Shown one piece after another: positions 1 to 26,354 of a stretch of DNA of 26,354 nucleotides (position 1 is its first letter; every line of letters begins with the position of its first letter). The position numbers and the translations under genes are program-made. Origin of the DNA: a virus; the IMG/VR virus record IMGVR_UViG_3300003322_000087, positions 1 to 26,354 of that record; one strand, given 5' to 3'. Below the pieces are notes generated by a model. That model saw only the letters and a list, made by a program, of their open reading frames with translations. It searched no databases and was not told the DNA's origin.

Positions 1-1
1 C

Positions 2-295
2 GCCGCCCTGGAGCAGCGGGAGGCGGAGGTGCGGGAGTTGCGCGATCGGTTGCAGTTCTGGAAAGACAGTAGCGACGACGCGCATAACAACTGGCAAGAC
101 GACAAAGACAAGCTCACCGCCGCCGAGTCCCGGCTGGGGGAGGCGGCTGGGTTGCTTGAAACGGTCGTTGCGAAACACACGGGCGACGACATTGACGGCT
201 GCGGCATGACGAACGCGGAAATCGAAAGTATCGCCGCCTTCCTCGCCAACAAACCCGAACCGGGCACCGACTTCTTCAAGGGGGTGGAGGGGTGA
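2..295 (+). CDS. Hypothetical coiled-coil protein, 5' end cut by window
   Basis: The frame is open from the first complete codon at position 2, so the gene starts upstream of the window. An internal GTG at 29 is a possible start but is not needed. The visible product is highly charged. Its first ~45 residues are rich in Glu, Arg and Leu and look like a coiled coil, and the tail contains an Ala/Glu-rich helix. No family was recognised. It is the first visible member of a plus-strand operon of small accessory genes, and its stop overlaps the next start (GTGA at 292-295). Such small proteins usually sit in the early, non-essential region of temperate phages. The role is unknown. Confidence 0.6.
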   Translation, partial: AALEQREAEVRELRDRLQFWKDSSDDAHNNWQDDKDKLTAAESRLGEAAGLLETVVAKHTGDDIDGCGMTNAEIESIAAFLANKPEPGTDFFKGVEG

Positions 296-534
296 AATCG
301 CCAATCACTGACGAGCAGATCGCCGCCGCATTCGCCGGAACCAACTTCGGCAATGCAGACCATCGCAAACTGCTTGAGCAAGGTGTGCTTAAGCGCTGGG
401 CTGGCTACTACAGCGGCCACACGCTAACCATGATCCTGCAAACGCTGGGCCTTACGACGGCGAAGGGGGCGGTTACCGCAAAGGGCCGACAGTTCGCGTT
501 CGCGGCCTTCTACCAAGAGAGGCATTCCGGATGA
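292..534 (+). CDS. Small hypothetical phage protein
   Basis: An 80-residue product starts with GTG inside the GTGA overlap with the upstream stop, and a purine-rich GGGGGTGGAGGGG stretch serves as ribosome-binding site. The sequence has a helical N-terminus followed by a Trp/Tyr segment (KRWAGYYSGHT) and an Ala/Phe-rich tail. It reads like a small winged-helix-like phage protein, but no named family was recognised. The stop overlaps the next gene by four bases (ATGA), so the two are translationally coupled. Function unknown. Confidence 0.65.
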   Translation: MKSPITDEQIAAAFAGTNFGNADHRKLLEQGVLKRWAGYYSGHTLTMILQTLGLTTAKGAVTAKGRQFAFAAFYQERHSG

Positions 535-878
535 GCATGACCGACCTTCGCACCGAGCTGGAGAGGGTGTTGGCTGATGTTGGGGCGCACTATCAAGCAT
601 GGCGCGAGCTTCCAAGCGCAGCGAGGCGCCAGGCATTTACCGATTCCCTGTTCTCTCTATGGAGCACGCACGCCATTTACCTTATGGATCTTTCCGCCGA
701 TGCGGCACGGTATCGATACCTGCGTGACCGCTCGGCAGATGTTACTTGCGGCCCCTATATCGGCATTCAAGAGCCGCACGGGGCAACAGGTTGGACGTGC
801 GGCGAAGATGCAGACCGGCACATCGACCGCGCGATTGAGGAAATGAACACCGCCCGAGACGGCGGGGGAGAGGGGTGA
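531..878 (+). CDS. Small hypothetical phage protein with DAARYRYLRD motif
   Basis: A 115-residue soluble protein starting at the ATGA overlap with the preceding stop. The segment DAARYRYLRDR followed ~45 residues later by HIDRAIEEM is a pattern seen in many small phage proteins of unknown role, with a Tyr/Arg-rich helix and an acidic C-terminal helix. The N-terminal half is helical and the middle contains Cys/Gly/Pro turns. It is coupled on both sides in the accessory operon. No enzymatic motif is visible. It is confidently a gene because of length, overlap spacing and a recognisable recurrent motif, but the function is unknown. Confidence 0.7.
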   Translation: MSMTDLRTELERVLADVGAHYQAWRELPSAARRQAFTDSLFSLWSTHAIYLMDLSADAARYRYLRDRSADVTCGPYIGIQEPHGATGWTCGEDADRHIDRAIEEMNTARDGGGEG

Positions 879-1165
879 TGGATAAGAATCTGACAACTGA
901 TCTGCTCACCGCGATGAGCAAGCACGGCGGCGCGCGCGGCTTACTCAACCACCTAGCCGAACTAGAACGCCTTGCCGATCGCGTGAGGGTGGCGCCGGTT
1001 GTGTGTCACCGCACGATCACTGCTCATAGTGATGCGTATTGGGGATGGATTAATGGCCCAGCATCGCCTGGGGCGATAGATCAGGCGCGCCTATACGGCT
1101 GGAAAATAGAGAACGCAATTTCGGCCGATGAAGTGCGTCTGGTCGCGGAGGAAGGCAATGGGTGA
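878..1165 (+). CDS. Small hypothetical phage protein
   Basis: A product of about 95 residues. The start is either GTG 875 or ATG 878. ATG 878 was chosen because it forms a TGATG junction with the upstream stop and lies a suitable distance from GGGGGAGAGGGG. The N-terminus is a short helical region (AMSKHGGARGLLNHLAELERLADRV split by a Gly turn), followed by a Trp/Gly-rich middle and an acidic C-terminus. No known family was recognised. The downstream Lar-like gene starts inside its last codons. Function unknown. Confidence 0.6.
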   Translation: MDKNLTTDLLTAMSKHGGARGLLNHLAELERLADRVRVAPVVCHRTITAHSDAYWGWINGPASPGAIDQARLYGWKIENAISADEVRLVAEEGNG

Positions 1166-1442
1166 GATTTTGCCATGTCCGTTTTGCGGAGGACCGGCCG
1201 AGGTAAACAAGGCCATCTTTCACAAGCGCTACGTCGTGTGTAAGGACAGGGTTTGCGGCACTTGTGGTCCCGGGGAATCCGATAGCGCGCAGGAAGCAAT
1301 TGCCGAGTGGAACAAGCGAACAATGGTTGTTGCCGCGGAGGAAGTCGTTGCGGCTGTCGCGGAGCCAAATTGCACACATAGCGCATTCGACAACTGCGAC
1401 TGCTATGCCACCCCCAGCGACGGAGGGCGTGATGGCGCGTAA
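1158..1442 (+). CDS. Lar-like (restriction alleviation) zinc-ribbon protein
   Basis: A 94-residue protein. The ATG at 1158 is preferred over in-frame upstream codons because GGAGGAAGG lies just before it and the conserved motif starts at once. The N-terminus reads LPCPFCGG (Cys7, Cys10), followed by Cys28, Cys33 and Cys36 and then AIAEWNKR. This CPFCGG...C..C...A...WN.R layout is the Lar restriction-alleviation family, a small zinc-binding fold. In the Rac prophage Lar modulates a host type I restriction system, but most phage relatives have no tested role. The C-terminal 40 residues carry further Cys/His (CTH, CDC) and are not part of the core fold. The start lies within the previous gene (8-base overlap). 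Confidence 0.75.
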   Translation: MGEILPCPFCGGPAEVNKAIFHKRYVVCKDRVCGTCGPGESDSAQEAIAEWNKRTMVVAAEEVVAAVAEPNCTHSAFDNCDCYATPSDGGRDGA

Positions 1443-1647
1443 GAGTGTTCCGGCGCATGTTTGGATCGTCGTCAATGGATTCTGGGAGACGCATCAGTCC
1501 GGACAATTCTTCGGCAATGAGCGCTCCGCCAACGCAGCGGCTAGGCGATCCAACAGTGGACTCGGTGAGCACAGCATCGGTGAAGACGGCAAGCCGATAA
1601 CTGAGGACTACTACTATCGCGCAGTTCGATACGGAGCCGCACCATGA
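1432..1647 (+). CDS. Small hypothetical phage protein
   Basis: A 71-residue product from ATG 1432, with GGAGGGCG seven bases upstream and an 11-base overlap with the end of the Lar-like gene. The sequence is aromatic and basic: an N-terminal strand-like segment (VWIVVNGFWETH), a Ser/Ala/Arg-rich middle and a YYYRAVRYG tail. The frame is also open upstream, but that region lies under the Lar-like gene. No family was recognised. The stop forms ATGA with a possible tiny downstream frame. Confidence 0.55.
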   Translation: MARKSVPAHVWIVVNGFWETHQSGQFFGNERSANAAARRSNSGLGEHSIGEDGKPITEDYYYRAVRYGAAP

Positions 1648-1778
1648 CCACCCTGGCGCGTTTGGGTCGATACGCCCGTGTCGATTCGCAGGAAAAACAC
1701 AGCGTAGACGCCCCGAATCGATGGGGGCATGTCGATTGGGGTGGTGGCGCGTTTGGGGGGAGTTGTGAGCGAATTTGA
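1644..1778 (+). CDS. Possible 44-residue small ORF upstream of the DUF4224 gene
   Basis: The frame begins at an ATG that overlaps the preceding stop (ATGA) and runs 44 codons to TGA at 1776-1778. The predicted peptide is short and Gly/Trp/Arg-rich, with no family match seen. The overlap spacing fits the coupling used by the whole operon. However, the same DNA carries repeats and hairpin-forming sequence, so it may be a regulatory spacer instead. Low confidence as a gene. Confidence 0.3.
   Translation: MTTLARLGRYARVDSQEKHSVDAPNRWGHVDWGGGAFGGSCERI
1654..1757. repeat. Repeat-rich region before the DUF4224/integrase genes
   Basis: A 13-base direct repeat, TGGCGCGTTTGGG, occurs at 1654-1666 and 1745-1757. 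Between the copies the element TCGATT recurs: TCGATTCG at 1681-1688, its inverse CGAATCGA at 1714-1721, and TCGATT again at 1732-1737. The inverse copy can pair perfectly with the first, or (as CCCCGAATCGA, 1711-1721) with TCGATTGGGG at 1732-1741 apart from one bulged base. Lying just before an excisionase-like gene and an integrase fragment, these could be recombination-protein or regulator binding sites. That role is inference. Confidence 0.5.
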
Positions 1779-1971
1779 ACTGAGCCGCGACGAGATCCGA
1801 GGCATGGCGCGCAGCTACACCCGCGCCGGCCAGATCAAGTTCCTGGTTAGGAACGGCATCCAACACTACATCGATAACAACGGGTGGCCCGTGGTGCTAC
1901 GCTCAACCGTCGAGGGCCCTTCGCGCGCACAGAGCGCGCCTCAGAAGTGGAAGCCGAACAAGGCCGCCTGA
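1765..1971 (+). CDS. DUF4224-type protein, likely excisionase-like partner of integrase
   Basis: A 68-residue product from GTG 1765; ATG 1729 and GTG 1741/1744 in the same frame are alternatives, none with an ideal ribosome-binding site. The core reads ELSRDEIRGMARSYTRAGQ, then KFLVRNGI, then NGWPVVLRSTVEG. This is the layout of DUF4224, a short winged-helix-like family almost always encoded directly before phage tyrosine integrases. A role in DNA binding or as recombination directionality factor is inferred from that context, not shown. The next gene starts at TGATG with no gap, so it is coupled to the integrase fragment. Confidence 0.7.
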   Translation: MSEFELSRDEIRGMARSYTRAGQIKFLVRNGIQHYIDNNGWPVVLRSTVEGPSRAQSAPQKWKPNKAA

Positions 1972-2420
1972 TGGGACGCAAGCCGACCAAGCCGGGAGCC
2001 ATCCCGCGATTCCGCGCCCGCCGGCAGAAGTCCGGCAAAGTGCATTACTACTATGACCACGGGGGAAAGCCCCGGAAGGAAACGCCGCTCGGCAGCGACT
2101 ACGGGCTGGCGATCAAGAAGTGGGCCGAGATCGAGCGCGCGAACGAGATTCCGCCGCCGGCCGTCGTGACGTTCAAGTACGTGGGCGACGCCTACCTGGC
2201 CGAAGTCGTGCCCGAAAAGGCCCCGCGCACGCAGGCCGACATGCTGCGCGCCGCGGCCGCCGGCACGCTACGGATCCACGCCGGACGGGTGTCAATCGCT
2301 GGAGGGTATGCGTCCGTGGTGACGCTGCGCGCCCTGCGCGAACGCGGGCTCATCGCCTCGGTTGGTGCGACCCTGACCGAGGACGGGCGCGAGGCGATAG
2401 CGTTTCATCGCCTGGCATAG
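1971..2420 (+). pseudogene. Truncated tyrosine integrase fused to a small unrelated C-terminus
   Basis: A 149-residue frame from ATG 1971 (TGATG with the DUF4224 stop). Residues 1-~90 look like the N-terminal arm-binding and core-binding entry of a phage tyrosine integrase: a basic start (MGRKPTKPGAIPRFRARR), the YYYDHGGKPRKETPLGSDYGLAIKKW-type strand/helix read in pieces, then TFKYVGDAYLAEVVPEKAPRTQAD. Full integrases are 300-400 residues with an R..HxxR..Y catalytic domain, which is absent here. From Met91 (position 2241) the sequence becomes a different small domain (Ala-rich helix, GG turn, VTLRALRERGLI, LTEDGREAIA) resembling small winged-helix phage proteins. The chimera may fold but cannot catalyse recombination. 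Its 3' end overlaps the convergent gene by 71 bases. Confidence 0.65.
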
Positions 2421-2661
2421 CGTGCCGCTTCGACGGCGGCAGGCGTTCGGGCTTGTTGCCGTAGCGCTCCAGCTCCTTCCAGCCGTCGCCGGCCTGGATC
2501 CGCACGCCCGAAGGCACCCGGCGCCGCTCCCAATTCCGCTGCGCCGCGCCCTTCGCCGCCTCCACCGCCTCGGCCTGCGTGGAATAGATGAACGACCGGC
2601 ACTGCGTATCGAAGGTCACGCACCAACGGTCAGCTACCGGGCAGACGCAGTACCAGAACAT
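2350..2661 (-). CDS. DUF2188-like small protein
   Basis: A 103-residue product. The core WCVTFDTQCRSFIYSTQAEA, with a following Ala/Arg helix and GDGWKELERYG, resembles the DUF2188 type of small alpha/beta proteins, in which a short sheet packs on a STQAEAVEAA helix. The function of that family is unknown. The last ~30 residues are Arg/Pro-rich, beyond the domain, and run antisense into the end of the integrase chimera. It is the last gene of the minus-strand late operon, 35 bases after the preceding stop. Medium confidence. Confidence 0.55.
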   Translation of the reverse strand: MFWYCVCPVADRWCVTFDTQCRSFIYSTQAEAVEAAKGAAQRNWERRRVPSGVRIQAGDGWKELERYGNKPERLPPSKRHAMPGDETLSPRARPRSGSHQPRR

Positions 2662-2696
2662 GCCGCGAGCGTACGCCCGCGATCGTGAAGCGGCGG

Positions 2697-2966
2697 CTAC
2701 GGCGCCTCGGCGAAATCGATGGGCACCTGAGCGGCCTTGGTCTCGCGCAGCGACGTGATCCCGGCCTGGGTCTCATAGGCGGTGATCCGATCGAGCACGT
2801 ACTGCCGCAGCTCCTTGATGAACTGCTCGGCGATCTGCGCCTGGGTGGCGTCCGGCGGAAGGGTCGATGCGAACGCCTTGGCGATGCGGTCGCGCTGCGT
2901 CGCTGTCGCCGTCCCGTTCACCAGTGCATCGCAGATGGTTACCGCGCGTTGTCCGTAGGTTGCCAT
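2697..2966 (-). CDS. Hypothetical protein downstream of the tail fibre
   Basis: An 89-residue, almost wholly helical product. ATG 2966 follows the fibre stop by one base (TGACATG), so it is translated together with the fibre. It contains an Ala/Thr-rich N-terminal helix, a segment LPPDATQAQIAEQF and the helix LRQYVLDRITAYE. No family was recognised. A small helical protein right after a fibre gene could be a fibre chaperone or accessory, but nothing in the sequence proves this. Confidence 0.65.
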   Translation of the reverse strand: MATYGQRAVTICDALVNGTATATQRDRIAKAFASTLPPDATQAQIAEQFIKELRQYVLDRITAYETQAGITSLRETKAAQVPIDFAEAP

Positions 2967-2967
2967 G

Positions 2968-5505
2968 TCAGATTCCGATGACTCGCCAGCGCGAGGAGGT
3001 GTTGTCGTACCAAAGGTCTACCGCGCCATTCGGCCGGATCACCAGAGCAGCGCTATTCGGGCACAGGAACCGGTTGGCCGCGGTGCTGGTGACGTCGTGG
3101 GAAAGGGTCGCATTGAAGGTGCCGATATTGCATAGGGTGATGCGCTGGCCGTTGGATGGGCTCGCGATGCCGGTGATGTTCAGCGCCGCGTTCGTGCTGA
3201 AGCGGATGACCTTGGCCGTCGACAGGCCCGTGATCGACCAGTTGTCAGTATTGGCCGTGAGCTGAGCCGGCGACACTACGCCAGTGTCGAATCGTGCGCC
3301 GCTGGTATGGATGCTCTTCCAGCGGAATGACGAGTCGCCGAGGTCGTAGGTGTTGTCCGCCCCTGGGCTGGTGCTGGCGGGCTTGAACTCGATAACCGTT
3401 GCTGCGTTGTCGCCAAGGTTGATCACCAGGCCGAACTTGGAAATAAGCGCGGAGGGATCGGCCTGCGTTATTGAGGCGACGAAGCGAGCGACAACGTTGG
3501 TAGAAGCCAATGAACCCGTGCCAGTGGCAAAGTCGAATGAGCACGAGTAGCTCGTATTTTCGGTGCTATTCCGCAGGATTTCGCGTATATTTACCGTGTC
3601 CTCGATATGAATTTTCTGTAACGGCGAGGTCGTGCCGACACCGACGCGATGATTCGTTGAATCGACGTAGACCGTTCCGCCATCGAATGTATAGGTACCG
3701 GTAGCGGTGTCGCCGCTATTGCTCAATGCTCCAAGCGTCGTCCGTGCAGCGGCTGCGTTGGCATCATCGACCAGCGACAGGCCGAAATCTGTTATCGCTT
3801 TCGCTACGAGATCTCCGGTACTCGCCCGCGCCGGGAAGGTGTTGGCGGCGAATGCCACCTGGGAAACAGTGTCGGCGCCGGAGCCGATCGGAAGTGCATT
3901 CGCCGCCCAGTTCTGCGTCACCAATGCTGCGAGCGTTGCGTCCAGAACCGGCGTTAGCGTTCCACCCGCGTCGTTATACGTCCAGGTGATGCCGCTGTTC
4001 GCCGCCGGCTGGATCAGCGCGGACACGCGATCGTCAACGCGCTCATCCGTGTAGTACAGATTGACAGAGCCTTCAGGCAGGGCGTCGGTATTGGTAATCG
4101 ACGTGCCGCCAGTTCCCACCGGGCCGCCGAATTTCGACGCTGGGATGAACTTGGCTTTGGTGGTATTTGATAGATCCGTCGTGCCCTGCTGCACGATCAA
4201 ATAGCACAGCAAAATTCCGTTGTCGGCGATGTTCTGCTCAGTGACGAAGCTCTCGGTGGAAAGCTGCGCCTCCGCTTCAGCCATAGACCCGTACAGGTGT
4301 TGCCCGTACTGCACGCGAATCAGGTTCGACGTGAACACAGTGAATCGCTGGATCGTCCAGCGGTTGGCCGGAGAAATGGCGGCGAGCGTCCCGAGCGGGC
4401 TTTCATAGTTGTTCGGGTCAACGCTGGTCGTCGTCGCGAAGCTTGTGCCGGTGCTCAGGCGGTATTGGAAGCTTGCCGCGGTCAGCCCAGCAAGCGACAG
4501 CCCATGCGGGTTGTTCGGGTCGTTGGTGAAGTTGGACCCCTGCTTGAAAACAATGCCAGACGACTTGTTGATATTGAGGTTGGCACCATTTGCCGAAATC
4601 ACATTGCCCGAAAGGTTCATCGGACCAATGGCGGCCATCAAATCCTGAATCTGATTGATGCCGGCGCGCATCACATCGGGCAGGTTATTGACCGCGATTA
4701 GATTGGTGCCATTGGAAATGACTGCGCCCAGAGGAACGATCGTGCGCCGCTGCGTCGCCGTGAATGGAGAGGACTGCGTGGTGAGTGTTGACCCTGGCGT
4801 CTGGATGCCAACATAAGTGGCAATCACGGCAAGACTGGGAACCGAGTTGGCACTGGTCGGACCATAGGTCGCTACCGTGCGAGTCGGTTGTGCGGGATTG
4901 GTGGAGTAGTCGGTGTAGCCAACGACAGCGGCGGCAACATCGAATTTTGTGTTATCGCCTGCATTGATCGAGAGCGTTCCACCCGAAAGTAGGCCGGTCG
5001 ATTCAAACAGGGCCGGGCGATACCAGCCTTTTGCGCCGGCCATGTTGGTGCCATAGCCGAAGAGAGAGCCTGGGGCCGCCGTGTCGCCATCGAGACGAAA
5101 CGTAACCACTCCATCGGTGCCAACGCTCTTAACAACACTATCGGCTCCAATCAGCGTGCCAGCGACTGAAAACCATCCCTTCGCGCCATCCGTTGTGGTG
5201 CCGTAGTAGTAGGTATTGCCTGGTGCGCTTACGTCATTCTGGAGCTGCACCTGCACCAGCCCGCTATCGAGCGAGCCGAAGACCTGGACCGAAACCAGAC
5301 CTTGGATGACGGCTAGATCCGCATTTTCCAACGCATCCAGCCGCGCGATGATGGCCGCGATCTGTTCAGCGTCGGAACTGCCAGAGTCCACAACCTCTAG
5401 GAGCTTCGCCAGTAGATCGCGCAGGAAATCGTAATACGCCTGCGTCAGCGGGCCACCGGCATTAGCCGGCGCCTGAGCTTTGGGGAGGATCGGCGTCAGT
5501 GCCAT
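2968..5505 (-). CDS. Long tail fibre / receptor-binding protein
   Basis: An 845-residue product; the start is ATG 5505, which forms TAATG with the preceding stop. Residues ~35-70 are a helical, probably trimerising coiled coil. Two copies of a ~26-residue unit follow at about 88-113 and 138-163 (APGNTYYYGTTTDGAKGW and APGSLFGYGTNMAGAKGW). The rest is Thr/Ser/Asn/Gly-rich beta structure typical of fibres, including NLYYTDERVDDRV, VGVGTTSPLQKIHI and a C-terminal VDLWYDNTSSRWRVIGI. No S74 peptidase chaperone or endosialidase motif was seen. The protein lacks an obvious head-binding domain, which sits on the coupled upstream protein. The role is host-surface binding at the virion tail. Confidence 0.85.
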   Translation of the reverse strand: MALTPILPKAQAPANAGGPLTQAYYDFLRDLLAKLLEVVDSGSSDAEQIAAIIARLDALENADLAVIQGLVSVQVFGSLDSGLVQVQLQNDVSAPGNTYYYGTTTDGAKGWFSVAGTLIGADSVVKSVGTDGVVTFRLDGDTAAPGSLFGYGTNMAGAKGWYRPALFESTGLLSGGTLSINAGDNTKFDVAAAVVGYTDYSTNPAQPTRTVATYGPTSANSVPSLAVIATYVGIQTPGSTLTTQSSPFTATQRRTIVPLGAVISNGTNLIAVNNLPDVMRAGINQIQDLMAAIGPMNLSGNVISANGANLNINKSSGIVFKQGSNFTNDPNNPHGLSLAGLTAASFQYRLSTGTSFATTTSVDPNNYESPLGTLAAISPANRWTIQRFTVFTSNLIRVQYGQHLYGSMAEAEAQLSTESFVTEQNIADNGILLCYLIVQQGTTDLSNTTKAKFIPASKFGGPVGTGGTSITNTDALPEGSVNLYYTDERVDDRVSALIQPAANSGITWTYNDAGGTLTPVLDATLAALVTQNWAANALPIGSGADTVSQVAFAANTFPARASTGDLVAKAITDFGLSLVDDANAAAARTTLGALSNSGDTATGTYTFDGGTVYVDSTNHRVGVGTTSPLQKIHIEDTVNIREILRNSTENTSYSCSFDFATGTGSLASTNVVARFVASITQADPSALISKFGLVINLGDNAATVIEFKPASTSPGADNTYDLGDSSFRWKSIHTSGARFDTGVVSPAQLTANTDNWSITGLSTAKVIRFSTNAALNITGIASPSNGQRITLCNIGTFNATLSHDVTSTAANRFLCPNSAALVIRPNGAVDLWYDNTSSRWRVIGI

Positions 5506-6332
5506 TACGAGGCAATCTCGCGCGTGCCAATGGCGGTCCACGCAAACGGAACGGTCGTGCTGAACTTGAAGTTCGCCGAGCTGTCGTCATCGGGGATATT
5601 GAAGTTGACCGTCACGCCGGAAGAGGCGTTGCCGAAAGACCAACCCGTCACCGAATGCGTCGGCAAGCATCCGGCCGGCGTGGTCGAGCTCGTCGTCGGA
5701 GTGATATGGACGTTCCACAGCACGTCGAATGCCGGCGAGAAGCTGATCGTTTGCGACGTGAACTTCGTGCCCGTGTTGGGCGCCGTTGCCGTGCCGGAGA
5801 GCATGAAGAACTTGGTGTTGTCCGAACTAATGCCGGCGCGGAAACTGGTTGAGGTGACTTCGATCTCCGGGTCGGGCGGATCGGGGTTCACCGGAAGCGC
5901 ACCCCAATAGGCCAGCGAGCCGTCGCTATAGAGCACCTGGCCCGAATGACCGGTCGGATCGGGTACCTGGATGATCGGCTGAAACAGAAGCACCGTCCCA
6001 TCCGTAGTCAAGTATTCTCCGTTCTGGAGCGGCGGAATCGTGGTCCCCGGGTCGCCGCCCTGCTGCACGTCGTTGCGGGTCCACTGCACGTTCCCGAGCG
6101 CGTCCTTCATCACCACGCCATAGATGCCATCACCCCATACGTCGGTCAGGGTTCGGCCAGAGGCGTCCATGCTCAGGGGGTTGGCCGCCAGCGTGGTCTT
6201 GGCCTCGTCGGTCCAGACCTGCTTCGGTGTCGTCAGGTCGGTCTCGTAGAAGGTCAGGCTGCCGCCAGCGTTCAGTCGTCCGTCCGCAAGGAGGTACTGC
6301 GGGGCCTGGTTCAAAATCCGAAAGGAACTCAC
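5505..6332 (-). CDS. gp9-like head-binding tail protein (tailspike/fibre adaptor)
   Basis: A 275-residue protein starting with GTG 6332, with TAGGAG nine bases upstream. Residues 1-~105 (FRILNQAPQYLLADGRLNAGG, LTFYETDLTTPKQVW, VWGDGIYGVVMKDALGN) match the head-binding N-terminal domain of P22-like tailspikes, which attaches to the tail hub. P22 gp9 is about 667 residues with a large beta-helix. Here the beta-helix is missing and residues ~155-275 form another Ser/Thr-rich beta domain. It is coupled by TAATG to the 845-residue fibre, suggesting a two-part receptor-binding device in which this protein is the adaptor. It follows an intrinsic terminator, so it may be expressed separately. Confidence 0.8.
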   Translation of the reverse strand: MSSFRILNQAPQYLLADGRLNAGGSLTFYETDLTTPKQVWTDEAKTTLAANPLSMDASGRTLTDVWGDGIYGVVMKDALGNVQWTRNDVQQGGDPGTTIPPLQNGEYLTTDGTVLLFQPIIQVPDPTGHSGQVLYSDGSLAYWGALPVNPDPPDPEIEVTSTSFRAGISSDNTKFFMLSGTATAPNTGTKFTSQTISFSPAFDVLWNVHITPTTSSTTPAGCLPTHSVTGWSFGNASSGVTVNFNIPDDDSSANFKFSTTVPFAWTAIGTREIAS

Positions 6333-6351
6333 TGTGCTAGGCTCCTATAAA

Positions 6352-6379
6352 GCAAAAGCCCCGCTCGGGGCGGGGCTTC
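6352..6379 (-). terminator. Rho-independent terminator before the gp9-like gene
   Basis: AAGCCCCGC (6356-6364) and GCGGGGCTT (6370-6378) form a 9-bp perfect stem with a 5-base loop. Read on the minus strand it is followed by TTTTGCTTT, a U-rich tract. It lies between the ejection-protein gene upstream and the gp9-like gene downstream. The plus-strand side lacks a U-tract, so it acts on minus-strand transcripts only. Readthrough or antitermination would be needed to reach the fibre genes from upstream. Confidence 0.75.
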
Positions 6380-6388
6380 GGGGTCGTT

Positions 6389-6577
6389 ATGAGCTGGTTA
6401 ATTGCTTTACTGGTGAAACCATTTATCGGGATCATATTTGTCGCCGTTCTGCTTTTCGGCTCACGAACCGTGGCATTGCTGATTTACCGATTTGCACCAG
6501 ACTGCCGATTGAAGCGATACCTATTCATTGGATGGCGCGTAAACTCGGCCCGCAACACTTCCCGCTTGATTGATTAG
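6389..6577 (+). CDS. Small membrane protein on the opposite strand of the late operon
   Basis: A 62-residue product from ATG 6389, with GGGG about six bases upstream. Residues 3-33 are strongly hydrophobic (SWLIALLVKPFIGIIFVAVL, then a second hydrophobic run), followed by a basic tail RFAPDCRLKRYLF. This layout (LxxLLVKPF... RFxPxxRLKR) resembles small hydrophobic proteins found in other phages, whose role is unknown. It is convergent with the ejection-protein gene and overlaps its 3' end by 57 bases. A TATAAA at 6346-6351 could serve as a -10 element, but no good -35 is seen. It could be a holin-like or superinfection-exclusion protein. That is inference. Confidence 0.6.
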   Translation: MSWLIALLVKPFIGIIFVAVLLFGSRTVALLIYRFAPDCRLKRYLFIGWRVNSARNTSRLID

Positions 6578-8692
6578 TCCTGCAACCTGCTGCACGATCA
6601 TGCGCCGAGACTTCGGCGGCAGCGCCGCTAGAATCTCGGCAGCGCGGTTCGGGTCAAGCATGGCTTCATTGACAATGGCTGCTACTTTTTCGCCGTAGTT
6701 CTTGCGAATGGCATTCAGCGCAAGCAATGCGGCGCCGGAGGCCGGCTCAATCATCGCCGCTCCCACTGGACCCACCGCATCTTGAACGCGGTTGCCGCCT
6801 ATGGCGTTCTGCACGGTATTGCTGCCAACGGCTCTGCCACGATCGCGTGCGCGCGCGTACCGCTCCAGGTCACGACGTACTTCGTCAACAACCTCGATCT
6901 GCCGCGGAGTTAGTACGCGTTCTGCGGTGGCGCGGCGGAAGTTGGTCGCCTTCTGCACGGTGCGATCCAAGTCAGCCGCAGCACCAGCAAACTTGTCCGG
7001 GGATAGCTCCGGGATTTCGCCAATGGCGCGAATGTTAGGCCCCTTGTCGAGTAACGCTTCGCCGACATTCACTTGGCCGATTTTTCGACTCGCCGTCTTG
7101 TAATTGCGCAGGAAGTTGCCCCATTCCGGGAAGTCTTGACGCATCTGCCGGTCGAGCAGGTCGCGAACGGTCATCAGTTCCTTCGTGGCGAGTTTTGCGC
7201 TCTGCTTGCCCTCAACCTGCCCGGACATTAGTTGTCCAATATATTGGCGCAGGAAGTGTGCGTCCTGCACGGTTTTGATGTTTGCTAGCTCTGCGTTGAT
7301 TTCGCTCATCGCCTCGCGGATCGGTCGGTTGGCCTGGTATTTGACAAGCATCCTGTTCAAACCGTTCTGCACTGGGCCAATGTCGCTCACTGGCGTAGTC
7401 GCCAAACCGTGCAAGCTCTGCCGGGCAGCCAAGTCGCGAGCACTGGTCAGCGTCTCGGCCGCTTTGGCATTGGCGCCGCCAAACGCCTCTTCGATGGCCG
7501 CCACGCGGGCGCGGTTGTTTGCTTCCTTGCGCAGGGTAAGCTCGGCGCCGAACTCGGGGGAGTTCGCTAGCGTGCGTTGCAGGCCGCCCAAGCCGATGTC
7601 GCCGGTCGCTTCGGCTGTCGTCGGCAACGATCCGGCCACAAGGCCATGCTTCTGCGTCAGCGCCGCACGCACAGCATCCGGGTCTTGGGAAAACCGCTCG
7701 ATAAATTCGCCTGCTGCGCGCTGCTGGGCGCGCTCGGAGACGGATGGAATGAGGTTGCCTACGAAACGGGTTCCGGCGCCGACGCCACGCGGGATGGCTG
7801 CGCCCCCAAATCCGCCCAAGCCACCCAGGCCGATATTACCCTCGCGGGTTTCGCCTTCTGCTACTGGCTGCAAGCCACCGAAGGCTGCGCCCGAAGCAGT
7901 AGAACCTGGGATGGTCTCCGGCAGGAAAACAGATGATGCGCTCTCCAGCGTAGGCGCTACCCGCGCTAGTTGCGGCACCCGTGATGCTAGTTTCAAGCCT
8001 GCGCCGGGGCCAATGATCTGCAAAACGTTACCGGTGATGTTGCCTGCGAGGCCCGCTCCTGACCGCATCAGCGGCTGATCCAGGCGGCGACGTTCGGTTT
8101 CTTCCTTACGCAGCCGTTCGGATTCCCCCTTGATCGGGAGTACCGCCTTTTCGGCCACGGCCTTTGCGGCTGAATCCAGTCCGATAGCATCCAGCCCTAC
8201 CGCGGTCAAGCCGGCGATGTTGCCTGCGCTATCGGTCGCTAGTTGGCGAACGCCTCTCGGTGTAGACGCAAAGGCCGAGCCCATGCCGGCGCGGAATTTT
8301 TGGCCACCAGTCATTCCCTCTACCGGATCGGGCTGACTCAGGTCATAGCCGAATTTCTCGCCAAAGCCCGTTTCCCGATAGAAGTCGACCGGACTCATGT
8401 CCGGGTAAACTTGACGCCGAATTAAGGTCGCCAGTTGTTGATCTGGCACCTTTTCCAGCTCAGGACGCTTAAAGCGCGCCCAGGCAAGCAAATCCTCGCC
8501 TCGGCCGGGACGCTGCGGGAAAGTGAATTGCGGATCGTCCTGCGGCGACGGCCTGGCAAAGACTGGCTCCAAGTCGGTCACCGGACGCTCAGGCGATGAC
8601 TCGGGCTTGGCGGCGTATTTGCCCCAGGGCCCTGACGCAGATGCCTCTGGCGCCGCCTGAGTCGATTGATAGCGTTCCCAGGGGGCGGCCAT
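6521..8692 (-). CDS. Internal virion / DNA ejection protein (gp16-like position)
   Basis: A 723-residue protein; the start is ATG 8692 in TAATG with the upstream stop. The N-terminus carries repeated PWxxY-type motifs (APWERYQ, GPWGKYA), common in ejection proteins. A Gly/Ala-rich hydrophobic middle follows (residues ~150-330, with GLGGLGGFGGAAIPRGVG), then long charged helices and a C-terminal helix NQAGSVAGRVYAP. P22 gp16 is 609 residues. The gene is the third of three coupled genes in the place of P22 gp7, gp20 and gp16, which are ejected into the cell and help DNA cross the envelope. Assignment rests on order, size and composition. Confidence 0.7.
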   Translation of the reverse strand: MAAPWERYQSTQAAPEASASGPWGKYAAKPESSPERPVTDLEPVFARPSPQDDPQFTFPQRPGRGEDLLAWARFKRPELEKVPDQQLATLIRRQVYPDMSPVDFYRETGFGEKFGYDLSQPDPVEGMTGGQKFRAGMGSAFASTPRGVRQLATDSAGNIAGLTAVGLDAIGLDSAAKAVAEKAVLPIKGESERLRKEETERRRLDQPLMRSGAGLAGNITGNVLQIIGPGAGLKLASRVPQLARVAPTLESASSVFLPETIPGSTASGAAFGGLQPVAEGETREGNIGLGGLGGFGGAAIPRGVGAGTRFVGNLIPSVSERAQQRAAGEFIERFSQDPDAVRAALTQKHGLVAGSLPTTAEATGDIGLGGLQRTLANSPEFGAELTLRKEANNRARVAAIEEAFGGANAKAAETLTSARDLAARQSLHGLATTPVSDIGPVQNGLNRMLVKYQANRPIREAMSEINAELANIKTVQDAHFLRQYIGQLMSGQVEGKQSAKLATKELMTVRDLLDRQMRQDFPEWGNFLRNYKTASRKIGQVNVGEALLDKGPNIRAIGEIPELSPDKFAGAAADLDRTVQKATNFRRATAERVLTPRQIEVVDEVRRDLERYARARDRGRAVGSNTVQNAIGGNRVQDAVGPVGAAMIEPASGAALLALNAIRKNYGEKVAAIVNEAMLDPNRAAEILAALPPKSRRMIVQQVAGLINQAGSVAGRVYAPSNE

Positions 8693-10224
8693 TAGCGCAC
8701 CTGTTCCCAATTCTCAGGGCGGGACGGATCGCCGCCACGAAAACGATAGCCATCCTCTACGTCACCAGGGCTAGGCCCGCGCGGAGCAGCCTGCGTCGGT
8801 TTGGTGGCGACGAGCTTTGCCTGGATGCTGCTGGGCAGTTCGATCGCGACCTGACGCAAGTCCTCCAGCGCCTTGATGAACTCCTCGTCCGACTGCGCCG
8901 TGTCCAAGCGAGCAATTGCCTGCTCCGCCTTGCGGCCTTCTGTTTCAGTGATAGCGCCGCCACCGCGCAGGCTTTGGAAGGCTTGCAGAAACGTGCCGCC
9001 GCGCAGCTGGTCGAGCAACACGCGGAAGTTGGTCGCCTCGGTGCCGGGCAGGAAATTGCGCGGGTCCAGGCGGCTGCTGGCGCCCGTGGCGACTTCGCGG
9101 CCCGGATGCCTCAGGGCGCGGTCGATCAAGGCCACGGTGCGCTGCGACTCGCTCTGCACTTTCGGGAGTAACTGCGTTAGCTCGGCGCGGGTCTGCGCGT
9201 TCTGCTTCGCCTCCTCCGTAGCGCCAGCCGCGGCCGCTTGCTGGTTTGCAAACGATAGCTCGGCCGCCGTCTTTGCTTTCTGCATTGCACCAGCGTTTTC
9301 GGCCTCGATCTGGCCGCGGCGAGGGAGATTGCTCAATTCGACGTTTTCACGCGCAGCGGTCTTGGCGGCCTCCACCTCGGCGGCGGTCGGGTTGCGCTGT
9401 GGGACTGGGCCAGTCGATGCGGCCATCGGCGCTGAACCACCAACCATCATGGGCTGCGACTGCTGATTGCGCATCCACGCTTCCACGGCTTCTTGCGGAA
9501 CGCCAGCGCGCGTCATCTGATTGGCGAAGTCCACGATTTGCTGGTCGCCCATGCGCTGCCCAGCCGGCGGCGTTGTGGAGGTTTGCGAGCCCTCGCCAGC
9601 AGGCCCGATGCCAGTCGTCTGCCCAACAGCACCGCGGCCGGTGGTGACGAGGTACGGCATCTGGCCCGGCTCGTTGATGAGCTGCGTTGTCGGCGATGCC
9701 TTCTGGCCGGTATCGACCACGCGGCCATCGCGCGTGACCAAGCCGATGTTGCCGTTCGCCAAGATCTGCGTGCTCTGGACGTTTGCCTGCTGCCCGGAGT
9801 CCAGCATCGCGATGCGGGCGCGTGCCTCATTGAACTTCGGCTCGGCCTCCGCAAACGTGGCCGGCGGCTCCTGTCCGAAGCGAGCGAGGTACGGACGGAC
9901 CTGCTGATAGGCGGATTCGACCGCCTGCGGATTGCCCGACTTCTGCGCCTGCTCGATGAAAGCTATCGCACCCTTCATCCGTCGCGTCTGAGCATCGCCA
10001 GCCGATTGATATCCCTGCGCTGCATCCGGGTTGATGACGGCAGCCTGATCGTAAGCGCTTGGATCGCCAGCTATTACTTGCGGAGCAAGCTCACGAAGTC
10101 GTTGCTGATCGGCGCGAGCTTCGCTCTCGGCTCGTTGACGTTGTCCCACCTGATAACCCTGCTGTGCCGCGGCTAGAAAATTCGGCTTCTCGATCGCCGC
10201 ATTCACGTCGTAGAAGTTAGCCAT
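8692..10224 (-). CDS. Internal virion / DNA ejection protein (gp20-like position)
   Basis: A 510-residue protein. ATG 10224 was chosen because of TAATG with the upstream stop and GGAGG seven bases before; longer in-frame starts lie inside the previous gene. The sequence is Ala/Gln/Glu-rich and helical with long low-complexity stretches. A conserved C-terminal block (NFRVLLDQLRGGTFLQAF, GGGAITETEGRKAEQAIARL) recurs in internal proteins of many phages, and the extreme C-terminus DGYRFRGGDPSRPENWEQV is also typical. No catalytic motif is seen. P22 gp20 is 471 residues. The likely role is delivery from the capsid to support genome entry. Confidence 0.75.
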   Translation of the reverse strand: MANFYDVNAAIEKPNFLAAAQQGYQVGQRQRAESEARADQQRLRELAPQVIAGDPSAYDQAAVINPDAAQGYQSAGDAQTRRMKGAIAFIEQAQKSGNPQAVESAYQQVRPYLARFGQEPPATFAEAEPKFNEARARIAMLDSGQQANVQSTQILANGNIGLVTRDGRVVDTGQKASPTTQLINEPGQMPYLVTTGRGAVGQTTGIGPAGEGSQTSTTPPAGQRMGDQQIVDFANQMTRAGVPQEAVEAWMRNQQSQPMMVGGSAPMAASTGPVPQRNPTAAEVEAAKTAARENVELSNLPRRGQIEAENAGAMQKAKTAAELSFANQQAAAAGATEEAKQNAQTRAELTQLLPKVQSESQRTVALIDRALRHPGREVATGASSRLDPRNFLPGTEATNFRVLLDQLRGGTFLQAFQSLRGGGAITETEGRKAEQAIARLDTAQSDEEFIKALEDLRQVAIELPSSIQAKLVATKPTQAAPRGPSPGDVEDGYRFRGGDPSRPENWEQVR

Positions 10225-10820
10225 TAGCCGCGCCTCCCGTAGTATTGACTGATCGCGCCAGTGACTTGCTGCCCATAGTTGTTCCACGCATTTGCTGTGT
10301 TCGCGTAACTGGAGGCGCGGGCATTGGCGGCGTTGGTGAGGTTTTCCCCGATGTTGCCGGCCATCCGTGAACCAAGCTCGCCAAGGTTCACGGCCGACTG
10401 CTGGCCCTGGCCGGCGCGGCTAGCAAGACGACTCCAGTAATTGCCGAAGTTCTGTGTTGCGAGTCCTTCGGCGAGAGCGATGCGGTCGGCATCCGCGGCC
10501 CCGCCCATAAAGCCGCCGCGTGCTGCCGCGCCGCGCTCCTGCGACCGCAATCCCTGATCCAGGGCATATGCGTAGTCAGGCGAGGTCTTGAATCCGGAGA
10601 AATCGCCCTTCAGTGCCTCATTTTGCATTCGAAGCGCGTCATAGCCGGCTTCCAAAAACGGAAGCTGATCCTGTCGCGTTAGATCGAACTGACGGCGCTC
10701 TTCCGCAGTCGCTGCTTGCGATGCCGCAACCTGCGCGTTCGCGCCCTTCTCTCCAGCCTTCGCTTGCTGACTGGCTCCGTATGCGCCGACAACGGCGGCT
10801 GCAGCCACACCCCACGGCAT
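10224..10820 (-). CDS. Internal virion / DNA transfer protein (gp7- or gp14-like)
   Basis: A 198-residue protein. ATG 10820 is preceded by GGGAGGTTAATC, an excellent ribosome-binding site overlapping the sulfotransferase stop. A short hydrophobic N-terminus (residues 3-17, Ala/Val) is followed by Ala/Gln-rich helices, the phage-typical LPFLEAGYDALRMQNE and YAYALDQGLRSQERGAAARG segments, and an Asn/Ala-rich C-terminus. Small proteins of this kind precede the two larger ejection proteins in many podoviruses and help form the DNA entry channel. The gp7/gp14 role is inferred from order and motifs. Confidence 0.75.
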   Translation of the reverse strand: MPWGVAAAAVVGAYGASQQAKAGEKGANAQVAASQAATAEERRQFDLTRQDQLPFLEAGYDALRMQNEALKGDFSGFKTSPDYAYALDQGLRSQERGAAARGGFMGGAADADRIALAEGLATQNFGNYWSRLASRAGQGQQSAVNLGELGSRMAGNIGENLTNAANARASSYANTANAWNNYGQQVTGAISQYYGRRG

Positions 10821-10822
10821 GA

Positions 10823-11326
10823 TTAACCTCCCGCCTCGCGGCGCTTCATTTCGTCAAAAACGGATGGATCGAACCGCCATTTGCCCATGTGCGGCTGAAT
10901 TTGGATGTCGCGAAGCATTCGGTAGCGCAGCGCATCGAACGGCATCCCAGGAAGCAGAAAGGCCAGCAGTTCGCTGGCCTTGTCTTCGTCCCAAATGTCG
11001 TCGAAGCGCCATCGCCGGCCGTCGACCTCATGAAGCGTATCGATCAGTCCGGACGTGTCGCCAAGCCCAATGCGGTGCAGCGACCGATCGCATGCTTCCG
11101 GATCACGCTCGATGATCGCCACCGGACACTGTTGCTGAGCCAGCCACTTCGGGAACAAAAACGCCCCGGTGCAGCTGATCCCAAACCGGCGCGCATCGCG
11201 CGGCCATGTCTCGGGCGCACCCAGGGCAAACGGGTCGTGGAGGCATAGCGAGCGGTCTGTGGTTAGCCAGTTCGCTAGCCACGTCGTCCCCGACCGCGGC
11301 AATCCAAGGACGATGAAGTCGATCAC
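10823..11326 (-). CDS. Sulfotransferase-family (PAPS-type P-loop) protein
   Basis: A 167-residue product from GTG 11326, which forms GTGA with the upstream stop; GTG 11338 is an alternative. The N-terminus is FIVLGLPRSGTTWLANWLT, the 5'-phosphosulfate-binding loop of PAPS-dependent sulfotransferases (GLPRSGTTW at residues 8-16). A second motif RDPEACDRS (Arg74, Ser82, spaced by eight) fits the 3'-phosphate-binding element. The protein is shorter than most cellular sulfotransferases (250-350 residues), so the acceptor lobe is reduced. Predicted reaction: transfer of sulfate from PAPS to a hydroxyl or amine. The acceptor is unknown. It lies inside the tail/ejection-protein genes and directly follows a dioxygenase gene. 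Confidence 0.8.
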   Translation of the reverse strand: MIDFIVLGLPRSGTTWLANWLTTDRSLCLHDPFALGAPETWPRDARRFGISCTGAFLFPKWLAQQQCPVAIIERDPEACDRSLHRIGLGDTSGLIDTLHEVDGRRWRFDDIWDEDKASELLAFLLPGMPFDALRYRMLRDIQIQPHMGKWRFDPSVFDEMKRREAGG

Positions 11327-11871
11327 AGTCTGATACACACGATCAGGGTGATCCGCTCGCTATCGGAGTCGTTGCGGACCCAATGAAGGCGCGAATTGTC
11401 GAAGGTGTAGGAATCGCCTGGCACCGGACGAAGCTCTGCGTCTTCGAAGCAAAACGCCTGATCCCGATTGCCTTTTATTTGGATGGCGAACTTCTGATAC
11501 CTGCCGGCGTGCCAACCTCCGTCGACATGCGGCTTGACTTCGCCCCCGGGCGGAATCTTCGTCACCAGCACCCCGCCCAATTGCGAGCCCTGCACGTCGG
11601 CGAACAACCGGTAGACGAGTTCTCGCAGTGCTGGCAGCTTCGCCATCACTGGATACCACTCGGACTCGTGTGGTCCGTTGAAGAAAACCACCGGATCGTC
11701 ACCCATGTTCTGAATCGGATTGAAGCGGCACCAAATATCCGACACGTCAGAATGGGGAGACCCGTAGCGCTCGACCCGATCGCGATACAGGTCCCAAACG
11801 TCGGGCTGCTCCAACTCGCGCGCCACTGCCGCCACGTCATAACGCAGCGGCAAGTATTCGATCGATGCCAT
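11323..11871 (-). CDS. Aspartyl/asparaginyl beta-hydroxylase-like Fe(II)/2-oxoglutarate dioxygenase
   Basis: A 182-residue protein; ATG 11871 is in TAATG with the upstream stop. The C-terminal half holds a jelly-roll core with VKPHVDGGW (His115, Asp117), then RLHWVRN (His163) and Arg173 ten residues on. This is the HxD...H...R set that binds iron and 2-oxoglutarate in the aspartyl/asparaginyl hydroxylase branch. The sequence GDSYTFDNSRLHW, where a cupin strand precedes the distal His, supports the fold. All metal and cosubstrate residues are present, so it is probably active. The substrate could be a virion protein or a small molecule. It is coupled to the sulfotransferase by GTGA and to the gp10 C-terminal piece by TAATG. 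Confidence 0.8.
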   Translation of the reverse strand: MASIEYLPLRYDVAAVARELEQPDVWDLYRDRVERYGSPHSDVSDIWCRFNPIQNMGDDPVVFFNGPHESEWYPVMAKLPALRELVYRLFADVQGSQLGGVLVTKIPPGGEVKPHVDGGWHAGRYQKFAIQIKGNRDQAFCFEDAELRPVPGDSYTFDNSRLHWVRNDSDSERITLIVCIRL

Positions 11872-12092
11872 TAACCCACCGTTGGCTGAAGAACCACCAC
11901 CGCGCCAAGCAGATCCCGGCGCCGTGGGCTGGAGCAGCGGATGCGCACTACGCGCTGCCGGAACGAGCCAAGTCGCGTGAACGTGATGCGCTTTCCGTAT
12001 TCGCCCACCTCTCCGATGGGTTCCTCCCGCCAGTTATCGAAGATAGGCTGGCCGTCATCAGCGAACTGGACGCGGACGTATTGGTCGCTCAT
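11871..12092 (-). CDS. Separate C-terminal piece of the gp10-like tail factor
   Basis: A 73-residue product. ATG 12092 overlaps the stop of the 778-residue gp10-like gene (ATGA). Its sequence (YVRVQFADDGQPIFDNW, GEVGEYGKRITFTRLGS, RQRVVRIRCSSPRRRDLLGAV) is what ends intact P22 gp10-type packaged-DNA-stabilisation proteins, with the layout DDGxxxxxxxW...G..GxY..R..W.RLGS. It therefore looks like the natural C-terminal beta segment of gp10 made as its own polypeptide, with the added domains lying before it in the other frame. It probably completes the tail-hub fold in trans. Confidence 0.7.
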   Translation of the reverse strand: MSDQYVRVQFADDGQPIFDNWREEPIGEVGEYGKRITFTRLGSFRQRVVRIRCSSPRRRDLLGAVVVLQPTVG

Positions 12093-14425
12093 GCGGGGAT
12101 CCCGAAGGCCACGGAACGAATACTGGTGGTGCCGAACGGACTGGTGGCCGCGTTCCAGGTCACGCCCAGGTCGGTCGAGTAGAAGATTTCGCCGTTGTCG
12201 CCGACGACCACGAACGTTCCCAGTCCATACTCAACGTCATTGGCGAAGGTCATCGTCGGATGTGTCGGCACGGAATAGCTGGCCCAATCGCTGGTTTTCA
12301 GCAACACATTGCTGTCGCCAACCGCAATGCCCACGCCGCCACCGAAAGCCAAGGCGCGGATCGCGGTCGTCTGCGATCGCTGCGTCGTCCAGGTAACGCC
12401 GGTCGGCGACGTTGCTATGACGGCGCCCGTACCCGACGTAGGCGCGGCGCAGGCAACGAACTGCGTGCCATCCCAAATAATGTCCTGGGTGTCGGCGCCC
12501 GTCTGGAACGAGGCCGTGTTGTTGGCGAAGGTGGTTCCGTCCGTGCTGCGCTGCACGGTGTTGTTGGCGTCGCCGAACAGAATCGTCGTCGCGGTGCCGC
12601 ATGCCGCCAGGACCGTATTCGTACCGGTGACGGTCGTCGTTGACGTCCAACTCGTGCCGTCGGCCGACTTGAAACAGGTTCCGCTGTTGACGCCTACCCA
12701 CCAATCCGACAGGCCATAGGCGATCGGCAGACGCGTGAACGTGGCCGGCGTCGGCGTCAGCGTCCGATCGGTCCAGGTGATGCCGTCCGGGCTCGTCTTG
12801 AACGTTAGCGGGTTGGAGCCGGCCAGCACGAACAGGCCATTGCCGTACCCGCACTCCAACAGATTGTTGCTGGTGCCGGCACTCTGCAGCGTCCAGTTGA
12901 TGCCGTCCGGTGAGGTGGCGACCTTGCCGGCGAGGCCAACGGCGACGAACAAGCCCGCCTCGATCACGTCGATTGTGTCGGTCACTTCATCCCATAGGCC
13001 ATTCGCATCCGTCACGCGAACGGTGAATGCCGAACTTCCGACCGTCGTGGGAGTCCCGGTGAGCAGTCCGCCGACACTGAGCGACAACCCTGCCGGCAAC
13101 GTGCCGGTATGCACCGACACCGTAAGTCCACCCGTACCGCCAGCGATCGTGTACTGGTACGGCGTGTAGGCGACGCCTTGCTGTCCGCCAGGCGCATTGC
13201 CGCTTATCGTTGGCGCATCGGGCTGAGCCGCGAACGTGCGCGCCTCGACCTCCGGCATGCCCGTGTCCATGATCAGTTCCAACCGCGGCATCAGCACGCG
13301 CGACTGGTTGTCGTGAACCACCGGGCTGGTGATCTCGGAGATGAACTCCTGATCGCCTTCCAAGGGGTAGCCCCAATCCAGCTCCCACAGCTTTCCGGCC
13401 TGGAAATCGCCAGCGATCCAGCGGTTTTGCCAATAAGCCATGCCGGTCACGCGCCAGCGGTCGAAGCCATACGAGGCGCGACGGTGCCACTTCTGCTGGC
13501 TGGCGTCGTACCCGAACGTCAGCCCATCGGGGAACGTCCAATAGGCCACTGAATGGCCGGAGTCCTCCCACACGAAGGCGAACGCCTGATCCCAATTGAG
13601 TCCGCGAATGGCCTGCTCGATCGGACGCGTGGAGATTCGACGCGGGGAATAGCCGTCCAGAAGATAGAACACGCCGTCGTCACCAAGCCACATGACGGTG
13701 TTGTCCATCGTCACAACGGTATAGCGGCCGGCGCAGCCCTTGTTGAAGCTGATGCGCTTACTTTGGAACGGCTGCTGCGCGGCTCCCGAGTTGTAGAAGA
13801 ACTCCGTCGTGCGTTCGGAGAACAGGATCAGTTCGTTGTTGCTGACCGCGAGCGCCACCAACAGGTCAGGCGCTACTTCTGAGGTGAAGCGGTCCAACGT
13901 GTTGTAGCTGAGCGCGTCAGCAAGATCGGAATGGAACGCGAAACGTCGCGCTGGCTCGATCTGGATTAGGTATCCGTCAATGAAGACGGCATCGATTGCT
14001 CCCGGATAGCCGGTATCGGTGATCTGCGTGAACTGGCTGGTGACCGTATTCCAAACCCACCCCGCCGATCCGTTGACCATCAGGACTTCATTGCCGCCCG
14101 TGATCTGATTGTGGGCGAACCGCACCCGGCCGACGCCGGAGATAGCGCCCAGCGGGATCGCCACGCCGGTATTGCTAATTTGGTAGGCCGTATTGCCGGC
14201 AACAGTGAAGAGTCGGCCTTCTGCGTCGTAGACGCCACGAATCGGGTCAGTGACACCCGTATCCACGAACGGCGAAAGCCCAGGGGGCGTCTTCGCCATG
14301 GTCGACGTACGCGTGCCCTCGCCTTCAGTGGCGACGGGCAGGTAATTGCAAATGTCCTGCATCGACCACGGACGGGTTTCGTCCGCATAAAAGCCGCCGA
14401 TGAGCGGGAGCGGTTGCGCGCGCAC
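12089..14425 (-). CDS. gp10-like packaged-DNA stabilisation protein with added Ig and propeller-like domains
   Basis: A 778-residue protein from GTG 14425, directly after the upstream stop. Residues 1-~400 resemble P22 gp10 (472 residues), the tail-hub factor that closes the portal channel: LIGGFYADETRPWSMQDICN, then GYLIQIEPARRFAFHSDLAD and later KLWELDWG. Residues ~404-489 form an Ig-like putative domain (GTLPAGLSLSVGGLLTGTP is the signature). Residues ~490-778 contain repeated BNR/Asp-box-like units (SPDGINWT, SPDGITWT, SADGTSWT, STDGTTF, SPTGVTWT, STDLGVTWN), suggesting a beta-propeller. The usual gp10 C-terminus is missing here and occurs as the next frame. The added domains may bind glycans or the cell surface. 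That is inference. Confidence 0.75.
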   Translation of the reverse strand: MRAQPLPLIGGFYADETRPWSMQDICNYLPVATEGEGTRTSTMAKTPPGLSPFVDTGVTDPIRGVYDAEGRLFTVAGNTAYQISNTGVAIPLGAISGVGRVRFAHNQITGGNEVLMVNGSAGWVWNTVTSQFTQITDTGYPGAIDAVFIDGYLIQIEPARRFAFHSDLADALSYNTLDRFTSEVAPDLLVALAVSNNELILFSERTTEFFYNSGAAQQPFQSKRISFNKGCAGRYTVVTMDNTVMWLGDDGVFYLLDGYSPRRISTRPIEQAIRGLNWDQAFAFVWEDSGHSVAYWTFPDGLTFGYDASQQKWHRRASYGFDRWRVTGMAYWQNRWIAGDFQAGKLWELDWGYPLEGDQEFISEITSPVVHDNQSRVLMPRLELIMDTGMPEVEARTFAAQPDAPTISGNAPGGQQGVAYTPYQYTIAGGTGGLTVSVHTGTLPAGLSLSVGGLLTGTPTTVGSSAFTVRVTDANGLWDEVTDTIDVIEAGLFVAVGLAGKVATSPDGINWTLQSAGTSNNLLECGYGNGLFVLAGSNPLTFKTSPDGITWTDRTLTPTPATFTRLPIAYGLSDWWVGVNSGTCFKSADGTSWTSTTTVTGTNTVLAACGTATTILFGDANNTVQRSTDGTTFANNTASFQTGADTQDIIWDGTQFVACAAPTSGTGAVIATSPTGVTWTTQRSQTTAIRALAFGGGVGIAVGDSNVLLKTSDWASYSVPTHPTMTFANDVEYGLGTFVVVGDNGEIFYSTDLGVTWNAATSPFGTTSIRSVAFGIPA

Positions 14426-14842
14426 TCAGTAGTCCCACACCGTCGAGCGCAAGCGCGTGGCATCGCCTTCGGCCTGCGGCAGTGGAACGTCCAGAATCGG
14501 ACGGATCGGCGTCGCTACCATCTGGTCACGGAGCAGGTCATTCAGTCCGCTATCCGCACCCTCACGCACGAGATCCGGAACTGGCGTTCCGTACTCAGGG
14601 GCCAGTTTCTTCGCGAGGTTGTAGGCAACGGCCTCTTCGGCCTCTTCCGGCAACGGCAACGGATCGGAGGGGTTTTCAACAGACTGCCAACCCAAGGCCA
14701 GGCCATCGGCTTCCCAACGGCGAAGCATGGCGTTCAACGCCTCGATCGCCGTGGTCATATCCGTTGCTTTGACCGGCTGCGTCGGATCGATCACCTGGAT
14801 CAGTCGCAGCGAGCGCGCAACTAGCGTGGCAGTCGTCGTCAT
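14426..14842 (-). CDS. gp4-like tail accessory / head-completion protein
   Basis: A 138-residue helical protein from ATG 14842. The segments IEALNAMLRRWEADGLALGW and PLPEEAEEAVAYNLAKKLAPEYG are the hallmark of the P22 gp4 family, the factor that binds below the portal and starts tail assembly (P22 gp4 is 166 residues). It follows a terminator and precedes the gp10-like gene with no gap, the same order as in P22. In P22, gp4 also has muramidase activity; no comparable catalytic residues can be assigned here. Confidence 0.8.
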   Translation of the reverse strand: MTTTATLVARSLRLIQVIDPTQPVKATDMTTAIEALNAMLRRWEADGLALGWQSVENPSDPLPLPEEAEEAVAYNLAKKLAPEYGTPVPDLVREGADSGLNDLLRDQMVATPIRPILDVPLPQAEGDATRLRSTVWDY

Positions 14843-14849
14843 AGGTATC

Positions 14850-14882
14850 CCAGAAAGAGAGGGCGCCAGAAGGCGCCCTCTC
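14850..14882 (-). terminator. Rho-independent terminator after the decoration gene
   Basis: GAGAGGGCGCC (14857-14867) and GGCGCCCTCTC (14872-14882) form an 11-bp perfect stem with an AGAA/TTCT four-base loop. On the minus strand the stem is followed by TTTCTGGG, a short U-rich tail. It lies between the decoration-protein gene and the gp4-like gene and probably makes capsid transcripts more abundant than tail transcripts. The short U-run suggests partial termination. Confidence 0.65.
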
Positions 14883-14903
14883 CATTGCCGTTGATGAAGC
14901 CGA

Positions 14904-15359
14904 TCAGGTCACGCCGCCGTTCTTGCTGGGGCTGATCGACACCCGCACGATGTCGCCAACCACGCCCGACTGCAGGGCAATGCCGATCACGCGATCCGTG
15001 GGGGCGGCGAGCGAAGTCACCGCGCGGCCCACGGAGTCGGAGGTCAGCAGATCGCCACGGGCGACGGTGCCGCCCAGCTCGACCTTGCCGACGCCCTGGA
15101 AGGCGAGCATGACCGGCTGGTTGACGAGCGCCGCCTGCGGCGACTGGTTGATACCGATGGTCGTATCCGTCGCCGCAGCACCCTGGATCACCAGATTGTC
15201 GGCGGTGTCGAACTTGACGATGCGGTACGCGTTGACCGTGGCGTTGGCGATGTAGGACAGGTCGTCCAACTGCGGGTTGTAACCGCCAGGAGCGACGCCC
15301 CAGGCCACCTCGCGGCGGTTGGGGACGTCGATGTTGTCGGTAGAGCGCTGAGTAGCCAT
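14904..15359 (-). CDS. Probable head decoration / capsid-stabilising protein
   Basis: A 151-residue protein from ATG 15359, with GAGGAAC upstream. The sequence is mainly beta with a repeated G/V pattern: YRIVKFDTADNLVI, then PVMLAFQGVGKVELGGTVARG, GDLLTSDSVGRAV and RVIGIALQSGVVGDIVRV. This is the capsid decoration/DUF2190-like style, a small beta barrel. It sits directly after the coat gene and before a terminator, matching decoration proteins that coat the capsid surface. No P22 core protein has this position, so the name is by composition and order. Confidence 0.65.
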   Translation of the reverse strand: MATQRSTDNIDVPNRREVAWGVAPGGYNPQLDDLSYIANATVNAYRIVKFDTADNLVIQGAAATDTTIGINQSPQAALVNQPVMLAFQGVGKVELGGTVARGDLLTSDSVGRAVTSLAAPTDRVIGIALQSGVVGDIVRVSISPSKNGGVT

Positions 15360-15398
15360 GTGATGTTCCTCGAAGGTTGTTGGTAGGTCAGCGCGCTA

Positions 15399-16607
15399 TC
15401 AGGTCGGCGCCGTCAACGAACCCAGCTGCGCCAGGCGGCATGCGAACTCGGGGCGCAAGGCACCGAAGGCGCACATCACGTCGAAGCGCATGATGAACTG
15501 GTCGTTGATGATGTCCGAGCCCTGGGCGACGCGCATGGAGATGCCGTCGAAGACGCGGCGCGAGCACGGACGGTCCGGGTATTCCGGCAGGTCGACGGTG
15601 CCGAAGGTGAAGGCATCCTTGACGAACGCGAGCGACAGGTCATACGACGTGCCGCTGGTGCCAGCCACGACGATCGTGCCGGTCGCCACGCTGGTCACGA
15701 ACACGTTCTGCTCGGAACCGGTCAGGGTGATGGCCGGGAAGATCGACAGCGAGCCCGCACCGCCCGCGTAGTCCGCGGTGACCACGAACTGGCGCAGGTA
15801 GCCCAGGTTCTGCTTGGTCTGTGGATGGCAGGCGTTGAGGGTGGAGATCGTGATGATCTCGCCCTTCAGCAAGGTGCCCGTGCCGGCGGCGACGGTGATG
15901 GTCGAGCCCGACTGACCTGCGGCGACAGTGTACGAGCCATTCGCAGTGCCGCGCGATTGGTTCGGCATCACGGTCGAGCTGTTCCAGTCGTAACCGGCAG
16001 CGCGGCCCATGTAGCCTTCGCGGTACTGGACGTCCAGCTCCTTCTGCGCGTTGAACAGACCCTTCAGCGAGTCCACATAGCGCAGGTTGGCCGCAGTGGA
16101 CAGCAGCATTTCCTTCGCGCCCTTGAACGCGCCGTTGTCTTCCTGGATCTTGCGCGCCTGGTTGGCGTAGAACAGGGCGTTGGTCGACGTGAAGTCGCTG
16201 GTGACCGGACCCACCTGGTTCGGCGTGGCCTGGATCGCCATCTGGAGCACTTCGTTCTCGATCGACACCACCAGGTCGGCAACCTGCTGATCGATGTAAC
16301 GGCGGCCCAGCTCTTCGATGTCCAGGGCCATTTCGGCCGAGTTGAACACCACGTCAATGCCGCGCTGACCGAACACGGTCACGTTGCGGGTGATGGTCTG
16401 GAGTGGCGTCGGATCGGCGATGCGGCCCTTGCGGACGAGGCCGTGCTGCGGCACCGGCACGCGAAGGGTGTCGCCGATCTTGGCTTCCTTCTTGGCGAAG
16501 GAGTCATCGTATTCACGATTGACGCCCTTCAGGAAGGTGGCGTTCTCGCTGAACTTCATCAGCGCGTAGTCGGCCACCTTATCGGTAGTGATAAAGGTAT
16601 TCGGCAT
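15399..16607 (-). CDS. Major capsid (coat) protein, P22 gp5 family
   Basis: A 402-residue protein from ATG 16607, with GAGAGACC upstream. The N-terminus (ALMKFSENATFLKGVNREY, then KIGDTLRVPVPQ) is the P22 coat signature, followed by the HK97-fold spine helix (EELGRRYIDQQVADLVVSIE). A Gly/Thr/Ser-rich stretch at about 210-330 corresponds to the P22 inserted I-domain. The C-terminus returns to the core fold (RRVFDGISMRVAQGSDIIND, FACRLAQLGSL). P22 coat is 430 residues. It forms the T=7 shell with the scaffold protein encoded just upstream. Confidence 0.9.
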   Translation of the reverse strand: MPNTFITTDKVADYALMKFSENATFLKGVNREYDDSFAKKEAKIGDTLRVPVPQHGLVRKGRIADPTPLQTITRNVTVFGQRGIDVVFNSAEMALDIEELGRRYIDQQVADLVVSIENEVLQMAIQATPNQVGPVTSDFTSTNALFYANQARKIQEDNGAFKGAKEMLLSTAANLRYVDSLKGLFNAQKELDVQYREGYMGRAAGYDWNSSTVMPNQSRGTANGSYTVAAGQSGSTITVAAGTGTLLKGEIITISTLNACHPQTKQNLGYLRQFVVTADYAGGAGSLSIFPAITLTGSEQNVFVTSVATGTIVVAGTSGTSYDLSLAFVKDAFTFGTVDLPEYPDRPCSRRVFDGISMRVAQGSDIINDQFIMRFDVMCAFGALRPEFACRLAQLGSLTAPT

Positions 16608-16628
16608 GATTGCGGTCTCTCGAAAGGA

Positions 16629-17546
16629 TTAGCGGGATGTGCGCCGCTTGGCCTGCCAGAGCGCGATGCGCTGCTCGGGGGTAATGCCTTCGTCGTCTTC
16701 CGACGGCGTAGGCTTGCCCCCGCCAGTCACCGTCTTAGGCGGCGGCGGTGCGTTGGTGACCTTTTTCGGAGGCGTGGGCGCCGGCTTTTCCGGCGGCGTC
16801 GCGTCGAATTGCGCGGCCAACTTCGCGACCTCGCGAACACGAGCGAGCGGCGCAAGCCCTAACAGGCGCTTGGCTTCGTCCGGATTCGTTGCGAGGTGGT
16901 GCGCTATTTCGAGATCGTTGTCATCGCCCAGGAACAGATCCACGAGCGGTTTGAACGCTGGGTCGGTGTTGAGTGGAGAGGACTCGATGTCCTCCCATGC
17001 CCCGGCACCCACCTTTTCCTCGAATGCGTCGATCTTGGCCTTGAACTGTTCGACCGACTCGGCTTGCTTACGCTCGACTTCTGCCCGCTGTTCGCGCTGC
17101 TTCTCGCGCTCGATGCCCTGCTGCACCTTGTAGTCAAGGTACTTGCTGCTATCGAAGTCGAAATCCTCCAGCGTCTTCTCCCGCTCGGCGTGCTCGACGT
17201 TTGCCGGCTGCTTCTGCGGGGATTGATGCTGTTGAAACTCACGAAGCATCTGTTCGCGGGTCTCGGCCTGCGTAACACGCCGAACCCTTTCCATCCGTTC
17301 CTGCACCCAGCGCGGCAAGCGGTCTTTCTTCTTGCCGTCTGCTGCATCCGCCGATGGGGCGTCGTCATCTACTGCATCACCAGCTTCCCCTTTCGGGACT
17401 TGCTGTGTCGGCTCCTGCTTCGGTTCGGGCTTTGGCTCCTTCTGAGCCTCGGCCTTGATCGCATTCAGAGCGCTCGTGTCGGTTGATTTCAGCGCAGGCT
17501 CCTGCGCCGCCGCGGTCGACGCCGCGTCGGTTACGTTGTCAGTCAT
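16629..17546 (-). CDS. Scaffolding protein
   Basis: A 305-residue, highly charged helical protein (P22 scaffold is 303 residues). It has an Ala/Pro/Glu-rich N-terminus, a central coiled coil (QREQRAEVERKQAESVEQF) and a Pro-rich linker (PPEKPAPTPPKKV, then APPPPKTV). The short basic C-terminal helix ends in IALWQAKRRTSR; the analogous P22 helix-turn-helix binds coat. It directs procapsid assembly and then leaves. It lies between portal and coat, as in P22, with GAGGACGAC before ATG 17546. Confidence 0.85.
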   Translation of the reverse strand: MTDNVTDAASTAAAQEPALKSTDTSALNAIKAEAQKEPKPEPKQEPTQQVPKGEAGDAVDDDAPSADAADGKKKDRLPRWVQERMERVRRVTQAETREQMLREFQQHQSPQKQPANVEHAEREKTLEDFDFDSSKYLDYKVQQGIEREKQREQRAEVERKQAESVEQFKAKIDAFEEKVGAGAWEDIESSPLNTDPAFKPLVDLFLGDDNDLEIAHHLATNPDEAKRLLGLAPLARVREVAKLAAQFDATPPEKPAPTPPKKVTNAPPPPKTVTGGGKPTPSEDDEGITPEQRIALWQAKRRTSR

Positions 17547-17588
17547 GTCGTCCTCGTGTGCCGAGTCGCCCGCCCGGCGCGGTGGCCG

Positions 17589-19625
17589 CTACTGCGGCAA
17601 GCCCTGATCACCGCCCATAAAAAAACCGCCTTGCGGCGGTTCGTTGGTCGGCTGGTTGTTCGGTATCGGTGGAGGCAGTCCCATCAGTCCGGCCTCAACA
17701 CCCATCTTGGTTGCGGTCTGCATGTTCAGCAACTCCTGGCCTTCGGCCTCAGCGGTGTACTTCTGCGCCTGGGCCTCCTTCTGCTTCGCGTCCGCCACGT
17801 CCTTCGGATTGGGCGGAGGCGGCGAGGGTGGCTGCTCGCCTTCTCCAGGCTGCAGCAGCCCTTGGCTAACGAGCACTTTGCGCGCGGCCTTGATGTATTC
17901 GTCCATGCCCGGAACGTCGATCGACTTCATGAGCATGAACTGCCCCAGCAGGCCGAACGGCCCCGGCGCCTGGCTCATAGCCTGCGCAGCCTCGGCCAAC
18001 TCCATGCGGGCCGTGTCGAAGTTCTTGCCGACCGTGACCGTCACGTCGTACTTGCCGCGGCTCAGGTCATTGACCGTCACCAACTCTCCCGTCTGCTGGT
18101 CGAGCGTGACCTTGTTGATGCGGACGAACTTCTCCGCGTTGTCGTCGCCCAGGATGCGGATGGAGCGCTCGGCGTCGTAGTAGTGCGGGATCGCATCCAC
18201 CAGGATGTCGCCCAGCCGCTTCAGTGCCTTGATCTGGTTGTCGACATAGACGAAGTTGGCGACCTCGCCCTCGTTCTGACGGGCCAGGATCGCTCGGCCC
18301 GACGACTCGTTCGAACGGTTGCCCAGCGACGCGTCGTAGACGCCCAGCGATGCCTTCAGCTCATCGGTTGCGATGGCCGAGATATTCGCCAGTGCCGCCG
18401 GGAACTGCGCCATCGGCTCGCGCTGCGGGCCAAGGCCAGGCGCCTTTTCGTCGGCGTTGTAGAGCAGGACCGGCGGGTCGTCGTAGCCCAACCTCTCGTA
18501 ATACGACTCCAGGCCCTTGATCATGCCCGGGGTGGCCTTCAGCGGGCTATTCGGCAGCTTCGCCACCACCTCGACCAGCGTGGATAGCTCGAAGTTGTGC
18601 ACCATTTGCGCGTCACGCCCAAACCGGGTCATGCCGCTGTAGATCTGCTTGCCGTCGATGGTCACGAAATCACCCCACTGCGGGACGATCGGGAACATGG
18701 ACCCGCCCCACTTCGTCGGCTCTTCCAGCTTGCCGGCGCCCGACACGAGGCAGGAATAGATGCATGGCTTCTTGACCTCGCGCTCGGACTTGATCGTCAG
18801 CGGCGGCATGGTCGGCTTCCCGGTTTCATCCGGAGCCCCCGCTGCCACCTCGTCCTTGATCTTGTCGAACTCTTCGGCGTCGGTCACCGTGCCATCGGAC
18901 AGGAGGTAGATCCGCTTGGTCTCTTCCTCCATGTACCAGTATTCGGCGATGCGGACTTCATCCTCGTACCACCAGTCGCGGTCATAGGAATCGAAGCCGG
19001 CGCCAGACTCGAAATCCACCACCTTCGCGTCGGGCCAGCGTGCCTTGTAGGCTTCGCGGCCGATCCGATCGGTGATGAACCAGAACTTTGCGTCGGAGCG
19101 GTCGAACTTCCGTGCTGCAGGGTCAGGCCACACGTTCGACACCGGGTCATCGACCGTTTCAATCTTCAGGCACTGGTCGAAGGTGTCGTCACTCTCGTAC
19201 TGCGCCGTCACCCGGAGCACACCAAAGCCGCCGCCGCACGACCACTGGAATGCGGTGTCGTAGGCGTTCTCTGCACTCGACTGCACTTCGATGTTCTTGA
19301 TGAGTCCGTTGTAAATCTCGGCCGTGTCGACGTCGTTGTCCTCGGTCGCCCGAACCTTGATCTCCGGCTTGTTCTTCAACTGCTGCCCGGTCACGCGGCG
19401 AATCAACTGCCGAATCCGGTTGAACTCGTAGTTGGGCTTGTTGCGGCGCTTGCGGGTGAGGTGATCATCCCACTGGTTTCCGGCGACGAACGCGAACTTC
19501 ATGTCGTCGCGAGCCTTGCGGCGCTGCTCGGTGTCGAAGCTGAACGCCTTGTTGGCGCGCTCCAGCATCAGCGACGTGAAGTCGTCGCGGTCTGCTCGCT
19601 TCGCCGTTACCTTGCGCTTTGCCAT
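17589..19625 (-). CDS. Portal protein, P22 gp1 family
   Basis: A 678-residue protein (P22 portal is 725). ATG 19625 is one base after the TerL stop (TGAGATG). The N-terminus contains KFAFVAGNQWDDHLTRKRR and YEFNRIRQLIRRVTGQQLKN, standard for P22-like portals. Later come FWFITDRIGREAYKARWPDA and the wing and stem regions with GVYDASLGNRSNESSGRAIL. The C-terminal ~120 residues are helical and Gln-rich, corresponding to the barrel, and end in a Pro/Gly-rich tail. Twelve copies form the DNA channel at one capsid vertex. A terminator hairpin lies inside the last codons, encoding PPQGGFF. Confidence 0.9.
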   Translation of the reverse strand: MAKRKVTAKRADRDDFTSLMLERANKAFSFDTEQRRKARDDMKFAFVAGNQWDDHLTRKRRNKPNYEFNRIRQLIRRVTGQQLKNKPEIKVRATEDNDVDTAEIYNGLIKNIEVQSSAENAYDTAFQWSCGGGFGVLRVTAQYESDDTFDQCLKIETVDDPVSNVWPDPAARKFDRSDAKFWFITDRIGREAYKARWPDAKVVDFESGAGFDSYDRDWWYEDEVRIAEYWYMEEETKRIYLLSDGTVTDAEEFDKIKDEVAAGAPDETGKPTMPPLTIKSEREVKKPCIYSCLVSGAGKLEEPTKWGGSMFPIVPQWGDFVTIDGKQIYSGMTRFGRDAQMVHNFELSTLVEVVAKLPNSPLKATPGMIKGLESYYERLGYDDPPVLLYNADEKAPGLGPQREPMAQFPAALANISAIATDELKASLGVYDASLGNRSNESSGRAILARQNEGEVANFVYVDNQIKALKRLGDILVDAIPHYYDAERSIRILGDDNAEKFVRINKVTLDQQTGELVTVNDLSRGKYDVTVTVGKNFDTARMELAEAAQAMSQAPGPFGLLGQFMLMKSIDVPGMDEYIKAARKVLVSQGLLQPGEGEQPPSPPPPNPKDVADAKQKEAQAQKYTAEAEGQELLNMQTATKMGVEAGLMGLPPPIPNNQPTNEPPQGGFFMGGDQGLPQ
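17619..17641 (-). terminator. Rho-independent terminator inside the portal 3' end
   Basis: AACCGCC (17624-17630), loop TTGC and GGCGGTT (17635-17641) form a 7-bp perfect stem, and the minus strand then reads seven T in a row (17625-17619). This is a textbook terminator, yet it lies 28 bases before the portal stop codon at 17591-17589, inside the coding frame. Transcripts ending here would lack a stop codon. Readthrough supplies scaffold and coat mRNA. The placement is what the sequence shows; the regulatory use is inferred. Confidence 0.7.
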
Positions 19626-19626
19626 C

Positions 19627-21222
19627 TCACCATTCCAGCGTCAGGCCGGGCACCGAATGGCCGCGGCTAAATTGGGTTTGGAATGCCAGGTCAACCTTCG
19701 GGCCTTGCTCTGGCCAGGACAGCGACAACTCGGGCTCGGCGATGCGCGCCAGGCTATCGAGCATGTCGTCATGGATTGCGACCGGGAATGCCTTGTACTC
19801 GTCGTGGATGAAGGCGTGAACCAAGTCTTCGGTCACGCCTTCGTAGTTGGTTCGGTGGAACGTGCGCGGCAGATAGATTCGCTTCTGCTCGAACAGCGGG
19901 ATCAGGCGCTTGATGCGATCGGTCTTCGGCGCCTGGCCGGCCACTTCGATGATGTCGAAGCGGTAGTTGTCCTTTTCCTGCAGCGTCTTGATGAACTCAA
20001 TGTCGGCCATCAGCCCGTAGCGCTCGTAGCGCACTTCCTGCGGCTTCCACTTCCGATGCAGTTCCATCACCAGCTTCCCGCGCTGAGTCAGATTCAGGCG
20101 GTCCCGAACGATGTCCAGCACGTAATAGTTGCCATCTCCACCCAGGCCGATTACCCAAACAGCGGTGTAGTCGTTGCCTTTCTTCTTGCCACTGGCCGCA
20201 TCGACCAGGATGTAGCGGTTCGTTCCGACCGACGCATCGTTCTCGTAGTAGCGCAGCCAGTCCTCGCGGAAACCCTGCGTCTCGTCACCCTTCGGGTCCT
20301 GGAGCATCTGGCAAGCAAACGTGTACGGGCCCATGTCGCGGCGCTTGTCAGCCAAAGTTTCCGGCGTCAGCAGCACGGGCGTTCCGGTCAACGTGCCATC
20401 GTCCGTGGCCGGGTAGACTCGGGGACTGGCCGTCTGCCGATCGATCACGGTCTTATAGCTATCGTTGTAGTGGTAGCGCGTGCCAATGAACCGCTTGTGG
20501 CCGCCGTCCGATCCAAGGTTGTAGGACAGTTCCAGCGCCTGCGTCGTCTTGGCGATCATGTCCGGGCTGGTGACTGACTCCTTCGTCACCAAGTCGTCAT
20601 AGATCAGCACGAGGAAGTGCTTGCCGGTCGGCTGCCCGTCGACCACGCCCCATGCTTCAAGGGTGGCCTCCTTGGGATTGCTCTGCCGGCGAACGGTGAT
20701 GCCATCGTCTTCCGACCACTTCGGCGCGTCCTTGTAGGGATTCGCCCAAAGCACGTCCGGGAACAACGCCTTCAGCCTGTCGTTGCGCTCGAACTCCTGC
20801 TTGATCTGTCGCAGGAAGCCCTTCGCGATCGGCCGAGTGTGGCTGAAGATCCCGATGGTGACTTCGCGCCCTTCCCACTCGGGGAGCGGGTCATCGCCAT
20901 GACTGGCGAGAATGTCCTGGATCGTCTTCCCGAAGGTGATGATCGTGGACTTATAGTGCTCGCGCGCCCACAGATCGAGATGACCGTTCGGGCTCGCTTG
21001 CACCTCCCTGCAACGCTCCTCCAGCCAAGGCCGATCGATGTCCCTTCGGCCCAGCACGTCCGTCAGTAGGTAGAACAAGTCGGTGCGGCAACGGTGGCGC
21101 TCAGCCTTCCAAGCCTGCAATTCCAACTCAGCTTGATGACGCCTAGCCTTCTCTTCCAGCAGCGCCACCATTTCTTGCTTGATCGCAATCTCTTCCTGCG
21201 GCGAGAGCGCGTCAGCCGACAT
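19627..21222 (-). CDS. Terminase large subunit (packaging ATPase/nuclease)
   Basis: A 531-residue protein from ATG 21222, overlapping the small-subunit gene by 11 bases. The ATPase half shows a Walker A-like element AREHYKST (residues 86-93) and Walker B LVLIYDD (204-210), followed by a coupling region (KRFIGTRYHYND). The nuclease half has ILVDAASGKKKGNDYT (Asp341) and a late acidic motif HDDMLDSLA (Asp485/486, Asp489), fitting the RNase H-like fold. It cuts concatemeric DNA and drives it through the portal. It is somewhat longer than P22 gp2 (499 residues), with an extended helical N-terminus. Confidence 0.92.
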   Translation of the reverse strand: MSADALSPQEEIAIKQEMVALLEEKARRHQAELELQAWKAERHRCRTDLFYLLTDVLGRRDIDRPWLEERCREVQASPNGHLDLWAREHYKSTIITFGKTIQDILASHGDDPLPEWEGREVTIGIFSHTRPIAKGFLRQIKQEFERNDRLKALFPDVLWANPYKDAPKWSEDDGITVRRQSNPKEATLEAWGVVDGQPTGKHFLVLIYDDLVTKESVTSPDMIAKTTQALELSYNLGSDGGHKRFIGTRYHYNDSYKTVIDRQTASPRVYPATDDGTLTGTPVLLTPETLADKRRDMGPYTFACQMLQDPKGDETQGFREDWLRYYENDASVGTNRYILVDAASGKKKGNDYTAVWVIGLGGDGNYYVLDIVRDRLNLTQRGKLVMELHRKWKPQEVRYERYGLMADIEFIKTLQEKDNYRFDIIEVAGQAPKTDRIKRLIPLFEQKRIYLPRTFHRTNYEGVTEDLVHAFIHDEYKAFPVAIHDDMLDSLARIAEPELSLSWPEQGPKVDLAFQTQFSRGHSVPGLTLEW

Positions 21223-21532
21223 TGGCGCCCCAGGCTTCCAACTGCTTCTTCAGGGCGGCAATGCGCTCGTCCAGTTCGGCCGACGTCGCGTCCGAGACTT
21301 GGATTGGATCGCCATCAGGCCCTGAGACCTCCACTGCCTGCGCCGGCTTTCCATCAAAGCGGTTGCCGATCTCCTGGATCGCCCAAAGCTCGCCGGCTTC
21401 CGCTGCGTCAACGACCTTCTTGGCGATCTTGTCCAAGGCATTCCGCTGCACGACTTCCTTGCGCAGAGCGTCGAACCACTCCTTCCCTTTCCGGGCGCGC
21501 TGGTTGCCGATGGGGGCGCCTTTGCCAGCCAT
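21212..21532 (-). CDS. Terminase small subunit
   Basis: A 106-residue protein. A basic N-terminus (MAGKGAPIGNQRARKGKEW) is followed by helices (FDALRKEVVQRNALDKIAKKVVDAAEAG read in parts) and IQEIGNRFDGKPAQAVEV. This phrase is typical of small terminases and related DUF5681 proteins, with a C-terminal coiled helix LDERIAALKKQLE for oligomerisation. It recognises the packaging site and recruits the large subunit, whose gene overlaps by 11 bases. It is the first gene of the packaging module, behind a candidate promoter. Confidence 0.8.
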   Translation of the reverse strand: MAGKGAPIGNQRARKGKEWFDALRKEVVQRNALDKIAKKVVDAAEAGELWAIQEIGNRFDGKPAQAVEVSGPDGDPIQVSDATSAELDERIAALKKQLEAWGANVG

Positions 21533-21556
21533 CTGATTCAGAACCTATGAGATTGA

Positions 21557-21585
21557 ATTAGCACCAATTTGGTGCGTATTGTCAT
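21557..21585 (-). promoter_or_regulatory. Candidate promoter with palindrome upstream of the packaging genes
   Basis: On the minus strand ATGACA (21585-21580, overlapping the upstream stop codon) and GCTAAT (21562-21557) are spaced by 17 bases, acceptable -35 and -10 boxes. The spacer holds the perfect inverted repeat GCACCAAATTGGTGC (21575-21561). The start of transcription would be near 21550, about 18 bases before the TerS start. It could be a repressible promoter, or the palindrome could be a weak terminator-like hairpin. Inference from pattern only. Confidence 0.35.
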
Positions 21586-21974
21586 GGAGCCGTAGCGCTG
21601 ACGCTGAACGGCCCGGAATTGGTCGAGTAGACGGCGCTCGGGTACTGCGGAGCGTCCGTGACGTCGAAGGTGAACTCGTAGTTCAGGATCGAAGCGTCAT
21701 CCAGGGTCGCGGTCGCCTTGACCGCGCAGCCGCCGCAGTAGTTAAAGGTAGCGCCGACACTGGTGGACCGCTGATCAGTAGCGATGGCCGGGCTCGCCAT
21801 AAAGACCACCCAGGGTGCCGTGCATTCCCAGGTGACCGACTCGATCGTGCGGTCAGCGTCCATCGCCCCGTTGAAGTCCACCAACAAGGTGCGCGCCTGC
21901 TGCCGGCGAACCCGGCGCGGCTGCGTCTGATTGGCGCTGTAGGCGCTGGCGTATCCCTTGAACAGACGGCTCAT
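21582..21974 (-). CDS. Conserved hypothetical protein between lysis and packaging genes
   Basis: A 130-residue protein; ATG 21974 overlaps the Rz stop (ATGA). The N-terminus is basic (SRLFKGYASAY, then TQPRRVRRQQ). The rest is a beta-rich domain with Thr/Ser/Val strands, CGGC at the centre and a final YSTNSGPFSVSATAP strand. The style is that of an Ig-like virion or surface protein. No family was recognised and no signal peptide is seen. It is coupled to the spanin genes but precedes the packaging operon, so it could belong to either. Function unknown. Confidence 0.65.
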   Translation of the reverse strand: MSRLFKGYASAYSANQTQPRRVRRQQARTLLVDFNGAMDADRTIESVTWECTAPWVVFMASPAIATDQRSTSVGATFNYCGGCAVKATATLDDASILNYEFTFDVTDAPQYPSAVYSTNSGPFSVSATAP

Positions 21975-22471
21975 TGGCGTTCCAGCCTCAAAATGGACTG
22001 GAGGCTTTCGACGTGGGCTTGGCAGGCGCCGACGATTCCAAGAACTCGTCCGACACCTGCTTCACGTAGGTCGGCTTCCTCATCAGTGGTTCCGGCACCG
22101 GCTGCAGCTTGGGCGGATCCACAGGAGGCGGACAGGCTGGCCCACTGCTGGCGCAGCCGGAGATTGCCGCGGCGCAGATCGCCCACCACAGCATCGGCTT
22201 GATGTTGAACATTGCTCAGTTCCTGCTGGTGCTGGATCGCGATGTCCACGAAGGCTTGCGCCTGCTGGTTCTCGCGTGCCCGGTTGGCTTCGATGGCCTT
22301 GGTCGCCAAGTTCGCGGCATTAGCCGTCTTCTCGGCTAGGTCGCGCAGCGTTTCCGCGTGCTGGATGCGAAGCGCCGCGTTCTCGCCGGCCATGGTCTGG
22401 CGCCCTACCCAGCCGGCAAACAGCAGCACGCCGACGATGCCGGCGAGCTTGGCCCAGGCGAGCGGGGTCAC
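21971..22471 (-). CDS. Rz: Rz-like inner-membrane spanin
   Basis: A 166-residue protein from GTG 22471, which forms GTGA with the holin stop; a longer frame upstream lies under the holin. Residues 5-23 are a membrane anchor (WAKLAGIVGVLLFAGWVG). Then comes a long periplasmic coiled coil rich in Ala, Glu and Gln (TLRDLAEKTANAANLATKAI and RENQQAQAFVDIAIQHQQEL), the standard Rz layout. Rz joins Rz1 across the periplasm and fuses the two membranes at the end of lysis. The C-terminal third overlaps Rz1 in another frame. It requires a Gram-negative host envelope. Confidence 0.85.
   Translation of the reverse strand: MTPLAWAKLAGIVGVLLFAGWVGRQTMAGENAALRIQHAETLRDLAEKTANAANLATKAIEANRARENQQAQAFVDIAIQHQQELSNVQHQADAVVGDLRRGNLRLRQQWASLSASCGSAQAAAGAGTTDEEADLREAGVGRVLGIVGACQAHVESLQSILRLERQ
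21988..22212 (-). CDS. Rz1: Rz1-like outer-membrane spanin lipoprotein, nested in Rz
   Basis: A 74-residue frame wholly inside the Rz gene in a different reading frame, as in lambda and P22. The N-terminus is a lipoprotein signal with hydrophobic residues 8-18 and lipobox AISGC (Cys20). The mature part is small and Pro-rich (PACPPPVDPPKLQPVPEP), typical of Rz1. It is predicted to be lipidated and anchored in the outer membrane, binding the Rz C-terminus. Met7 is a possible alternative start. Confidence 0.85.
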   Translation of the reverse strand: MFNIKPMLWWAICAAAISGCASSGPACPPPVDPPKLQPVPEPLMRKPTYVKQVSDEFLESSAPAKPTSKASSPF

Positions 22472-22746
22472 TTTTGGAGGCTCTTCTGCGACAGGCTGGT
22501 GGCGAGAGGAACCAGCGCGGCCGAGACCACGCCGACAACGACGAAGCCGACGCCGAGCCAGGATGGGAACAGCGCCTTCCATTCCTGCGGCATCAGCATG
22601 AAGGCGCCGGCGCCAGCAGCGCAGGACGCCGACAGCGACGCCAGCCAAGTCGACCACTTGCGATGCCACTGCGAAGCGTCCGCGGTCAGCGTGACCAGCT
22701 TCGGCTTCGTCGGCGGGTTCAGGATGATCGGATCATCGGTCGGCAT
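22468..22746 (-). CDS. Holin (two-membrane-segment, DUF7940-like)
   Basis: A 92-residue protein from ATG 22746. A polar N-terminus (MPTDDPIILNPPTKPKLVTL) is followed by a Trp-rich entry (WHRKWSTWLASL), hydrophobic segments at about 33-52 and 64-83, and a short charged C-terminus. This pattern resembles the DUF7940/holin group of phages. It lies directly before Rz/Rz1 (GTGA overlap), the place of a holin. It would open the inner membrane so that the endolysin reaches peptidoglycan. Two other membrane proteins nearby leave some doubt about which one is the main holin. Confidence 0.7.
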   Translation of the reverse strand: MPTDDPIILNPPTKPKLVTLTADASQWHRKWSTWLASLSASCAAGAGAFMLMPQEWKALFPSWLGVGFVVVGVVSAALVPLATSLSQKSLQK

Positions 22747-23041
22747 GTTTCTTTTCCTCCGGCGGCCGAAGGCTCGGCGCCTGGACGTAGATCGCGCTGA
22801 GGTAGGACTGCATGCGCTGCCCCTCCTCCTTGCGTTCGTTCAGTTCCTTGTCAACGCGGGCGAACTCGCGGCTCAGCCAGACGGCGCCGATCAAGGTGCT
22901 GAAGAGCATCACCAGGCAGCACGTCACGGCGACCCATACGCCGACGCCACCGGCATTGATCGTGATGGTCGAGGTGTTGTTCAACGGAACGCCCAATAGC
23001 TCTTTGAGCAGCCGTTCGGCCGTGGTCCGCGCCTCGTCCAT
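22733..23041 (-). CDS. Small single-pass membrane protein of the lysis cassette
   Basis: A 102-residue protein from ATG 23041. The N-terminal ~30 residues are soluble (LLKELLGVPLNN). One strong membrane segment spans residues 33-56 (WVAVTCCLVMLFSTLIGAVW), then a coiled coil rich in Arg and Glu (LSREFARVDKELNERKEEG) and a basic tail. It overlaps the holin by 14 bases. It may be an antiholin or a second holin-like protein. Function unknown, placement in lysis firm. Confidence 0.65.
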   Translation of the reverse strand: MDEARTTAERLLKELLGVPLNNTSTITINAGGVGVWVAVTCCLVMLFSTLIGAVWLSREFARVDKELNERKEEGQRMQSYLSAIYVQAPSLRPPEEKKHADR

Positions 23042-23059
23042 AAGCTCGAATCCCCCGGA

Positions 23060-23356
23060 TTACTTGGTCTGTTGCTGGCCGATAAGCTGGAAAACAGCCT
23101 TTGTCAGTTCGTCCACCTTGTGGGTCAGTTCGACCCGGAGTTCGGCCACGATCGCCGTCATCTCCTGGCGCAAATCGGCGACGGCCTTTTTGACCTCGGC
23201 GATTTCATGTCCGCGCACATAGTTCTCGGCGACGTGTGCGCGCAGCTCGGCAATCTCGTTCGTCACCCGATGCAGCCAGTTCGCCAGGAACAGAACAGCG
23301 GCGGTGAGAATCGGCAGCCCGAGCCCGATAGCCCAGGCGATCGCTTCAGGGGTCAT
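23060..23356 (-). CDS. Small membrane-anchored coiled-coil protein of the lysis cassette
   Basis: A 98-residue protein. ATG 23356 forms ATGA with the endolysin stop and is preferred to earlier in-frame starts that lie under the endolysin. One membrane segment at 7-27 (AWAIGLGLPILTAAVLFLAN) is followed by a long amphipathic helix with regular hydrophobic residues (EIAELRAHVAENYVRG and ELRVELTHKVDELTKAVFQL), so it is a membrane-tethered coiled coil. This could be a holin-like or antiholin protein. No family was assigned. Confidence 0.65.
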   Translation of the reverse strand: MTPEAIAWAIGLGLPILTAAVLFLANWLHRVTNEIAELRAHVAENYVRGHEIAEVKKAVADLRQEMTAIVAELRVELTHKVDELTKAVFQLIGQQQTK

Positions 23357-23829
23357 GCCAAAGCCTCCATCGCCCTGGCGTAGAGGCCGGGCCATGCTTG
23401 CGGATGCGGATTGCCCGGCCGCCAGTTGCGTTCGTAGTAGTCCCATGCCAGGTTCACTTGCCCCGGCGTCGGCAACGGCTTGGCGTCCGTGTACAGCAGC
23501 AGGCGTGCGAAGGCGCAGCCCAGCAGATCGTCATCCAGCATGCGCTGATAGACCGATTCCACTGTTGGCGTGATGCCGCGGAGCAGGCATACCGCCTGGG
23601 CGTATTTGCCGCTCGCCGGATGCGTCAGCACGCCGCGGATGCCGCCCTTCTCGAACTGCCAGAAGGACCGCGCCGGGCCGCCAACTTGCTCCCGGTGCTC
23701 GAACTTCGATTCCTGCAGGCCGATCGCCAGCAGCTGCACGGTCGCCTCAGTCGACGCGAATTTGCCGGGCAGCACTTCCCTGTACGTCTGCGCGATGATG
23801 TTCTCGCGGACGAAACGAAGGTCGGGCAT
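23353..23829 (-). CDS. Lysozyme-like endolysin (lytic transglycosylase fold)
   Basis: A 158-residue protein; ATG 23829 was chosen because upstream codons fall in the leader hairpins. The segment LLAIGLQESKF (Glu40) followed by GPARSFWQFEKGG fits the catalytic Glu motif and the glycine-rich loop of transglycosylase-type lysozymes. Later helices (VYQRMLDDDLLGCAFARLLL and VNLAWDYYERNWRPG) complete a compact globular domain. It has no signal peptide, so export depends on a holin. It degrades peptidoglycan at the end of infection. It is the first gene of the lysis cassette after the late leader. Confidence 0.7.
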   Translation of the reverse strand: MPDLRFVRENIIAQTYREVLPGKFASTEATVQLLAIGLQESKFEHREQVGGPARSFWQFEKGGIRGVLTHPASGKYAQAVCLLRGITPTVESVYQRMLDDDLLGCAFARLLLYTDAKPLPTPGQVNLAWDYYERNWRPGNPHPQAWPGLYARAMEALA

Positions 23830-23846
23830 GCCGGGCCGAATAGGTT

Positions 23847-23874
23847 GCCCAGCTAGCGGGGGAACTAGCTGGGC
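23847..23874 (-). other. Hairpin in the leader just upstream of the endolysin
   Basis: GCCCAGCTAG (23847-23856) and CTAGCTGGGC (23865-23874) form a 10-bp perfect stem with an 8-base loop. It ends 18 bases before the endolysin start on the minus strand. No T-run follows, so it is not a terminator. It might control ribosome access to the endolysin start or stabilise the mRNA. The 23830-24018 gap holds this hairpin, a terminator and a candidate promoter, and no gene. Confidence 0.5.
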
Positions 23875-23930
23875 GGGCCGCGCAGGGGTGGCGCGGCGGG
23901 GGCTCTCCAGGGAGGGAGAGGTTCGGGAAT

Positions 23931-23961
23931 GAAAAAGCCCCGACTGTTTAGACCAGGGCTT
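23931..23961 (-). terminator. Leader terminator before the lysis genes (tR'-like)
   Basis: On the minus strand AAGCCC (23961-23956) pairs with GGGCTT (23940-23935), with a 15-base loop, and is followed by TTTTTC. It lies about 50 bases after a candidate promoter and directly before the lysis cassette. The Q-like gene immediately upstream suggests it is the early stop that an antiterminator must override to turn on late genes. The longer loop makes it weaker than the other terminators here. Confidence 0.6.
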
Positions 23962-23992
23962 CGCCAGCGGGCACTTTGCCCACCGTGCCTGA

Positions 23993-24022
23993 AATCTGCC
24001 ACTACAGGTGCGCACCTGTCAA
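23993..24022 (-). promoter_or_regulatory. Candidate late promoter overlapping a 16-base perfect palindrome
   Basis: The minus strand has a perfect TTGACA at 24022-24017, which includes the stop codon of the Q-like gene. At a spacing of 18 is CAGATT (23998-23993), a weak -10. The palindrome ACAGGTGCGCACCTGT (24019-24004) overlaps the -35 and fills most of the spacer. This is where Q-type antiterminators bind in lambdoid phages, between or next to the promoter boxes. It could also be a repressor operator. The function is inferred. Confidence 0.5.
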
Positions 24023-24450
24023 GCGGCAATCGCAATCCCTAGTAGCGCGCCGCGCACCTGGGCAAATCCAACATCGTGCATGGTCATGTAGTGGCGCTGG
24101 GTTACCGGCTTTCCTCCGGTGTAGGCCAGCAGCAGGTTCGCAGTTTCCCAACGCTCCACCTTTCGCCGGCCGCGACCGCAGTAGTACGCCCGGAGCACGC
24201 AAGCAAGTCCTAACTGCTCGCGCCCTATCTCGGACACGATCTGTTCGATTTGCAGCGCATCCAGCGGCACTTCCAGCGGCTTGAAGCCCACAGCACGCGC
24301 GGGCATTTCGCCTTTATGGTCGATCAACACTTGAAGCATGTTCACCGACTGGTGCCCCAGGTATTCGCAGTCGCGGTGCAAGGCAAAGGCGTCGCCCCAC
24401 CCTTCCAGGCGCGACCGCACATATGCGCCGAATGTGTCGACTTGCCCCAT
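24019..24450 (-). CDS. Q-like late antiterminator (probable)
   Basis: A 143-residue protein; ATG 24450 is in TAATG with the previous stop. It is mostly helical. The C-terminal half (LGLACVLRAYYCGRGRRKVE, then ANLLLAYTGGKPVTQRHYMT and a final helix) is like the helix-turn-helix, sigma-region-4 style of phage antitermination proteins. The position, after nin-type recombination genes and right before a leader terminator and the lysis genes, is exactly that of lambda Q or P22 gp23. It would load on RNA polymerase at the late promoter and let it pass terminators. Assignment is by context and weak motif. Confidence 0.6.
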   Translation of the reverse strand: MGQVDTFGAYVRSRLEGWGDAFALHRDCEYLGHQSVNMLQVLIDHKGEMPARAVGFKPLEVPLDALQIEQIVSEIGREQLGLACVLRAYYCGRGRRKVERWETANLLLAYTGGKPVTQRHYMTMHDVGFAQVRGALLGIAIAA

Positions 24451-24614
24451 TACGCCCCCTGCTTCTTCTCTGCCTTACGTTTCCTACTGCGCCGCTCGCG
24501 CTTGATCGCATCGAGAAGCGATTGATCGGCCGGGATCGACTGCCGCAGCGCCAGCTCGCGCCGTTGCAGTTCCGCGTCGTTCATGGCCTTTGCGGTGGCG
24601 GTCGCGGACTTCAC
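24450..24614 (-). CDS. Tiny basic helical protein in the nin-like region
   Basis: A 54-residue product from GTG 24614, two bases after the RuvC-like stop, with GGAG upstream; ATG 24584 would give 44 residues. It is a charged helix (DAELQRRELALRQSI, then DAIKRERRSRKRKAEKK) with a strongly basic end. No family was recognised. It is shorter than many gene-finding cut-offs, but the TAATG with the antiterminator and the tight spacing support it. It may bind nucleic acid, judging by charge only. Confidence 0.5.
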   Translation of the reverse strand: MKSATATAKAMNDAELQRRELALRQSIPADQSLLDAIKRERRSRKRKAEKKQGA

Positions 24615-24616
24615 GG

Positions 24617-25081
24617 TCAGGTCTCCGCAGCCGTGACGGCGACAGCCAGCGCTGGCCACGCGTGCGACTTCACCCGGTACAGCGGCCCCTGCTTCTTGAC
24701 CGTGCCGATGGCTTCGGCCTTTCCGCCGTAGCGGTCAATCAGGGATTGGCGGATGTGTGGGTCTTTCGCCCGCCCGTCGTTGCAGACGTGCTTTCCGACT
24801 TCCTTGCGCGGGATCAGCCGCGTGCGCTCAGGCCCGGCGGCCTGTAGGAATCGGCCGATCCACTCGATCGTTTCGATGGTCTCGATACCAATGGGCATCC
24901 CGTAGCTCATCACGCGCTCAATGGCGATCGGGCCGGTATGGCCGTCGATCAGTCCCAGCACGTCCTTGTTCTCGACGGACCCAGCCAACACCGGGCAGCC
25001 GGTGCCTATTTCTGGCACGTAGACCACGACCACACCGCTGTGCGTGGTGCCTGGGTCAATCCCCATAAGGAAGTCGCTCAT
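24617..25081 (-). CDS. RuvC-like Holliday junction resolvase
   Basis: A 154-residue protein from ATG 25081 (ATGA with the upstream stop). The RNase H-type start MGIDPGTTHSGVVVV carries the first catalytic Asp (Asp9), and PIAIERVMSYGMPIG gives Glu55. The helix KDPHIRQSLIDRYGG and the final KSHAWPALAVAVTAAE follow the phage RuvC pattern. In the last motif the usual Asp is replaced, leaving His140 at a plausible metal-binding site. It resolves branched DNA before packaging, the job done by RusA or endonuclease VII in other phages. Confidence 0.85.
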   Translation of the reverse strand: MSDFLMGIDPGTTHSGVVVVYVPEIGTGCPVLAGSVENKDVLGLIDGHTGPIAIERVMSYGMPIGIETIETIEWIGRFLQAAGPERTRLIPRKEVGKHVCNDGRAKDPHIRQSLIDRYGGKAEAIGTVKKQGPLYRVKSHAWPALAVAVTAAET

Positions 25082-25359
25082 GCGTTGCGGCTCTCCAATT
25101 CGGCTCGGATCTCGTCCGCCAATAGGTCCGGATCACTGGTCCGGGTGCAGTTCATCAGCCACTCGGCTCGAGGCGTGCAGCCGATGCGATCCACGACCAA
25201 GCGGCCGGCCATGTCCAAGCCGACCTCATACGCCAGCGGCTTCTTGTTCTTGCCGTAGCGGCGCAGCTCGCCGATCGTTTCGATGGCGGCCTCGGCGAGT
25301 TGCGTTGGTGTTTGTGTCTTAACGCTGCCGACGAAGCGCGGGATGCCGGAAATGGTCAC
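25078..25359 (-). CDS. Hypothetical protein in the nin-like region
   Basis: A 93-residue protein. GTG 25359 overlaps the upstream stop (GTGA); a longer frame lies under the Ref-like gene. The core has helices LAEAAIETIGELRRYGKNKK and DPDLLADEIRAELES, with a beta section YEVGLDMAGRLVVDRIG between. No family was recognised. Coupled on both sides, it is probably co-expressed with the recombination enzymes. Function unknown. Confidence 0.6.
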   Translation of the reverse strand: MTISGIPRFVGSVKTQTPTQLAEAAIETIGELRRYGKNKKPLAYEVGLDMAGRLVVDRIGCTPRAEWLMNCTRTSDPDLLADEIRAELESRNA

Positions 25360-25634
25360 GCCACCACCCCGCGCAATCGCGCGATGACCTCGTTCAAGCA
25401 CGAAAGCTCCGTCTTGCGCATCACCTTCCACATGGCGCGCTGGCCGTGGATGCCGTTACTGCTTCCTTGGTGGCAGTCCTTGCACAACGGCAACGTGGCG
25501 AAGTGCAGCCCCTGCTCAACGTGATGCGCATCGCTCGGGGCCGCGGCACCGCACACGATGCAAGGCTGCGACTTCACCCACTCCATGTGCTCGGACTCGG
25601 CCTTGGTGATGCTGGCAGCGTTCTTTGTTCTCAT
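25356..25634 (-). CDS. Ref-like HNH nuclease
   Basis: A 92-residue protein; ATG 25634 overlaps the helicase stop (ATGA). Metal-binding pairs are visible: CIVCG (Cys25, Cys28), DAHHVEQG (His37, His38), LPLCKDCHQG (Cys51, Cys54, His55) and GIHG (His63). This matches the Ref family of RecA-dependent HNH nucleases known from phage P1, which nick DNA within RecA-DNA filaments. The protein is shorter than P1 Ref and lacks its basic N-terminal tail. It lies next to a RuvC-like resolvase in a recombination cluster. Confidence 0.75.
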   Translation of the reverse strand: MRTKNAASITKAESEHMEWVKSQPCIVCGAAAPSDAHHVEQGLHFATLPLCKDCHQGSSNGIHGQRAMWKVMRKTELSCLNEVIARLRGVVA

Positions 25635-26353
25635 GCGCCACCCGCTGCTGCCATTCGTCCGTCGTGAAAGTCGCGGTCAGGCGCAATGCTCACGAACGAC
25701 GTTGATGCGCCGCGCCAAAGGCAATTCACAGTGCCGATGTTCCCGTGGCGGTTCTTCACCACATTGATTTCAGCAGCAGCCGTTTCAGCTTGCGGATTCG
25801 ACAAGTCGCGCCACAGCATCATGATTTGGTCCGCTTCCTTCTCGATCTCGGAGGAGTCAGACAGGTCGCTCATCATCGGCCGCTGGTTCTGTCGCTCTTC
25901 GACCTTACGATTCACCTGGGCCAAGGCAACCACCGGAATATTCAGGTCCCTCGCCAAGTTCTTCAGCAGCCGTGCAATAGCGCCGATGCGCTCGTGCTTG
26001 GCTGCCTTCGACATCCCGCTGATTTCAAGCTTCTGCAAGTAATCAACGTACAAGGCGCGAATGCCGTATTGGTGCTTCCATCGACGCGCCACGCGGATGA
26101 CTTCGGTGATGTCGGGAGAGCTGCGATCCAGCAAGCGAATGGGGCGGCCGCCGTAATCGCGCACGGCATGTTCCAGTCGACCCCACTGGTGCTCTTCGAT
26201 CTTGGCTGCACGCAACTTGCCTACCGACACGCTCGACCCCGACGCCATCCAACGCATGCCAACCTGTGATGACGGCTGCTCGCCTGAAATCAAACCCACC
26301 GGCCCCTGCTTACTGGCTGCCGCGGTCATCCCCAGCAGCAGGCCTGTCTTGCC
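25631..26353 (-). CDS. DnaB-type replicative helicase, 5' end cut by window
   Basis: The open frame continues to the right edge, so only the C-terminal ~240 residues are seen. The first visible codons read GKTGLLLGMT, the end of the Walker A motif. Then come ALYVDYLQKL (Walker B) and the DnaB H4-type block VALAQVNRKVEERQNQRPMM followed by SDLSDSSEIEKEADQIMMLW. This is a RecA-fold helicase that unwinds phage DNA at the replication fork. The final ~30 residues (with WRGASTSFV) form the usual C-terminal strand. It starts the visible minus-strand operon. Confidence 0.9.
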   Translation of the reverse strand, partial: GKTGLLLGMTAAASKQGPVGLISGEQPSSQVGMRWMASGSSVSVGKLRAAKIEEHQWGRLEHAVRDYGGRPIRLLDRSSPDITEVIRVARRWKHQYGIRALYVDYLQKLEISGMSKAAKHERIGAIARLLKNLARDLNIPVVALAQVNRKVEERQNQRPMMSDLSDSSEIEKEADQIMMLWRDLSNPQAETAAAEINVVKNRHGNIGTVNCLWRGASTSFVSIAPDRDFHDGRMAAAGGA

Positions 26354-26354
26354 C

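Follow-up and report, generated by a model that had tools for sequence, protein, structure and literature searches.

In P22, gene 14 lies directly before gene 7, and in T7, gene 13 lies directly before gene 14; in both phages, a small protein gene stands immediately upstream of the gene for a small ejection protein. The T7 counterpart of this ejection protein, gp14, leaves the virion ahead of the other ejection proteins and makes the outer-membrane pore, and its residues 1–78 lie inside the gp15 dome (PMC8954989). In P22, host OpdA cleaves off the first 20 residues of gp7, a protein that may bridge the conduit and the conserved gp10 (PMC10883804). No enzymatic activity was assigned to P22 gp14 or T7 gp13 in the published sources that we examined. 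In the present study, we analyzed a virus record of 26,354 bases (IMG/VR IMGVR_UViG_3300003322_000087, positions 1 to 26,354), hereafter the window, in which this position is taken by a predicted Fe(II)/2-oxoglutarate (2OG) hydroxylase (OG) and a compact PAPS-type sulfotransferase (ST). P22 gene 14 and T7 gene 13 encode different protein families, with no hydroxylase or sulfotransferase among them. Based on sequence comparisons and structure models, we consider it somewhat probable that OG and ST are virion-maturation enzymes acting on the N-terminus of the gp7-like ejection protein. The pattern suggests that they would finish the tip of an injection protein rather than alter host metabolism.

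The P22-like late block of the window lies on the minus strand. It runs from TerL, portal, scaffold and coat (names taken from sequence reading and similarity order, not from profiles) through a gp4-like head-tail adaptor (14426..14842; PF11650, 1.6e-6; phrog_637, 8e-23) and a gp10-like hub to OG and ST, which are followed by a gp7-like ejection protein, two more ejection-type proteins, a 275-aa protein and a fibre. OG (11323..11871, 182 aa) and ST (10823..11326) were found on the minus strand where the first-pass annotation had placed them, and the translational coupling that it described between them was borne out by the GTGA overlap of the OG stop and the ST start (11323..11326). The ST ORF is open as far as GTG 11338; the start at GTG 11326, giving 167 aa, was preferred because of the GTGA coupling and because relatives also begin M-I-D-F there. 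Upstream, the reported TAATG coupling of OG to the tail hub was present as a junction (11869..11873), but the partner proved to be a separate 73-aa ORF (11871..12092) carrying a C-terminal piece of gp10 (phrog_578 409–468; phrog_19101). This ORF has an ATGA overlap with the hub ORF (12089..14425), which comprises the N-terminal 392 residues of gp10 (phrog_578, 1.3e-102 over 1–392) and extra C-terminal domains. The split hub spans 11871–14425, and its 778-aa ORF corresponds to gp10 1–400 plus an Ig-like, repeat-rich extra part; a long hub ORF with a short ORF of about 71–74 aa was also observed in the comparison loci L010, L021, L027, L040, L041, L054 and L178. The coupling to the downstream ejection genes was as first described. 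A 2-nt gap separates ST from the gp7-like gene (10224..10820, 198 aa), whose Shine-Dalgarno GGGAGG (10827..10832) lies within the ST 3' end, and a TAATG junction joins the gp7-like gene to the second ejection gene (8692..10224, start ATG 10224 by this coupling; phrog_2534). The third ejection-type protein (6521..8710, 729 aa) was assigned by position and gave no informative family match in Pfam and PHROG profile searches. As previously noted, no gp26-like needle lies between the hub and the ejection genes of the window.

To evaluate the integrity of OG, we combined profile, alignment and structure-based analyses. OG scored 31.4 bits against the Pfam family Asp_Arg_Hydrox (PF05118), above the cut-off of 22.6. 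In an 80-row alignment of relatives reaching down to 38% identity with the window protein, the iron-site residues H115, D117 and H163 and the 2OG-site residue R173 were invariant. The AlphaFold2 model had a pLDDT of 96.5 and showed the double-stranded beta-helix fold, and a Foldseek search against the PDB returned 598 matches at E<=1e-3 with 2OG hydroxylases at the top. The fold neighbours included L-proline cis-4-hydroxylase, a nucleoside-antibiotic hydroxylase, proline 3-hydroxylase and AspH, the nearest solved fold being L-proline cis-4-hydroxylase 4p7w (E 9.7e-9). By score, site and fold, OG is a PF05118 member and a predicted hydroxylase, which agrees with the complete-looking enzyme of the first-pass annotation. 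The LpxO equivalog of NCBIfam gave 18.6 bits, below its cut-off of 500.

ST carries the P-loop GLPRSGTTW (5'-PSB) and the motif RDPEACDRS (3'-PB). It matched the phage family phrog_10855 at 1.9e-34 (residues 5–160 of 171) and scored below both Pfam sulfotransferase cut-offs (Sulfotransfer_1, 13.3 of 22 bits; Sulfotransfer_3, 20.1 of 27). Among 64 aligned relatives, P14, R15, W20 and H34 were invariant, and S16, T18 and R78 were kept in at least 90%. The AlphaFold2 model had a pLDDT of 94.9, and Foldseek returned only three PDB matches at E<=1e-3, all of them SULT enzymes; the best, SULT2A1 and SULT2B1b, were modest (E 3e-4 to 8e-4, TM 0.47–0.51 on the query). A weak similarity to the LPS sulfotransferase NodH was also observed. 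ST is a sulfotransferase by motif, predicted fold and phrog family, though not by Pfam cut-off, and the earlier reading of a compact PAPS-type enzyme held in this form. Structure prediction, proposed earlier as a check on both active sites, modelled the two proteins as intact enzymes. ST-family relatives mostly carry a hydrolase or NTP hydrolase annotation, and the family name "hydrolase" looks wrong for them. The ST relatives of Pseudomonas and Stenotrophomonas siphophages in L014, L015 and L017 are labelled NTP hydrolase, and one record reads "similar to sulfotransferase". Siphophages of both Pseudomonas and Stenotrophomonas had ST but lacked OG and a gp7-like gene; loci of this kind (e.g., in Pseudomonas siphophages) accounted for 30 of the 69 ST clusters, so ST is not tied to OG as a partner.

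About 30 divergent phages share the OG-ST pair, with either gene coming first. With the earlier ST profile and start-codon ORFs, ST adjoined OG in 22 of 78 OG clusters (16 ST-OG, 6 OG-ST; 90% identity, scans aimed at OG), and OG adjoined ST in 31/69 ST clusters. A recount over all distinct OG sequences, using clean profiles and including ST-driven loci, placed ST next to OG in 38/106 (24 ST-OG, 14 OG-ST). The clean ST profile was built from trimmed alignments and also served for the N-terminus counts below. The ST proteins share 18–76% identity with the window ST, and this range together with the two gene orders indicated that the association arose repeatedly. The pair was also found within a bacterial genome (L180, Lysobacter gilvus HX-5-24), and Rhodanobacteraceae bacterium ZG21-1 (L179) carries OG; most OG phages are without ST. 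The first-pass annotation had placed the pair at the boundary between hub and ejection genes. Co-occurrence far beyond chance was confirmed in both orders, but the conserved neighbour turned out to be the gp7-like ejection gene and not the hub. A gp7-like gene lay one to three genes downstream in 67 of 84 OG loci (+1 in 42, +2 in 22, +3 in 3), and the hub was the immediate neighbour of OG in only 19/84. In the other 17 loci, OG was mostly followed by a protein without detectable gp7 similarity that had the same MP[WFY] hydrophobic N-terminus, with starts such as MPWGVAAAG, MPWGAVIGA, MPWAAAAAV, MPYGFAAAA and MPFAVSAVA. A tblastn search of the phage isolate collection yielded no relative of the window's gp7-like protein, so most of the material compared here comes from metagenomic contigs and bacterial genomes. 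In L002, an HNH-type gene (4603-5064) lies between OG and the gp7-like gene, and the downstream protein starts VASPWG, with no clear M-P start. Limnohabitans phage DC33 (L013, PQ492659.1; 39 kb) has OG and a GNAT gene before a short hydrophobic ORF; the record's assignment to Inoviridae is at odds with this size and gene content.

The gp7-like protein of the window (phrog_598, DNA ejection, 3.4e-31) begins MPWGVAAAAV, with Pro-Trp-Gly encoded by codons 2–4 (10809..10817). We compared the N-termini of ejection proteins whose starts had been called by Shine-Dalgarno score and start codon, blind to residue 2. Among 95 non-redundant gp7-like proteins, Pro2 was present in 47/53 with OG versus 5/42 without. 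The six exceptions with OG consisted of four proteins with a divergent OG, which start MVA, and two miscalled fragments. In an enlarged set (combined scans at 80% identity, loci selected on the N-terminus left out), Met-Pro followed by Trp or Phe (MP+aromatic) occurred in 42/48 with OG versus 3/64 without, with a Fisher value of 1e-20 that overstates certainty, as does the one given below, because the counts treat sequences as independent. When only proteins with an aromatic residue 3 were considered, Pro2 was found in 42/42 with OG against 3/31 without. The loci with OG but no GNAT had Pro2 in 43/45, compared with 11/67 of the others, and MP+aromatic in 42/45. Mutual information with the enzyme class in this slot peaked at residue 2 (z 21.9); it was lower at residue 3 (z 12.6) and over residues 4–6 (z about 10). 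In the reverse test, for which the scan was selected on MPW[GT][AF], OG was directly upstream of all 24 new MPW-starting gp7-like proteins (24/24). In a scan selected on an internal motif, 6/22 proteins without OG had Pro2; residue 3 was non-aromatic in all six, and the slot held a DUF2824-like gene in five of them. When the first long gene after OG was taken with no gp7 profile, MP+aromatic was seen in 74/96 loci; the OG loci of bacterial genomes gave 12/13, the 13th being MMPWG. Collectively, the sequence data strongly indicated a link between OG and the N-terminus of the ejection protein.

This link is confounded chiefly by the possibility that OG and the neighbouring 5' end of the ejection gene were transferred together. 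It is conceivable, though unlikely, that the OG substrate lies elsewhere and that the MP[WFY] start merely travels with OG through recombination of the ejection-gene 5' end with the preceding gene. The OG gene and the MP[WFY] site are adjacent, podophage ejection genes are mosaic, and the association is weakly spread over residues 3–10; because of this weaker signal, part of the association may reflect shared descent or joint transfer. To assess the contribution of descent, we built a tree of ejection-protein bodies without the first 35 residues, on which the minimum number of changes was 20 for OG and 19 for P2. The well-supported branches yielded six independent pairs, with P2 going with OG in 3.7 and against it in 0.0 (p 0.125). 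Such supported contrasts are few; they are consistent with the OG-P2 link and too few to suffice alone. Two sister switches were observed, one between L037 (OG+ST, MPWGAV) and L299 (cupin, MTWGMV), and the other between L027 (OG+ST, MPWGVV) and L280 (cupin, MTFIAL). L280, with a cupin in place of OG and the start MTF, has the nearest body to the window ejection protein (58% identity). Several results speak against linked descent as the explanation. Pro2 was fixed across OG proteins differing at up to 60% of residues, across downstream proteins without detectable similarity, and across intervening genes; the signal peaked at residue 2, whereas the aromatic residue 3 is common to the cupin-only group; and most slot enzymes have an N-terminal class of their own. 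MP+aromatic was present in 14/14 loci where OG and the ejection gene were 31–300 bases apart. As the start is constant across these gaps and in downstream proteins that cannot be aligned, joint transfer is unlikely to be the whole story. Among the loci selected on GP7, only two with OG were left after redundancy removal. Among phages with ST only, L145, L152, L130 and L164 begin MPW without OG in the record, most records being fragments; a search for OG elsewhere in ten ST-only records, many of them fragments, found none. Two near relatives of these phages that have an ST of the same type, L144 and L150, begin MAF. L144 and L145 have the ST and the ejection-protein body in common and differ in the first ~25 residues (MAFITG versus MPWMLP).

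The first-pass annotation had suggested that the pair sulfates a virion protein or host surface molecules. Of these two targets, the present data favour the virion protein, and since the presence of OG predicts Pro2 and an aromatic residue 3, they point to the gp7-like N-terminus as the single target site. In the proposed mechanism, host methionine aminopeptidase would remove Met1, as it normally does when residue 2 is a proline, so that the gp7-like protein starts Pro-Trp-Gly. OG would then hydroxylate the exposed N-terminal proline using Fe(II), 2OG and O2, and ST, where present, would transfer sulfate from PAPS to the new hydroxyl. The tip of the small ejection protein would be modified before packaging, and a charged or hydroxylated tip could affect insertion, solubility or how the protein packs beneath the core. 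The predicted kinship of the OG fold to free-L-proline hydroxylases would suit an N-terminal proline with a free amine. We regard the gp7-like N-terminus as the probable substrate, and there is about an even chance that Pro2 is the hydroxylated residue. It seems rather doubtful that ST acts on the same residue as OG; the sulfation step is the least supported part and needs only that ST use the new hydroxyl. The mature tryptic N-terminal peptide of the window protein, PWGVAAAAVVGAYGASQQAK, has a computed mass of 1900.980, which would become 1916.974 when hydroxylated and 1996.931 when hydroxylated and sulfated.

Two other targets were weighed against this mechanism. The substrate of the enzymes might be a different virion protein or an internal position (ejection proteins 2–3, hub or fibre), with the gp7-like N-terminus serving as a docking tag or packaging signal. 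The entire block consists of late virion genes, and PF05118 contains enzymes for folded protein domains, as the AspH fold matches illustrate; however, of the two flanking genes, the gp7-like gene alone is constant, and we judged this alternative fairly improbable. The enzymes might also be moron or auxiliary genes that alter host molecules, hydroxylating lipid A as LpxO does and sulfating the envelope, to serve exclusion or metabolism. PF05118 includes LpxO, to which OG gave the weak NCBIfam match mentioned above, ST has its weak similarity to NodH, and auxiliary genes listed in the literature include an aspartyl hydroxylase as well as phage 2OG oxygenases (PMC11288001). Nevertheless, OG and ST lie inside a virion operon in a fixed position before the ejection gene, and lipid targets would leave the N-terminal code unexplained. 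We judged host molecules to be very improbable targets.

Other enzyme families were found in the same slot. In phages with only a cupin there, the ejection protein starts Met-Ser/Thr followed by Trp or Phe (M[ST]+aromatic) in 23/23 (Fisher value 2e-24), and the aromatic residue 3 is common to the OG and cupin-only groups. Loci with a small cupin, no OG and the start M[ST][WF] include L283, L288, L295, L298, L339, L423, L445 and others. The divergent OG with GNAT, a combination present in Pseudomonas phage PfAn1, was accompanied by MV in 3/3, and a DUF6445 slot by M[AG] in 7/8. The DUF2824-like slot was mixed, with six MP+aliphatic, four M[AG] and three M[ST]; since MP+aliphatic starts also occur with this slot class, OG is not the only slot gene accompanied by Pro2. 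DUF6445 (PF20043) proteins with IHSD...FHS...GRL precede gp7-like genes in L302 (2960-3508), L305 (3242-3850), L325 and L326, and these proteins look like a second 2OG oxygenase family by sequence. In P22 (L192), gp14 (DUF2824; 8911-9366) lies directly before gp7 and is annotated as a virion stability factor or head morphogenesis protein. P22 gp14 matched (E 2e-14) the DUF2824-like proteins that metagenomic relatives have in this slot. It appeared likely by eye to be a GNAT, but this assignment was rejected, with no match from three-sequence profiles and only DUF2824 from Pfam; one DUF2824-like slot protein had a sub-threshold GNAT match. A distant relationship of OG or ST to P22 gp14 was likewise rejected, with no hhalign match. 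In T7 (L491), gp13 (1808-2224) takes the same position; downstream of it, after 4 bases, comes gene 14, whose product begins MCWAAA. The end of T7 gp13 resembles GNAT by eye, a likeness that profiles did not confirm, and T7 gp13 had no match to the slot profiles.

Since P22 gp14 and T7 gp13, labelled morphogenesis or scaffold proteins, stand in the same place, we also considered that OG and ST might be catalytically dead, or might be assembly chaperones that recognise the N-terminus of the ejection protein. A chaperone would likewise co-vary with the N-terminus of its client. On the other hand, the catalytic residues are invariant (HxD/H/R in 80 OG, PR/W/H in 64 ST), and unrelated enzyme families alternate in the slot, which makes this explanation improbable. 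It could equally well be the case as not that many podophages have an exchangeable slot of protein-modifying enzymes directly before the small ejection gene, each class matched to its own N-terminus and finishing the injection tip. The slot classes would then comprise, with the same even degree of confidence, the PF05118 hydroxylase, the sulfotransferase, the cupin, GNAT, DUF6445 and the DUF2824-like proteins including P22 gp14.

It is routine to class phage genes for hydroxylases, acetyltransferases and the like as auxiliary metabolic genes, and in the literature that we examined, phage 2OG oxygenases were treated as auxiliary genes or left unassigned. We found no report in the open-access literature of phage sulfotransferase-hydroxylase pairs or of hydroxylation or sulfation of an ejection protein. 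The use of a PF05118 enzyme on an ejection protein would be new. The odds are roughly balanced that finishing of an injection tip by dedicated enzymes represents a kind of virion maturation for which no description was found in that literature. If the proposed mechanism is true, a whole group of such genes would be virion-assembly machinery; the unexplained P22 gene 14, and possibly T7 gene 13, would gain a testable role; a bacterial route to N-terminal hydroxyproline, perhaps sulfated, would be revealed; and infectivity would be tied to oxygen and PAPS supply. The role of the small genes before ejection proteins would then become directly testable.

Compared with known enzymes, OG resembles L-proline cis-4-hydroxylase (4p7w, 4p7x) and proline 3-hydroxylase (1e5r, 1e5s), which are also 2OG-dependent iron hydroxylases; the TM with 4p7w and 4p7x is 0.67–0.71 on the query at 17% identity. 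The solved proline hydroxylases differ from OG in that they act on the free amino acid, are longer (243–286 residues in the entries) and are not encoded in phage virion operons. OG has its family, PF05118, in common with AspH and LpxO, but it has no link to EGF domains or lipid A. ST has the P-loop and 3'-phosphate motifs in common with the cytosolic PAPS sulfotransferases (SULT2A1 and others), although it is much more compact, with 167 aa versus about 290.
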